Shown here one piece after another: positions 1 through 55,236 of a stretch of 55,236 nucleotides of DNA. The stretch spans positions 1-55,236 of the forward strand of contig JARLFX010000057.1 in the NCBI GenBank assembly GCA_031296355.1, read 5' to 3'. The position numbers and the translations under genes were made by a program. The notes beneath the pieces were generated by a model. That model was not told the origin of the DNA and made no database searches. It saw only the letters and a program-made list of their open reading frames with translations. The stretch comes from Acidobacteriaceae bacterium. GTDB taxonomy: Bacteria; Acidobacteriota; Terriglobia; Terriglobales; Acidobacteriaceae. Each line of letters starts with the position of its first letter. The stretch's first letter is position 1.

Positions 1-435
1 GGATACTGCGGCGATACCCGATGAGGCATAGCACCACATGGAGCGATGATGGTCCGAAGTGCCGCGCGCCACAATGAACTCCGCCACGGCAACGGAGGCA
101 GCCTGTGCCGCAGCAATGTACAGGAACCAGTCGATGCTCACGCGATCGTAGATGACGGAGAAGAGCGCCACGCCGATCACGACGCCACACAACCCCTGCA
201 GCAGCAGTGCAAGCCGCCCCGGCCTGTGCCGCGGCACCATGAAGCTGCTCGCGATCACAATCGAGCTATCCACTACGCCATAAGCCGCCAGGCACAGGAT
301 TGTCGTGACGATAGCGAGGGGAAGCAGTAATACCGTTGCAGAGAGGCCGTTCAGGAAGAGGATGGCCGTTCCGGTCACGACGGCGAGAAATCCGCGTAAC
401 AACATGGCAACCCAGTATTCGGTATACGTTCGCAT
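1..435 (-). CDS. HdeD/DUF308-like membrane protein, C-terminus cut by window edge
   Basis: An open frame without a stop runs from an ATG at 435 leftwards to base 1, giving 145 codons of a truncated protein. It begins MRTYTEYW and shows about four hydrophobic segments (roughly residues 10-30, 33-58, 78-98 and 104-122). The arrangement RGFLAVVTGTAILF and, 70 residues later, QGLCGVVIGVALF resembles the repeated two-helix units of DUF308/HdeD proteins, small six-helix inner-membrane proteins linked to acid stress in enterobacteria. A GAGG sits 9 bases before the ATG. The gene is divergent from the usp gene at 644 and shares a 208-bp intergenic region holding a perfect Crp-type palindrome. Family assignment rests on pattern only; the substrate or role is unknown. 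Confidence 0.55.
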   Translation of the reverse strand, partial: MRTYTEYWVAMLLRGFLAVVTGTAILFLNGLSATVLLLPLAIVTTILCLAAYGVVDSSIVIASSFMVPRHRPGRLALLLQGLCGVVIGVALFSVIYDRVSIDWFLYIAAAQAASVAVAEFIVARGTSDHHRSMWCYASSGIAAVS

Positions 436-542
436 GGCGGTGCGCCTCGCGTTCAGGAATGACTCCCAACTCTAGGCAGCGTAGTCCTTTGCGGGAAAAA
501 TGTCCGTGACGAGGAGCACGAAATGCTCTTCGGAGGGTAAAT

Positions 543-558
543 TGTGACGTACATCACA
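543..558. promoter_or_regulatory. Crp/Fnr-type box TGTGACGTACATCACA
   Basis: The site is TGTGA-N6-TCACA, the exact symmetric consensus of CRP-class regulators. It lies between the divergent HdeD-like gene (start 435) and usp (start 644) and could serve either. The regulator gene at 1635 encodes a recognition helix with the RETxxR pattern that reads TGTGA half-sites in E. coli CRP. Binding is inferred, not shown. Confidence 0.65.
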
Positions 559-643
559 AACCAGTGTGGAGTATGACACAGAGAACCCGGCGTCTGTCGG
601 CATATTGTTCAATCTGTAGGACATGAAAGATTGCGAGGCAAGT

Positions 644-1528
644 ATGCCAGCCATCAAAGATCGCGTCGAAGTTGCCGTTGGAAAGATACTTTTGGCAACC
701 GACTTTTCCGCTGTTTCGACGACCGCAGCGGCCTATGCCCGTGCGATCGCTCACAGGTTTTCATCCACCGTCCTTTTGACCAATGTCGTGGACGCACCGA
801 CCGATGTAGAACTAGCCGGGGTGGCCCTTGCACCGGATGCCGACGAGATGCGCCGCGATAGCATGGCCAAGCTCGACGAGCTGTTGAAGACCTTCACGGG
901 GCTTCACGCTGTGCCCAAGGTGCTGGATGCTTCCACGCCGGCAGCTACCGCACTGACCCAGGAAGCACGCAGCGCCGAAGCTGACATGATCATCATGGGC
1001 ACCACATCCAAACGCGGCGTTGAGAAGCTGCTGGTCGGTTCCACGGCTGAGAGCGTGATTCGGAACGCCACCTGCCCGGTGCTCACCATTGGGCCGAATG
1101 TTCGTCCGCCGTCAGAAGATCCGCTGGCATTTCATAACATCCTGTACGCGACAGACTTTAGCGCTCAGGCGGCGAAGGCCGCAATCTACGCGCTCTCGTT
1201 CGCGCAAGACAGCGCAGCGCATCTCTACCTGTGTCACGTATCCAAGGTGGGCCAGACGGAGCTGGCGGATGAGTTGCCCACCGAGCAGGAGCTGGAAGCG
1301 TCGCTCCGCCGCTTGATCCCGCCGTCGGCCTATGACTATTGCACCCCGACCTGTGTGGTGGAGCACGGGCACACGCCATCGGCTTTGCTGGGGCTTGCGC
1401 AATCCATCAAGGCAGATCTTATCGTTCTCGGCTCGCGCAAGAGCTCTTTTTGGCTACAATATATTGACACGGGTTTAACGCCGGCATTGTTGGCAGGCGC
1501 AAAGTGTCCAGTGTTGACGGTCTGCTAG
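644..1528 (+). CDS. Universal stress protein, tandem UspA domains
   Basis: The 294-residue protein has two UspA folds, about residues 8-145 and 165-294. Both start with the LLATDFS / ILYATDFSAQAAK strand and end with the CPVLT strand typical of the family. In domain 1 the nucleotide loop reads GTTSKRGVEKLLVGS, so the second glycine of the usual G-x2-G-x9-G(S/T) motif is Ser; domain 2 (GSRKSSFW) is more degenerate, so ATP binding is doubtful. I prefer the ATG at 644 over an upstream ATG at 623 because GAGG lies 5 bases before 644, while 623 has only AGGA immediately adjacent. A perfect Crp-type box lies 85 bases upstream. Cytoplasmic; the family is induced by starvation, low oxygen and redox stress, but the target is unknown. 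Confidence 0.9.
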   Translation: MPAIKDRVEVAVGKILLATDFSAVSTTAAAYARAIAHRFSSTVLLTNVVDAPTDVELAGVALAPDADEMRRDSMAKLDELLKTFTGLHAVPKVLDASTPAATALTQEARSAEADMIIMGTTSKRGVEKLLVGSTAESVIRNATCPVLTIGPNVRPPSEDPLAFHNILYATDFSAQAAKAAIYALSFAQDSAAHLYLCHVSKVGQTELADELPTEQELEASLRRLIPPSAYDYCTPTCVVEHGHTPSALLGLAQSIKADLIVLGSRKSSFWLQYIDTGLTPALLAGAKCPVLTVC

Positions 1529-1634
1529 TTTCGCCCGCTTTGACGGGCCCCATCCCGACTCTAGCGATTTCTTAACCGTCGGATGTAAAGCTCGGCATTT
1601 GCTTTTTTTTTGATTTTCTAGGATGGGACCATCT

Positions 1635-2348
1635 ATGGCTCAGGTTGGCAAGAAACGCGACATTCGCGATTGCGATAACTGTGAGTACCGCACGCTCCGG
1701 ATGTTCTGTAACCTGAACGCGGAAGCGCTTGAGGACTTTGAGGCCATTGGTATTCAGGCGACCTTCCCCAAGGGCGCTACCCTCTTTCAGGAAGACCAGC
1801 CGAGCAACGGCGTCATCGTCCTCTGTACCGGGCAGGTCAAGCTCTCCTGCGCTTCCAAAGAGGGCAAGACCCTCATCCTGAAAATTGCGATGCCCGGTGA
1901 TGTACTTGGCCTCGGCGCGGTCATCTCGAATACGCCGCACGAAGTCACCGCGGAGACGCTCGAACCGACGCAGATCAAGAGCATCCGCCGCCCTGATTTT
2001 CTGGCCTTTCTGCAGAAGCATGGCGAAGCCAGCCTGCACGCCGCGCAATCCCTCTCGGCAGAGTATAAGACCGCCTTCTTCGATGCGCGCCGCCTGGCCC
2101 TCTCCGGCTCGGTTGCCGGCCGCCTCGCAGCGATTCTGCTGGACTGGGCGCGCAATGCATCCTGCGGCAAGCAGGAGCTGCGCTTCACCATGGCGCTCAC
2201 GCATGAAGATCTGGCCAGCCTGGCCAGCACCTCGCGCGAGACCGTCACCCGCCTGCTCGGCCGCTTTCAGAAAGAAAAACTCATCCAGATCCGTGGCACG
2301 TCCATCCTGATTCTGGCCCCGGAAAAGCTGGAAACCCTCATCGCTTAA
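1635..2348 (+). CDS. Crp/Fnr-family transcription regulator with N-terminal Cys cluster
   Basis: The layout is a cyclic-nucleotide-binding-like jelly roll (about residues 30-115), a dimer helix and a C-terminal winged helix-turn-helix (about 175-230). The N-terminus has three cysteines spaced C-x2-C-x8-C (13, 16, 25 from this start), reminiscent of but not identical to the C-x2-C-x5-C of FNR; two more Cys are at about 64 and 72. No Cys is seen at the position of FNR Cys122. The recognition helix reads SRETVTRLLGRFQK. RETxxR matches CRP residues that contact TGTGA, while RLLGRFQK resembles FNR. ATG 1635 has GGGA six bases upstream; ATG 1623 (four residues longer) has no spaced Shine-Dalgarno. 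It sits between two usp genes that both have TGTGA-N6-TCACA-type boxes, so it is probably their oxygen- or redox-responsive activator (inference). Confidence 0.88.
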   Translation: MAQVGKKRDIRDCDNCEYRTLRMFCNLNAEALEDFEAIGIQATFPKGATLFQEDQPSNGVIVLCTGQVKLSCASKEGKTLILKIAMPGDVLGLGAVISNTPHEVTAETLEPTQIKSIRRPDFLAFLQKHGEASLHAAQSLSAEYKTAFFDARRLALSGSVAGRLAAILLDWARNASCGKQELRFTMALTHEDLASLASTSRETVTRLLGRFQKEKLIQIRGTSILILAPEKLETLIA

Positions 2349-2392
2349 GGTGTCTGTGTTTCCACAAACCTAGCATTCTCCCCACATAAACA

Positions 2393-2408
2393 CGTGACGA
2401 CGGTCACA
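2393..2408. promoter_or_regulatory. Crp/Fnr-type box CGTGACGACGGTCACA
   Basis: It matches TGTGA-N6-TCACA at nine of ten half-site positions. It lies 44 bases after the Crp/Fnr gene stop and about 210 bases before the second usp gene, in an otherwise empty 271-bp intergenic region. A 67-codon ORF there (2420-2623) looks spurious. Confidence 0.5.
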
Positions 2409-2619
2409 GCCGATGCTACTTGGCAGCCCCTATCCTTCAAGAAGAATTACGGAGGGCTTTCGAGGGGATTATGGTGAATCGTTACTTGAATCCGTTCCCC
2501 CGTGGACTATTTAATTTCAGCCGCGGCGGATGTTCTTACCCCTTCGATTGTCCTTGTCTCCCCGGTTTTGGTGTTGTAGTGCATTTTTTAGAATTTTCGA
2601 CTGATCAGCGGGAGGCAGC

Positions 2620-3612
2620 ATGACGCAATTCCAAACTGCAGCAGCTTCGCCGGTCGATAAGCGCGCAGGCGAACAGGTGACTCGTGTGGAACAAGGCCCG
2701 CAGACGCCGACAAAATTTCGCAGAATCCTCGTAGCGACCGATTTTTCCGGTCCCTCGCACGCAGCCATGAATATGGCCCACAGGCTGAGCCTGAACTTCC
2801 AGGCGCATCTGTCGTTGCTTCACGTCCTTGAATACTCTGAAGTTGCAAGTCCATCTACAGGCGGCACAGTAGAAGGCTTGAACGCCCTGGAAGAGCTCGC
2901 CATGCAGCGGCTCAATCATGCCCTGCTTGAAGTGAAAGAGACTGGCGTCAAGGCATCGATCGTCACCAAGACCGGCAACGCGCCCAATGCCATCCTCGAA
3001 GCCGTCATCTCCGAGAAGATCGATCTCGTCATTCTCGGCACGAACGGATTCCGTGGCCTGGAGCGCTTGGCGCATGGTTCTACCGCAGAAGCCGTGTTGC
3101 GCAAATCCACCTGCCCGGTTCTGACCATTGGCCCTCATGCTACGCATTGCATGACCATCAAACCGCCAGAGGGCGCAATCGTCTTTGCGACAGACTTCAA
3201 TCGCGCCAGCGCGCCTGCCATTGGCTATGCTGCCAGCTTCGCTCATCTGCTGGAGGCCCAGCTGCGCTGCCTGCACGTGCTGCCGCGCATGGTGGAGGGG
3301 AACTCGCAAGACGATGTCGTCCCCGCGATCATCAAGGTCGCATTGCACCACGTTGCCAACGAATGCAAAGCCGTGGGCCAGGATACCGTCTGCGATATCG
3401 GCTATGGCTGCGATGTCTCATACGCTGTGGTCGACTATGCCAAGCAGCATGATGCCCAGCTGATTGTTCTTGGCGTTCGGCAGACGTCCATGCTGGCGTC
3501 GCACCTCCCCGCGCATATTGCCTACCGCATCATTACGGAAGCTCCGTGCCCTGTGCTCACCATCGCCGTGGAACACAATAACGATGCCAAGCTCTCCGCG
3601 GCCTGCTTGTAA
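2620..3612 (+). CDS. Universal stress protein, tandem UspA domains
   Basis: The 330-residue protein has a roughly 30-residue N-terminal extension and two UspA domains (about 33-170 and 185-320). Domain 1 carries an intact nucleotide motif, GTNGFRGLERLAHGS (G-x2-G-x9-GS), followed by CPVLTIG. Domain 2 has the fold-ending CPVLTIA but no such glycine pattern (GVRQTSML), as in many tandem Usps where only one half binds ATP. A strong GGGAGG precedes the ATG. It is the same type as the usp at 644 but clearly divergent in sequence, so an old duplication or separate acquisition. A Crp-type box lies about 210 bases upstream. Confidence 0.9.
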   Translation: MTQFQTAAASPVDKRAGEQVTRVEQGPQTPTKFRRILVATDFSGPSHAAMNMAHRLSLNFQAHLSLLHVLEYSEVASPSTGGTVEGLNALEELAMQRLNHALLEVKETGVKASIVTKTGNAPNAILEAVISEKIDLVILGTNGFRGLERLAHGSTAEAVLRKSTCPVLTIGPHATHCMTIKPPEGAIVFATDFNRASAPAIGYAASFAHLLEAQLRCLHVLPRMVEGNSQDDVVPAIIKVALHHVANECKAVGQDTVCDIGYGCDVSYAVVDYAKQHDAQLIVLGVRQTSMLASHLPAHIAYRIITEAPCPVLTIAVEHNNDAKLSAACL

Positions 3613-3959
3613 GCAGGCGCAGACAGGCAACACCCTGCAATTCATGAATCAGTAAGAATGGCCGCGCGCAGAAGGTTCAGGCGCGCGGTTCTTTGTGCGC
3701 CTTATCCGCTTGCAGGGCAGATGCCACGCATGGGCTGGCGTCCGCTGGTGAATCTGCGTTCTGGGCTGCGGCTGCGATCACGATCAACGGTGGGCAGTGT
3801 TCCTGCGTTCCATATCCGCTGCAGGCGTCCGCGCAGGGGTCGGGACCGGGATTCGATTTGGGGAGAGTGTCGGTCATCATTCCATTACTATCGGTGGAGT
3901 CATCCACAATCGCATGTGATTTGCGTCACTGGTGCGCGTGCACGTGTGATAACAACGGA
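3613..3959. other. Convergent intergenic region with hairpin and Crp-like site
   Basis: The region separates the 3' ends of usp (+) and sulP (-). It holds a GC-rich hairpin at 3662-3688 (8-bp arms CCGCGCGC/GCGCGCGG, then TTCTTT), a plausible weak terminator for usp, and the palindrome described separately at 3915. A 76-codon Cys/Pro/Asp-rich ORF on the minus strand (3677-3907) lies just beyond that palindrome but has no convincing ribosome site. I see no supported gene. Confidence 0.5.
3915..3930. promoter_or_regulatory. Crp/Fnr-like site TGTGATTTGCGTCACT
   Basis: This is a TGTGA-N6-TCACT match (nine of ten half-site bases) in a convergent intergenic region. No gene start is well placed for it except a doubtful 76-codon minus-strand ORF starting at 3907. 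It could be chance, or mark an unannotated small RNA. Confidence 0.3.
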
Positions 3960-5672
3960 TTAGAGCGATTGCCGCGCCATAGCCGCCGCTACTTCGCGGC
4001 CAACGCCGGCAAAGTCACCCTGTAACTGCCGTGCGCGCTCCAGTGCCGCCTGCACGTGCGGCAGCACGTTCGCCTCGCCGATGTGCTGCAGGAAGTCGGA
4101 TCCCTCGATCACCCGCGAGGGCTGGTCGCGCGCGCCGCACAGCAGCAGCACCTTGCCTGCCTTGCGCAGCCGGTCGGCAAACTGCTCCAGCGAGTGTATG
4201 CCAGTTGCATCCAGAGCCGTCATATTGCGCAGCCGCAGGATCACCACTTCGCCCAGCTTGTTCAGGTCCTTCGTCGCTTCGGCCAGCTTCTCCGTCGTGC
4301 CGAAGAGAAATGGCCCGTGGATACGCAGAATGCTCACGTTTGCGGGGATATCTTTACCCTGCAGAATATGGGCATTACCGTCACGCAGGTAGCTTGGTGT
4401 AACCGGGGCGACGGTTGTCGTCTCGGCAACCCGGTAGATGTAGAGCAGGGCGGCCATAGCCATGCCCACGGCCACGGCCACGGTCAGGTCCGCAAGTACT
4501 GTCAACGCAAACGTCGCAAGCCACACGGCGATGTCTGTGCGTGAGAGTCGCAGGATAATAGCAATCTCGCGCCATTCGCCCATGTTGTATGCCACCACAA
4601 AGAGCACAGCCGCCAGCGTTGCCAGCGGCACGAACTTCGCCAGCGGAGCCGCAACCAGCAGGATCATGAGCAGCGTGAACGCATGCACAATGCCTGAGAC
4701 CGGTGTGCGCGCACCAGAGCGGATGTTGGTTGCAGTGCGGGCTATCGCGCCTGTTGCTGGAATGCCGCCAAAGAGCGGGGAAGCGAGGTTCGCAATGCCT
4801 TGCGCCACAAGCTCCATGTTGGAGTTGTGATGATCGCCGCTCATACCGTCAGCTACCACGGCAGAGAGCAGGCTCTCGACCGCGGCCAGCAGCGCCACCG
4901 TCAATGCCGATGGCAGCAGCGGAATGATGTGTTCGGCGTGAAAGTCAGGAAATGCGAAGTGGGGGAAGCCCTGCGGAATCCCCCCAAAACGGCTGCCAAT
5001 GGTCTCAGTATTCAGATGAAAGACTGCAGACACAGCGGTGGCCAGCAGCAGCGCCACGATGGAGCCGGGAACGCGCCGTGTAATCCGTTTCCACAGCAGG
5101 ATGATGGCGAGCGACACAGCGCCAATGGCCAGTGTTTCTGGTCGAATGCTGGTGGCATGGGTTACCAGCATGCGCATACGGGGAATAAATTCGCTCGGCG
5201 ATGACGGCGTTGTGAGCCCGAAGAAGTCCTTGATCTGGGTCGAAGCAATCAGCACGGCAATGCCGTTGGTGAAGCCGATCGTGACCGGGCGGGGAATGTA
5301 CTTCACCGCCGTGCCCAGCCCCGTCAGCCCCATCAGGATGAGCAGCACGCCCGCCATCAGACCGACCAGCGCCAGGCCCGCCAGCCCAAACTTCATCACA
5401 ATGCCGGCCACGATCACCACAAACGCGCCCGTTGGGCCGCCGATCTGCGTACGAGACCCGCCCAGTGCAGAGATCAGGAAGCCTGCAATCACTGCGGTAT
5501 AGATACCTGCCTGTGGAGTAACGCCAGAGGCGATTCCGAATGCCATGGCCAGCGGCAGCGCCACCAGCCCTACCGTCAGTCCGGCGATAAGATCCTGCGA
5601 GAACGTGCGCATCGTGTAGTTGCGCAGGCATTCGATCGAGCGGGGCGTCCACTTTGATTGCCAAATGCTCAT
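3960..5672 (-). CDS. SulP family anion permease with STAS domain
   Basis: The 570-residue inner-membrane protein has an N-terminal sulfate-transporter core of about 10-14 helices (residues about 20-420), beginning with the conserved LIAGLTVGLVALPLAMAFG. It ends in a cytoplasmic STAS domain (about 440-555) containing LDATGIHSLEQ. SulP members carry sulfate, bicarbonate or other anions; the sequence does not decide which. The start codon overlaps the stop of the upstream ArsR-type gene by ATGA, so the two are translationally coupled. That pairing suggests the substrate or its metabolite is what the repressor senses (inference). Confidence 0.9.
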   Translation of the reverse strand: MSIWQSKWTPRSIECLRNYTMRTFSQDLIAGLTVGLVALPLAMAFGIASGVTPQAGIYTAVIAGFLISALGGSRTQIGGPTGAFVVIVAGIVMKFGLAGLALVGLMAGVLLILMGLTGLGTAVKYIPRPVTIGFTNGIAVLIASTQIKDFFGLTTPSSPSEFIPRMRMLVTHATSIRPETLAIGAVSLAIILLWKRITRRVPGSIVALLLATAVSAVFHLNTETIGSRFGGIPQGFPHFAFPDFHAEHIIPLLPSALTVALLAAVESLLSAVVADGMSGDHHNSNMELVAQGIANLASPLFGGIPATGAIARTATNIRSGARTPVSGIVHAFTLLMILLVAAPLAKFVPLATLAAVLFVVAYNMGEWREIAIILRLSRTDIAVWLATFALTVLADLTVAVAVGMAMAALLYIYRVAETTTVAPVTPSYLRDGNAHILQGKDIPANVSILRIHGPFLFGTTEKLAEATKDLNKLGEVVILRLRNMTALDATGIHSLEQFADRLRKAGKVLLLCGARDQPSRVIEGSDFLQHIGEANVLPHVQAALERARQLQGDFAGVGREVAAAMARQSL

Positions 5673-6034
5673 TGGGCCTGCTCCACGGGCTGTTCCAGCT
5701 CTGCCGGCTTTTCCATCTCGTCCAGCATGGTCAGCGATTCCTTCAGATGCGCGTGAAAATAGGTTCGCATTAGCTTCAGAACCTCAAGCAGCAGCGGGTC
5801 GCGGACGGCATAGAAGACCTGGTTGCCAACCTTCCGCTTGGTCACTAACTGTTTGGCGCGGAGGATTGCGAGGTGTTGGGAGACATTGGCCTGCTCCAGT
5901 TCGAGCTTGCCGATCAGGGCTCCGGCAGAGAGCTCTCCTTCATTCAAAAGTTCCAGAATGGCTATGCGTGTGGGGTGCGCCAGCGCCTGAAAGATGTCGG
6001 CCTTGAAGCGGCGAAGTTGATCCTGCATCTCCAT
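5669..6034 (-). CDS. ArsR-family repressor lacking cysteines
   Basis: The 121-residue winged helix-turn-helix protein has its core at about residues 12-90: ALAHPTRIAILELL, then the recognition region QANVSQHLAILRAKQLVTKRK and the wing GNQVFYAV. A charged C-terminal tail (PAELEQPVEQAQ) is unusual. There is not a single Cys, so neither the classical metal site of ArsR/SmtB nor the Cys pair of BigR/YgaV persulfide sensors can operate. The ligand is therefore unclear; His or acidic metal sites, or dimer control without metal, are possible. An AT-rich palindrome abuts the start codon. The downstream sulP overlaps by four bases. A second ATG at 6028 is possible. Confidence 0.88.
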   Translation of the reverse strand: MEMQDQLRRFKADIFQALAHPTRIAILELLNEGELSAGALIGKLELEQANVSQHLAILRAKQLVTKRKVGNQVFYAVRDPLLLEVLKLMRTYFHAHLKESLTMLDEMEKPAELEQPVEQAQ

Positions 6035-6054
6035 ATATTAGGATATGCGAATAT
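6035..6054. promoter_or_regulatory. AT-rich palindrome, likely ArsR operator
   Basis: ATATT-AGG-ATAT-GCG-AATAT is an imperfect 20-bp dyad lying directly against the arsR start codon. Its size, AT content and position fit an autoregulatory ArsR operator. With no clear Shine-Dalgarno, the mRNA may be leaderless or start inside the dyad (inference). Confidence 0.5.
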
Positions 6055-6378
6055 TCTATGTCAAAGTGATTACTCATTCATAACGAAAATTGATAAACAC
6101 AATCAATCACCATTTACCCTCTTATCTCGTTGAAAATAAATGGAAACACTCGTTTCCTGCCAGCCGCCTCGTTCACGATTTTTCTTTGTCTAAACGCCTC
6201 CCGGTTTTATTCTGCACCTACCCCGCCACTCGAGTGGGGGCCCAAAAGTCACTGAAGTTCAACATTTTCTCCTGAAGTGGATGTTTTACAGACACCCCTG
6301 CCGGGCAGCCCTGTATCTACCGGTTCTAGCCACACACCTAAGTTTTCAGACTTAACCACCTACTTTGTGAGGCTCGCC
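6055..6378. other. Intergenic region upstream of the TonB-dependent receptor
   Basis: This AT-richer stretch lies between the divergent arsR and receptor genes. It holds a perfect 12-bp palindrome CCACTCGAGTGG at 6226-6237, a possible operator for the receptor. An in-frame upstream ATG at 6277 extends the receptor frame, but the extra 34 residues are unlike a signal peptide, so this part is probably the leader. I see no other gene. Confidence 0.45.
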
Positions 6379-9300
6379 ATGAAAGTGCGTACGACGTTTT
6401 CTCTCCTGGTCTATCTGCTTGCAGGTTTCCTCTTCCTCTCGGTTCCCGCCGCCGCTCAGCAAACCCTCGGTGGAATCGTCGGCTCCCTCACAGACCCGGA
6501 TGGCAGTGTGCTGCCCAATTCCACCGTGACGTTGACCGGAGACGGCAACGGCCTGGTCCGCACCGCCAAAACCAGCCCCACCGGCGCGTATACGTTCGTG
6601 AACCTGCCCATCGGCAAATACACGCTCAGCTTCGAACTCTCAGGCTTCCAGAAAGCGAAGTATCCCGGCATTACGGTTCAGGCTGACCGTACGCAGAGCC
6701 TGAATGTACAGATGAAGCTCGGCTCAGCCGACACCTCCATCACCGTGGATGCCACTCCGCTGATGAACGCCGTCGATACCACGGTCGGTTACGTCATGGA
6801 CAAAGCGCAGATTGAGTCCGTTCCTCTGCCCACGGGTAGCTTCACCGGGCTGGCCATCCTCTCGCCCGGCGTCAACGCAGAGTTTTCCGGCGGCACTGGC
6901 GCAAACAGCGGTCTCGGCAACGCGCCCATCTGGGCCAACGGCCAGCGCGATACCTCAAACAGCTTCCTCATCAACGGCGTGGACGCCAGCAATCTCTTCA
7001 ACGGCAAGAGCACCAGCCAGGTCGGCTCGGCCCGCATTGTGAACAACACCGGCCAGGGCAACAGTGCAGCCGGTGGTGTTGTGCCCAGCGCTGCCTCTGT
7101 CTATCTCTCCATCGGCAATGCAATTCCCAGTCCTGCGCCAGAGACGGTAGAAGAGGTTCGCGTGAATGCGTCCATGTATGACGCGCAGCAGGGCTCCACC
7201 AGCGGCGCGCATATCGATCTCAGCACCAAGACCGGCTCCAACGCACTGCACGGCAGCGCCTATCTGCATCGCGGAACCAACTGGCTCAATGCCGCACCCT
7301 TCTTCTTCAAGAAGGACGCGAACATTCCCGACGCCTACAAGAATCCACAACTGCATCGTTACACTGCTGGCGGTGAAGTCGGCGGATCCATCATCAAAGA
7401 CAAGCTCTTCGGCTACGTCGCCTACCAGCACCTCCATGTCTCCGATCAGGAGACCGGCGATGAGTTACTCAATGTGCCCTATGGTCTTACCGATGACCGT
7501 TCGCCGACCGCGCTCACCGCGCTGGCTAATAATGGCTGGGGCACAGTGCCGCTCAACGCATCGGACTGGGCCACAAATCCCGTCGGTCTCACCCTCTTCC
7601 AGCATCCGAATGCACCCGGCGAGCCCGGCCACTATCTGATACCCAACCAGACTGGCGCGGCGAGCCTCTTCTCCCCTTACGATGCCTTCCTGCCTGGCAC
7701 GGCAACCTTTATCTCAGACCAGCTCGTTGCCGATGTGGACTGGAACGTCAGCTCGAAGGACAGCCTTTCGCTCAAGTACTACTATCAGCGCGATCCTGCC
7801 ACCTCGCCGTACGCCTTCTCCAATGTGCCCGGCTTTACCGCGCATACTGACACTGGCTCGCAGGTCTTCTCCGTCAATAATGCCCAGACCCTGACCTCGA
7901 ACCTGAACGTAAGCGAGACGCTTGGTTTTATCCGCGAGAAGGTCTACGTTTCCAACGATCAGCTCTTTGGTCCCGGTGATGTCGGCATGACTACGTCATT
8001 CGGCAACTACTTCCCCGGCGTCACCATCATCGATGCGCTCGGCTACGCAGGGCCGAATGGCGAACCCCTCGGCGAGCCGACGCAGCCTACGCTGGCGATT
8101 GGCCCCAATTCGCAGTCGCAAGCCTCGAATACCGGTATGTTCCAGAACCGCTTGATGCCTTCGGCCAACGGCATCTGGACCAAGGGCAAGCACACCATCG
8201 CCTTCGGCGGAAGCTACTCTTACACGCAACTGAATGCGCGCGACCTGCGCACCGGCAAAGGGAATGTTACCACGCCGGACTTCGCCACCTTCGAGCGCAA
8301 CTGGGTGACGCCGTATACCACCAATGGCTTCGCCGCTACCACCTATCTCCAGGGCGATGCCAACCGCTACTATCGCGCCAACCAGGTCGGCCTCTATCTG
8401 CAGGATAAGTTCCAGGTCACGCCGCATCTCAGCCTCACTGCCGGCGTCCGCTACGACTGGAATGGCGGCCTGACGGAGAAGAATGGAAAAATTTACAACT
8501 TTGACCCAGCCAGCTACCACTACGACGATGCCAGCGGACAAGCGTTGCAGACCGGCCTCATCATTGCCGGCAACAATGCGAATGGTACTCCCGGCGTGAG
8601 CAAGACCACGCTGACTGGCCGCCAGTGGGGCATTGGCCCCCGCCTTGGCGCAGCCTGGCAGCCCGGCTTTTCGGATGGCAAAGTCGTCGTCCGCGCCGGC
8701 ATGGGCATGTACTATGACCGCGGCGAACTCTTTACCTATCTCTCCCCCGGCTACGCCGCCGGCGAGATTCGTGGCGGTCCGAACGGCACCCAGCAGACGC
8801 CGCCCTTCGTGACCGAGCAGAACTGCGCTAACAACAACGGCAATTACGATGTGGGCTATTACTACGAGGAATACATCCCCATCTGCGGATCGGACCCGCT
8901 CAACAATGTGACCGATGGATATAGCCTGGCCACGCCCTGGGGCACAACCCGCAATCCCGGCCCCGTCAATCCAAAGGCTTCCGATGTTGTCCTGCCCAGC
9001 GTCTCCGATATCGCGAACTTCAGCGCGCAGCCCTACACCCTCGGCGTATACAACCGCGCCAACAAGCTGCCCTACAGCATCAATTTCACGCTCAATGTGC
9101 AGTGGCAGCCGCGTTCTGACATGATGGTCGAGATTGGCTACATCGGCAATCTGGGCCGTCACCAGGTCATTCCACTGCCCTTCAACCAGGCCAACATTGC
9201 CACGCCCAGCAACCCAACGCATCCGGGCACCCAGGCCGCACAGTCCTACAGCTACGGCTATACCATCTATGACGCAGCTCACGTGAACAACGACCCCTCC

Positions 9301-10323
9301 CAGGGCCCGTTCATGGCCAACTACGAGGGCGGCAATATCGATCTTCGCGTGCCCTACCTCGGCTATGCGTCAGAGTCGGAGTCCTACACGGCGGCTGGCG
9401 TCTCGTCTTATAACGCGCTGCAGGCCCACTTCGAAAAGCGTATCAGCCACGGCCTGCAGGCCAGTGTCTCCTACACCTTCTCGCACACTACAGACGAGCA
9501 GAGCGGTATGGGCCTCTTCTACAACGGCAACAATCCCAAGTATCTGCGCAGCGGCTACGGCTCGGCAGACTTTGACCGTAAGCACGTCATCAACTTCACC
9601 TGGGCCTACACCCTGCCGAAGTTCTTCGCAGAAACTAGCCTGAAGGGACGCATCGCAGACGGCTGGTCCTTCCAGGGCATCGGCATTCTGCAGAGCGGCC
9701 AGCCCTACAGCATGGTGGATTATTCCGGCGCCGTTGGCAGCATCTACTACAGTGTTTTCAATGGCATCACCAACCCCATCGTGCCGCTCGCACCCGGCTG
9801 TAACGCTAAGAACGCCATGACGGGCGACTCCGGCGCATTCTATAGTGATACGAATCCCAGCAAATACCACGGTGCCGCGGTCAAGTCAGATTGCTTCACC
9901 ATTCCTATCCTTGATCCCACCACGGCAGAGGGCAAGTCCTATGGTGTGCCTTCGAACGACTTCTTCGAAACGAAGTTTGTCGATGGTCAGCGCAACATCT
10001 TCCGCCAGGCCTTCCAGAAGCGTGCAGACGCCTCGCTGGTGAAGATAATGAAGCTGACCTCCGCCACTACGCTCCGCTACACCTTCGATGTCTATAACCT
10101 GACCAACACCACCAGCCTCGACATTCCTACGGACAACGTCACGCAGAACTCTTTCTATAACAACTTTGCGAAGACCGTTAGCTCCACGGCAGACGCTCTG
10201 CCGACCTGTCCTGCTGGTACGAGCGTTGGTGGTGTCTATGGGTGCCCCGATGGCCTCGGCATCGCCCGCCACACCATCGGCAGCCCGCGGCAGATTCAGA
10301 TGTCGCTCAGCCTGCTCTTCTAA
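6379..10323 (+). CDS. Oar-like TonB-dependent receptor with carboxypeptidase-regulatory domain
   Basis: This is an outer-membrane protein of 1314 residues. It starts with a signal peptide (MKVRTTFSLLVYLLAG... ending PAAAQ). A carboxypeptidase-regulatory-like beta domain follows (about 28-110; GSLTDPDGSVLPNSTVTLTG, PIGKYTLSFELSGFQ), then a plug (about 115-300; LINGVDASNLF) and a very long beta-barrel closing in the terminal strand QIQMSLSLLF. Such receptors are numerous in Terriglobia and are thought to take up large oligomers, but the ligand is not readable here. ATG 6379 is chosen because GAGG is about 7 bases upstream and the signal peptide begins there. It stands alone without SusD or enzyme partners and ends at a strong terminator. 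Confidence 0.9.
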   Translation: MKVRTTFSLLVYLLAGFLFLSVPAAAQQTLGGIVGSLTDPDGSVLPNSTVTLTGDGNGLVRTAKTSPTGAYTFVNLPIGKYTLSFELSGFQKAKYPGITVQADRTQSLNVQMKLGSADTSITVDATPLMNAVDTTVGYVMDKAQIESVPLPTGSFTGLAILSPGVNAEFSGGTGANSGLGNAPIWANGQRDTSNSFLINGVDASNLFNGKSTSQVGSARIVNNTGQGNSAAGGVVPSAASVYLSIGNAIPSPAPETVEEVRVNASMYDAQQGSTSGAHIDLSTKTGSNALHGSAYLHRGTNWLNAAPFFFKKDANIPDAYKNPQLHRYTAGGEVGGSIIKDKLFGYVAYQHLHVSDQETGDELLNVPYGLTDDRSPTALTALANNGWGTVPLNASDWATNPVGLTLFQHPNAPGEPGHYLIPNQTGAASLFSPYDAFLPGTATFISDQLVADVDWNVSSKDSLSLKYYYQRDPATSPYAFSNVPGFTAHTDTGSQVFSVNNAQTLTSNLNVSETLGFIREKVYVSNDQLFGPGDVGMTTSFGNYFPGVTIIDALGYAGPNGEPLGEPTQPTLAIGPNSQSQASNTGMFQNRLMPSANGIWTKGKHTIAFGGSYSYTQLNARDLRTGKGNVTTPDFATFERNWVTPYTTNGFAATTYLQGDANRYYRANQVGLYLQDKFQVTPHLSLTAGVRYDWNGGLTEKNGKIYNFDPASYHYDDASGQALQTGLIIAGNNANGTPGVSKTTLTGRQWGIGPRLGAAWQPGFSDGKVVVRAGMGMYYDRGELFTYLSPGYAAGEIRGGPNGTQQTPPFVTEQNCANNNGNYDVGYYYEEYIPICGSDPLNNVTDGYSLATPWGTTRNPGPVNPKASDVVLPSVSDIANFSAQPYTLGVYNRANKLPYSINFTLNVQWQPRSDMMVEIGYIGNLGRHQVIPLPFNQANIATPSNPTHPGTQAAQSYSYGYTIYDAAHVNNDPSQGPFMANYEGGNIDLRVPYLGYASESESYTAAGVSSYNALQAHFEKRISHGLQASVSYTFSHTTDEQSGMGLFYNGNNPKYLRSGYGSADFDRKHVINFTWAYTLPKFFAETSLKGRIADGWSFQGIGILQSGQPYSMVDYSGAVGSIYYSVFNGITNPIVPLAPGCNAKNAMTGDSGAFYSDTNPSKYHGAAVKSDCFTIPILDPTTAEGKSYGVPSNDFFETKFVDGQRNIFRQAFQKRADASLVKIMKLTSATTLRYTFDVYNLTNTTSLDIPTDNVTQNSFYNNFAKTVSSTADALPTCPAGTSVGGVYGCPDGLGIARHTIGSPRQIQMSLSLLF

Positions 10324-10341
10324 TCCACCGCTTCTTCAACC

Positions 10342-10370
10342 AATCGGGATGCTGCGGCATCCCGATTTTC
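10342..10370 (+). terminator. Rho-independent terminator of the receptor gene
   Basis: An 11-bp perfect stem (AATCGGGATGC / GCATCCCGATT) with a TGCG loop is followed by TTCTTT. It lies 18 bases after the receptor stop. Confidence 0.85.
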
Positions 10371-10404
10371 TTTGCGCTGCGTTATCGTTATGAAAGGTCA
10401 ACCT

Positions 10405-10860
10405 ATGAGCGCAACTCTCGATTTTCACGCCATGCTCACAGTCGCAATTCAGGAAGCTCGCGCCGGTCTTGCCGAAGGCGGCATCCCCATCGGCGCCGCG
10501 CTCTTTGACGCGCAGGGAAAGCTGCTCGGCTCCGGCCACAACCGCCGCGTGCAGCAGGGCGACCCCTCCATCCACGGTGAGACGGACGCCTTTCGCCGCG
10601 CCGGCCGCCAGCGTTCGTACCGCGAGACCACCATGGTGACTACGCTGGAGCCGTGCTGGTATTGCAGTGGATTGGTGCGCCAGTTTGGCATCGGTCGCGT
10701 GATCATCGGCGAGAGCCGCAATTTTCAAGGTGGTGGCGCATGGCTGCGCGAACTCGGTATCGAGGTGATCGATCTCGATTCCAGCGAATGTGCAGAGATG
10801 ATGGCCGACTACATTCGCAACAACCCCGCAGTGTGGAACGAAGACATCGGCGAAGAGTAG
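10405..10860 (+). CDS. Cytosine deaminase, yeast FCY1-like (zinc CDA fold)
   Basis: This 151-residue cytidine-deaminase-superfamily enzyme has zinc ligands His57 and Cys84/Cys87 (HGE at 57-59, EPCWYC at 82-87) and Glu59 as proton shuttle. The sequence follows yeast Fcy1 closely: EGGIPIGAAL, GSGHNRRVQ, the VIIGESRNFQGGG segment and the C-terminal WNEDIGEE versus WFEDIGE. Predicted reaction: cytosine to uracil plus ammonia, for pyrimidine salvage. It is structurally unrelated to bacterial CodA. GAAAGG lies 7 bases before ATG 10405; upstream ATGs at 10390 and an earlier in-frame start are less likely. It is tail-to-tail with the APC permease, 6 bases apart. A related guanine or creatinine-type deaminase is possible but less well supported. 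Confidence 0.85.
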   Translation: MSATLDFHAMLTVAIQEARAGLAEGGIPIGAALFDAQGKLLGSGHNRRVQQGDPSIHGETDAFRRAGRQRSYRETTMVTTLEPCWYCSGLVRQFGIGRVIIGESRNFQGGGAWLRELGIEVIDLDSSECAEMMADYIRNNPAVWNEDIGEE

Positions 10861-10866
10861 CTGCGT

Positions 10867-12273
10867 CTATTGAGCTGGATTACGCTTCTGCACAACCCAG
10901 CTTGAGATCAATCCCGCCGCAAGTACAGCCAGATAGACATAGGGAAGCCGGCTGTACGGCGGCGGTGGCAGCGGATACAGCGTGCCCACCAGCGCCAGCA
11001 GGATCGCCAGCGTAGCAGCGGCAGGCAGTATCACCATCCACGGCGTCAGCTCGTTGCGCCTGCGCAGAAAAACCGGCAGCGCCATACATGCCAGGGCATA
11101 CGCTGTCAGAAATCCATAGACTGCAATGGAACCCATCCAGCCATAGATGTCGAATCCGCTCACGCCACGCAGTATCAGGCCGCAGACCGGAATCATGATG
11201 AGCAGTCCCGAGACGATCACCGCATCCACCGGCGCATGCTGGGCGGTATGCGTGCCGCGCAGCAGCCACTTGTGCGCGATGCCGTTATGCGCCATCAGCA
11301 GCATCACGCGCGCTGCGGCATTGATGCATGCCAGCGTGCAGGCAAACAGGCTGATGAACACAGCAAGATCGATCAGCACACCCAGCGCCGGCACATGCAT
11401 CTGTAACGACAAGACGCGAAAGGGAGCATCGCTTGCACCCAGGTTGAGCCCGGCGCTGTTGAACCCCAGCGTCTCCGTGTAGGTGGCAAGCAGAAAAAAT
11501 GCGCCGGCCAGCAACGCGCTCTGCATGATCGCACGGGGAATGGTGCGCAGCGGATCGCGCACCTCGTGGCCCAGCGTTGTCGCACTTTCAAACCCCACAA
11601 AGCTGAAAAGCGCCAGCACCAGCGCCAACCTCATCCCGCCCGGCGTAACCCCCCGCAGACGCAACTGCGCCTGGTCCACATGCATGCCATTTTTCGCCAG
11701 CACCAGCAGCAGAACAGCAAGGATAGAGAGCACTGCAACCACTTCGATCCACAGCATCAGATGCGTTGAGATCTGTACATCCCGGCATGCGAGCAGGGTA
11801 GATACCCCAATCACCAGAATGGCCCACCCTACGCCGGGCAGCAGACTATGGTGGGTTGCTGCAAGCGAGAGCATCTGTGCATAGCTTACGAATCCGCCGG
11901 CCACGCTCGCCCCGATTCCGATGTAGGCAATTAGCAGCGACCACGCCGCCAGCGTTCCTGCCCACGGCGGCAGCGATTCGCTGGCATATTGATAGAGCGA
12001 TCCCGGCGAAGCGGAGTACCGCCCGAACCGGCTGATGCACCCTGCGATCAGCAGCACGCCCGCCAGCGCGATCAGATACGCCAGCCACGTTCCATTGCCC
12101 GCCAGCACAGCCACCAGCGGTACGGTAATGGTCGGCGATGTAGATGGTGCGATGGTCGAGATAGATTGTGCCAGCGTCTGCGTGGGTGAAAGCACACCGC
12201 TCCGCAGTCCGTACGTCTGCTCCGCTTCAGCTCCCCGCATCTCTTCGGCGTTTTTTCTCATCTGTGCAGACAA
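10867..12273 (-). CDS. APC-superfamily amino acid permease
   Basis: The 468-residue integral membrane protein has about 12 helices. The first segments, SPTQTLAQSISTIAPSTSP and a GWLAY-like LAYLIALAGVLLIAG stretch, match the unwound helix-1 substrate region of APC amino acid and polyamine transporters. It has FSFVGFESATTLGHEV in helix 6, a conserved APC signature. The start used here is a TTG at 12273 with GAGG four bases upstream; ATGs at 12261 and 12240 are alternatives, the latter after GAAGAG. Substrate cannot be deduced. It is divergent from the WxxGxW protein gene and converges on the cytosine deaminase gene. Confidence 0.85.
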   Translation of the reverse strand: MSAQMRKNAEEMRGAEAEQTYGLRSGVLSPTQTLAQSISTIAPSTSPTITVPLVAVLAGNGTWLAYLIALAGVLLIAGCISRFGRYSASPGSLYQYASESLPPWAGTLAAWSLLIAYIGIGASVAGGFVSYAQMLSLAATHHSLLPGVGWAILVIGVSTLLACRDVQISTHLMLWIEVVAVLSILAVLLLVLAKNGMHVDQAQLRLRGVTPGGMRLALVLALFSFVGFESATTLGHEVRDPLRTIPRAIMQSALLAGAFFLLATYTETLGFNSAGLNLGASDAPFRVLSLQMHVPALGVLIDLAVFISLFACTLACINAAARVMLLMAHNGIAHKWLLRGTHTAQHAPVDAVIVSGLLIMIPVCGLILRGVSGFDIYGWMGSIAVYGFLTAYALACMALPVFLRRRNELTPWMVILPAAATLAILLALVGTLYPLPPPPYSRLPYVYLAVLAAGLISSWVVQKRNPAQ

Positions 12274-12528
12274 AGAGCCTCGTCAGGCGGCGCTGCGCCG
12301 TGGGTTGCAGTGTGAACGATGAAAAATGGCTGTGCTGCGAATAAACCAAGTCTAAGACGAACTGCGGCCCATACTCTCAATAAAAAACAGTATTGCAGTC
12401 CGGCTCGAAGCCGCATCGATTCACTGTCTTGGCAGGCATCGTCATGCCGGGCGTCACTTCATTTGCGCCTATGGCGCATGCACCCACTCCGCGTTTGCAT
12501 CCTATCTAGCTGGACCAAGGAGAACAGG

Positions 12529-12894
12529 ATGAAAATGAAATGGTTTGCGGCTGCGGCACTTGCTGCAGTGTGTGCAGTCCCTGCGGCGCAGGCCCAGGTC
12601 GGCATTTATATCGGTAGAACGCCTCCACCTCTGCGCTATGAGAATCGTGGTCCCATGCCCGGTCCCGGATACGCCTGGCAGGATGGTTACTGGGGCAACA
12701 AAGGCGGTCGCTACGTTTGGGTCGGCGGACGCTGGAATCAGACACCTTATGAGGGCGCCTACTGGAGCCACCCACACTACGACCACTATCGCCAGGGCTG
12801 GCAGATGCACGAGGGTCATTGGAACCATGCCGATGCTGATCACCACGAAGAAGAGCATCATGATGACCGCCACGACAACCGTGGACATCACTAG
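12529..12894 (+). CDS. Exported His-rich WxxGxW-repeat protein
   Basis: The 121-residue secreted or periplasmic protein has a signal peptide (residues 1-22, ending AAQAQ). The mature part carries repeats of the form WQDGYW, WVGGRW, WQMHEGHW spaced by Tyr/Pro-rich stretches, as in the proteins named WxxGxW or YXWQ repeat. The last 40 residues are dominated by His, Asp and Glu (HHEEEHHDDRHDNRGHH), a plausible metal- or proton-buffering tail. AAGGAG lies 6 bases before ATG 12529; an in-frame upstream extension has no such site. Function is unknown. It ends before a strong bidirectional terminator shared with the opposing yceI gene. Confidence 0.75.
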   Translation: MKMKWFAAAALAAVCAVPAAQAQVGIYIGRTPPPLRYENRGPMPGPGYAWQDGYWGNKGGRYVWVGGRWNQTPYEGAYWSHPHYDHYRQGWQMHEGHWNHADADHHEEEHHDDRHDNRGHH

Positions 12895-12930
12895 CACCTC
12901 AGCTTGAGCAGATTTGAGCACAAAATAAGA

Positions 12931-12967
12931 AAGCCGTGGCACTGAAATCATCCGGTGCCGCGGCTTT
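12931..12967. terminator. Bidirectional terminator
   Basis: AAGCCGTGGCAC pairs with GTGCCGCGGCTT around an 11-base loop, with one mismatch. The stem is flanked by T5 on the plus strand and an A-rich run on the other side. It serves the convergent WxxGxW and YceI genes. Confidence 0.8.
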
Positions 12968-12998
12968 TTAGCTCGCGCGTTTATTCTGGCGGTTGAAC

Positions 12999-13586
12999 TT
13001 AGCTCTGCGCTGCTTCGATGTCGAACGTCATCGGCACATCATCACCCAGCACGTTGTCGCCAGACTTCAGCGGCCCATTCCATGTCAGCCCGAAATCCTG
13101 GCGGTGCAGGGTCGTGGTGGCGCTAAAGCCGCGGTGCAGCTTTCCATCCATGCCGGTCTGCTCCTTGCTAGGCGCGTCCATGTGCAGAGTGACCGTCTTG
13201 CTCACGCCATGCAGCGTCAGCGTTCCGATCACTTCATAGTCCGTTCCTGCGCGCTTTACGCTTGTGCTGCTAAAGGTTGCGGTCGGGAACTTTGCGGTGT
13301 CAAAAAAGTCAGGGCTCTTCAGGTGTCCATCGCGCTGCGCCACGCCCGTATCCACTGTGGTCACGTCAATTACCGCCGTTACCGAAGACTTCGCTGCATC
13401 TTTCGAGTCAAATGCGATGCTGCCGCTTTTGATGGCAAAGCGTCCGCGCACGGTTGAGATGGCCATGTGCTTGATGCTGAAGTTGATCGCAGAGTGAGCC
13501 GGATCAATGGTGTAGTTTTGCGCGATTGCCGGAAGTGCGGCAAAGAGCATCGCCGAGAGTGCCAGAATGGAAGTCCTGAGTTTCAT
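12999..13586 (-). CDS. YceI-family periplasmic protein
   Basis: The 195-residue protein has a signal peptide (MKLRTSILALSAMLFAALPAIAQ) and one YceI lipocalin-like barrel. The barrel opens with YTIDPAHSAINFSIKHM and continues with VRGRF, FDTAKFPTATF and the closing PMTFDIEAAQ strand. The fold binds isoprenoid or amphiphilic ligands such as ubiquinone-8. AAGGAGAACGAC directly precedes the ATG at 13586 and overlaps the end of the catE-like gene, giving a 10-base gap and likely co-transcription. In that setting it may carry a quinone-like or aromatic ligand (inference). Confidence 0.88.
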   Translation of the reverse strand: MKLRTSILALSAMLFAALPAIAQNYTIDPAHSAINFSIKHMAISTVRGRFAIKSGSIAFDSKDAAKSSVTAVIDVTTVDTGVAQRDGHLKSPDFFDTAKFPTATFSSTSVKRAGTDYEVIGTLTLHGVSKTVTLHMDAPSKEQTGMDGKLHRGFSATTTLHRQDFGLTWNGPLKSGDNVLGDDVPMTFDIEAAQS

Positions 13587-13596
13587 GTCGTTCTCC

Positions 13597-14529
13597 TTAG
13601 ATTGATTGCTGCTGTTTTGTATCAAACGAGGCCTGTGTCACCAGCGCGACCGTAATGCCCCATGGGTCTGAGAACCCCGGTGCGCCGTTTGCCGTGGTTA
13701 CTGCTACATATCCTGCAGCCGACAGACTGGTACGCGCGCGGGCAATTTCCTGCTCGTCCGGCAGTACCATCTCCCAAAATAAAAGCCGCGCATCTTCGTT
13801 AGATGCAGGCGGCGAGCCCGCAGTCCACACATTCACCGCAACATGGTGGTGATATCCCCCCGCCGAGGTAAACAATGCGCCGGGATAGCGCCACGTCACG
13901 ATGTCCAGCCCGAGGGCGTCATGGTAGAACCCCTTTGCGACTTCCAGATCACCCACATATAGGTGCATATGGCCAATCGTCGTGCCCAGTGGAGCACCCT
14001 TCCAGCTTCCATCCGCCACCGGTGGCAGCTCAGCGAACCGCACCGGATTCGTCGCACCCACGATCTCGCGTCCCTCGTAGGTCCATTCGCTGCGCGGGCG
14101 GTCAGCATACACCTCCACCTGTAGACCGTCAGGGTCGGTCAGGTACAGGGCTTCGCTGTAAAGATGGTCGCCTGCGCCGAAGTTCACATCATGCTGGGCC
14201 AGGTGGCGAACAAAGCTGCTGAGATCTTTCCGGCTGGGCAGCAGAAAGGCTGTGTGATACAGCCCCAGCCGGCTGCGCTTGCCAATAGGCTGCACCCCGG
14301 GCTGCTCTTCCAGTTCCAGTAAGATCTGCCCGTCGGCGCGAATGCCCAGCCGCGCCACCCGTCCATCGGTCGCGAGCACGGCCAATCCGATAACGTCGCG
14401 ATAGAAGGCGATGGAGTTCTCCAGGTTGGAGACAGCCAGTCTCACGCGCCCTACGTGGGCTGCATCTGGCAGCCGGTAGCCCGGTGGCTGAATTCCAATC
14501 TGTGTCTTTGCCGATATCAGTGTCGTCAT
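13597..14529 (-). CDS. catE: CatE-like extradiol dioxygenase (two VOC domains)
   Basis: The 310-residue protein has two glyoxalase/VOC modules, about residues 25-140 and 165-295. Candidate metal ligands are in IGHMHLYVGDLE, the HHH of GGYHHHVAVNVW and a Glu near the end of domain 2. Domain 1 keeps DPDGLQVEVYADRP but lacks the first His (GRVRLAVSN). The overall pattern resembles Bacillus subtilis CatE, a catechol 2,3-dioxygenase used against catechol and quinone stress. The preceding gene encodes a MarR repressor, as in the Bacillus MhqR/CatR quinone-response systems, and a perfect palindrome lies 27 bases upstream of the start. Substrate is inferred, not proven. Confidence 0.8.
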   Translation of the reverse strand: MTTLISAKTQIGIQPPGYRLPDAAHVGRVRLAVSNLENSIAFYRDVIGLAVLATDGRVARLGIRADGQILLELEEQPGVQPIGKRSRLGLYHTAFLLPSRKDLSSFVRHLAQHDVNFGAGDHLYSEALYLTDPDGLQVEVYADRPRSEWTYEGREIVGATNPVRFAELPPVADGSWKGAPLGTTIGHMHLYVGDLEVAKGFYHDALGLDIVTWRYPGALFTSAGGYHHHVAVNVWTAGSPPASNEDARLLFWEMVLPDEQEIARARTSLSAAGYVAVTTANGAPGFSDPWGITVALVTQASFDTKQQQSI

Positions 14530-14555
14530 GGCTTCGTGTCCTAATACCTATATGA

Positions 14556-14567
14556 GTGTTATAACAC
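14556..14567. promoter_or_regulatory. Palindrome GTGTTATAACAC, likely MarR operator
   Basis: A perfect 12-bp dyad sits in the 59-bp gap between the marR stop and the catE start. Size and AT-rich centre fit a MarR-family operator. The placement suggests a separate catE-yceI promoter controlled by the MarR protein. Confidence 0.55.
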
Positions 14568-14588
14568 GTATTTGGATGCAGAAATATT

Positions 14589-15071
14589 TCAGACAGTCCG
14601 CTTCCTGACCTCGGTCAGTAAGTCAATTAACTCCCGCAACTGGCCTTCTTTCATCCCTTTGAACTGTGCGCGGTGAGCGTTTTTGACCGGCTCATCCAAC
14701 TCCTTCAACAGTGTAAGTCCGTCTGGAGTGATGAACGTCGAGACCTGCCGTCGATCCTTCTGGCCGCGCTCGCGGCTGATCAACCCAGCATCTTCCATGC
14801 GATCCAGCAGCCGGGATACATCCGGCATGGCCGTCACCAGCCGCCCTGCGATCTCATTGCGGCACAGGCCTTTACATCCTGCTCCGCGTAAGATGCGCAG
14901 CACGTTATATTGTGCCTGGGTGATGCCATGCTCCTTCAGTATGCGATCCGCTACATGCGAAATCTCCGATGCCGTGCGCAGGATGCTGAGATACGCTTCC
15001 TGGGTAATGTCGGCAAACGGCTGCGTCTGCTTCAATGCCTCCGCCAGCGACGCTTTGTTCGGTGTGCCCAT
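14589..15071 (-). CDS. MarR-family regulator
   Basis: This 160-residue winged helix protein has N-terminal dimer helices, then ITQAQYNVLRILRGAG, the recognition helix region GRLVTAMPDVSRLLDRMEDAG and the wing ISRERGQKDRRQVSTFIT. The DRR in the wing is the family hallmark. Cys residues in GAGCKGLCRNE could sense electrophiles such as quinones, as known for some MarR members (inference). It is followed by the CatE-like and YceI genes on the same strand. AGAGG is very close to the ATG at 15071. Confidence 0.9.
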   Translation of the reverse strand: MGTPNKASLAEALKQTQPFADITQEAYLSILRTASEISHVADRILKEHGITQAQYNVLRILRGAGCKGLCRNEIAGRLVTAMPDVSRLLDRMEDAGLISRERGQKDRRQVSTFITPDGLTLLKELDEPVKNAHRAQFKGMKEGQLRELIDLLTEVRKRTV

Positions 15072-15121
15072 GGCCTCTAGTCTCTCAAAAACTACGCCCC
15101 TTGCGCGCTCCGGCGGGCGAA

Positions 15122-15153
15122 ATAAAAAAGGGCGCAGCCGCCTGGCTGCGCCC
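15122..15153 (-). terminator. Rho-independent terminator of pckG
   Basis: On the minus strand a perfect 10-bp stem (GGGCGCAGCC with its complement) and a 4-base loop are followed by T6. It lies 16 bases after the pckG stop and upstream of marR. Confidence 0.9.
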
Positions 15154-15169
15154 CTCAGTTTCCCTGCGG

Positions 15170-17065
<1,896 letters not shown>

Positions 17066-17180
17066 GAAGAGTTCAAAACCTCGATTTCGTTGAGTAAAAA
17101 TCGGAGTGATTGTATGGCGATTCTACGAGATAAATATGTGATCTGGCACACTAAGCATTCCGGTAATCGCCTGGGCCCAC

Positions 17181-18407
17181 TTATGCCACCTGGTTGAAAT
17201 CCACAGCATGGCGCTCTTTCCCCAGCATGGTCATCACGCCTGCGGTACACAGCACCACCGCCATTACCCCGGCCATCACGTGCGGATATCCGTACGTACG
17301 TGCCAGGCTGGCCTCCAGCGGTGGAATGCTGGCCGCCAGCAAAATGCCGAATTGGTATCCCAGCCCGGGCAGCGATCCGCGCAATGAATTCGGCGTCATC
17401 TCTGCCAGATGCGCCGGCACAACCCCGAATGAGCCCTGCACCATGAACTGCATCAGAAAGCCGCCAAGCACCAGCAGCGGCAGCGAAGGCGCAAATGCCC
17501 ACAACGGGATAGCCAGCAGTGCTCCCCCAATTGCCAGCGTCATGGCCTTTCTGCGTCCGATGCGATCGGACAGGTAGCCGACGCAGACGCCGCCCACCAG
17601 CGCACCCAGCGTGGTAATCCCGGTCAGCATAGAACGCATCTGCACCCCCACCCCCCACTGCCTCTGTAGGAATGCGGGGTACATATCCTGCGAGCCATGT
17701 GACGTCATGCTGATTGCCGTCATGAAGAGCGTGATGTAAACCAGCAGCCATTTGTGATGGTAGAAAGCTTTGCCCATATCCGCCCAGGTGTTGTGCCGCG
17801 TGCTCCGCCACACATCAGATTCCTCCACGTAGGCATAGCAGAGATACGCAATCGGCAGTGCGGGCACTGCCGCGATCATAAAAAGCAGCCGCCAGGAGTA
17901 ATGCGCCGCCAGAAAATACGTGGCGATAGCTGCCAGCAGATTACCCAGCGCATACCCCTGTTGCAGCACGCCGGAGAGAAATCCTCGTAGTCGCGGAGGA
18001 ACCTTCTCCATCGCCAGCGATGTGCCGATGCCCCACTGGCCGCCCATCACCACGCCAAAGATAGCGCGGATAATCAGAAAGCTCAGAAAGGTTGGCGCCA
18101 GCGCCGTGGCCATCGTGACCACGGAGAAGAGCACCAGGTTCACAATTAGCGCAGGCCGCCGCCCATAGCGGTCTGCCATGGTGCCAAACAGCAGTGCGCC
18201 TACCGGCCGCAGCACCATCGTTGCAAACAGCGCGCCCGCCACCGTCGCATCGCTCTTATGAAACGTTGTGCCGATGGCGGTCAGGCTGAAGACGACTAGA
18301 AAATAATCAAACGCGTCGAGCGTCCACCCCGCCATGCCGGCCAGGTACGACGAAATTCGGTCCCTGGCCGAGGCTTCGACCACTGGAAGGGGAAGTTCCA
18401 GGTCCAT
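17181..18407 (-). CDS. MFS transporter, possibly monocarboxylate/sialate-proton symporter type
   Basis: The 408-residue protein has 12 predicted helices. The signature GTMADRYGRRPAL lies after helix 2 and GYLSDRIGRRKAM after helix 8. The opening LAGMAGWTLDAFDYFLVVFS is the pattern of the sialate:H+ symporter / Jen1 lactate branch of the MFS. A position directly before pckG on the same strand fits uptake of a gluconeogenic acid such as lactate or pyruvate, but this is inference and metabolite or sugar-acid transport cannot be excluded. GGAG lies 8 bases before the ATG. The gap to the upstream M1 peptidase gene is 23 bases, so the two may be co-transcribed. Confidence 0.8.
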   Translation of the reverse strand: MDLELPLPVVEASARDRISSYLAGMAGWTLDAFDYFLVVFSLTAIGTTFHKSDATVAGALFATMVLRPVGALLFGTMADRYGRRPALIVNLVLFSVVTMATALAPTFLSFLIIRAIFGVVMGGQWGIGTSLAMEKVPPRLRGFLSGVLQQGYALGNLLAAIATYFLAAHYSWRLLFMIAAVPALPIAYLCYAYVEESDVWRSTRHNTWADMGKAFYHHKWLLVYITLFMTAISMTSHGSQDMYPAFLQRQWGVGVQMRSMLTGITTLGALVGGVCVGYLSDRIGRRKAMTLAIGGALLAIPLWAFAPSLPLLVLGGFLMQFMVQGSFGVVPAHLAEMTPNSLRGSLPGLGYQFGILLAASIPPLEASLARTYGYPHVMAGVMAVVLCTAGVMTMLGKERHAVDFNQVA

Positions 18408-18430
18408 GCACTACGCTCCGCTAAAAACTC

Positions 18431-20386
18431 CTACCGCTTCCATACATTATTGCTGCGATCCACATCCGGCAGCGCATGCTCCGGATCAATCGTGACCGCT
18501 GCAATCTTCTTGCTCCCCGGCAGCGATATGCCGTGTGTGGTCTGCAGCATCCACGTCTCCACCGGTAGCGTCACCCGCTTCGTGCTTCCATCCGTAAAGG
18601 CGATCTCGACCACCGCTGGCAGCACCAGCTGTCCACGGTTTGCAATGGTGACAGTCGCCCCCGGCGCAGCATCCTTCTTCGCATACTGCACGCCTTCCAC
18701 CGCGAGATCGAATGTCCAGTTATTCATGTACCAGCCGCGCCAGAAATAGCTCAGGTCCTCGCCACCTTCGCTCTCCATCGCCCGGAAGAAATCCGACGGC
18801 GACGGATGCTTGAACGCCCAGTCGGCGATGAATTTGCGGAAGGCAAAGTCGAACCGCGCCGGACCCAGGATCTGCTCGCGCAGAATCTGCATCCCCAGTG
18901 CTGATTTGAAGTAGGTGACGGGGTGGCGATACGTCTCCGAAATAATATCGGCGCGCATCGTCATCACCGGTGCTGCCGGGTCCTTCATCAGCGGAACGAT
19001 CTCGTCCGCGGGATTTCCCCCGCCCGGCGCAAACTCCGAGTCGCGCTTCGGCCCGTAGACGCCATGCTCAAAATCTTCTGACTCGTAGATATCAATGAAG
19101 GTATTGAAGCCCTCATCCATCCACGCGCTGCGCCGCTCATCGAAGCCCACGATCATCGGGAACCAGCCGTGCCCGATCTCGTGCGCCGTGATCCAGAACA
19201 ACGTCTTGCCGCTGTCCTTAATGCCGTCAAAAATAATGCCCGGATACTCCATGCCGTCGGTCGGCCCCGCCACATTGATCGCCACCGGGTAAGGATACGG
19301 ATACCAGCGCTGCGAGAAGTGCTCAATCGAATCCTTCAGATACTCCGTAGAGCGTCCCCACGCCGCATCGCCCGCGCTCTCCACCGGATACACCGACATG
19401 GCGAGCGATTTCTTCCCATCCGGCAGGTTGACGCGCGCTGCATCCCACACAAACGCGCTCGATGCGGAGAACGCTACATCGCGCGTTTTCTCCATGTGGA
19501 AGCGCCAAGTCTTCGTGCCGCTCTTCGCCGGTGCCGCCAGTTCGCTGGTCACATCATCCACTGAGCGGATCACGATGGTCTTGTCGCTTGCCTTTGCCTT
19601 CGCCAGTTGTGCAAGCTGGTGTGCGTTCAGCACCTGCGCCGCATTGGTCAGCTCGCCGGAGCCCGCCACGATCATGCCCGCAGGCACGGTCACGTCATAA
19701 TCAAACGTGCCGTACTCCAGGTAGAACTCCTGCGCCAGGTAGGGCAGTGTGTCCCATCCGCGCAGATCGTCATACACGCACATCCGCGGATACCACTGCG
19801 CAATGTCAAAGATGTCGCCCTTCTGCGATGGCCCCCACGATGTGCGCCCGCCAAACTCCGCCGGCACCGTGTAGTGGTAGCGAATGTGGACCAGTATCTT
19901 GCCGCCATGCGCCAGCGGATGCGCCAGCCGAATCTGCATCCGCGTGTCAGACACAAGATAGTCCGCCTTGTGTTCCGCACCCTTCGCCCCGGTCTCTACG
20001 GCATCCAGTAAGTAGCCTTCGGTAAACTCTTTCGCCCCCAGGTCGGCGGTTGCGCGCGAGTCCGGGCGATACGTGTTCTGGTCCAGCTGGACCCACAGGC
20101 TCGCAAGCGCATCGGGGCTGTTGTTGGTATAGGTAATGGTCTCGTCAACCCGCAGTTCCTTCTTCGCCGGCTCCAGCGAGGCATGCAGCACATAGTCCGC
20201 GCGGTTCTGCCAATACGCAGGCCCCGGCGCGCCATTGCTTGAGCGGTACTGGTTGACCGGATCGGGCAACGTCAGCGGTGCAAACGTCTTGAGCGGATCG
20301 TAACCGCCCTGTGCATTCGCCAAGCCACCGCCAGCCAGTACCGCCGCCAAACCAAGACACATCATCCGTCGCATCGCTCTGCTCAT
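18431..20386 (-). CDS. Secreted M1-family (gluzincin) metallopeptidase
   Basis: The 651-residue protein has a signal peptide (MSRAMRRMMCLGLAAVLAGG...NAQ). An N-terminal beta domain (about 60-280) is followed by the catalytic domain with HEIGH at 402-406 and the third zinc ligand Glu425 in AWMDEGFNTF, giving HExxH-x18-E. TDGMEYPG (about 376-383) replaces the GxMEN exopeptidase loop, so aminopeptidase activity is likely but the N-terminus recognition may differ. The usual C-terminal helical domain is replaced by a short beta-rich tail. Such proteins are frequent in Acidobacteria and Bacteroidetes. GAGGAG lies 8 bases before the ATG. Predicted role: peptide degradation in the periplasm. Confidence 0.88.
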   Translation of the reverse strand: MSRAMRRMMCLGLAAVLAGGGLANAQGGYDPLKTFAPLTLPDPVNQYRSSNGAPGPAYWQNRADYVLHASLEPAKKELRVDETITYTNNSPDALASLWVQLDQNTYRPDSRATADLGAKEFTEGYLLDAVETGAKGAEHKADYLVSDTRMQIRLAHPLAHGGKILVHIRYHYTVPAEFGGRTSWGPSQKGDIFDIAQWYPRMCVYDDLRGWDTLPYLAQEFYLEYGTFDYDVTVPAGMIVAGSGELTNAAQVLNAHQLAQLAKAKASDKTIVIRSVDDVTSELAAPAKSGTKTWRFHMEKTRDVAFSASSAFVWDAARVNLPDGKKSLAMSVYPVESAGDAAWGRSTEYLKDSIEHFSQRWYPYPYPVAINVAGPTDGMEYPGIIFDGIKDSGKTLFWITAHEIGHGWFPMIVGFDERRSAWMDEGFNTFIDIYESEDFEHGVYGPKRDSEFAPGGGNPADEIVPLMKDPAAPVMTMRADIISETYRHPVTYFKSALGMQILREQILGPARFDFAFRKFIADWAFKHPSPSDFFRAMESEGGEDLSYFWRGWYMNNWTFDLAVEGVQYAKKDAAPGATVTIANRGQLVLPAVVEIAFTDGSTKRVTLPVETWMLQTTHGISLPGSKKIAAVTIDPEHALPDVDRSNNVWKR

Positions 20387-20486
20387 GTAGCCTGCTCCTC
20401 ATCATTACTCTGGAGTAGCCAGTCTATCAACCAGCGTGGACGAAAGCATCTTGAGATTATGGTGCGGTAGCCTCGCCTCCACCGCA

Positions 20487-23400
20487 TCAGTCGTCGCTGG
20501 CCGCTTCGTTCTCCTCCTGCGAATGCAGCCGCCCCTTGCGCAGCGCCCGTTCCTTCATCATCACAAAGAAGACCGGCACCAGGATCAGCACGTGGATGGT
20601 CGATGTAATCATGCCGCCCACGATGGGCGCGGCAATGGGTTTCATCACGTCTGACCCAATGCCGCTCTCCCACAGAATCGGGATCAGGCTGGCCAGCACC
20701 GCCGCCACCGTCATCAGCTTGGGTCGCAGCCGGTGCACCGCACCCTCAATAACGGCGTCCTCAATATCTGCATTGCTCAACGCTGTATGCTGCTTCAGCC
20801 GCTTCTCCAGTGCCTCATGCAGATAGACCACCATCACCACTCCGGTCTCCACCGCAATGCCGAAGAGCGCGATATACCCCACCCACACCGCCACGCTGAA
20901 GTTGTACCCCAGTATCCACTGCAGCAGCAGCCCTCCGGTCATGGCGTAGATCGTCGGCACGATCAGCACCACCGACTCCGCCACCGAATGGAAGACCATA
21001 TACAGCAGCACAAAGATCAGAAAGAAGACGACTGGCAGAATCAGTTTCAGCCGCTGCTTCGCCCGCAACTCAAACTCATACTCGCCCGACCACTTGTACG
21101 TGTAGCTCGCCGGCATCCCCACCTGCTCTTTCAGTTTGCGCGTGGCAGCGTCCACGAACCCGCCATAGTTTGTGTCTTTCAGATCGATATACACATACCC
21201 CGTCAACTGCCCGTCCTCATCGCGGATCATCGCCGGCCCATGCGAATACGTGATCTTCGCCACCTGCGCGAGCTGAACATGCGCGCCCGTAGGCGTCGCC
21301 ACCAGCACACTGCGCATGCGGTCCACACTGTCGCGATAGTCCTGCGAGTTGCGCACATTAATCGGATACCGTTCCCGCCCCTCCACATTCTCCGCGATGT
21401 TCATGCCGCCAATGCCCGATGACACCGCCATCTGGATATCCGCGACGCTCAACCCATAGCGCGCCGCCGCCTCGCGGTCCACATCCACATTCACGTAGAA
21501 GCCCTGCGAAATCCGCTCAGCAAATGCCGAGCGCACCTGCGGCATCGCTGCCAGCGTGTTTTGCATCTGCGCGGCGATCTGCTCAATGCCGTCCACGTTT
21601 GGCCCCTGCACCTTCAACCCCAGCGGAGTCTTGATCCCGGTCAACTCCATATCCAGCCTGCTATCCACCGGGCTCGTCCACGTGTTCGCCAACCCCGGAA
21701 ACTGCAGCTTCGCATCCATCTCCTGGATCAGCTTTTCGTAGGTCATCCCCGGCCGCCATTGATCGTGCGGCTTCAGCATGATTGCGGTGTCATACATATC
21801 CAGTGGCGCATTGTCCGTCGCGCTGTCAGACCGCCCCACCGTACCGAAGACGCTCTCCACCTCCGGAAACGACCGTATCGTCGCATCCTGTTTCTGCATC
21901 AACTGCTTCGCCTGTTCAATCGCAATGCCCGGCAGCGCCGTCGGCATATACAGCGCCGATCCCTCATACAGCGGCGGCATAAACTGGCTGCCCAGCCTGA
22001 ATGCCACCGGCAGCGTCGCCAGAAGAAATATAAGGTTCAGCGCGATCGTCAGCTTCCGGTTCCGCAGGCAGAAATGCAAAATCGGCAGATAAATTCTCTG
22101 TGTCACCCGTGAAATAGGATTGGCGTTTTCCGGTCGCAGCTTGCCCCGGATCAGCATCACCATCAGCACCGGCACCAGCGTGATGGCAAGGATAGAAGAT
22201 GATCCAACCGCCAGCGTCTTCGTCCACGCCAGCGGACGAAACATCCGCCCCTCCTGCGCCTCCAGCAGAAACACCGGCAGAAACGACACCACAATAATCA
22301 GCAGCGAGAAAAACAGTGCTGGCCCCACCTGCTTCGCCGCGCCGATCAGGATGTGCCGCCGCTCAGCCTCCGATACCGGAGTGGGATCAAGATGCTGCCG
22401 TTCCGACAGATGGCGATAGCCATTCTCCACCATCACAATCGCCGCGTCGACCAGCACACCCACTGCCAGCGCCAGCCCACCCAGCGACATAATGTTCGAC
22501 GTCACGCCCAGAAAATACATCGGGATGAACGACACCAGCACCGCAATCGGCAACGTGATGATGGCGATCAGCGCGGAGCGGAAGTGAAACAGAAAAACAA
22601 TAATGACGAGGCTCACGATGATCGCCTCTTCCGTAAGATCGCGCTGCAGTGTCGCAATGGAATCCTGGATCAGCCCCGAACGGTCGTACCCCGAAACGAT
22701 CTGCACGCCCGCTGGCAGCGACGGCGCAATCTCATGCATCTTCGCCTTCACGCCGTCGATCACGTTCAGCGCATTCATCCCCTGGCGCATCACCACAATG
22801 CCGCCAACGGTCTCGCCCTCGCCGTTCCACTCTGCCGCGCCCTCGCGGATATCCGGCCCGAAGGTCACAGTGCCCAGATCGCGCACCAGCACCGGCGTTC
22901 CGTTATTGCTCGCCACCGCCACGTTTTCCAGATCGGCAGTCGAATGCAGATACCCCAGCCCGCGAATCATGTACTGCCTGCCGCTCAGGTCCAGCACGCG
23001 CCCGCCCACTTCATTCGTGCTCGCTTTCACGCGATCGATCACCGTCGAAAGCGGAATGTTGTACGCCAGCAATTTATTCGGATCCACGCGCACCTGGTAC
23101 TGCTTTACATAGCCGCCAATGCTGGCTACTTCAGATACGCCCGGCACCGTCTCCAGCGCATAGCGCAGATGCCAGTCCTGCAGCGTACGCAGATCGGCCA
23201 GGCTGTGCTTCCCGCTCTTGTCCACCAGTGCATACTCAAACACCCAGCCCGCACCGGTAGCGTCCGGCCCAATCGCCGGATGCACCGCCGCCGGCAGCCG
23301 CCCGCTGATCTGCTGCAGATACTCCACCACGCGCGACCGCGCCCAGTAGAGATCGGTGCCGTCTTCAAACACCACGTACACATACGAATCGCCAAACATC

Positions 23401-23657
23401 GTCTGTGCGCGCACCGCCTTCACATGCGGCGCAGCGAGCAGGCTCGTCACAATCGGATACGACACCTGGTCTTCAATAATGTCCGGCGGCTGACCCTCCC
23501 AGCTCGTATGCACAATCACCTGCACGTCAGAGATATCCGGCAGCGCATCCAGTGGCACATGCTTCAGCGACCATATGCCCGCCAACGTGAGGAAGAGGAC
23601 GCAGGTGAAAACCAGGAAGCGGTTGCGCGCGCAAAGTTCAATCAATCGGGATAGCAT
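20487..23657 (-). CDS. cusA: CusA-like heavy-metal RND efflux pump
   Basis: The 1056-residue inner-membrane trimer subunit belongs to the HME-RND family: 12 helices with two large periplasmic loops, opening with MLSRLIELCARNRFLV. The helix 4 signature reads AVGVLVDAAIVMVEN, the AxGx3Dx2 type of monovalent-cation (Cu/Ag) pumps, not the DFGx3DG type of Co/Zn/Cd CzcA. A Met is present in DMELTGIKTP, but I could not assign the full CusA Met triad, so specificity is likely rather than certain. The start codon directly follows the cusB stop (zero gap). The operon order is Cys-rich protein, TolC, CusB, CusA. Confidence 0.92.
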   Translation of the reverse strand: MLSRLIELCARNRFLVFTCVLFLTLAGIWSLKHVPLDALPDISDVQVIVHTSWEGQPPDIIEDQVSYPIVTSLLAAPHVKAVRAQTMFGDSYVYVVFEDGTDLYWARSRVVEYLQQISGRLPAAVHPAIGPDATGAGWVFEYALVDKSGKHSLADLRTLQDWHLRYALETVPGVSEVASIGGYVKQYQVRVDPNKLLAYNIPLSTVIDRVKASTNEVGGRVLDLSGRQYMIRGLGYLHSTADLENVAVASNNGTPVLVRDLGTVTFGPDIREGAAEWNGEGETVGGIVVMRQGMNALNVIDGVKAKMHEIAPSLPAGVQIVSGYDRSGLIQDSIATLQRDLTEEAIIVSLVIIVFLFHFRSALIAIITLPIAVLVSFIPMYFLGVTSNIMSLGGLALAVGVLVDAAIVMVENGYRHLSERQHLDPTPVSEAERRHILIGAAKQVGPALFFSLLIIVVSFLPVFLLEAQEGRMFRPLAWTKTLAVGSSSILAITLVPVLMVMLIRGKLRPENANPISRVTQRIYLPILHFCLRNRKLTIALNLIFLLATLPVAFRLGSQFMPPLYEGSALYMPTALPGIAIEQAKQLMQKQDATIRSFPEVESVFGTVGRSDSATDNAPLDMYDTAIMLKPHDQWRPGMTYEKLIQEMDAKLQFPGLANTWTSPVDSRLDMELTGIKTPLGLKVQGPNVDGIEQIAAQMQNTLAAMPQVRSAFAERISQGFYVNVDVDREAAARYGLSVADIQMAVSSGIGGMNIAENVEGRERYPINVRNSQDYRDSVDRMRSVLVATPTGAHVQLAQVAKITYSHGPAMIRDEDGQLTGYVYIDLKDTNYGGFVDAATRKLKEQVGMPASYTYKWSGEYEFELRAKQRLKLILPVVFFLIFVLLYMVFHSVAESVVLIVPTIYAMTGGLLLQWILGYNFSVAVWVGYIALFGIAVETGVVMVVYLHEALEKRLKQHTALSNADIEDAVIEGAVHRLRPKLMTVAAVLASLIPILWESGIGSDVMKPIAAPIVGGMITSTIHVLILVPVFFVMMKERALRKGRLHSQEENEAASDD

Positions 23658-25208
23658 TTACATCCCTCCTTCTGCGTTCACGCGCAACTGCTTGCTGGCC
23701 ACGGTCTTTCCGTTTTGCTGCACGCTCACCGTCACCTGGAACGTGCCGCCGGAGTCCAGCTTCGCGTTTCCTTCATACACGCCGGCGGATTTCTGCGCGA
23801 ACTTCGCCGTAACCTTGACCGCCGCCATCCCCATCTCCGGCATCGCTGGCATGTAGAGCGTCACCGTCACATCCGCGCCCGCTACGGCATTGCCCGTGGC
23901 ATCCTTCACCGTCACGCGAAACGTGTTCTGTCCCTTGTGCGGCGGATTCGGATTCGATGAAAAATCGATCTTCATCGCCTGTGTCGCAGCCTGTTGCGGC
24001 GCTGCGCTTGCAGGTGCAGGCAGCGGCTGTGCACCGCTGGCCGCCTGCAACTGGCTCTCAGAATCGATCAGGAAGTTCGCCGAGGTCACGATCTGCTCAT
24101 TCGCCGTCAGCCCCTTCAAGATCACAATCTCATCGCCCACCGCCGGTCCCAGCACCACACTCTTCGGTTCAATGCTGCCGTTACCATGATCCAGAAAGAC
24201 CAGTGCGCGCGTGCCCGTCTGGAAGACGGCAGAGGCAGGCACTACAAGCTGTTTGCCGAGCGCAGACTTCAGCATCACGTTCACAAACATGCCCGGTTTC
24301 AGCTTCATCCCGGCATTGCTCACCGCCAGCCGCACCCGCACCGTCCGCGTCGCCATATCCACCAGCGGAAGAATCTGCTCCACGTGCGCAGAAAACGTCT
24401 TGCCCGGATACGCATCCACCGTCACATCCGCGCGTTCGCCCGGCTGCACGCGACCAATGTCATTCTGAAACACCTGCGCATTCACCCACACGTTCGATAG
24501 ATCGGCGATGGTGTACAGATGCATCGTTGGATCGGCAGACATATTCGGCAGCGCCAGCCGCTCCGTAATGTAACCGGAGACAGGCGAGTACACAGTCATC
24601 TCCCGGCTCGCACTGCCGCTCTGCTTCAGCCGCGCAATCTCGCTCTCCGGAATGTCCCACTGCTTCAGCCGCTGCTCCGCCGCATTCGTAAGCGATGCTG
24701 CGCCATTGGCCACACCGTCAATCGTGCTCGTGCTCATCGCCTTCTGGTTCTGTCGCGCCAGCAGATACTCCTGCTGCGTCGCCACGATGTCGGGGCTGTA
24801 GATCGTAAACAGCGGATCACCCTTGCGCACATACTGGTAGCTCGCATTCGCAAACACCTTGCGGATGTAGCCGGGGAACCGTGTCTGCACATACGCAACG
24901 GCGCGCTCGTTGATGTCCACCGTGCCCGTAGCGCTGATCGCATCATCCAGCTGGCGCATTTGCACAATGCCGCTTTTCACGCCGATGCTCTGCATCTGTT
25001 CCATCGTCAGTTGCACCGGCGCCAGCGGCGCTTCCATGCTCTGTGCCGCCGCGGCCGCAGTCGCCTGCGACTCCGGCCCCGCCGCGAGCAGCTCATTCGC
25101 CGCGGGCTTTGGCGCCGTATGATGATGCGCGCGATAGGCCACAACCAGGCCAACTATGCCAAAGCATAAAATCCAGAAAATTGAAGTGCGAATCGCAATC
25201 TTGTTCAT
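23658..25208 (-). CDS. cusB: CusB-like periplasmic adaptor fused to a C-terminal YtkA-like domain
   Basis: The 516-residue protein has an N-terminal membrane anchor (about 8-27) and a flexible Ala-rich linker. The adaptor core (about 60-400) has barrel-sandwich (GYIRKVF, SPVSGYITERL), alpha-hairpin and beta-barrel parts (MKLKPGMFVNV). After an Ala/Pro/Gln linker, residues about 420-516 form an extra Ig-like domain (NPPHKGQNTFRVTVKDATG, LYMPAMPEMGM) resembling YtkA/FixH-type domains. No N-terminal heavy-metal-binding YHCPMHP motif is present; the Met-rich loop of the C-terminal domain may replace it as a metal-handing site (inference). It overlaps the tolC-type gene by 4 bases. Confidence 0.88.
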   Translation of the reverse strand: MNKIAIRTSIFWILCFGIVGLVVAYRAHHHTAPKPAANELLAAGPESQATAAAAAQSMEAPLAPVQLTMEQMQSIGVKSGIVQMRQLDDAISATGTVDINERAVAYVQTRFPGYIRKVFANASYQYVRKGDPLFTIYSPDIVATQQEYLLARQNQKAMSTSTIDGVANGAASLTNAAEQRLKQWDIPESEIARLKQSGSASREMTVYSPVSGYITERLALPNMSADPTMHLYTIADLSNVWVNAQVFQNDIGRVQPGERADVTVDAYPGKTFSAHVEQILPLVDMATRTVRVRLAVSNAGMKLKPGMFVNVMLKSALGKQLVVPASAVFQTGTRALVFLDHGNGSIEPKSVVLGPAVGDEIVILKGLTANEQIVTSANFLIDSESQLQAASGAQPLPAPASAAPQQAATQAMKIDFSSNPNPPHKGQNTFRVTVKDATGNAVAGADVTVTLYMPAMPEMGMAAVKVTAKFAQKSAGVYEGNAKLDSGGTFQVTVSVQQNGKTVASKQLRVNAEGGM

Positions 25209-26473
25209 CGAATTGCCGCTCCCGTCAGAGTCTCAAGGTGTACCAGTGCTGTTTCGTGATCGAGCAGCGTTTGGTGATAGTCGTGTTCCAGTGTCAGCAG
25301 GTCCAGCAGCGATGCCAGCACCGGTGCGAACTGCTGCGTGTTCGATCCATAGGTGGATTGCTCCGCGTGGAACGCGGCCTCCGCCTGCGGCAGCAGCCCC
25401 TCCTGATACTCCTTCAGCAGCTTGGTCGTGCTCACGGCGGTCACATACTGCTTCTGCACCTCGGCCTGCTGCTGCTGCATCTGCGCGTCCAGCTCATGTT
25501 TGGATTTGTTCAGCATCTCCGCGGCCTGCGCCACCTCGGCGTCCACGCGCTTGCGGCGCGGCAGGCGCATGCCCAGCGTCATCACATAGCCGTTGCGATA
25601 GCCGGAGCCGGTCTGTTGATATTGGTAGCCAACGGTGAAATCGGGCTTGCGCTCGATCTGTACGGCCTTCAGCTCGGCTTGCTGCTGCTGTACCGCGTGT
25701 GCGTCCACCTGTACGGCGGGATTGTGGCCGGCTAGCAGCGCCTGTAATTCATCCTCGGTGTAGCGCAGCGGCGAAGCCGCCATCGGTTCGATCCCAATGT
25801 CCGGTGAGCTCTGCGGACGGTGCAGCAGTCGCTTCAACTCCGCCTGTGCCAACTCCATCTCCTGGTGGTGCATGGTGGTCTCGCGCAGCAGTTTGGTGTG
25901 CTCCAGTTGTGACCGCAGTACGTCTGCCTGGCTGCCCTGGCCCACGCTGTAGTGCGAGATGCCGCTCTGGATTAGTGGCTGCAATACGGCATCGTTCTCT
26001 TGCAGAATGGCGAGGGTTGCATCGTGATAGGCCAGTTGCAGATAGACCAGCTTCACCTGTTCGGCGATGCTGCTCTGCACCGCGCCAGCCTGTGCATGCT
26101 GGGTCTCGGCGTCGCGGTTTGCGGCCTCGCCCTTCAGCTTCAGCTTGCCCGGGTAGGGGATATCCTGAGAGACCCCAAAGCCGATATTAGCCATCTCGCT
26201 GTTGCTGAACCCCGCAAAAGGCTTGGGACTGCCCATGTTCACCTGTTCCAGCATGAACTGCGGATCGGGCAGCGTAGTCACCTGCTGCGCCATGTGGGTC
26301 GATGCCTTCCAGGCATCGCTAGCCGCCGCAATCTGCGGATTATTGGCCACTGCCTCCTCCACCAGTTGCGCCAGCGGCGTCGGCATCGCGGTCATGCCGC
26401 TCATCGCCTGTGCCTCAGCGGATACGCCGTTGGTCAGCGCGCAAAGCGCTGCCAGATACAAAATCAATTTCAT
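25205..26473 (-). CDS. TolC-family outer-membrane efflux protein
   Basis: The 422-residue protein has a signal peptide (MKLILYLAALCALTNGVSAEAQ). Two OEP repeats follow, recognisable from LAQLVEEAVANNPQIAAASDAWKAS and the second half LQALLAGHNPAVQVDAHAVQQQQAEL. It forms the outer-membrane duct of the CusABC-type pump. ATG 26473 is preferred over the upstream in-frame start at 26521 because AGGAG lies 8 bases before it and the signal peptide starts there. The stop overlaps the cusB start by ATGA. Confidence 0.9.
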   Translation of the reverse strand: MKLILYLAALCALTNGVSAEAQAMSGMTAMPTPLAQLVEEAVANNPQIAAASDAWKASTHMAQQVTTLPDPQFMLEQVNMGSPKPFAGFSNSEMANIGFGVSQDIPYPGKLKLKGEAANRDAETQHAQAGAVQSSIAEQVKLVYLQLAYHDATLAILQENDAVLQPLIQSGISHYSVGQGSQADVLRSQLEHTKLLRETTMHHQEMELAQAELKRLLHRPQSSPDIGIEPMAASPLRYTEDELQALLAGHNPAVQVDAHAVQQQQAELKAVQIERKPDFTVGYQYQQTGSGYRNGYVMTLGMRLPRRKRVDAEVAQAAEMLNKSKHELDAQMQQQQAEVQKQYVTAVSTTKLLKEYQEGLLPQAEAAFHAEQSTYGSNTQQFAPVLASLLDLLTLEHDYHQTLLDHETALVHLETLTGAAIR

Positions 26474-26557
26474 GGGAAATGCTCCTGTCTCGATATCAAT
26501 TCCGGCACGAGCACACGTCATCGCGCAGGCTCGTAGGAGAGTGAGAGTGTGGAGCGA

Positions 26558-26923
26558 TCAGATTCTGAGGACGGACAGAGTACGGGGTGGTAACAGCGGC
26601 GGAAGCGTGCCCGCCTGTGCAAACGATGCATCGGAAAGCGAAGGCGCCTCCAGCGTATAGGGCGCCGTGGCAGTCAGAGCCACCTGGCGCAGCTCAACAT
26701 TCGTTACGTTGATCGCCGCGTACGGTGCATTCTGCCCCGGTTCTGCATGGCAGCATGAGCTCGATGCCGGCATCCGCAGGTGCCCGCACGAAGTCTTCAT
26801 CATGTGGCAGCACGCATGCGTCGGCGCAGCGACCTGTGCCCCTGCCATCACGCACGGCATCGCCGGAGCAACGCTGAGCATAAACAGAAGAACCACTGCC
26901 GCGAATTGAAAGGAGCTTCGCAT
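26558..26923 (-). CDS. Small exported Cys/His/Met-rich protein heading the efflux operon
   Basis: The 121-residue protein has a signal peptide (MRSSFQFAAVVLLFMLSVAPAMP). The segment at about 37-62 is rich in soft metal ligands (HACCHMMKTSCGH, SSCCH). The remainder is Thr/Leu/Pro-rich without a recognisable fold. As the first gene before tolC-cusB-cusA on the same strand (84-base gap), it probably binds copper or silver in the periplasm, acting as a chaperone or sensor (inference). A Crp-type palindrome lies 40-55 bases upstream of its ATG. I do not recognise a named family. Confidence 0.65.
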   Translation of the reverse strand: MRSSFQFAAVVLLFMLSVAPAMPCVMAGAQVAAPTHACCHMMKTSCGHLRMPASSSCCHAEPGQNAPYAAINVTNVELRQVALTATAPYTLEAPSLSDASFAQAGTLPPLLPPRTLSVLRI

Positions 26924-26962
26924 CGTCTATGTATCAACATAATTGTTGCATGTGCCATATCT

Positions 26963-26978
26963 TGTGACGTACGTCACC
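26963..26978. promoter_or_regulatory. Crp/Fnr-type box TGTGACGTACGTCACC
   Basis: It contains the perfect 14-bp palindrome GTGACGTACGTCAC and matches the box at 543 at 14 of 16 positions. It lies 40 bases upstream of the metal-efflux operon's first start codon, a position suited to control of that promoter. Confidence 0.6.
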
Positions 26979-27026
26979 ACTCTCGCCCCTCTCTCCACCA
27001 CCCACCGTCTCCACCACCCCACCCCC

Positions 27027-27067
27027 GTCATCCTGACCCTGAGCGTAGCCGAATGGGGAAGGATCCC
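27027..27067. repeat. Dispersed intergenic repeat-like hairpin
   Basis: It begins GTCATCCTGACCCTGAGCG and ends GGGGAAGGATCCC, with ATCCT/AGGAT arms. It is similar in style to the GTCATTCCGAAGCGAAG segment at 37670, and I believe this is a common intergenic motif of Terriglobia. Only these two related copies are visible here. Confidence 0.4.
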
Positions 27068-27369
27068 AGTAGTTGTCTTTATCGCCGCACGATTGCTGGC
27101 TGTCGTAAGGCCGTTGTCTCCCGCTCCTCCCAATTCCACCCCAGTCCGCAGGCTAAGCATCTGCAACCAAGATATTTAGCCCCCCCAGGCGGGGGCACCT
27201 CCATCCCAAAGCAATTTTGACCGATTGAATCCGCGCACGAGCCAACGCCTGCAACTCATGCAGCCGCGCCAACGCTTTCGCTGAACATGCAGCCATCGGT
27301 CCAGAAGATCGAAACGGTGATGGTCGTGTATTGTGGCTGCGTGCCGGAAATTGCCCGGATGAATAATCC

Positions 27370-27397
27370 TGTGCAGTTTTAATCCTGCACATATACT
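27370..27397 (+). promoter_or_regulatory. Cupin-gene promoter with inverted repeat
   Basis: TGTGCAG-N8-CTGCACA is a perfect 7-bp inverted repeat (27370-27391). A TATACT at 27392-27397 follows as a likely -10 box, 26 bases before the ATG. An operator overlapping the -35 region is likely; the regulator is not identified. Confidence 0.45.
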
Positions 27398-27423
27398 GCA
27401 AGAACAAGTCGCAAGGAGAAACG

Positions 27424-27762
27424 ATGTCGTCCAGAATCATCAAGGTCTGCTCGTCCAATAATGAAGAGATGTCTGCTCCGGAGGCGGGTCTGCGCCGGCA
27501 GATCATGTCCTACACGCCCAGCATGATGCTCATCCGCCACACCATGGTGAAGGGCTGGGTCGGCAGCCGGCACAGCCATCCGCATGAGCAGATGGTGTAT
27601 GTGATCAGCGGACGCATTGTCCTTGAATCTCCCGGCAACATTCTGGAAGCCGGGCCGGGCGATAGCTTCATTGTGCCGGGCGGCGTAGAGCACCAGGCAC
27701 GTGCGACAGAAGACTCCGAGGTGCTGGATATCTTTACGCCAATGCGCGAAGACTACGCATAG
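27424..27762 (+). CDS. Cupin-domain protein
   Basis: The 112-residue single-domain cupin_2 protein has motif 1 SRHSHPHEQMVYVISGRI, supplying the His-x-His, Glu/Gln metal ligands, and motif 2 PGDSFIVPGGVEHQ with the last His. It is cytoplasmic. AAGGAG lies 5 bases before the ATG. Cupins of this size bind a metal and often act on small molecules, or serve as sensors or isomerases; no substrate can be named. It is monocistronic, with its own promoter dyad and strong terminator. Confidence 0.85.
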   Translation: MSSRIIKVCSSNNEEMSAPEAGLRRQIMSYTPSMMLIRHTMVKGWVGSRHSHPHEQMVYVISGRIVLESPGNILEAGPGDSFIVPGGVEHQARATEDSEVLDIFTPMREDYA

Positions 27763-27787
27763 CCGCTAACCGGGAAGCGCTTTCGTG

Positions 27788-27831
27788 ACGGGGACAGAAG
27801 GAGGATACCCCTTCCGTCCCCGTTTGTTTTT
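27788..27831 (+). terminator. Rho-independent terminator of the cupin gene
   Basis: ACGGGGACAGAAGG pairs with CCTTCCGTCCCCGT (one mismatch region) and is followed by TTGTTTTT. The remaining 250 bases up to the EF-G-like gene show no supported gene. Confidence 0.85.
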
Positions 27832-28081
27832 GCCCACTTACCAGCGTGAAATTCGAGCGTGATGGCGCGCGTCGAAAGCCCTGTTGCGGTTGTGATACGA
27901 TGCCCCTTCCCCGGAATGCGGATTGCTGTGCGCCCTGAAACGCGCGTTGGCATCGGCGGCATCCAGGCCGCCACATCGCGTCGAGATCGGTCCACAGTAT
28001 CCAGCCATGGAAGTGCCATACTGTGCGATCTGCTAACTCACAGACAACTCGGCCAACTCAAACACAAGAGGGAGCTCAGCG

Positions 28082-30235
28082 ATGAAAACCTATATTGGAA
28101 GGGATATCCGCAACGTAGCTGTAGTGGGGCATGCGCACAGCGGTAAGACAACTCTGATCTCCGCTCTGCTGCATGCCGCGAAGATGATACCCGCACTTGG
28201 ACGCGTGGAAGACGGCTCTGCCGTCACCGCGTATGACGAAGAAGAGGTGGCGCGACGCACCACGATGTCCAACGCCGTTGCATTCGCGGAATGGAACGGT
28301 ACCAAGATTAATCTGGTCGATACTCCCGGCTTTCACATGTTCCTGCATGATGCACGCGCCGCCATGCTGCCGGTAGAAGCTGCATTGGTGATCGTGAATG
28401 CGCAGTCTGGTGCAGAGGCAGGCACGGATCGCGTATGGAAGTTTGCAGATGAAATGAAATTGCCGCGTGTGCTGGTCGTCAATCAGCTGGATCATGCCAA
28501 GGCAGGTGATGCAGCGGAACGCGAACGCATGTTTGAGACGCTTCAGGAGAAGTGGGGCCGCCAGGTGGCGAGGCTGCAACTGCCCATCGTGGATGGTGCA
28601 GGCTTTCACGGCGTGGTTGATCTGGTGACGATGAAGGCGTTCCTTTACCAGCCAGACGGAGATGGCCGTGGCGTCGCCGGCGAGATCCCTGAAGCGTTAC
28701 AGACAGAAGCGACTGCTGCGCATGAAGCCTTGGTGGAACTGGTTGCCGAGGGTAAAGATGATCTGCTGGAAGAGTTTTTCAGGGAAGGGACGATTCCCGA
28801 AGAGCATCTGATTACCGCGCTGCACGAAGCGATTCGCGAAGACCGCATCTTCCCGGTGCTCTACGCGAGCGGCCTGCGCAATGTGGGTACAGACCATCTG
28901 TTGGATTTCCTGCAGGTGTACACGCCCGCTCCCACAGAGCGCGAGCCAATCGCCGCACACGCGAAGCTGCAGATGGTTGCAGCGAATGGCGGCGGGCACA
29001 GCGATGAAGCTGTAGAGCACGAGACGGTCACGCGGCGTATCGACGATAAAGAGCCGCTGGCGCTCTATGTTTTCAAAACCATGACGGATACATTCACCGG
29101 AAGAATCTCCTTCTTCAAGGTGGTGAGCGGCGTACTCAGGCCCAATGCTTCCGTGCAGAACTACGGCAGGCAGGAGAACGAGGTACTGCCTCATCTCTAC
29201 ATCATGCAGGGCAATAAGCCGGTGGAAGTACAGGAGCTCCATGCCGGTGATCTGGGGGCGGCGGTCAAACTGCGCGTCACGCTCACGGGCGATACGCTGG
29301 GCGACAAAGCCCACGAAATATTCGTGGAGCCGGTTACGATGCCGGAGCCTGCAATGACCTACGCCATTGAGCCGCGCACGCGTGCCGACGAAGACAAACT
29401 CGCGCCCGCTCTGCACAAGCTGATGGAAGACGATTCCATGGTGCGCTTCTTCCGCGATCCGCAGACCAACGAATTTCTGGTGGCGGGCGCAGGGCAGCCG
29501 CATATTGAGGCCATCGTCTCAAAACTGAATCGCCGCTATCACACGAGCGTGATCCTCAAGGCGCCGAAGGTGCCGTACCGTGAAACCGTTCGCGGACGGG
29601 CAGAGGCGCAGGGCCGTCACAAGAAGCAGACTGGCGGACATGGCCAGTTCGGCGACTGCAAGCTGCGCATTGAAGCCCAGCCGCGCGGCACGGGTGTTCT
29701 GTTTGAGAATGACATCTTCGGCGGCGCAATTCCGCGGCAGTACGTCCCGGCGGTGGAGAAGGGCGTGCGCGAATCAGCGGCGCGCGGCTATCTGGCTGGC
29801 TACCCTGTCACGGATATCAAGGTAACGGTCTTTGACGGCAGCTATCACGATGTTGACTCCAGCGAAATGTCGTTCAAGATGGCGGCGCGGCTGGCCTTCC
29901 GCAAGTGCATGGAGGGAGCGAAGCCGGCTCTGCTGGAGCCGATCATGCGTGTGGAGATCGAAGCGCCAGATGAATTTGCCGGTGCGCTCATGGGCGACCT
30001 GGCAGGCCGTCGCGGACGCGTGCAGGGCATGGATGGTGGTTCCTCGGGAACCGTAATCCGCGCCGAAGTGCCCATGGCAGAGATACTGGGTTACAGCACC
30101 ACCTTGACGTCGCTCACCCAGGGGCGCGGCAGCTTCCGCATGGAGATGGACCACTACGATCTGGTGCCGCAAGTGGTGGCGGAGAAGATTCTGGCCGGTG
30201 CCAAACAGCCGGTCCAGGACGACTCCGAAGAATAG
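28082..30235 (+). CDS. EF-G-like translational GTPase (paralogue type)
   Basis: The 717-residue protein has the full EF-G layout. The G domain has P-loop GHAHSGKT (16-23), DTPG (81-84) and, at the G4 position, NQLD (135-138) instead of NKxD. Switch I reads EVARRTTMSNAV where EF-G has a RGITI motif. Domain 2 is at about 315-400; domains 3, 4 and 5 follow (RGRAEAQGRHKKQTGGHGQF begins domain IV). Such divergent EF-G copies accompany the housekeeping FusA in many bacteria and act in stress, ribosome recycling or back-translocation; the precise role is unknown. A strong GAGGGAG precedes the ATG. It stands apart from str-operon genes, supporting a paralogue rather than the essential EF-G. Confidence 0.88.
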   Translation: MKTYIGRDIRNVAVVGHAHSGKTTLISALLHAAKMIPALGRVEDGSAVTAYDEEEVARRTTMSNAVAFAEWNGTKINLVDTPGFHMFLHDARAAMLPVEAALVIVNAQSGAEAGTDRVWKFADEMKLPRVLVVNQLDHAKAGDAAERERMFETLQEKWGRQVARLQLPIVDGAGFHGVVDLVTMKAFLYQPDGDGRGVAGEIPEALQTEATAAHEALVELVAEGKDDLLEEFFREGTIPEEHLITALHEAIREDRIFPVLYASGLRNVGTDHLLDFLQVYTPAPTEREPIAAHAKLQMVAANGGGHSDEAVEHETVTRRIDDKEPLALYVFKTMTDTFTGRISFFKVVSGVLRPNASVQNYGRQENEVLPHLYIMQGNKPVEVQELHAGDLGAAVKLRVTLTGDTLGDKAHEIFVEPVTMPEPAMTYAIEPRTRADEDKLAPALHKLMEDDSMVRFFRDPQTNEFLVAGAGQPHIEAIVSKLNRRYHTSVILKAPKVPYRETVRGRAEAQGRHKKQTGGHGQFGDCKLRIEAQPRGTGVLFENDIFGGAIPRQYVPAVEKGVRESAARGYLAGYPVTDIKVTVFDGSYHDVDSSEMSFKMAARLAFRKCMEGAKPALLEPIMRVEIEAPDEFAGALMGDLAGRRGRVQGMDGGSSGTVIRAEVPMAEILGYSTTLTSLTQGRGSFRMEMDHYDLVPQVVAEKILAGAKQPVQDDSEE

Positions 30236-30245
30236 TTCAACCGCG

Positions 30246-30294
30246 CTCTGCGCCCGCCCCTTTTGTTCTGAACAAGATAAGGGCGGGCGCAGAG
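30246..30294 (+). terminator. Long perfect hairpin after the EF-G-like gene
   Basis: A 14-bp stem (CTCTGCGCCCGCCC / GGGCGGGCGCAGAG) encloses an inner TTGTTC/GAACAA stem. No strong T run follows (TACACTTT), so it may be a terminator, an mRNA 3'-end stabiliser or a cruciform. Confidence 0.6.
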
Positions 30295-30372
30295 TACACT
30301 TTGCAGGATATGCAATATCTCCGTTGACGATGCCGCATTGCGTGGGTACTATTCGAGGCTCTGAGGTGACTC

Positions 30373-30822
30373 ATGAGCGAATTGGCAACCGCAGTCGGAG
30401 CAATGCTGAAGCAGAAACCCCGGCAGATTTGGTCCATCTCGTCTGCCGCCTCGGTATATGAATGCCTGAAGATGATGGCGGAGAAACAGGTTGGCGCGTT
30501 GCTGGTCATGGACCATGACTCGCTGAAGGGCATCATCTCTGAGCGCGACTACGCCCGCAAGGTCTTCCTGCTGGGCCGTTCATCCAAAGACACATTGGTG
30601 GCCGAGATCATGACAAGTCCAGTCGTCACGGTCACCTGTCAGCACACCATCGGCGATTGCATGCACATTGTCACGGACAAACGCATTCGCCATCTACCGG
30701 TGATGGAAGGTGACAAGGTCATAGGCCTGATCTCCATCGGCGACCTCGTCAACTGGGTCATCAATGAGCAGCAGAAGACCATCATGCAGCTGCAGGCCTA
30801 TATCTGCGGCACCGCGTCGTAG
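30373..30822 (+). CDS. CBS-pair protein
   Basis: The 149-residue protein consists almost only of two CBS domains (about 15-70 and 80-138). The first has VYECLKMMAEKQVGALLVMD and ISERDYARKV, the second MTSPVVTVTCQHTIGDCMHI, RHLPVMEGDKVIGLISIGDLV. CBS pairs bind adenosine nucleotides such as AMP, ATP or NAD and regulate partner enzymes. GAGG lies 6 bases before the ATG. It is convergent with sdaA, 2 bases apart. No partner is evident. Confidence 0.92.
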   Translation: MSELATAVGAMLKQKPRQIWSISSAASVYECLKMMAEKQVGALLVMDHDSLKGIISERDYARKVFLLGRSSKDTLVAEIMTSPVVTVTCQHTIGDCMHIVTDKRIRHLPVMEGDKVIGLISIGDLVNWVINEQQKTIMQLQAYICGTAS

Positions 30823-30824
30823 CC

Positions 30825-32240
30825 TCAGCACTGGATCTTGTTCAGCGCCAGCCCCGCGAGCGATGTTTCCTTGTAGCGCGATTGCATATCCAGGCCAGTC
30901 TCGTACATCGTCTTGATGACCTGATCGAGTGAAACCTTATGCTCGCCCTCTTCTGACATTGCCAGTCGTGATGCGTTCACTGCTTTGATGGCGCCCATGG
31001 CATTGCGCTCGATGCACGGAATCTGTACCAGCCCCCCAATGGGGTCGCACGTCATGCCCAGGTTATGTTCCATGCCGATCTCGGCAGAGTGCTCCACCTG
31101 CTGATTGCTGCCCTGCAGCGCAGCCGCCAGCCCGCCCGCTGCCATCGAACACGCCACGCCCACCTCGCCCTGGCAGCCCACCTCCGCGCCGGAGATGGAT
31201 GCATTCTCCTTGTACAGCACGCCAATCGCGGCCGCCGTCAGCAGATAGCGCAGGATGCCTTCCTCGTCGGCTGTGGTGCCGGTGAAGTGGAGATAGTAAA
31301 GCCCCACCGCAGGGATGATGCCGGCCGCGCCATTGGTGGGCGCAGTCACCACACGTCCCCCGGCAGCATTCTCTTCGTTCACCGCCATCGCGTACACCGT
31401 CACCCAATCCAGCGGAGCCAGCGGGTCAGTCGCCTTGCCCAATCGCAGACGAGCAGCCAGATGCGGCGCGCGCCGCCGCACCTTCAGCCCACCGGGCAAG
31501 ATGCCCTCTGTCGCCATGCCGCGCTCTGCACTCTCCGTCATCGTCTGCCATAGATGCAGAATGCGCTGGCGCACTTCCTTCTCTATTGTGGCTTGCATCT
31601 TGCCCGGCTGCTGTTGCTGCAGCAATGCACACTCATTGGCGAAGATCATCTCCGCAACGGTAAGACCATGCTCATCCGCAACAGCCAGCAGTTCAGCGGC
31701 ATTGTGAAATGGATAGGGCACTGTGCGCTCGGGTGCTGATTGCGCCGCAAACTCTTCGCTGGTGCGGATGAACCCGCCGCCAACGGAAAAAATAATAGTC
31801 TCTGCAATACGGTTGCCGGCATCATCAAACGCGGTGAAGCGCATGCCGTTGGGGTGTGATGGCGTGTCCGCCTGCGGATACATCTGGTCGCGGTGAAAGA
31901 CCAGCTCCTGCTCATTGCGGAAAGGCAGCCGGCGTCCATCGGGCAATGTAATCGTCTCGTCCGCCCTCCACTGCTGCAGGATGCGTTCCATGGCAGCAGG
32001 TTCTATGGTGTCCGGCATCTCGCCGCTCAAACCGAAAAGGATGGCGTGATCGGTTGCATGGCCGATGCCGGTAAGCGCGAGCGATCCGTATAGGTCGGAG
32101 GTGATGCGTGCGGTGATGGCTAACTGCTGCGCCTCTTGCAGCTTCTGCAGGAAGGCATGGGCCGCGCGCATGGGCCCGACCGTGTGCGAACTGGAGGGGC
32201 CAATACCGATTTTGAAAAGCTCAAAGAGACTGGTATTCAT
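30825..32240 (-). CDS. sdaA: L-serine dehydratase (single-chain, iron-sulfur)
   Basis: The 471-residue cytosolic enzyme converts L-serine to pyruvate and ammonia. The N-terminal beta domain starts [20 protein letters not shown], where SSSHT (16-20) binds substrate. The alpha domain carries the [4Fe-4S] cysteines in [17 protein letters not shown] and [16 protein letters not shown]. The very last residue is Cys (ALNKIQC), as in the Legionella enzyme, where the terminal Cys occupies the active-site iron when substrate is absent. ATG 32240 is chosen because family members begin there; the upstream in-frame extension to 32279 is unlike the family. The Shine-Dalgarno is weak. Confidence 0.95.
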
Positions 32241-32365
32241 CGGATCCGCTCGTACGTGCTGGGCCCAAACTTTCCGCACTCCCGGGTGATGGCAAAGCGC
32301 AAATCTGCTTTCTCAGCTTACTCTCTGGCGGGGCATTCATGCGTATGTGCTGTTTGCAGCAAAAA

Positions 32366-32393
32366 CGGCGCTGAAGATTGCTCTCCAGCGCCG
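32366..32393 (-). terminator. Rho-independent terminator of the S9 peptidase gene
   Basis: An 8-bp stem (CGGCGCTG / CAGCGCCG on the minus strand) is followed by T5, 18 bases past the stop. Confidence 0.85.
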
Positions 32394-32410
32394 CAAATTT
32401 TAGCCCCGCC

Positions 32411-34639
32411 TTACTTCTTTGTCGGCTGGAATGCCGGATCGCCGAAGTTCCACAGGAAGAAGGTAAAGATGTCGCTCCAGTCGGATACCTGCTGCGCAAC
32501 CGTATCCGTCAGCCCGTGTCCGGCATCGTAGTTCACGCGGAAGAGAATAGGCTTGTCGCTGGCGTTTGCCGCTTCCAGCGCGGCCGCCATCTTTGCGCCT
32601 TGCCACGGATCAACGCGCGGGTCGTTCGCCCCCGCTGTCACCAGTACCGCCGGATACTTCGTTCCCGGCACCACATGGTAGTACGCGCTCATGTTAAGCA
32701 GCGATTTGAAGCCCGCCTCCGTCTTGACCGAGCCGAACTCTGGGATATTGTCTGGTCCATTCGCGCCCGTCTCAAAACGCACCATGTCTGAACACGGTAC
32801 GCCGTCTACCGCAGCGGCAAATAGGTCAGGACGCTCTGTGATCGAACGCCCGATCAGGATACCCCCGGCGCTCTGGCTCCATATTCCAAGCTTTGCGCTG
32901 GATGTGTACTTGTTGTCGATAAGGTATTGTGCAGACGCAATGAAGTCGCGCCACGTATTGGGCTTGGTCTCTTCTTTGCCTGCGAGATGCCAGGCCTCGC
33001 CGAGTTCGCCACCGCCGCGTACGTGTGCGACGGCCAGCACACCTCCACGTTCCAGCCATGCCGAGTAGCGGCGTGAGAAGCCAGGTGTGAATGCATCGCC
33101 GTATGCACCGTAGCCGATCATGGTGGCAGGCGCCGAGCCATCACGCACCAACCCCTTTTTGTAGATGATGGAGAGCGGAACCATGGTCCCATCGGCCGCC
33201 TTCACTTCAACCTCTTCTGAGGTCAGGTCGGTTGGGTCAATCTTGTTGGCAGGCTCCAGCTTCATCGCCGTCATCGTCTTCTTCGCGGCATCGTAGCGGT
33301 AGTAATCCCCGGGTGTGGTCCACGCGGTCAGGTCCAGCACCGCCCCATTCACTGTAGGATTGCTCATGATCGCGGCCACCTGCTGCCCACCGGGCAACGG
33401 CAGCATCTCGGCCTTCGCGTTGTGCTCGTACCCCAGGCGCAGCACGCGTCCAGCGCCATTCTGGATCACGCGGAGATACAGCGCATCCTTGCCCTGGTGC
33501 AGCACCTCCGTGCCGATAAATCCGCCGCTGAACACCAGGTCGCCAGGCGGGATCACCGTGACGGCCTTCTTCAGATCAGGGTGCGCGGCATCCACCCGCA
33601 GCAGCTTGCCGTTCATGGTGCCGTCAAAGCTCACGAGGTAAAGATCATCCCCCTCAAGCGCAAGATCAGAGACCTTATCCTCCAGCCCGGCCACCTTATG
33701 CCAGCCCGTATGCGTGGTCAGCGCACTGGGCTCGGCTACGTAGATGCTGCGGTAGAGATTACCCGGCGCAACCGAGGCCAGCACATACCTGGAGCCGGTC
33801 ACCGGATTCGCAAATGGGAAGTAGTAGTCCGGCACAGGAATCTCGGCTGAAACGCCCTGCCCGATGACCAGCGCATCCTTTGCCACGGAAGTGCCAATGA
33901 CGTGGCTGTACTCCGTTGGCTTCTTATACTTGTCGGTCGGCGGAGCATCGGGGCCGAGCTTCTCAAGCTGCAGATAGTAAAACGTCTTGTCGTCCGGCGA
34001 GAAGCTGCCGCCAAGATAGCGTTCAATCGCCTCCGGCAGTTCTCGTCCAGATGCGGTCTCGTAAATATGCGCTGTCTGCATCTCCGATCCGCCCGGCGAG
34101 ATGCCGACTGCTACCAGTTTGCCGTCATCGCTTGGCGTGTACTGGTCCAGCGATACATGCACTTCCGGCGTGCTCAGCTTCGGCACATTCAGCAGCATCC
34201 GCTCCGGCCCGCCGCTGCTCTTGCGCACAAAAAGACTGGCCTGGTTTTCGCTGCGCAGGCGCTTGCGGTAGAACACATACTCACCTGCCACCTGAACGTC
34301 CGAGATAATGTAGTCGGACGCATTCATGTAATGCGTCATCTCCTCGGCAAACTCTTTGCGCCCCGGCAGCCCATCCAGCACCGCGCGCGTGTAATCCGCC
34401 TGCCCGCGCATCCACGCCTTCACCTCGGGCGATTTCTCATCTTCCAGCCAGCGATAGTTATCAACCACTTTATGTCCGAAGTAAGTATCTGTAACCGGAC
34501 GTGCCGGTGCGACTGGCGGCTTCGGTGCCTCTGCCGCGAAACACATTCCAGAGAGCAGGCACGTGGCGCCGGCAATGCGAAGAGTCTTTGCCGCCGCATG
34601 AATGGCAGGGCGGCCGAATGCACGGAAAGTCAGATTCAT
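32411..34639 (-). CDS. Prolyl oligopeptidase family (S9A) serine peptidase, secreted
   Basis: The 742-residue protein has a signal-like N-terminus (about 1-37, ending GMCFAAEA) and a seven-bladed propeller (about 80-470) opening with VTDTYFGHKVVDNYRWLED, the prolyl-oligopeptidase hallmark. An alpha/beta hydrolase domain follows. The triad is Ser590 in WSQSAGG (POPs usually have GGSNGG), an Asp in AGANDPRVDP (about 673) and His708 in NYDAGHG. It cleaves short peptides after proline. ATG 34639 has AAGGA 8 bases upstream; the frame extends 52 residues further but without a signal peptide. It is divergent from the M16 peptidase gene across 187 bp. Confidence 0.93.
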   Translation of the reverse strand: MNLTFRAFGRPAIHAAAKTLRIAGATCLLSGMCFAAEAPKPPVAPARPVTDTYFGHKVVDNYRWLEDEKSPEVKAWMRGQADYTRAVLDGLPGRKEFAEEMTHYMNASDYIISDVQVAGEYVFYRKRLRSENQASLFVRKSSGGPERMLLNVPKLSTPEVHVSLDQYTPSDDGKLVAVGISPGGSEMQTAHIYETASGRELPEAIERYLGGSFSPDDKTFYYLQLEKLGPDAPPTDKYKKPTEYSHVIGTSVAKDALVIGQGVSAEIPVPDYYFPFANPVTGSRYVLASVAPGNLYRSIYVAEPSALTTHTGWHKVAGLEDKVSDLALEGDDLYLVSFDGTMNGKLLRVDAAHPDLKKAVTVIPPGDLVFSGGFIGTEVLHQGKDALYLRVIQNGAGRVLRLGYEHNAKAEMLPLPGGQQVAAIMSNPTVNGAVLDLTAWTTPGDYYRYDAAKKTMTAMKLEPANKIDPTDLTSEEVEVKAADGTMVPLSIIYKKGLVRDGSAPATMIGYGAYGDAFTPGFSRRYSAWLERGGVLAVAHVRGGGELGEAWHLAGKEETKPNTWRDFIASAQYLIDNKYTSSAKLGIWSQSAGGILIGRSITERPDLFAAAVDGVPCSDMVRFETGANGPDNIPEFGSVKTEAGFKSLLNMSAYYHVVPGTKYPAVLVTAGANDPRVDPWQGAKMAAALEAANASDKPILFRVNYDAGHGLTDTVAQQVSDWSDIFTFFLWNFGDPAFQPTKK

Positions 34640-34826
34640 AGGAGATATCCTTGGTGGCATAGAATGCCGAATATGCTGAATCAGTATTGATATTAAAATA
34701 GCGCATACACAGGCGATTGAGCTGCATTTTGCTGTGAGCATCCCGTGCAGAGGGGGAATCTGCACCTTCCTGTGCCGCAAAACGCCCCGGCGCAAGTCTA
34801 AGTAGGATAGTTAGAGGAGTGATCGA

Positions 34827-37499
34827 ATGAATTGGAAGCCGTTCTCGCTGTCGTTGTTGCTGTTTGTCCTGCTTGGCCCGTCGCAACTGAGAGCTGGGGC
34901 TGCCACAACGGCAGATGGAGTCACGCGCGCCACCCTGCGGAATGGTATGCGCGTGGTGATCGTGCGCAACGCCTTGGCGCCGGTCGTCACGGTGGAAGCG
35001 AACTTCATGGTGGGCGGCAATGAGACGCCCGAAGGTTTCCCCGGCATGGCGCACGCGCAGGAGCACATGGCCTTCCGTGGCTGCACCGGCATGACGGCAG
35101 ACCAGACCTCGGCCATCTACGCTCAGATGGGCGGCGAGAATAACGCAGACACGCAGCAGAACATCACGCAGTATTACACCACGGTTCCTGCGGCAGATCT
35201 GGATGTAGCGCTGCAGGCGCAGGCCGCCTGCATGCATGGCGTAGAAGATTCACAGGCGGAGTGGGAGCACGAGCGCGGCGCCATCGAACAGGAAGTCTCA
35301 CGCGATCTTTCGAACCCCACCTACAAGTTCATCAACCGGCTCAATACCGATATGTTCGCTGGCACGCCCTATGCGCACGATCCCCTCGGCACGCGCCCCT
35401 CGTTTGAAGCCACCACCGGCGCAATGCTGAAGAAGTTTTATCAGGACTGGTACACGCCATCCAATTCGATTCTTGTAATCGTAGGCGATGTAGATCCAGT
35501 GCAGACACTGGCGAAGGTGAAGAAACTCTTCGGCGACATTCCCAGGCACAAGTTGCCGGTGCGGCCAGAGGTGAACCTGCAGCCGGTAAAGCCCGAGATC
35601 TTCACGCTCGATAGCAACCTGCCGTACGTGCTGGCGTTCATCTCCTACCGCCTGCCGGGGACGGACTCTCCCGACTACGCAGCGGCGCAGGTACTGGCCG
35701 ATGTGCTGGGCAGCCAGCGCGCCGATTTGTACGGCATGGTGCCGGCAGGCAAAGCTTTGGCTGCAGAGTTTGGCATGGCGGAGAACTATCCTAAGGCGAG
35801 CATCGGCTTTGGCGTGTTGGCGCTGCCGGCAGATGCGGACTCGACCAGCGCCGTCGCCGAAATGCGCGCGATCCTGAATAAGTATGCGCAGAATGGCGTG
35901 CCGGAAGATCTGGTGATTGCCGCAAAACGCAGTGAGCTTGCGCAGGCCCAGTTCCAGCGCAACTCCATTCCCGGACTGGCGAATGTATGGTCCAACGCAC
36001 TGGCCGCCGAAGGCCGCAACTCGCCGGATGAAGACATCGCAGCAATTCGCAAAGTAACACTTGCAGATGTGAATCGTGTAGCCCAGCAGTACATGTTGAA
36101 TGCAAATACCATCACTGCGACGCTGAAACCCGCGCCCGATGGGCAGCCGGTCTCAGCCAAGGGTTTTGGCGGTGGCGAAAGTGTCACCAGCGCGCCCACA
36201 AAGCCAGTGGAGCTTCCCGCGTGGGCTGCAAGCGCGCTCAATCAACTCAAGGTGCCGGCGAACTTTGTACAGGCGTCAGACACGACGCTGCCCAATGGGC
36301 TGCGATTGATTGTCCGCACAGACACAACCAGCCCCACGATTACCGTTCTCGGCGGAGTGAAGCACAACGCCGACATGCAGACGCCGGCGGGACAAGAGGG
36401 CGTCGCCGATGTGCTGGAAGGCCTGTACTCCTACGGCACGCAGAGCCTCGACCGGCTGGCTTTCCAGAAGGCTCTGGATGACATCGCCGCCAACGAAACT
36501 GCAGGCTACCGCTTCTCGCTCAGCGTGTTGAAGGAGCATTTTTCTCGCGGTGTAGAGTTGCTGGCAGATAACGAACTGCATCCAGCATTGCCTGCGGCGG
36601 CATTCGGCGTCGTTCGCCAGCAGACTGCTCAATTCGTTGCCGGCAACCTGCAGAGCCCCGGCTACCGCACCACCCGCGCGTTGAATCTTGCGCTGCTGCC
36701 CGTGGGCGATCCCGTTCTGCGCGAACCGACTCCCGCAACCCTGAATAAACTCACGCTCGATCAGGCGAAGCAATACTATGCGGCCACGATGCGGCCTGAC
36801 CTGACCACGATTGTTGTTATCGGTGACGTAACCCCTGACGAAGCAAAAGCTGTAATCGCAAAATGGTTTGGCGACTGGAAGGCCGCTGGACCAAAGCCTG
36901 AAACAAATCTGCCGCCGGTCCCGGTCAACAAGCCGTCTGCGGTGAACGTAGCTGACGCGCAGCAGGTGCAGGATTCGGTCGAGCTCTCAGAGCAGCTGAA
37001 CATTAATCGCTTCGACCCCGATTACTACCCCATGCAGCTCGGAACGCATGTGTTGGGCGGTGGCTTCTACGCAACGCGGCTGTACCACGACCTCCGACAG
37101 GTAGCAGGCTATGTGTACACCGTTGACGTTGGCTTGTCCGCCTCGAAGACCAGGGCCACATATTCCGTGAGCTACGGCTGCGACCCGGAGAATGTCTCCA
37201 AAGCGCGCGCCCTCATCGAGCGTGACCTGAACCAGATGAAGACCGAGGCCGTCACTGCCGCAGAGTTGCATCAGGCGAAGGCGCTGCTCCTGCGCCAGAT
37301 TCCGTTGAGCGAATCCAGCGAGGAAGCTGTCGCCGGAGGCATGCTTGCGCGCGCGCAGATCGGCCTGCCGCTGGACGAACCCTTGCGCGCGGCGAATCGC
37401 TATGTGCAGTTGAATGCCGATGATGTGAAGGCCGCATTCAACCGGCATCTGCGCGTCGAAGATCTCGTGCAAATTGTGCGCGGGCCCGCACCGAAGTAA
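34827..37499 (+). CDS. M16-family zinc metallopeptidase, secreted, two insulinase repeats
   Basis: The 890-residue protein has a signal peptide (about 1-26). Two M16 halves follow. The N-terminal half carries the inverted zinc motif HAQEH (76-80) and the downstream acidic stretch WEHERGAIEQEVSRD. The second half (about 475-890, VADVLEGLYSYGT) lacks HxxEH, as expected for the structural half. The family degrades peptides in a clam-shell chamber. It is divergent from the S9 prolyl peptidase gene, and with the M1 peptidase and proline-degrading genes suggests a periplasmic peptide-to-proline route (inference). A perfect 9-bp hairpin follows. Confidence 0.93.
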   Translation: MNWKPFSLSLLLFVLLGPSQLRAGAATTADGVTRATLRNGMRVVIVRNALAPVVTVEANFMVGGNETPEGFPGMAHAQEHMAFRGCTGMTADQTSAIYAQMGGENNADTQQNITQYYTTVPAADLDVALQAQAACMHGVEDSQAEWEHERGAIEQEVSRDLSNPTYKFINRLNTDMFAGTPYAHDPLGTRPSFEATTGAMLKKFYQDWYTPSNSILVIVGDVDPVQTLAKVKKLFGDIPRHKLPVRPEVNLQPVKPEIFTLDSNLPYVLAFISYRLPGTDSPDYAAAQVLADVLGSQRADLYGMVPAGKALAAEFGMAENYPKASIGFGVLALPADADSTSAVAEMRAILNKYAQNGVPEDLVIAAKRSELAQAQFQRNSIPGLANVWSNALAAEGRNSPDEDIAAIRKVTLADVNRVAQQYMLNANTITATLKPAPDGQPVSAKGFGGGESVTSAPTKPVELPAWAASALNQLKVPANFVQASDTTLPNGLRLIVRTDTTSPTITVLGGVKHNADMQTPAGQEGVADVLEGLYSYGTQSLDRLAFQKALDDIAANETAGYRFSLSVLKEHFSRGVELLADNELHPALPAAAFGVVRQQTAQFVAGNLQSPGYRTTRALNLALLPVGDPVLREPTPATLNKLTLDQAKQYYAATMRPDLTTIVVIGDVTPDEAKAVIAKWFGDWKAAGPKPETNLPPVPVNKPSAVNVADAQQVQDSVELSEQLNINRFDPDYYPMQLGTHVLGGGFYATRLYHDLRQVAGYVYTVDVGLSASKTRATYSVSYGCDPENVSKARALIERDLNQMKTEAVTAAELHQAKALLLRQIPLSESSEEAVAGGMLARAQIGLPLDEPLRAANRYVQLNADDVKAAFNRHLRVEDLVQIVRGPAPK

Positions 37500-37519
37500 T
37501 CGCAGCCATCTACCGCAAC

Positions 37520-37548
37520 GCCGTGCTCCTCTGCGAGAAGAGCACGGC
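37520..37548 (+). terminator. Hairpin terminator of the M16 gene
   Basis: A 9-bp perfect stem (GCCGTGCTC / GAGCACGGC) lies 20 bases past the stop and is followed by ATTGTAATT, a weak U tract. Confidence 0.65.
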
Positions 37549-37598
37549 ATTGTAATTCTGCTGGCCCGTGCTGCGTTTATCGTGCTAGCTTCAGCACA

Positions 37599-37743
37599 AG
37601 AGCATTTTTTTCTGCTGGTGTAAGGTTTTCGCTAAACCAATTTATTTTTGCTAAACCAATGTATTTGTCATTCCGAAGCGAAGCGCGCGGAATCTGCTTT
37701 GAGGTGCCGCCACAAATCATCACACCAACAGCAAAAATGCTCT
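37599..37743. repeat. Small inverted-repeat element (MITE/REP-like)
   Basis: About 145 bases are bounded by near-identical inverted ends, AGAGCATTTTTttCTGcTGGTGT and, on the other strand, AGAGCATTTTTgCTGtTGGTGT. Inside are two copies of GCTAAACCAAT (about 37630 and 37650) and a GTCATTCCGAAGCGAAGCG segment that folds (TTCCG/CGGAA). It encodes nothing and lies between the M16 and proline dehydrogenase genes. Confidence 0.55.
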
Positions 37744-37777
37744 AAAGAAGAAATTCTGCTGTTAGCTTTTTATTCCT

Positions 37778-38698
37778 ATGAACCTTCTTCGATCCACATT
37801 CATCGCGTTGTCTGAGCGGCCCCGCCTGCGTGCGTTTGCAGAGCAGACCGCCCTCGGCCACAAACTCTCCAGCCGCTTTGTTGCCGGCACAAGCATGGCT
37901 GATGCTATCGCTGCCGCGCAAAAGTTAAACGCTGCAGGCATCGCCGTCACCCTCGATGCGCTCGGCGAAAATGTGACGGACGAAGCGCAGGCCCGCCGCT
38001 CCGCAGCCACCTACCGCGCTCTGCTGGATGAGATTGAGCGCCTGCGGTTGAATGCCAATGTATCGCTCAAGCTCACGCAGATGGGCATGGACCTTCCCGG
38101 CAGCGTGGCGGAGCGCATTGTCGCCGAACTGGCGGCGCAGGCCACGGCGATTGATAGTTTCGTGCGGGTCGATATGGAGGGCAGCGCCTACACCCAGGCC
38201 ACCATCGATCTTGTGCGCAGGGTCCATTCCGTGCCGGAGCAGCGCAACATCGGCATCGTGCTCCAGTCCTACCTGCGCCGCACCCAGGCGGATATGATTG
38301 CGCTGCTCGCCGATGGCATTCGCATCCGCCTCTGCAAAGGCGCATACCAGGAGCCCCCCGAGATTGCCTTTCCCGCTAAAGCCGAAGTCGATGCCAATTA
38401 CATTGACCTCATGAAAGAGCTGCTGACCTCGGGGTTCTATCATGGTCTTGCAACCCACGACGAAGCCATGATCGACCAGGCCAAATCATTTGCCGCCGCA
38501 AAGGGCATCGCCCCGTCAGCTTTTGAGTTCCAGATGCTCTACGGCATACGCCGCGATCTGCAGGAGCAGTTAGTCCGGCAGGGCTACCGCGTGCGCGTGT
38601 ATGTGCCGTTCGGCAAAGAGTGGTATCCCTACTTCATGCGTCGGCTGGCAGAGCGGCCAGCCAACGCGCTTTTCATCCTTAAGAATCTTTTTCGCTAA
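37778..38698 (+). CDS. Proline dehydrogenase
   Basis: The 306-residue monofunctional FAD-dependent PRODH has a TIM barrel with the family motifs NVSLKLTQMG, FVRVDMEGSAYT, IGIVLQSYLRRT, RLCKGAYQEP and LATHDEAMI, ending with YVPFGKEWYPYFMRRLAERP. It oxidises L-proline to P5C with transfer of electrons to quinone; length fits the single-domain bacterial class. No Shine-Dalgarno is visible before ATG 37778. The next gene, 39 bases downstream, encodes P5C dehydrogenase, so both steps proline to glutamate are present. Confidence 0.95.
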   Translation: MNLLRSTFIALSERPRLRAFAEQTALGHKLSSRFVAGTSMADAIAAAQKLNAAGIAVTLDALGENVTDEAQARRSAATYRALLDEIERLRLNANVSLKLTQMGMDLPGSVAERIVAELAAQATAIDSFVRVDMEGSAYTQATIDLVRRVHSVPEQRNIGIVLQSYLRRTQADMIALLADGIRIRLCKGAYQEPPEIAFPAKAEVDANYIDLMKELLTSGFYHGLATHDEAMIDQAKSFAAAKGIAPSAFEFQMLYGIRRDLQEQLVRQGYRVRVYVPFGKEWYPYFMRRLAERPANALFILKNLFR

Positions 38699-38737
38699 CC
38701 AACGATCCAACTATCAGGACAGGACATAAAGAATCAC

Positions 38738-40291
38738 ATGCTGAAACTTACAGAATTCCGCAACGAGCCCTTCACCGATTTCAGCCAGCCAGCCAACGCA
38801 GATGCCATGCGCGCCGCGCTGCAGACCGTGCAGCAGCAGCTTGGGCAGGCCTATCCGCTGGCGATTGGCGGCAAGCCCGTCGAAACCGGATTTACCGTCA
38901 CCTCCACGAGCCCCGCAAATCCCCAGCTGGTCATCGGCACGCATGCTCAGGCGGAGCCTTCCATCGTCTCGCAGGCCATCGCCGCGGGCGAAGCCGCGTT
39001 TGCATCCTGGAGCGTGCAGCCCGCAGAAGACCGCGTTGCGCTCCTGCTGCAGGCCGCAAAACTAATGCGCGAGCGCAAGTTTGAATTCTGCGCATGGCTC
39101 ACCTTTGAAGCCGGCAAGAACTGGGCAGAGGCTGACGCCGACACGGCAGAGGCTATCGACTTTCTGGAGTTCTACGCGCGCGAAGCGCTGCGCCTGGCAG
39201 AGTCCGCGCCGCGCATTCAGTATCCGGGCGAGCGGAATGAGTTTGTGTACGTGCCGCTGGGCGTGGGCGCGGTCATTCCGCCGTGGAACTTCCCCCTGGC
39301 CATCATGGCCGGCATGACGGCTGCTGCCATCGTCACCGGCAATACCGTTGTGCTCAAGCCCTCGCCCCTCGCGCCCACCATCGCGGCGCGTTTTGTGCTG
39401 CTGCTGCAGGAGTGCGGTGTGCCCGCCGGAGTGGTCACGCTGCTGCAGGGCGGCGCCGCGCTCGGCAGCGCCATCATCGAGCATCCCGGCATCCACTTCG
39501 TCTCCTTCACCGGGTCGAAGAAGGTTGGCCTCGACATCCAGGTGCGCGCCGCGCAGGTCAAGCCCGGTCAGCGCTGGATCAAGCGCACCATCCTCGAGCT
39601 TGGCGGCAAAGACGCCATCATTGTAGAAGCGGATGCGGACCTCGAAGCCGCGGCAGATGGCGTCGTCGCTTCGGCGTGCGGCTTCAGCGGGCAGAAGTGC
39701 TCAGCCTGTTCGCGTGTGATCGTCAATGCGCAGGTGCACGATGCCTTCGTGCAGAAGCTTGCGCAGCGCATGCAGGCGCTCACCATCGGCGACCCGGCAG
39801 CGAACCGCGCCATCGGTCCGGTCATCAGCGAAGACTCCTACAAGCGCATCCTCGGCTACATCGGCGAGGCGGCGGCCAAGGGAAAGGTGCTTGCCGGCGG
39901 CAAGGCGCACACCCCCGCGGCAGAGGGCTACTACATTCAGCCCACGCTGATCGCCGGTCTCTCGCCGCAGGATCGCATCTGCCAGGAAGAGGTCTTTGGC
40001 CCTGTGCTGGCGGTGCTGAAGTCAAAGGACTTTGAAGATGCTCTGCAGATTGCGAACGACACCGAATACGGCCTCACGGGCGCGGTCTACAGCAAAGACG
40101 AGAAGAAACTGAAGCGCGCCGCCGCGGCCTTCCACGTCGGCAACCTCTACTTCAACCGCAAGTGCACCGGCGCCATGGTCGGCGCGCATCCCTTTGGCGG
40201 CTTCAAGCTCTCAGGCACAGACTCGAAAGCCGGCGGCGCAGACTATCTGCTCCTGTTTACGCAGGCGAAATCCATCAACTACAAGCTGTGA
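38738..40291 (+). CDS. L-glutamate gamma-semialdehyde (P5C) dehydrogenase
   Basis: The 517-residue ALDH-superfamily enzyme converts glutamate semialdehyde plus NAD to glutamate. Catalytic Glu287 lies in ILELGGKDA and the nucleophile Cys321 in FSGQKCSACSR; PPWNFPLAI and the FTGS nucleotide turn are present. The C-terminal segment (KCTGAMVGAHPFGGFKLSGT) matches the RocA/PruA group. It is co-directional with and close to the proline dehydrogenase gene, an evident proline catabolism operon. A short G/C hairpin (GGGG-TGTA-CCCC) directly follows the stop. Confidence 0.95.
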   Translation: MLKLTEFRNEPFTDFSQPANADAMRAALQTVQQQLGQAYPLAIGGKPVETGFTVTSTSPANPQLVIGTHAQAEPSIVSQAIAAGEAAFASWSVQPAEDRVALLLQAAKLMRERKFEFCAWLTFEAGKNWAEADADTAEAIDFLEFYAREALRLAESAPRIQYPGERNEFVYVPLGVGAVIPPWNFPLAIMAGMTAAAIVTGNTVVLKPSPLAPTIAARFVLLLQECGVPAGVVTLLQGGAALGSAIIEHPGIHFVSFTGSKKVGLDIQVRAAQVKPGQRWIKRTILELGGKDAIIVEADADLEAAADGVVASACGFSGQKCSACSRVIVNAQVHDAFVQKLAQRMQALTIGDPAANRAIGPVISEDSYKRILGYIGEAAAKGKVLAGGKAHTPAAEGYYIQPTLIAGLSPQDRICQEEVFGPVLAVLKSKDFEDALQIANDTEYGLTGAVYSKDEKKLKRAAAAFHVGNLYFNRKCTGAMVGAHPFGGFKLSGTDSKAGGADYLLLFTQAKSINYKL

Positions 40292-40526
40292 GGATGGGGG
40301 TGTACCCCTCCCCCACCAAAACGCTAAATATCTTGTTTGCATGTATTTAGTGTTTTTTGTTGCGCTAAATATTTGGAAACATGATGTTTACGGGTAAATA
40401 TTTCATTCGCAATGGGTTAGGGAACTATCCGGTGCGACTGGAATCTTCTTCTTGTATTAATTGTAGCGATTTTAGATGGGAACTACGCCAAATTTTCTGA
40501 AGAAAGTTTGGTTCCTCGCGTTTTTT

Positions 40527-40603
40527 CATGGACGGTTTGTGGACAGCTCATGGATGACGCACGGTGATTGCATGGACAGTGCATGGGTGGCTCATGGACG
40601 CCG
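40527..40603 (+). repeat. Seven tandem 11-bp units, consensus CATGGACNGNN
   Basis: Consecutive 11-mers with no gap are CATGGACGGTT, TGTGGACAGCT, CATGGATGACG, CACGGTGATTG, CATGGACAGTG, CATGGGTGGCT and CATGGACGCCG. The period is one DNA helical turn and is not a multiple of three, so it is not a coding repeat. The array decays after 40604. Confidence 0.75.
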
Positions 40604-40731
40604 TGGCGTCCGGGGCGTTCGTACGGCGGAAGCTTTCTGGCGGTATGGGTGATGCGGGGAGCGCTTGAATTCTTGGGTGCGCTCAGAATGACTCAACGTG
40701 AGTTTACTGGCCTGGGGAATATGTATGCTGT

Positions 40732-40755
40732 CCCCGGATTACTCCCCGGATTACT
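40732..40755 (+). repeat. Perfect 12-bp tandem duplication upstream of the island operon
   Basis: CCCCGGATTACT occurs twice in direct contact, 45 bases before the first gene of the three-gene operon. It could be a paired regulator site in the promoter. Confidence 0.6.
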
Positions 40756-40800
40756 CACAATGTGGTTTAATGTTGTCACTATCTAGTTCTACTCCATCCA

Positions 40801-41505
40801 ATGGCTAAACCTCTATCATTCGGTGAATTCACACTGACTTCTGCAACCTGCGAAAGTAGGTACGCAAACGCGTATTTGCTTTACGATAAGACCGGTCAGA
40901 TCGTTCACCGTTTAGCAGAAGGATTAACAAATTTGGAGATTGCACAGGCCACCCCTAATCATACTGTGGTCAAGACTGACGAAGGAGTTTTTGCAATTGA
41001 ACTCGCAGCAAGTCGCGTTCAAGTTCTCCATCCAGAGTCGTCTCTGGAGTCATTTGGTAAGCATTGCGACTTTTTTTATGATGTCCTCTTCTCCGAACTT
41101 CAGATCAGGCTGTTAGCCAGAATTGGATTCCGGACTGCTTGGCGATTAGCCTTCGATACCGTGGAAGAATCAATCAATTTCATATCCACTTTAGAGGTTC
41201 TCAACACTGCTGAGAACGATCCTTTTCGTATTGGTTCTCCTATCTCCGAATGTACAAAGCGCTGGCAAAGCGACAAGTTGGGAATCAATTTTTCGGCTAG
41301 GATCGTCGATGGTGAGCTGTCTGCTGAATTGCCGCCTGAGTTTGGGGATGACCGAAATAAGATGGCTCGGGTCAGAGGCGTTATATTCGACTTGGACTAC
41401 TATACAGTGGCCCCGGTAGACTGCGGCCAGTGGCGACCTTCTGAATGGATCCCCATCACTACCCGCAAACTTAAGAAGGATATGGAAGCATTGATTGAAT
41501 TATGA
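40801..41505 (+). CDS. Unknown protein, island gene 1 (TIGR04255-like layout)
   Basis: A 234-residue soluble protein without signal peptide or helices spanning the membrane. I do not recognise it firmly. The central stretch SLESFGKHCDFF, RIGFRTAWRLAF and the C-terminal VIFDLDYYT followed by a helical tail recall the sporadically distributed TIGR04255 family (an arginine-containing G-L-R strand, then a D-x-D-Y strand and terminal helix), but this is a weak impression. There is no Shine-Dalgarno before ATG 40801, unlike most genes here. Base composition differs from the neighbours: 41161-41220 has 23 of 60 G+C, against 37 of 60 at 39601-39660. Its stop overlaps the next start (ATGA). Confidence 0.75.
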   Translation: MAKPLSFGEFTLTSATCESRYANAYLLYDKTGQIVHRLAEGLTNLEIAQATPNHTVVKTDEGVFAIELAASRVQVLHPESSLESFGKHCDFFYDVLFSELQIRLLARIGFRTAWRLAFDTVEESINFISTLEVLNTAENDPFRIGSPISECTKRWQSDKLGINFSARIVDGELSAELPPEFGDDRNKMARVRGVIFDLDYYTVAPVDCGQWRPSEWIPITTRKLKKDMEALIEL

Positions 41506-42104
41506 CTAGTACTATTACGCCTGACGTAATTCCGTTTCCAAGTAGATCGCGCGTCCGCTCTATAGAAGACTCCTACACAAATACTGCAGGTCTAAAGCGT
41601 AGCCAGCAAAACACACCATATAGCTCAGACATTCCTGTGATGGGAGTTGCTGGCACATCTGCGCTGAAATCGCATCCAATTTCCATAGACGTGTTATATG
41701 GCTCCATTGAAAATGGTGCTAAACATCCATTGGAAGCGCTGAATAGTCTAGCCCAAGTCATTGGCTTGCTTGAATTAGCCAAGGATGCATCAGCCGAGAG
41801 CGTATTGAAATCGGATGCTATTATGCAGGAATTTCAATTGGCGCTTAGGCAGCTCTTTAAGTTTCGGCAGAACTTGGGGGATGGTTATGGTCTAGTAGTT
41901 AATTGCACAGAGGTTGCGCTGATAAACCAGCGCGGAGTTCCGCTCAGCTCCTCACAAATCTCTTCTGTCTGGAGAGCCTTTCGTGCTTTACGAGAAACCC
42001 CTTTCCTGTCCTTTGATCGCGCTCTAGATTTGGTCGAGGACGTCGAAGCTGAAGGACTCGAAACTGACCCTCATGGCATTGGAGATTTACTAGGGGCAGA
42101 ATGA
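41502..42104 (+). CDS. Unknown protein, island gene 2
   Basis: A 200-residue protein of unknown family. The first 55 residues are Ser/Pro/Thr-rich and probably disordered (DVIPFPSRSRVRSIED). Residues about 60-120 are helical (LEALNSLAQVIGLLELAKDAS, FQLALRQLFKFRQNLGDGY). The end is acidic (LDLVEDVEAEGLETDPHGIGDLLGAE). An acidic, partly disordered protein directly before a nuclease-like gene is the arrangement of many antitoxins, but it is longer than most (inference only). It is linked by ATGA overlaps on both sides, so all three products should be made in fixed proportion. Confidence 0.75.
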   Translation: MTSTITPDVIPFPSRSRVRSIEDSYTNTAGLKRSQQNTPYSSDIPVMGVAGTSALKSHPISIDVLYGSIENGAKHPLEALNSLAQVIGLLELAKDASAESVLKSDAIMQEFQLALRQLFKFRQNLGDGYGLVVNCTEVALINQRGVPLSSSQISSVWRAFRALRETPFLSFDRALDLVEDVEAEGLETDPHGIGDLLGAE

Positions 42105-42880
42105 ACGCGTTCGTTGAAACGACTATTCTAACGGATGCCCTGCTCAAACCGGGATCCGCAAAAAACCTAGCGGCAAAGGCGGCGCTTAAACGCTATGCCA
42201 AGACCGAGCTACCTGTTTACGCGATACGCGAATTCAAGGCGGGCCCGCTACATTACTTTTGTTATTTTCACAATAAGCTTGTCACGACGAAGTCACTAGC
42301 TGACACCGTTGCTGCGCTGAACCAATTGTCGCCATTCCAACGCTATTTGAAGTCAACATCATTTGAAGCACTTGAAGCGGCGATTCGAATAGGTGGAGAA
42401 AAAGCTAATCCAGATGATGACCTTGCAGATCGTTATAGGCTTTCCACCGCTAAGCTCATTGTCCAAAGCTGGCGTCGACGGCGAAAACTTACTCATTCTA
42501 CGGTGCAAGACCTTCCTTGCTATGTTGAATGTGCGCCACAGCTAAATAAGGATGGAATCTTTGATTCAAAGCCACGGGATTGTGATCCTGCAGTAGAGTG
42601 TTGCCTTGCTAAGCAGCTTCGTCTGAATCCAGAAGCCCTAAGACTAATGCGAGATTCAATCCCGGAAACTTCTGTCCGACAAGAAGATCGCAATCGCCGC
42701 GCAGTACTAAAGCGATTGATTAAGCATCCCAAGGAGAGATTGGATAAGAAGTCATGTAAGCAACTAGGGGATGCATATTTCGCATTTTTCTGCCCTGAAG
42801 ATTCTGTGATTTTGACTACAAATATTAAAGATCACCAACCCCTAGCTGCCAGCATTGGGAAGGTCGTTGAAAAGCCTTAG
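42101..42880 (+). CDS. PIN-like nuclease, island gene 3
   Basis: The 259-residue protein opens MNAFVETTILTDALLKPGS, the beta1-alpha1 pattern of PIN-domain nucleases with Glu6 where Asp is usual. LPVYAIREFKAG (Glu44) and the C-terminal LGDAYFAFFCPEDSVILTTN (Asp224, Asn241, then Asp244) fit the second to fourth acidic positions. Between Glu44 and Asp224 lie about 180 residues, far more than the roughly 60 of VapC. This insert contains LPCYVEC and RDCDPAVECC, a possible zinc-binding module. Prediction: metal-dependent RNase or DNase acting as the effector of the operon. AGGGG lies 4 bases before the ATG. It could be an inactive PIN-like fold if Glu6 does not substitute for Asp. Confidence 0.75.
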   Translation: MNAFVETTILTDALLKPGSAKNLAAKAALKRYAKTELPVYAIREFKAGPLHYFCYFHNKLVTTKSLADTVAALNQLSPFQRYLKSTSFEALEAAIRIGGEKANPDDDLADRYRLSTAKLIVQSWRRRRKLTHSTVQDLPCYVECAPQLNKDGIFDSKPRDCDPAVECCLAKQLRLNPEALRLMRDSIPETSVRQEDRNRRAVLKRLIKHPKERLDKKSCKQLGDAYFAFFCPEDSVILTTNIKDHQPLAASIGKVVEKP

Positions 42881-43122
42881 CAGTGATGATTAATACGGGA
42901 ACAGCATACATAAAACCTTGTGCCCCGATCCTCCGATCGTAATTGCCGCGACCCAAAACCCGAAGTTACCGCGAAGATAACCGCGGAAAACCCGAAGAAA
43001 CCGGTAAGAAACCCGAAGAAACACCCATCTCACCCGCGGAAAACCCTAAGTCGCAAATTTGTCCACGAAAAACCATGCACTCACCGCGAGTTCACCGTGT
43101 TCGACCCATGTAAAAAACCGGG
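42881..43122. repeat. Right flank of the island: degenerate ACC-spaced repeats, periodic 11-bp units at 43056-43110
   Basis: Read on the minus strand, 43110 to 43056 gives five contiguous 11-mers: CATGGGTCGAA, CACGGTGAACT, CGCGGTGAGTG, CATGGTTTTTC, GTGGACAAATT. These share the CAYGG(T/A) core with the array at 40527, in opposite orientation. From 42959 to 43055 the plus strand shows looser units starting ACC every 9-12 bases (ACCCGAAG, ACCGCGAAG, ACCGCGG). An 89-codon ORF through this stretch is probably not a gene. Confidence 0.6.
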
Positions 43123-45549
43123 CTACTGCGGGAGAACGGGGAGGGCGATGGTGTCGATGGAGGTGGGATTGTCGCGTAGTTTCAGGTAGAGAAGTGTGCC
43201 GCTGGGGCGAGGAACCTGCACGCTGTTCGCTGTGAGATCGGCAGGAATATTTGCCGCAGTGGCGGCCAGAAAAGCGGGATCGGCGGAGATGGAATCAATC
43301 AGATAAAGGCTGCTGCCGGTGAGTGTGCACGGAGCAGCTGCTTTAGCCGGACAGCGCACATCCGTCAGTTCAGGCATGCGAATAAGATGCGCGAGAGGTT
43401 GCCAATCGCTGCTAATGCCGCTGGCCGTAACAGCGCGAAATCGCAGGTCGCCAAAGGCCGACGCGCCGAAAGCCTTAGCGGGATCAAGCGTGGCGAGCAC
43501 AGTCTGCCGGTCTTCAAGCACGAGCGAGCCATCGTCAAGCGAGAGTGTGGTGTGCAGCGAATTGTCGTGCGTTGCAACCTCAATCTTCTCGCTGCGTTCA
43601 AAGCCGTTTGGGCCATCTGACTTCACAAAAAAAGTGAGTTTTGCATTGAGCGGGAGATCGTCTGCGCTGGCGAATTCGATGGATGATCCGTGCGCGCTGG
43701 CAGCGGGCTGCACGCTTTTCTTAACCAGCGTGATGTGCGGGCGCGGTGGCTGTACGGTGAAACTGAAGTCGAGTGTGCGCCCATCCTTCAACGTGATGTG
43801 CGCCTTCTGCGGAACGCCGTGTTTCATGGCAAGCGCAGCCTGATCTTTCAGCGGCGTAAGCGTGATGGTCTCGGTGTCTCCCGTAGCAGTGATGTCGCCG
43901 GGTGCAAAGTGCGCGCCAGCGATCTCGACTTCAGCGACCTGTTCCAGGCCTTTGCCGGAGAGCGTAGCAGTGGAGTCGCCTGCATAGAACGTGAGTTTCT
44001 GCGGCGTAGGCGGGTCGGCGTAGGCGTTTACCTTTACGGAGTCTGGCTTGTCCTGCCCGAACTGCTTGACCTGTAGTGCGAGTTCGCCGGGCTGCACATC
44101 TTTCAGCTTCATGTTGACCTGCAGGAGATTGGGCTTGTCAGTGGAGCCGGGCTTCCATGTAGCGAGGAGCAGAGTACCGTCTGCGGTGTGGACCTGGATG
44201 GTATCAACACAGGCAGCGCCGGTGGAGCTGAGCTGGATGTGATCTTCGCGGCCAACGACGAGGCGGGTTGCATCTGCTGAATCGACCGTCCACTGCGACG
44301 CGGGGAGAGGCTGCAGCAGGAAGGCGGGGCCAGTGTAGGCATCGAAGCCCCACATGCCTTTCACGGTGCCAGTGACATCGGTTGTGCTGGTGAGGTCTTT
44401 GGCGGCGGCGAGATCGAGGATGAATCCTCCGCGAAGCGCATCGGCGACGAGTGGAAGGCGCACGGGATGGTCGCCGGAAATCTCAAGCACCAGGTTGTGC
44501 GCGAAGGCAGTGGAGAAGATGAGCGGCGCGCCTTCGACAGGCAGCACGAGGTCGGGGTTGCGCAGGCAGAGGACGCGCTTCGCATCGACCGCGCGAAGGG
44601 GCGGCATCTGCGCGGATTGTACGGCGGGCAGGCCGATGACGAGGACGGACTTGGGATTGTGGAACGAGGGCGGGTTGTTCAGCTTCAGGTTGAGGTCTTC
44701 GTTATCGGGCAGGCCAAGCGCGGGAATGTACTGATACTTGGCGGAGTGAATGCCGCTCATGATGCGAACGACGTCGACGATGGCCCCGACGTAGGCGGAG
44801 TAGTAGCCGCCCCCCATCATCTGGGTGGCGCTGGCGTTGGCCACGAGATCAGTGGCGGGGCCGGAGGTGAGCTGGGTGACGAGCGACGTGTGGCCGTCGT
44901 CCATCACGACGGCGTTCTCGCCGGCGGTAAGGCAGATGATCTGCTGGCCACTGCTGCGAAGGAAGCAGTCCTGGTTGATCTTGATATTCAGGCTGCGGGC
45001 GAGGAGGTCAGAACGCTCCTTGAGCTGCTTGGTATCGGAGCTGGGAATCTTTTCGATGGCGGCGACGAATTTTTCGTAGCGAACGCGATCATAGGCGGCG
45101 GCGTTAAGATCCTGCACGGCGCGGATGAAGGCTCCGGGACGGCCCTGGACGGCATTGCGCAGGGTGGAGAAGTCGCCGCCGGTGCTGGGCGCCAGGAAGA
45201 GCACAGCCTGCTGCGCGCCGTCGGGCACAAGCAGGGTAACGCCTTCCTGGGTGATGTGTTTATTCCAGATATCGGCGTGCGTGAACCATTTGTCGGGTGG
45301 CGGGTTAGTGGTGCCGCGGAGGAAACATGCGACGAGGAGATAGTGCTCGGACTGGGAGGCGGGGAAATCAACGTGGACCCAGAGACGGTCGCCGGGGGCG
45401 AGGTTGGGCACCTGTGCGATGGGGAGCTGCTGGTTGCCGCGCGTGACCTTGATCTGCAGGCGGGGCCCGCTGAGATCGAAGTTGGCGCCGTCAGCATAGG
45501 CGGGGAGACAGCAGAGCGAGGCGAGAAGGAGCGCGAGGAGCTTTCCCAT
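43123..45549 (-). CDS. Large exported protein of unknown function
   Basis: The 808-residue protein has a signal peptide (MGKLLALLLASLCCLPAYA). The mature part is almost entirely beta-type, with Ala/Leu/Thr/Asp-rich strands and no transmembrane segment. At about 20-110 a region resembles an Ig-like or bacterial surface domain (LQIKVTRGNQQLP). Residues about 215-330 include QDCFLRSSGQQIICLTAGENAVVMDD. The C-terminal half looks like two or three Ig-like modules (LTFYAGDSTATLSGKGLEQV, PHITLVKKSVQP). I do not recognise the family; similar long exported proteins are common in Acidobacteria. No clear Shine-Dalgarno is visible. Surface or periplasmic location is inferred. Confidence 0.75.
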   Translation of the reverse strand: MGKLLALLLASLCCLPAYADGANFDLSGPRLQIKVTRGNQQLPIAQVPNLAPGDRLWVHVDFPASQSEHYLLVACFLRGTTNPPPDKWFTHADIWNKHITQEGVTLLVPDGAQQAVLFLAPSTGGDFSTLRNAVQGRPGAFIRAVQDLNAAAYDRVRYEKFVAAIEKIPSSDTKQLKERSDLLARSLNIKINQDCFLRSSGQQIICLTAGENAVVMDDGHTSLVTQLTSGPATDLVANASATQMMGGGYYSAYVGAIVDVVRIMSGIHSAKYQYIPALGLPDNEDLNLKLNNPPSFHNPKSVLVIGLPAVQSAQMPPLRAVDAKRVLCLRNPDLVLPVEGAPLIFSTAFAHNLVLEISGDHPVRLPLVADALRGGFILDLAAAKDLTSTTDVTGTVKGMWGFDAYTGPAFLLQPLPASQWTVDSADATRLVVGREDHIQLSSTGAACVDTIQVHTADGTLLLATWKPGSTDKPNLLQVNMKLKDVQPGELALQVKQFGQDKPDSVKVNAYADPPTPQKLTFYAGDSTATLSGKGLEQVAEVEIAGAHFAPGDITATGDTETITLTPLKDQAALAMKHGVPQKAHITLKDGRTLDFSFTVQPPRPHITLVKKSVQPAASAHGSSIEFASADDLPLNAKLTFFVKSDGPNGFERSEKIEVATHDNSLHTTLSLDDGSLVLEDRQTVLATLDPAKAFGASAFGDLRFRAVTASGISSDWQPLAHLIRMPELTDVRCPAKAAAPCTLTGSSLYLIDSISADPAFLAATAANIPADLTANSVQVPRPSGTLLYLKLRDNPTSIDTIALPVLPQ

Positions 45550-45699
45550 ATGTATAGGTTAGTTGAGAGGGCGGGGTTGGGGGTTGCACTGGGGGGTTCG
45601 GGGGTGATGCGGTTGAATGACTTCGATTGAGTGGATTGAGGTTATGGATGGCGAGAGCGGTTCGCTTGGTGGAGCGATTGGGGTCCCCGGCCAATGAGC

Positions 45700-46008
45700 T
45701 CAATGGCGAAAATGTAGCTGGATGGCCGCACTGATTTCAATCAACAAGAGCACGCCCGTCAAGAACAAATACAAGATTACGGGAAAAGTTGAGATTGGCC
45801 TGGAGGCAGTACTCGGAACCAATTGCTTGCCACACTTCCAGGCAAAGAATCCTGCAGCCAAAACCAGCAATATCGCCATGATCGCACTGGTCCAGATTCC
45901 GCTCTTGTCGGTGGGAGATGGCACTAGCGTCAGAAGGCTTACCAATAAAAACAGGCAAAGTATTTCGCCGACAAATAAAAGGCCTGTTTTGATTTTAGAA
46001 GGTGGCAT
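45700..46008 (-). CDS. Small three-helix membrane protein, unknown
   Basis: The 102-residue protein has hydrophobic segments at about 8-29 (GLLFVGEILCLFLLVSLLTLV), 39-60 (AIMAILLVLAAGFFAWKCG) and 74-97 (FPVILYLFLTGVLLLIEIS). The N-terminus is positively charged. AAAGG lies about 8 bases before the ATG. G+C is lower than in flanking genes. No family is recognised; it is not clearly part of an operon. Confidence 0.55.
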   Translation of the reverse strand: MPPSKIKTGLLFVGEILCLFLLVSLLTLVPSPTDKSGIWTSAIMAILLVLAAGFFAWKCGKQLVPSTASRPISTFPVILYLFLTGVLLLIEISAAIQLHFRH

Positions 46009-46144
46009 AAATTTTGACCTTTTAGGCTACGTTGGGTAGCTGCCTGTACATCTCCACAGCCACCCATTCTAGCTTGACTAGTGTCTATATCTATCTCACC
46101 GCTTTGCCATAGCACTAATACGTCCCAGGCGTTGATGGGATTGG

Positions 46145-47389
46145 TTAGGGCGTGGTGAGGCCGAGGGCTTTGAGGTAGCCGGGGTTGGGTTTGCTGTGGG
46201 TGAACTGGATGTTCTGCAGCAGGCCATCGAAGGCGGCGTGAATCTCCGCGGGGGTGGGGCGCTCTCTGAGGGCGGAGTGCTTCACGTCTGTAGCCCAGCC
46301 ATGCGCGGCGAAGTAGGTGATCTTGTCCCACTGCGGCGGCGCGGAGAAGGTGACTGGTGATGAGCCACTCTCCATCTTCTTGTAAGGCCAGAAGGCCCAG
46401 TTGATCTGATTCTTCTCGAGGAGTTGGCGGAAATCCTGCACCCACTCGTCGGTGTTTTCGCCGGATTCTCCGAGCCAGAGGGGAACATTGTACTTATCGC
46501 GGAAGTCGAGGAAGGGCTGGATGGCGTCGGTCTTGGAGGGCATCCAGTACTTGTGGAAGGTGTACATCACATTCTTGTCGAAGGGAGGGCCGAAGACGGT
46601 GAAGTCCGAGTCCCAGTTTGCGCCGCCGAGGATGATGACATGGTTGGGGTCGACGGTGCGGACGGCGGCGGTGGCGCGCTTGTAGAGCGGCTCCAGCAGG
46701 GAGTGGAGGGGAGCGAGGGTATCGACCGCGGGGATGGGCTCGTTGAGCAGATCGTAGCCGAGGATGGTGCGGTTGGTGCGGTAGTGGCGCGCAATGCGGG
46801 TCCAGATGGAGAGGAATTCAGCCTGGCTGGGTTTGGATTCGTAGATCCAGGGGTAGCTGGCACTGTCGTCGATGTTGGCACCGGTCTGGCCGCCGGGGGC
46901 GCAGTGCATGTCGAGGATGACGTAGAGACCAGCTTCATGCGCCCAGGCGATGACTGGGTCGATGAGGGCGAAGCCTTCGGTATTGCCGTGGGCGAAGAAC
47001 TTGTAATGGAAGGGAATGCGGATGGAGTTGAAGCCAGCGCGATGGATGAACTGGATGTCGTCGCGGGTGATGTAGTTGGCGCGATAGCGCTGCCAGAAGT
47101 GGAGGGATTCTTCGGGACCGAGAAGCGTCTGCACGAGGGCTTCAATCTGGGTGGAAGATTGCGGGCCGCCATCAAATTTCAGCATGTAGCCTTCGGGGAC
47201 GAGCCAGTCGCCAAGGTTCGTTCCACGGAGCAGCAGCGGCTTGCCAGAGCCATCGACCAGCGACTTGCCCTTGGTATGGACGAAGCCGCTTTGCGCACCA
47301 GCCATGCCGGTGAAGCCGAGCAGGCAGAGCAAGAGGAAGCAGGGAAGGAGCTTGCGGATGCGTGAGCTAGCGGGTTGCGTGGCGTGCAT
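46145..47389 (-). CDS. Glycoside hydrolase family 5, secreted
   Basis: The 414-residue protein has a signal peptide (about 1-32, ending MAGAQ). The TIM barrel carries the acid/base Glu217 in DLLNEP and the nucleophile Glu308 in WLGESGEN; RGTNLGDWLVPEGYM at the N-terminal end of the barrel and the HKYW motif around residue 279 are typical of exo-beta-1,3-glucanase/cellulase-type GH5. It cleaves beta-glucans, releasing oligosaccharides for the neighbouring GH3 enzyme. Its start lies inside the GH3 reading frame (23-base overlap) with GGAG 6 bases upstream. Thus GH3 and GH5 form one transcription unit under the LacI-type operator at 49760. Confidence 0.92.
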   Translation of the reverse strand: MHATQPASSRIRKLLPCFLLLCLLGFTGMAGAQSGFVHTKGKSLVDGSGKPLLLRGTNLGDWLVPEGYMLKFDGGPQSSTQIEALVQTLLGPEESLHFWQRYRANYITRDDIQFIHRAGFNSIRIPFHYKFFAHGNTEGFALIDPVIAWAHEAGLYVILDMHCAPGGQTGANIDDSASYPWIYESKPSQAEFLSIWTRIARHYRTNRTILGYDLLNEPIPAVDTLAPLHSLLEPLYKRATAAVRTVDPNHVIILGGANWDSDFTVFGPPFDKNVMYTFHKYWMPSKTDAIQPFLDFRDKYNVPLWLGESGENTDEWVQDFRQLLEKNQINWAFWPYKKMESGSSPVTFSAPPQWDKITYFAAHGWATDVKHSALRERPTPAEIHAAFDGLLQNIQFTHSKPNPGYLKALGLTTP

Positions 47390-49694
47390 GGGTTTCTCCG
47401 AGGACGAAGGTAGAGTGCAGCGATGCGGTGGAATCAGAACCTACCCAAAGATCGAAGGTGCCGAGCTCAGACTGCTGGCGGCGTGTAGCTGGGCTCCAGA
47501 AGGCGAGGTCTGCCGGTGTGAGAGTGAGCGTGACGGTGCGTTTTTCTCCCGGCAGTAACGATACTCTACGGAAGCCCTTGAGTTCACGTACGGGGCGGGT
47601 GGCGCTGCCTGCACGCTGGTGGGTGTAGAGCTGAATGACTTCGTCGCCCGCGATCTTGCCGGTGTTCTGCACATCCACGCTGACCTGCATGGGAGCATCG
47701 CTATTGAGGGTGGCGCGGTCGGTGCGCAGATTGGCGATGGTGAAGGTGGTGTAGCTCAAGCCGAATCCAAAGGGATAGAGCGGGGTGCTGGGCATATCCC
47801 AGTAGCGCGTGGCGGCATCTTGCGGGGCCTGCGAGAGGGAGTGGTTGTAGAAGAACGGTTCCTGGCCGGCGCTGCGCGGCCAGGTGATGGGAAGTTTGCC
47901 GCCGGGGTTGGCATCGCCAAAGAGAAGATTGGCGGCGGCGAGACCGCCATCAGAACCGGGATACCAGAGTTCGAGGATGGCAGAGACATGCTGGCTGGCC
48001 CAGCTGATATCGAGCGGGCGGCCATTCAGCAGGACGAGCACAATGGGCTTGCCGGTGGTGACCACGGCTTTGAGCAGGTCGAGCTGGCGGCCGGGGAGGC
48101 CGAGCGTGGCCCGCGAGGCGCTCTCGCCACTCATGTTCTGCGCTTCGCCGAGGACGACGATGGCAACGTCAGACTGCTGGACGAGTTCGATGGCGTGATG
48201 AAACTCGGCATCGCGCGCCTGCTGGGTGAGGAGTGTGGGTTCGGGGCTGGACATCTGCGGATCGAAGATGGAGGGATGGCCGCGATCAATCTCTACGCCG
48301 GTGGTGCTGAGTATCTGCACATGGTCGCCGAGCTTGCGGCGGAGGCCATCGAGCACGGTGATGGTCTCTTCCGGGTGGCTGCCGAGGCTCCAGGAGCCGA
48401 GGGTGTCGGGTTTGGAATCGGCTAGTGGGCCGATGACGGCAAGCTTTGCGATGGATTTGCTGAGCGGCAGCAGCGAGTCGCTGTTGCGCAGCAGGACGGC
48501 GCTGCGCTCTGCCGCCTGACGTGAGGCGGTGTGAAATTCAGGTGCGGAGAGAGCGCTCTCTGCCGCCTCAACGGAGATGTAGGGATTGGTAAAGAGGCCG
48601 AGGCGGTACTTCATGGTGAGGATGGGGCGCACCGCATCATCGATGGTCTGCATAGTGACGAGACCGCGTTGCACCGCTTCGGCGAGATGGTCGTGGAAGT
48701 CTTCGCTGGTCATCTCCATGTCGAGCCCGGCATTGAGTGAACGGACAGCGGCATCGAGAGGGGAAGCAGTGTAGCCGTGCGTGGTGAGGTCGTGGACTGA
48801 GTTCCAATCGCTGACGACGAAGCCCTGGAACTTCCATTCGCCGCGCAGAATATCGTGCAGGAGAAAACGATTTGCTGTGGCGGGAACGCCGTTGAGATCT
48901 TCATAGGCGCTCATCACGGTGGCGGCGCCAGCGTTGATGGCTGCATGGAAGGGCGGGAGGTAAACATTGCGCAACGTCATCTCAGAGATGTCAGACTCTT
49001 CGTAGTCGCGGCCACCAACGGCGGCACCGTATCCGGCGAAGTGCTTGACGCAGGCGAGGACGTGGCCGGGGCTGCCGATGTATGGGCCCTGCAGGCCGCG
49101 GACCTGCGCAGAGGCCATGGCGACGCCGAGGTAGGGATCTTCGCCGGCGCCTTCCATGATGCGGCCCCAGCGGGCATCGCGCGCGATATCGACCATGGGG
49201 GCGAAGGCCCAGTGCATGCCGTCGGCACGCGCTTCTTTTGCGGCCATGGATTGCGTGTGCTCAACGAGCGCGGGATCCCACGATGCGGACATGGCGAGCG
49301 GAATGGGGGCGATGGTGCGGAAGCCGTGCACGACGTCGTACCCGAAGAGCAGGGGGATGTGGAGGCGCGATTCCGCGACGGCGAGATGCTGCAGGCGATT
49401 CACTTCAACGGGATCGGTCGCGAAGATCACCGAGCCGAGCTCACCGTTGCGAATACGCATATCGATTAGATATTTGCTGACGTCTTTGCGCGAGAGCTGG
49501 GAGAGCTGGCCGATCTTTTCCTGCAGGGTCATGCGGTGCAGCAGGCTCTCGACGAAGGGCACGCGCGCTGCGCTTGCAGGGGGAGCTTTGGGGGCAGTGG
49601 AGGTCTGTGCGAAGGTTGCGAGGGACGACAGGAAAACAAATTGCAGTGCGAGGAGGACGTGCCGGGCACGATCTCCCCTGCGAAATTGATTCAT
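47367..49694 (-). CDS. bglX: Glycoside hydrolase family 3 beta-glucosidase (BglX type)
   Basis: The 775-residue protein has a signal peptide (about 1-30). The N-terminal GH3 barrel has KHFAGYGA (217-224) and the nucleophile Asp296 in GFVVSDWNSV. The alpha/beta sandwich domain (about 400-600) has LGEAQNMSGESASR, where acid/base Glu is expected, and a fibronectin-III-like C-terminal domain covers about 675-765. It releases glucose from beta-linked oligoglucosides in the periplasm. AGGAG lies 9 bases before the ATG. The operator AGACAAACGATTATCT lies 66 bases upstream of the start. Confidence 0.95.
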   Translation of the reverse strand: MNQFRRGDRARHVLLALQFVFLSSLATFAQTSTAPKAPPASAARVPFVESLLHRMTLQEKIGQLSQLSRKDVSKYLIDMRIRNGELGSVIFATDPVEVNRLQHLAVAESRLHIPLLFGYDVVHGFRTIAPIPLAMSASWDPALVEHTQSMAAKEARADGMHWAFAPMVDIARDARWGRIMEGAGEDPYLGVAMASAQVRGLQGPYIGSPGHVLACVKHFAGYGAAVGGRDYEESDISEMTLRNVYLPPFHAAINAGAATVMSAYEDLNGVPATANRFLLHDILRGEWKFQGFVVSDWNSVHDLTTHGYTASPLDAAVRSLNAGLDMEMTSEDFHDHLAEAVQRGLVTMQTIDDAVRPILTMKYRLGLFTNPYISVEAAESALSAPEFHTASRQAAERSAVLLRNSDSLLPLSKSIAKLAVIGPLADSKPDTLGSWSLGSHPEETITVLDGLRRKLGDHVQILSTTGVEIDRGHPSIFDPQMSSPEPTLLTQQARDAEFHHAIELVQQSDVAIVVLGEAQNMSGESASRATLGLPGRQLDLLKAVVTTGKPIVLVLLNGRPLDISWASQHVSAILELWYPGSDGGLAAANLLFGDANPGGKLPITWPRSAGQEPFFYNHSLSQAPQDAATRYWDMPSTPLYPFGFGLSYTTFTIANLRTDRATLNSDAPMQVSVDVQNTGKIAGDEVIQLYTHQRAGSATRPVRELKGFRRVSLLPGEKRTVTLTLTPADLAFWSPATRRQQSELGTFDLWVGSDSTASLHSTFVLGETHARHATR

Positions 49695-49759
49695 GGGTGC
49701 TGCTCCTTCACCTGCTGCATGCGGTTGCGGCGTTTGTTGCGATGTTTATAAAACCCTTT

Positions 49760-49775
49760 AGACAAACGATTATCT
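49760..49775. promoter_or_regulatory. LacI-type operator before GH3-GH5
   Basis: AGACAA-A-CG-A-TTATCT is identical to the operator at 53477 except one base. The central CG dyad is typical of LacI-family sites. It sits 66 bases upstream of the GH3 start. Confidence 0.75.
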
Positions 49776-49836
49776 TGCAACAATGGTATCGCGAAACGTG
49801 CTGTATTGGAGAGTGAATGCGGAGATATTTTGAAGC

Positions 49837-49877
49837 AAAAAAAAACCGGAGTACCGGCAAAGTCGCCGGCACTCCGG
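49837..49877 (-). terminator. Rho-independent terminator of the second TonB-dependent receptor
   Basis: On the minus strand the stem CCGGAGTgCCGGC/GCCGGtACTCCGG (one non-Watson-Crick pair) is followed by nine T. It separates the receptor gene from GH3. Confidence 0.9.
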
Positions 49878-49889
49878 GAGCCAAAAAGT

Positions 49890-52800
49890 TTAGAACAAGA
49901 TGCGTCCGCCGACCTGGATGATGCGTTGAACACCGCCACTGCCGGTGATCTGGCCGTAGGTGGAGCTATTCATCGCAGCCGATGGCGTACCAAGGTTGAC
50001 GAGGTTGAGGACATTGCTGACTTCACCGCGGAGCTGGAAGCGCAGATCGCGGTATACACGGAAGTCGCGGAAGAGCGAAGCATCAACATTCCGGTAGCCG
50101 GGTACGTCAAGCTGTGCAGGCCGTTCGTTGCCGAGCAGGTTCAGCGGGCCGAGGCCAGGGCAGCTAGGGTTGGTTGGACCCGGGATGCAATAAGCCGTCT
50201 TGTCGAACCACTGAGCCATTTCTGCAACACGCGACTTGTTGGGCAAGGTATGAGGACTCGAGCCCGGCACGATGCTGGGACGATTGTTGCCATTGCCGGA
50301 GAAGTAATTGTCGTTGCCGGTGGTCACGGTGAAGGGTTGACCGCTATTTGCTGTCCAGATACCTGCAAGCGACCAGCCGTTCAGGGACGTTCTGATGACG
50401 CGGTTGTAATGGGTGAAATAATCCGGCTTCCAGACGAAGGACATGGTCATCATGTGACGACGATCCTGGTCGGAACGCTGACGGTACTCAAGCTGCGGGT
50501 AGGTGGCATCAAGGAAGACGCCGGTCATGTTGCCAGTGCTATCGAGCGAGTTGCTCTGCAGCGTATGGCTCCAGGAGTAGTAACCCTTGGCGCTGAGGTG
50601 ATGGGTGAGGCGCTGCTCCACGGTGAGTTGGAGGCCGTTGTAGTTTGAGTTCTGGTTGGATTTGATGATGTAAACCTGAGAGTAGATTGGGTTCGCGGCG
50701 GATACTCCATATGCTGCCGAAGGTCCAAGTCGATCATTCAACGGGCGACGGTTATTGACCGTGTTGCTGGTGTTGGCATAGCCGCAGGCCAGAGTTAGAT
50801 CTGCGCAACTTGCGCCGCTAGCACCAGATGAGTTGATGTTGAACTGTGGAGGATTGATGTCGTTATAGAGCGGCGACTTGCGATTGAGAGAGGCAACATA
50901 GTTGACGCTGAGGGCGAGGCCTCTGCCGAACTGCTGCTGGAATCCGAAGTTGATCTGGTACGAATACGGCCAGCGGTAGTTCGGATCGAATGCAACGACC
51001 TGATTGAGAGGAAGGAAGGTCGCATTACCTGAGCCACCCTTGAACGTCAGAGTCGGATATGGATTGGTGCCACCGGGGAATTCAGTTAAGTCACCCGTGT
51101 ACGGATGGGTGAGGGAGACGACCTTGTTATATGTGTTGCGCACTGCATAGGGCGCGAAGTTCGAGGGGAACTCCCACTGGTTGCCGGAGATGCCGCCGAA
51201 GAAGAGGCCGGCAGCGCCATGGAAGACCGTCTTGCCGGTTCCGAAGGGATCCCAGGCAAAGCCGACGCGGGGCGAAAAGTGATTCTTGGGGGTATTGACG
51301 CCACCTGTCGGTACGCCAGGGTCGCCGGGGAAGAGCATGCCGATGGGGGCAAGCTGCGGACCTGTTTTTCCGACGATCGATACATTGGGGAATGCGTGGG
51401 ACTGCACACCGGGCGAGAAGTTGGTCTGCATATGCTGCGGATCAGTTGGCGCCTGCTGCCAGTCGTAGCGGATGCCGATGTTAACGGTCAGGTTATGCAA
51501 AAGCCGCCAGTCATCCTGCGCGAAGAGGCCGTAGTTGAAGTAGTTGGCATTCGCATAGAGGCCGGTGTCTTGCGCCATGCTTACGGGCGTGCCGGCGAGA
51601 AAGTCCGACAGACCATTGGTGGTACGTGCACCACTGGCACCGTTAGTTGTGGAGAAGGTAAAGACACCATAGTTGCTGAGCGAAGTGAGCTGGAAGTCTT
51701 TTTCGAGGCCAGCTTCGCCGCCGAGGTAGAGGGAGTGATGACCTCGCGTGGTGCTGAAGACATCACGTATGCCGTAGAGGTTGGTACCTGCCTTGGGACC
51801 TGTGATGGCCTGGCCGAGAGTGAAACCTTCGACACCGCCAACGCTGATCTGGGCGCGTGAAGGCGTACCGGCTACGCCAAAGTCTGAGCCGAAGTCAGCC
51901 AGCGTGCTGTTGCCGGGGACTGGTACACGTCCGCCGTTCTGGCGGGTGTAATTGACCCAGAACTGATTGATGCTACGTGAATTGATGGTCCATACATCGC
52001 TGAGGTTGGCGTTCTGCTGTTTGTTTTCGTAGTTGGAGTACGACCAGTCCTGCGTCATCGTGGTCGGGACAACGCGGTTCTTGTAATGAAGCAGGAAATA
52101 GCTCAACGTGAGGCGGTGCGACGCGGTGAGCTGGTGGTCGGTCTTGATCAAATACTCTTCATTCTGCTCTGGCGTAGGTTGAAGAACCCGGTAGGTGTAG
52201 GGGGTATCACCTGTGCGGAATGGCTGCTTCGGTTCAGCAAGAAGGGTGTTGCGGAGATAGGTCAATACATTGACCGCAGTAGGATCAACTGATGGAAGCG
52301 TGTTGTTGGCATAAGGAGTATGCGTGGTTGGATTGCAGACCAGGAAGTGGATCGCAGTATTTGCGGCACTTGTAGGGGCCGTAGTGCAATTTGGCTGCTC
52401 AGCGGTGGTGGGCATGTTCTCGGAGAAATTGCCGGTAAGTTGTGCCGCACTGGGAAGAGAACCGCTATAACTCGCAGCGGTCCTGAAGCGGTAAAGCCCC
52501 CAGCTACCGAAGAAAAAGTCTTTGTCACGCCAGACCGGGCCGCCCAGAGTGGCGCCAGCGTGATGCATGTTGTATGGGCTTTTTACAGCGTTTGCCCCGG
52601 AATTGTGCCCGACTGCATTGAAATTTCTGTCGCGGAAGAACTCGAAAGCAGAACCGTGAAACTTGTTGGTGCCGCTTTTGGTTACTACACTAACGACCGC
52701 CGAGGAGTAGCGGCCAAGCTGTGCACTAAAGTTGTTGGTAACGACGTTGAACTGGCTCACGGCGTCGGGGTTGGGCATTTGGTTGCCGCTATTGCGAAGG

Positions 52801-53414
52801 CCGGTCATGTTGAGGCCGCCGTCAAGATAGTACGAGACCTGGCCGACAAAACCATCCGTCGAGCCGTTTACCAGCACCTTGACTTCCTGGTAGCCGAGGT
52901 TGTTGATCGTGCTTACGGTCTGGACGCCGGGGACAAGCTGGAGCAGACGATCCACATTGCGGCTCACAAGCGGGAGGTTATCTACCTGGCGGTTGTCGAC
53001 GGTATCGCCGAGGGTGGCGCTGCCGAGGTTGACCAGGGGAACGTCTGCGGTGACGGTGACGGTCTCGCCAGCCTCGCCTATGTCGAGCTTCAAGCTCAGC
53101 TCAGCAACCTGCATGACGGAGAGGACAATACCGGCGCGCTGCAGGTTTTTGAAGCCGGGAGCAGTGACCGAGATTTTGTAGGGACCGATGGGCAGGAATT
53201 CGTCGCGATATGTGCCGTTTTCTTTGGTGGTGGTGACGCGGGTGAAGTTGGTGTCAGTCTGCGTCAGGGTAACGGTCGCGTTGGGAATCGCCGCTCCTGT
53301 GGGGTCGGTGATCGTGCCGAACATGGTCGCAGTGCTGAGCTGCGCATGTGCTGCCGCGACTGCGAACAGAAGCAAAGCGAGAGCAGCGATCCTTGTCAAA
53401 AAATTGCCTTTCAT
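49890..53414 (-). CDS. Oar-like TonB-dependent receptor of the glucan locus
   Basis: The 1174-residue outer-membrane protein has a signal peptide (1-25, ending AAAHAQ). A carboxypeptidase-regulatory-like domain (about 28-110; GTITDPTGAAIPNATVTL, PIGPYKISVTAPGF) and plug (about 115-290) are followed by a long barrel ending GGVQRIIQVGGRILF, with the terminal Phe needed for barrel assembly. AGGAGG lies 5 bases before the ATG. A perfect LacI-type operator lies 62 bases upstream, the same as before GH3 and lacI. So it likely imports the oligosaccharides released by GH5/GH3 or plant/fungal glucan fragments (inference). Confidence 0.93.
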   Translation of the reverse strand: MKGNFLTRIAALALLLFAVAAAHAQLSTATMFGTITDPTGAAIPNATVTLTQTDTNFTRVTTTKENGTYRDEFLPIGPYKISVTAPGFKNLQRAGIVLSVMQVAELSLKLDIGEAGETVTVTADVPLVNLGSATLGDTVDNRQVDNLPLVSRNVDRLLQLVPGVQTVSTINNLGYQEVKVLVNGSTDGFVGQVSYYLDGGLNMTGLRNSGNQMPNPDAVSQFNVVTNNFSAQLGRYSSAVVSVVTKSGTNKFHGSAFEFFRDRNFNAVGHNSGANAVKSPYNMHHAGATLGGPVWRDKDFFFGSWGLYRFRTAASYSGSLPSAAQLTGNFSENMPTTAEQPNCTTAPTSAANTAIHFLVCNPTTHTPYANNTLPSVDPTAVNVLTYLRNTLLAEPKQPFRTGDTPYTYRVLQPTPEQNEEYLIKTDHQLTASHRLTLSYFLLHYKNRVVPTTMTQDWSYSNYENKQQNANLSDVWTINSRSINQFWVNYTRQNGGRVPVPGNSTLADFGSDFGVAGTPSRAQISVGGVEGFTLGQAITGPKAGTNLYGIRDVFSTTRGHHSLYLGGEAGLEKDFQLTSLSNYGVFTFSTTNGASGARTTNGLSDFLAGTPVSMAQDTGLYANANYFNYGLFAQDDWRLLHNLTVNIGIRYDWQQAPTDPQHMQTNFSPGVQSHAFPNVSIVGKTGPQLAPIGMLFPGDPGVPTGGVNTPKNHFSPRVGFAWDPFGTGKTVFHGAAGLFFGGISGNQWEFPSNFAPYAVRNTYNKVVSLTHPYTGDLTEFPGGTNPYPTLTFKGGSGNATFLPLNQVVAFDPNYRWPYSYQINFGFQQQFGRGLALSVNYVASLNRKSPLYNDINPPQFNINSSGASGASCADLTLACGYANTSNTVNNRRPLNDRLGPSAAYGVSAANPIYSQVYIIKSNQNSNYNGLQLTVEQRLTHHLSAKGYYSWSHTLQSNSLDSTGNMTGVFLDATYPQLEYRQRSDQDRRHMMTMSFVWKPDYFTHYNRVIRTSLNGWSLAGIWTANSGQPFTVTTGNDNYFSGNGNNRPSIVPGSSPHTLPNKSRVAEMAQWFDKTAYCIPGPTNPSCPGLGPLNLLGNERPAQLDVPGYRNVDASLFRDFRVYRDLRFQLRGEVSNVLNLVNLGTPSAAMNSSTYGQITGSGGVQRIIQVGGRILF

Positions 53415-53476
53415 TGAAACCTCCTGAGAAATACCGCGAAACCATGGCTACTTCGGTTCGTCCTGAAAATAGTGCA

Positions 53477-53492
53477 AGACAAACGATTGTCT
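53477..53492. promoter_or_regulatory. LacI-type operator before the TonB-dependent receptor
   Basis: AGACAAACGATTGTCT, a perfect 16-bp dyad except for the central base pair; the full symmetric stretch CAAGACAAACGATTGTCTTG spans 53475-53494. On the minus strand it overlaps a plausible -35/-10 spacer (TTCAAG-17-ACTATT) for the receptor. Confidence 0.8.
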
Positions 53493-53585
53493 TGAATAAG
53501 TTCGAAGAGTAGATTTTCTAGCCGCAGGAGATTAAGCATGAGGCAGGAGGCTACTGTCAAGGGAAATTAATCTATGAAAATGCGT

Positions 53586-53601
53586 AGACAAGCGTTTGTC
53601 T
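53586..53601. promoter_or_regulatory. LacI-type operator before lacI
   Basis: AGACAAGCGTTTGTCT, flanked by T and A to make an 18-bp dyad. It lies 88 bases before the regulator start, suggesting autoregulation. Confidence 0.75.
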
Positions 53602-53689
53602 AAGAGGAATTCGTAAACCCGTGTATTCGCTGGGGATTTATGGATTGGTACTACCATGCACGAGTTATGAGTAAACTGGGAGGAACACA

Positions 53690-54727
53690 ATGACGCCACG
53701 CAAGCCCAAAGGGCCGAAGGAGATCAAACGCGTCAGCCTGAGCATGCTGGCGGAATACCTGGACCTGAGTCCGGCGACGGTCTCCTTTGTGCTGAATAAT
53801 GTACCGGGGCGTTCGATTCCGCCGGTGACGCGGGAGCGGGTGAAGGCGGCGGCGCGAAAGTTCGGCTACCGGCCGAACCTGATTGCGCGGTCGCTACAGG
53901 GAAGCGCGACGCGCACCATTGGCGTTCTGCTGCCGGAACTGGGCGAGGGGTACCACGCGGGCGTGATGAGCGGCGTGGGGGAACTGCTGATGAAGGAAGG
54001 CTATTTCTACTTCACGGCGCACCATCGCCACCGTCCTGACCTGATTGAAGAGTATCCGCGGATGCTGATGTCGCGGGGCGTGGACGGCATTCTAGCGATC
54101 GATACCAAACTGCCGGCAAAGATGCCGCTGCCGACTGTTTCCGTGGCGGGGCATGCCACGATTGCTGACGTGACCAACGTGATGCTGGATCACCATAAGG
54201 CGGCGCAATTGGCGTTGGGGCATCTGTATGAACTGGGACACCGGCGGATTGCGTTCATGCAAGGGCAGCCGTTCAGTTCGGATTCGCAGAGTCGATGGCG
54301 CGCGACGCTGCTGGTGGCGCGGACGCTGGGGCTGGAGGTATCGCCTGATTTGACGATCAAGCTGGACCAGGACATGACGTCGCCGGAGCTGGGCTATCCC
54401 GGCGTAACGCAGTTGCTGCAGAAGCACAGGAACTTTACCGCAGTGCTGTGCTTCAACGATATTTCGGCGATCGGTGCCATCCGCGCGCTGCATGATGGCG
54501 GGCTGACGGTGCCGAAGGATGTATCGGTGCTGGGGTTCGATGATATTCAATCGGCGTCGTACCATGTGCCGAGCCTGACGACGATCCGGCAGCCGTTGAA
54601 GTCCATTGGCAGCACGGCGGCGAGTCTTCTGCTGCGCAAGCTGGCGGGAGAAAGCCTGCCGGCGGTGGTGAAGATCGCGCCGGAGCTGATGGTGCGTGAA
54701 TCTACTGCGGCGGCCAGCAAGCGGTAA
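53690..54727 (+). CDS. LacI-family transcription regulator
   Basis: The 345-residue protein has an N-terminal helix-turn-helix and hinge at about 14-65 (LSMLAEYLDLSPATVSFVL, YRPNLIARSLQG), then a periplasmic-binding-type ligand domain (TIGVLLPELGEGYHAGVM to CFNDISAIGAIRAL, VLGFDDIQSASYHVPSLTTI). It should bind the AGACAAnCGnTTGTCT dyads at 49760, 53477 and 53586 as a dimer, with release or activation by a glucan-derived sugar. It is divergent from the receptor gene across 275 bp that holds two of the three sites. Confidence 0.95.
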   Translation: MTPRKPKGPKEIKRVSLSMLAEYLDLSPATVSFVLNNVPGRSIPPVTRERVKAAARKFGYRPNLIARSLQGSATRTIGVLLPELGEGYHAGVMSGVGELLMKEGYFYFTAHHRHRPDLIEEYPRMLMSRGVDGILAIDTKLPAKMPLPTVSVAGHATIADVTNVMLDHHKAAQLALGHLYELGHRRIAFMQGQPFSSDSQSRWRATLLVARTLGLEVSPDLTIKLDQDMTSPELGYPGVTQLLQKHRNFTAVLCFNDISAIGAIRALHDGGLTVPKDVSVLGFDDIQSASYHVPSLTTIRQPLKSIGSTAASLLLRKLAGESLPAVVKIAPELMVRESTAAASKR

Positions 54728-54852
54728 TCGTTTTTCCTTTCTTCTATTGCGCTCCACGGATGGCATGGATGTGACGCGTGTGCGTTGGAAATTGCGCGTC
54801 CATGCAGTATGCGTGGCAGAAATTGGTCACACCAAAAACTAATTGTGGAAAA

Positions 54853-54877
54853 TCAGCTGTTATCGAATAACAGCTGA
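54853..54877. promoter_or_regulatory. Perfect 25-bp inverted repeat
   Basis: TCAGCTGTTAT-CGA-ATAACAGCTGA has 11-bp arms with a 3-base loop and a T7 run 11 bases later. It could be an operator or a terminator for lacI; the distance to the T run argues against a simple terminator. Confidence 0.5.
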
Positions 54878-54951
54878 AGTGGGCAGATTTTTTTCGGCTA
54901 ATGGCCAGTAATTGCTTTCATTTAACGGGAATTTCCCCAATGGATATTTTC

Positions 54952-54981
54952 TTGACAGGGTTCAGTCTGGACGGTTATTGT
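54952..54981 (+). promoter_or_regulatory. Sigma70-like promoter of the terminal gene
   Basis: TTGACA at 54952-54957, 18 bases, then TATTGT at 54976-54981. About 110 bases of leader precede the next start codon. Confidence 0.5.
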
Positions 54982-55093
54982 CCCTGTTGTCGTAAATTTC
55001 ATTAACACATTGTTCTAAAGTGGTATGACCTTTCAGGCGAAATGTCAGGCTTGGGAGCATGTCTGCTGCTTCGGACCATCTTTGAGGCCGTCC

Positions 55094-55236
55094 ATGAGCT
55101 CTTTGCGCCACCGCCTGCCAGTCGTATTCCTTGCTCTTTCGCTCATCCGTGTTGCAGGCGTCGCCAGAGCGCAGACTCCGGTAGTGCTGCCCAATACCAT
55201 CACCACGATTGCCGCAGGGACGCCGACGGCTTCGAC
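55094..55236 (+). CDS. Exported protein, N-terminus only (possibly NHL-repeat type)
   Basis: An ATG at 55094 with GAGG 6 bases upstream opens a frame to the window end (47 codons). It starts MSSLRHRLPVVFLALSLI with a signal peptide ending near ARAQ. The mature start TPVVLPNTITTIAAG resembles the first blade of NHL-repeat or Ig-like exported proteins (TITTVAGG), an impression only. It is truncated by the window, so length and function are unknown. Confidence 0.6.
   Translation, partial: MSSLRHRLPVVFLALSLIRVAGVARAQTPVVLPNTITTIAAGTPTAS

What the first reader, a model, noticed from the sequence alone, without database searches (positions are those of the whole stretch)
40801..42880. Three-gene ATGA-coupled operon of unknown function in a low-G+C island, ending in a PIN-like nuclease
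The sequence shows three genes with two 4-base overlaps, base composition unlike the flanks and no mobility gene. Gene 1 has a weak TIGR04255-like layout, gene 2 has a disordered N-terminus and acidic end, and gene 3 has PIN-type motifs. Tight coupling of a nuclease-like effector with two companion proteins is the architecture of toxin-antitoxin and small defence systems. I know of no named three-component system with this combination. The defence reading is inference.
Basis: partly seen in the sequence, partly recalled or inferred. Interest (0 to 1): 0.8.

Follow-up and report, generated by a model that had tools for sequence, protein, structure and literature searches.

The report
Three-gene PIN-nuclease cassette, probably toxin-antitoxin
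A small, probably mobile three-gene unit carries a likely RNA-cutting enzyme and two partner proteins; its first gene is a distant relative of a family whose genes usually head similar three-gene units with many different last genes, some of them known toxins, which suggests an undescribed class of three-part toxin systems.

The parts
40720..40744 (+). left arm of the flanking inverted repeat (25 nt, 22 of 25 complementary to the right arm)
   Evidence: only two matches of the 22-nt motif (up to 3 mismatches) in the 55-kb window, shuffle mean 0; 0 of 500 shuffles and 0 of 453 real segment pairs reach the observed match
40801..41505 (+). gene 1, 234 aa: distant homologue of TIGR04255; predicted duplicated beta-alpha-beta (TBP/AdoMetDC-like) fold; proposed third component (antitoxin partner or sensor)
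   Evidence: (controls)
41502..42104 (+). gene 2, 200 aa: middle protein with variable N-terminus and conserved remainder; proposed antitoxin
   Evidence: alignments; role inferred from position and from the modular middle genes of other TIGR04255 cassettes
42101..42880 (+). gene 3, 259 aa: PIN-fold nuclease split by an insert; acidic residues E6, E44, D224, D244; conserved cysteines C140 (42518-42520), C161, C167, C219; proposed toxin
42888..42912 (-). right arm of the flanking inverted repeat, 7 nt after the stop codon of gene 3

Best explanation
A tripartite toxin-antitoxin-type cassette in a small mobile unit. SHOWN by computation: gene 3 is predicted to have the PIN fold with its four acidic positions; gene 1 is homologous to TIGR04255; the three genes stay together in order in the relatives located. 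INFERRED: gene 3 is a metal-dependent RNase toxin, possibly shaped by a metal-bound cysteine insert; gene 2 is its antitoxin; gene 1 binds gene 2 (by analogy through its N-terminal part) and controls whether gene 2 stays folded or stable. Loss or titration of gene 1 or gene 2, for example during phage infection or loss of the element, would free the nuclease and stop growth. The analogy is to toxin-antitoxin-chaperone (TAC) logic, with a TBP-like saddle protein where TAC has a SecB-like chaperone. My estimate is 0.55 for the toxin/antitoxin/third-component reading, and about 0.35 for gene 1 being specifically a stabilising or sensing partner of gene 2.
For: PIN fold and near-invariant acids: position 6 acidic in 127 of 128 aligned (E 108, D 19, 1 gap), E44 128/128, D224 127/128, D244 125/128; C140, C161, C167 128/128, C219 127/128 (120 of the 303 proteins were available). 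Same three genes, same order, overlapping or abutting, in 8 of 8 relatives; pairwise identities of g1-g2, g1-g3, g2-g3 correlate (0.70, 0.66, 0.82 over 36 non-independent pairs). Gene 1 is a TIGR04255 homologue (probability 98.3, E 1.8e-13 for the single comparison, 219 columns; cross-controls between g1, g2, g3 at most 1.3%). TIGR04255 in 793 genomes: 60 genomes, 65 places; second gene found at 61, within 30 bp at 57, exactly -4 at 28; third at 56, within 30 bp at 50; control genes by the same procedure 39 of 129 within 30 bp and 6 of 129 at -4. Pfam on 117 second and third proteins at E<=1e-3: PemK/MazF 3, PIN 3, PIN_3 1, HEPN 1, HNH 1, HicA 1. Zeta toxin annotated third on a plasmid. Module swap: L066/L067 g1 85% identical, g2 residues 1-76 55% identical, g2 C-terminus and g3 without a match at E<0.01; L058/L067 share g2 C-terminus (52%) and MazF (66%) with g1 29%; L040/L066 share g2 C-terminus (51%) and g3 (58%), g1 54%.
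Against: No toxicity, binding or phage data exist. At most 10 of 117 second and third proteins of TIGR04255 cassettes match a known toxin or nuclease family; in the commonest cassette (clusters of 20 middle and 11 third proteins) none of the families listed fits either gene, so not every cassette is proven toxin-bearing. Window gene 2 shows no detectable homology to the middle genes of the other cassettes compared (best hhalign probability 1.7%), so its antitoxin role rests on position and analogy; gene 3 against the other cassettes' PIN proteins reaches only 10% (L036) and 2.1% (L047). Window gene 1 itself does not reach TIGR04255 by HMM. Foldseek gives no PDB match at E<=1e-3 for gene 3 (best 0.19), and the best Z (8.7) is little above what the tool calls common. 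PIN proteins also work in non-TA defence (DS-3, DS-5; PMC13092281 passages). Gene 3 (259 aa) is about twice the length of the VapC structures matched.
Confidence: 0.55

Rival explanations
1. Three-component TA in which gene 1 is a DNA-binding regulator of the operon, as omega is in omega-epsilon-zeta and PaaR in paaR-paaA-parE (both recalled, not from a call). Gene 2 alone neutralises gene 3.
For: Gene 1 comes first and its model resembles the duplicated TBP saddle, a nucleic-acid-binding fold. A TIGR04255 triplet with an annotated zeta toxin third exists.
Against: TBP-like and AdoMetDC-like matches are of middling Z (7-8) and mixed with enzymes. In some other cassettes an HTH domain sits in the middle gene instead (HTH_3 in L017; HTH-like by eye in L033/L034). 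The g2 N-terminus follows gene 1 in L066/L067, which favours protein contact.
Confidence: 0.2
2. Non-TA anti-phage system: the three proteins form an effector complex that is inactive until infection, so gene 3 alone is not toxic, as reported for the PIN systems DS-3 and DS-5.
For: DS-3 is a one-protein defence system with a PIN domain split between N and C terminus, DS-5 a PIN plus partner that is likely not a TA (PMC13092281 passages); gene 3 is also a split PIN. PADLOC candidate PDC-M32A, whose C-terminal part matches some TIGR04255 middle proteins, sits beside HsdM-like genes (by eye) in L080 and L081. A prophage-like region of a Pantoea plasmid carries a TIGR04255 triplet between lysozyme and terminase genes.
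Against: Classical TA toxin families (PemK/MazF, PIN, HicA, HEPN) recur in TIGR04255 cassettes. The near flanks of L001-L007 look mostly housekeeping by eye. Gene 3 has no relative in the viral-contig scan or in phage records, and one TIGR04255 protein (L021) had none either.
Confidence: 0.17
3. RNA-processing or stress operon of the host: a PIN nuclease with two accessory subunits and no toxin role.
For: PIN-fold proteins include housekeeping RNases (protein-only RNase P is among the weaker matches).
Against: Very sparse distribution: 2 of 299, 1 of 297 and 1 of 148 genomes in three phyla, one hit in each being the seed genome; foreign G+C; flanking inverted repeats here and tRNA repeats in L007.
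Confidence: 0.05

Closest known systems
TIGR04255 (NCBIfam 'TIGR04255 family protein')
   Same: Gene 1 aligns over its full length in profile-profile comparison and heads a coupled three-gene operon like most TIGR04255 genes surveyed
   Different: Window gene 1 does not match the NCBIfam model at E<=10; identity to the 30 TIGR04255 proteins aligned is 8-16%
VapC-type PIN toxins (VapBC)
   Same: PIN fold and acidic residues; most of the best structural matches are VapC
   Different: 259 aa with an insert of about 130 residues holding conserved cysteines; two partner proteins, and gene 2 matches no known family
Tripartite toxin-antitoxin-chaperone (TAC) systems, including CmdTAC
   Same: Three genes, one of them a third component that keeps the antitoxin folded or stable, in the Mycobacterium system through an added antitoxin segment (PMC5105189 and PMC11618068, abstracts)
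   Different: Gene 1 is TBP/AdoMetDC-like in prediction, no SecB match was listed; the toxin is PIN-like; the proposed contact segment is N-terminal, in TAC it is C-terminal
Panacea (PanAT) toxin-antitoxin systems
   Same: One conserved family paired with many unrelated toxins (PMC8832971, abstract)
   Different: Panacea is itself the antitoxin domain in gene pairs; here the conserved protein is a separate first gene of three
DS-3 PIN defence protein (DefensePredictor)
   Same: PIN domain split between N and C terminus (PMC13092281, passages)

Membership tests
PIN-domain nuclease superfamily | PIN fold | tested here: met
PIN-domain nuclease superfamily | conserved acidic active-site residues | tested here: met
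   positions 6, 44, 224, 244 acidic in 127, 128, 127 and 125 of 128 aligned sequences
Pfam PF01850 PIN | HMM match | tested here: not met
   no match for the window protein at E<=10; 2 of 33 family members at best E 0.069
TIGR04255 | score over the curated cut-off of 30 bits | tested here: not met
   window gene 1 unmatched at E<=10; 4 of 9 gene-1 relatives match at E<=5, best 1.7e-4
TIGR04255 | homology at profile level and operon position | tested here: met
   hhalign 98.3% over 219 columns, controls at most 1.3%; first gene of a coupled triplet
VapBC type II TA | VapB-type antitoxin next to the PIN gene | tested here: not met
   gene 2 has no Pfam, NCBIfam or PADLOC match at E<=10
VapBC type II TA | toxin neutralised by direct binding of the antitoxin | not testable with these tools
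   needs expression and pull-down
Toxin-antitoxin-chaperone (TAC) | SecB-like chaperone gene | tested here: inconclusive
   gene 1 model best matches AdoMetDC, TBP and guanidino kinases; SecB is not among the rows listed
Toxin-antitoxin-chaperone (TAC) | antitoxin folding or stability depends on the third protein | not testable with these tools
   inferred only by analogy with the modular middle genes
Panacea TA | Panacea (DUF4065) domain in the antitoxin | tested here: not met
   no Pfam match for gene 1 or gene 2 at E<=10
PADLOC candidate PDC-M32 | PDC-M32A and M32B matches | tested here: not met
   no PADLOC match for the window proteins at E<=10; only weak matches (E 0.015, 0.022) in the related cassette L014

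The most novel reading that the evidence does not exclude
TIGR04255-type proteins are the constant component of an undescribed, widespread class of tripartite toxin systems: a TBP-like saddle protein controls a two-part antitoxin whose N-terminal segment docks to it and whose C-terminal segment is exchanged together with the toxin (PIN, MazF, HicA, HEPN, HNH, zeta and several unknown families). The window is an anciently diverged branch with a split PIN nuclease, carried as a mini mobile element.
Probability: 0.45. Interest if true: 0.9.

Novelty: new variant of a known kind. Interest (0 to 1): 0.77.

Why it matters
It gives a testable role to TIGR04255, a name found in 0 papers of the held open-access library (the same proteins under other names could be missed). 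If right, one accessory fold would serve many unrelated toxins in three-gene units, a tripartite counterpart of the Panacea network, and it would point to new toxin families among the unnamed third genes. It would also show such cassettes moving as units of 2.2-2.7 kb with no mobility gene of their own.

Tried and rejected
Own-genome search: no genome is held. Homologue searches of genes 1 and 2 alone found only the window's own proteins; relatives were reached through the neighbours of gene 3. Gene 3 relatives: none in the viral-contig scan, plasmids or phages. SecB-like identity of gene 1: not among the structural rows listed, so not claimed. Homology of window gene 2 with the L015 middle gene, suspected by eye: not supported (hhalign 1.7%). 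Defence-island enrichment was not measured. Empty-site test: the downstream neighbour gene (43123-45549) was found in 63 of 120 genomes of the family of G002; in none of the 15 loci fetched was a match to the upstream aldehyde or proline dehydrogenase found within the about 1.5 kb held, so inconclusive. The inverted-repeat motif as a repeated element: 1 of 120 genomes of that family has one single match with 2 mismatches; no plasmid match. tRNA genes near other TIGR04255 loci: 5 of 65 loci against 1 of 15 comparison loci, no enrichment shown. In L004 and L006 a tRNA gene lies near the cassette but no duplicated tRNA end was found. TIGR04255 in viral contigs: alignment unusable; the single protein L021 found none. 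No TIGR04255 domain was detected in the PDC-M32A ORFs of L080-L082. Of the 65 survey places, 2 (L051, L052) score below the curated cut-off, and the 4 without a second gene all end at the contig edge (lengths). Dropped before counts: 5 of the then 41 TIGR04255 proteins (short or weak: L045, L048, L050, L051, L052) from the hhalign profile, and 6 more from the folding alignment. The coupling control includes the window's and L001-L007's own cassette genes, and in it as in the survey the script prefers starts near -4. Which member matched which Pfam family is inferred from the sequences, as that call gives counts only. Some third genes called by the script (for example in L054, L068, L047) may be chance ORFs.

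Full report
OBSERVATION. The three ORFs, their two ATGA overlaps and the low-G+C patch are as described. No curated family matched any of the three proteins at E<=10 (one E=0.28 PHROGs match for gene 1). Homologue search: gene 3 has 303 proteins at E<=1e-3 including itself, of which the best 120 were listed; the best other identities are 58-59%, none of the 120 has a Pfam domain, and those with a source name are called hypothetical protein. Genes 1 and 2 found only themselves. The tool needs shared 5-residue words, so this meant fast evolution, not orphans, as the next step showed.

CONSERVED THREE-GENE ORDER. A scan of genome contigs with the gene-3 alignment gave 7 loci: two Terriglobia, one Acidobacteriaceae, one Bacteroidales, one Syntrophaceae, Reyranella and one Hyphomicrobiaceae. 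All 7 carry two genes of the right sizes upstream, overlapping or abutting. A search of 299 genomes of the phylum of the Reyranella genome found one more, divergent relative, L013, again with all three genes and short overlaps. So 8 of 8 relatives located have the order. Pairwise identities among the 9 cassettes are 16-46% for gene 1, 14-41% for gene 2 and 27-55% for gene 3. The unit is rare: besides the seed genomes, 1 further hit in 299 genomes, 0 further in 297 and 0 further in 148. The start of gene 3 in L001 and of gene 1 in L003 and L004 is not certain; rows used there begin at or near the conserved start.

THE WIDER CLASS. TIGR04255 was searched in 150, 247, 198 and 198 genomes of four phyla: 16, 21, 8 and 15 genomes, 65 places in all. 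At 61 places a second gene was found (the other 4 end at the contig edge), 57 of 61 within 30 bp, 28 exactly at -4; at 56 a third gene, 50 within 30 bp. The same procedure on 129 other genes gives 39 within 30 bp and 6 at -4. The 56 third proteins fall in 24 sequence clusters, 14 of them single. Pfam on all 117 second and third proteins found, at E<=1e-3, DUF7689 in 3, PemK/MazF in 3, PIN in 3, and PIN_3, HEPN, HNH, HicA, HTH_3 and HTH_23 in 1 each, plus ACT and hydrolase matches that look like chance neighbours. So at most 10 of 117 proteins match a known toxin or nuclease family; most have no Pfam match. By sequence clusters seeded on the recognised ones, HEPN-like third genes number 5, HicA-like 4, MazF-like 3 plus L046. 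A plasmid annotation independently gives TIGR04255, hypothetical, zeta toxin (107 bp between the first two, then a 4-nt overlap). A prophage-like region of a Pantoea plasmid carries a TIGR04255 triplet between lysozyme and terminase genes. On a Thermus plasmid TIGR04255 lies between a separate CopG-VapC pair and a Cas6 gene.

MODULE SWAP. L066 and L067 share gene 1 (85%) and g2 residues 1-76 (55%) but not the g2 C-terminus, and their third genes show no match at E<0.01 (an unnamed protein with a 'QDCD' motif against a MazF-like one). L067 shares the g2 C-terminus (52%) and the MazF-like protein (66%) with L058, whose gene 1 is only 29% identical. L066 shares g2 C-terminus (51%), g3 (58%) and gene 1 (54%) with L040; L036, with a VapC-like third gene, has 50-51% identical gene 1 to L066 and L067 but no match in genes 2 and 3. 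The middle protein thus has a part that goes with gene 1 and a part that goes with the toxin, as an antitoxin should. This is a few locus pairs, not a statistical survey; in most other related pairs all three genes change together. Window gene 2 has no detectable relation to these middle proteins (done before L056-L079 were fetched), so its role is argued from position.

MOBILITY. The operon lies between 25-nt inverted repeats, 22 of 25 complementary, 2143 nt apart. The motif occurs nowhere else in the window; none of 500 shuffled flank pairs and none of 453 real segment pairs of the window give a match as good. No clear target duplication is visible beyond a possible TA. In L007 the cassette lies between tRNA-Lys(CTT) and a copy of the tRNA's 3' end 2659 bp away (48 nt 94% identical without gaps, 60 nt 95% with one gap). 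No mobility gene is evident inside either unit, which fits non-autonomous mobile elements; the element families are not identified. No comparable repeat was found around L001-L003, L005 or L006.

LITERATURE. 'TIGR04255' occurs in 0 papers of the held library. TAC (PMC5105189, abstract; PMC11618068, abstract), Panacea (PMC8832971, abstract and opening text; PMC10440598, passages) and DefensePredictor (PMC13092281, passages) are the nearest described systems. PMC3710099 passages report TBP-like domains fused to HEPN nucleases. PMC12429752 passages list PDC-M32 in prophages. PMC10865869 was searched for five terms without a hit.

VERDICT. A real, conserved, probably mobile three-gene cassette with a PIN nuclease, best read as a tripartite toxin-antitoxin-type system headed by a distant TIGR04255 homologue. 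Architecture is shown and fold predicted; toxin, antitoxin and partner roles are inferred; defence is possible and untested.

Noticed in passing
L007:6331-9081: In the Hyphomicrobiaceae MAG the three genes are the only evident cargo of a 2.66-kb island between tRNA-Lys(CTT) and a duplicated tRNA 3' end, with no integrase seen.
   Followed up: partly
L016, L018, L023, L074, L032, L040, L049, L066, L033, L034, L017, L077: Recurring unnamed third-gene (in L077 second-gene) proteins share an N-terminal 'QGD/QGE'-like start and a '(S/T)(Q/N)xCD'-like motif by eye; a script test with strict motifs kept 7 proteins. Possibly a new toxin or enzyme family.
   Followed up: no
L080, L081: PADLOC candidate PDC-M32A lies beside HsdM-like genes (by eye), and its C-terminal part weakly matches the middle protein of the TIGR04255 cassette L014.
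   Followed up: partly
L013:477-1364: A RAYT/Y1-type transposase-like gene (by eye) lies next to the divergent cassette.
   Followed up: no
L002:8936-10210, L003:3628-4899, L020:1-654: Adenosylhomocysteinase-like genes (by eye) neighbour three of the cassettes, two of the gene-3 type and one TIGR04255 type; perhaps an insertion hotspot.
   Followed up: no
window 42956-43050 and 40524-40603: Short degenerate direct repeats in the spacers just outside the operon.
   Followed up: no
L016, L023, L033, L066, L067 middle genes: Middle proteins of several TIGR04255 cassettes carry a hydrophobic stretch in their N-terminal part (by eye), which might be the segment that needs the gene-1 protein.
   Followed up: no
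L065 middle gene (L065:1106-1477:-): Its C-terminus looks like a VapB-type antitoxin tail (by eye, recalled motif) in front of a VapC-like third gene.
   Followed up: no
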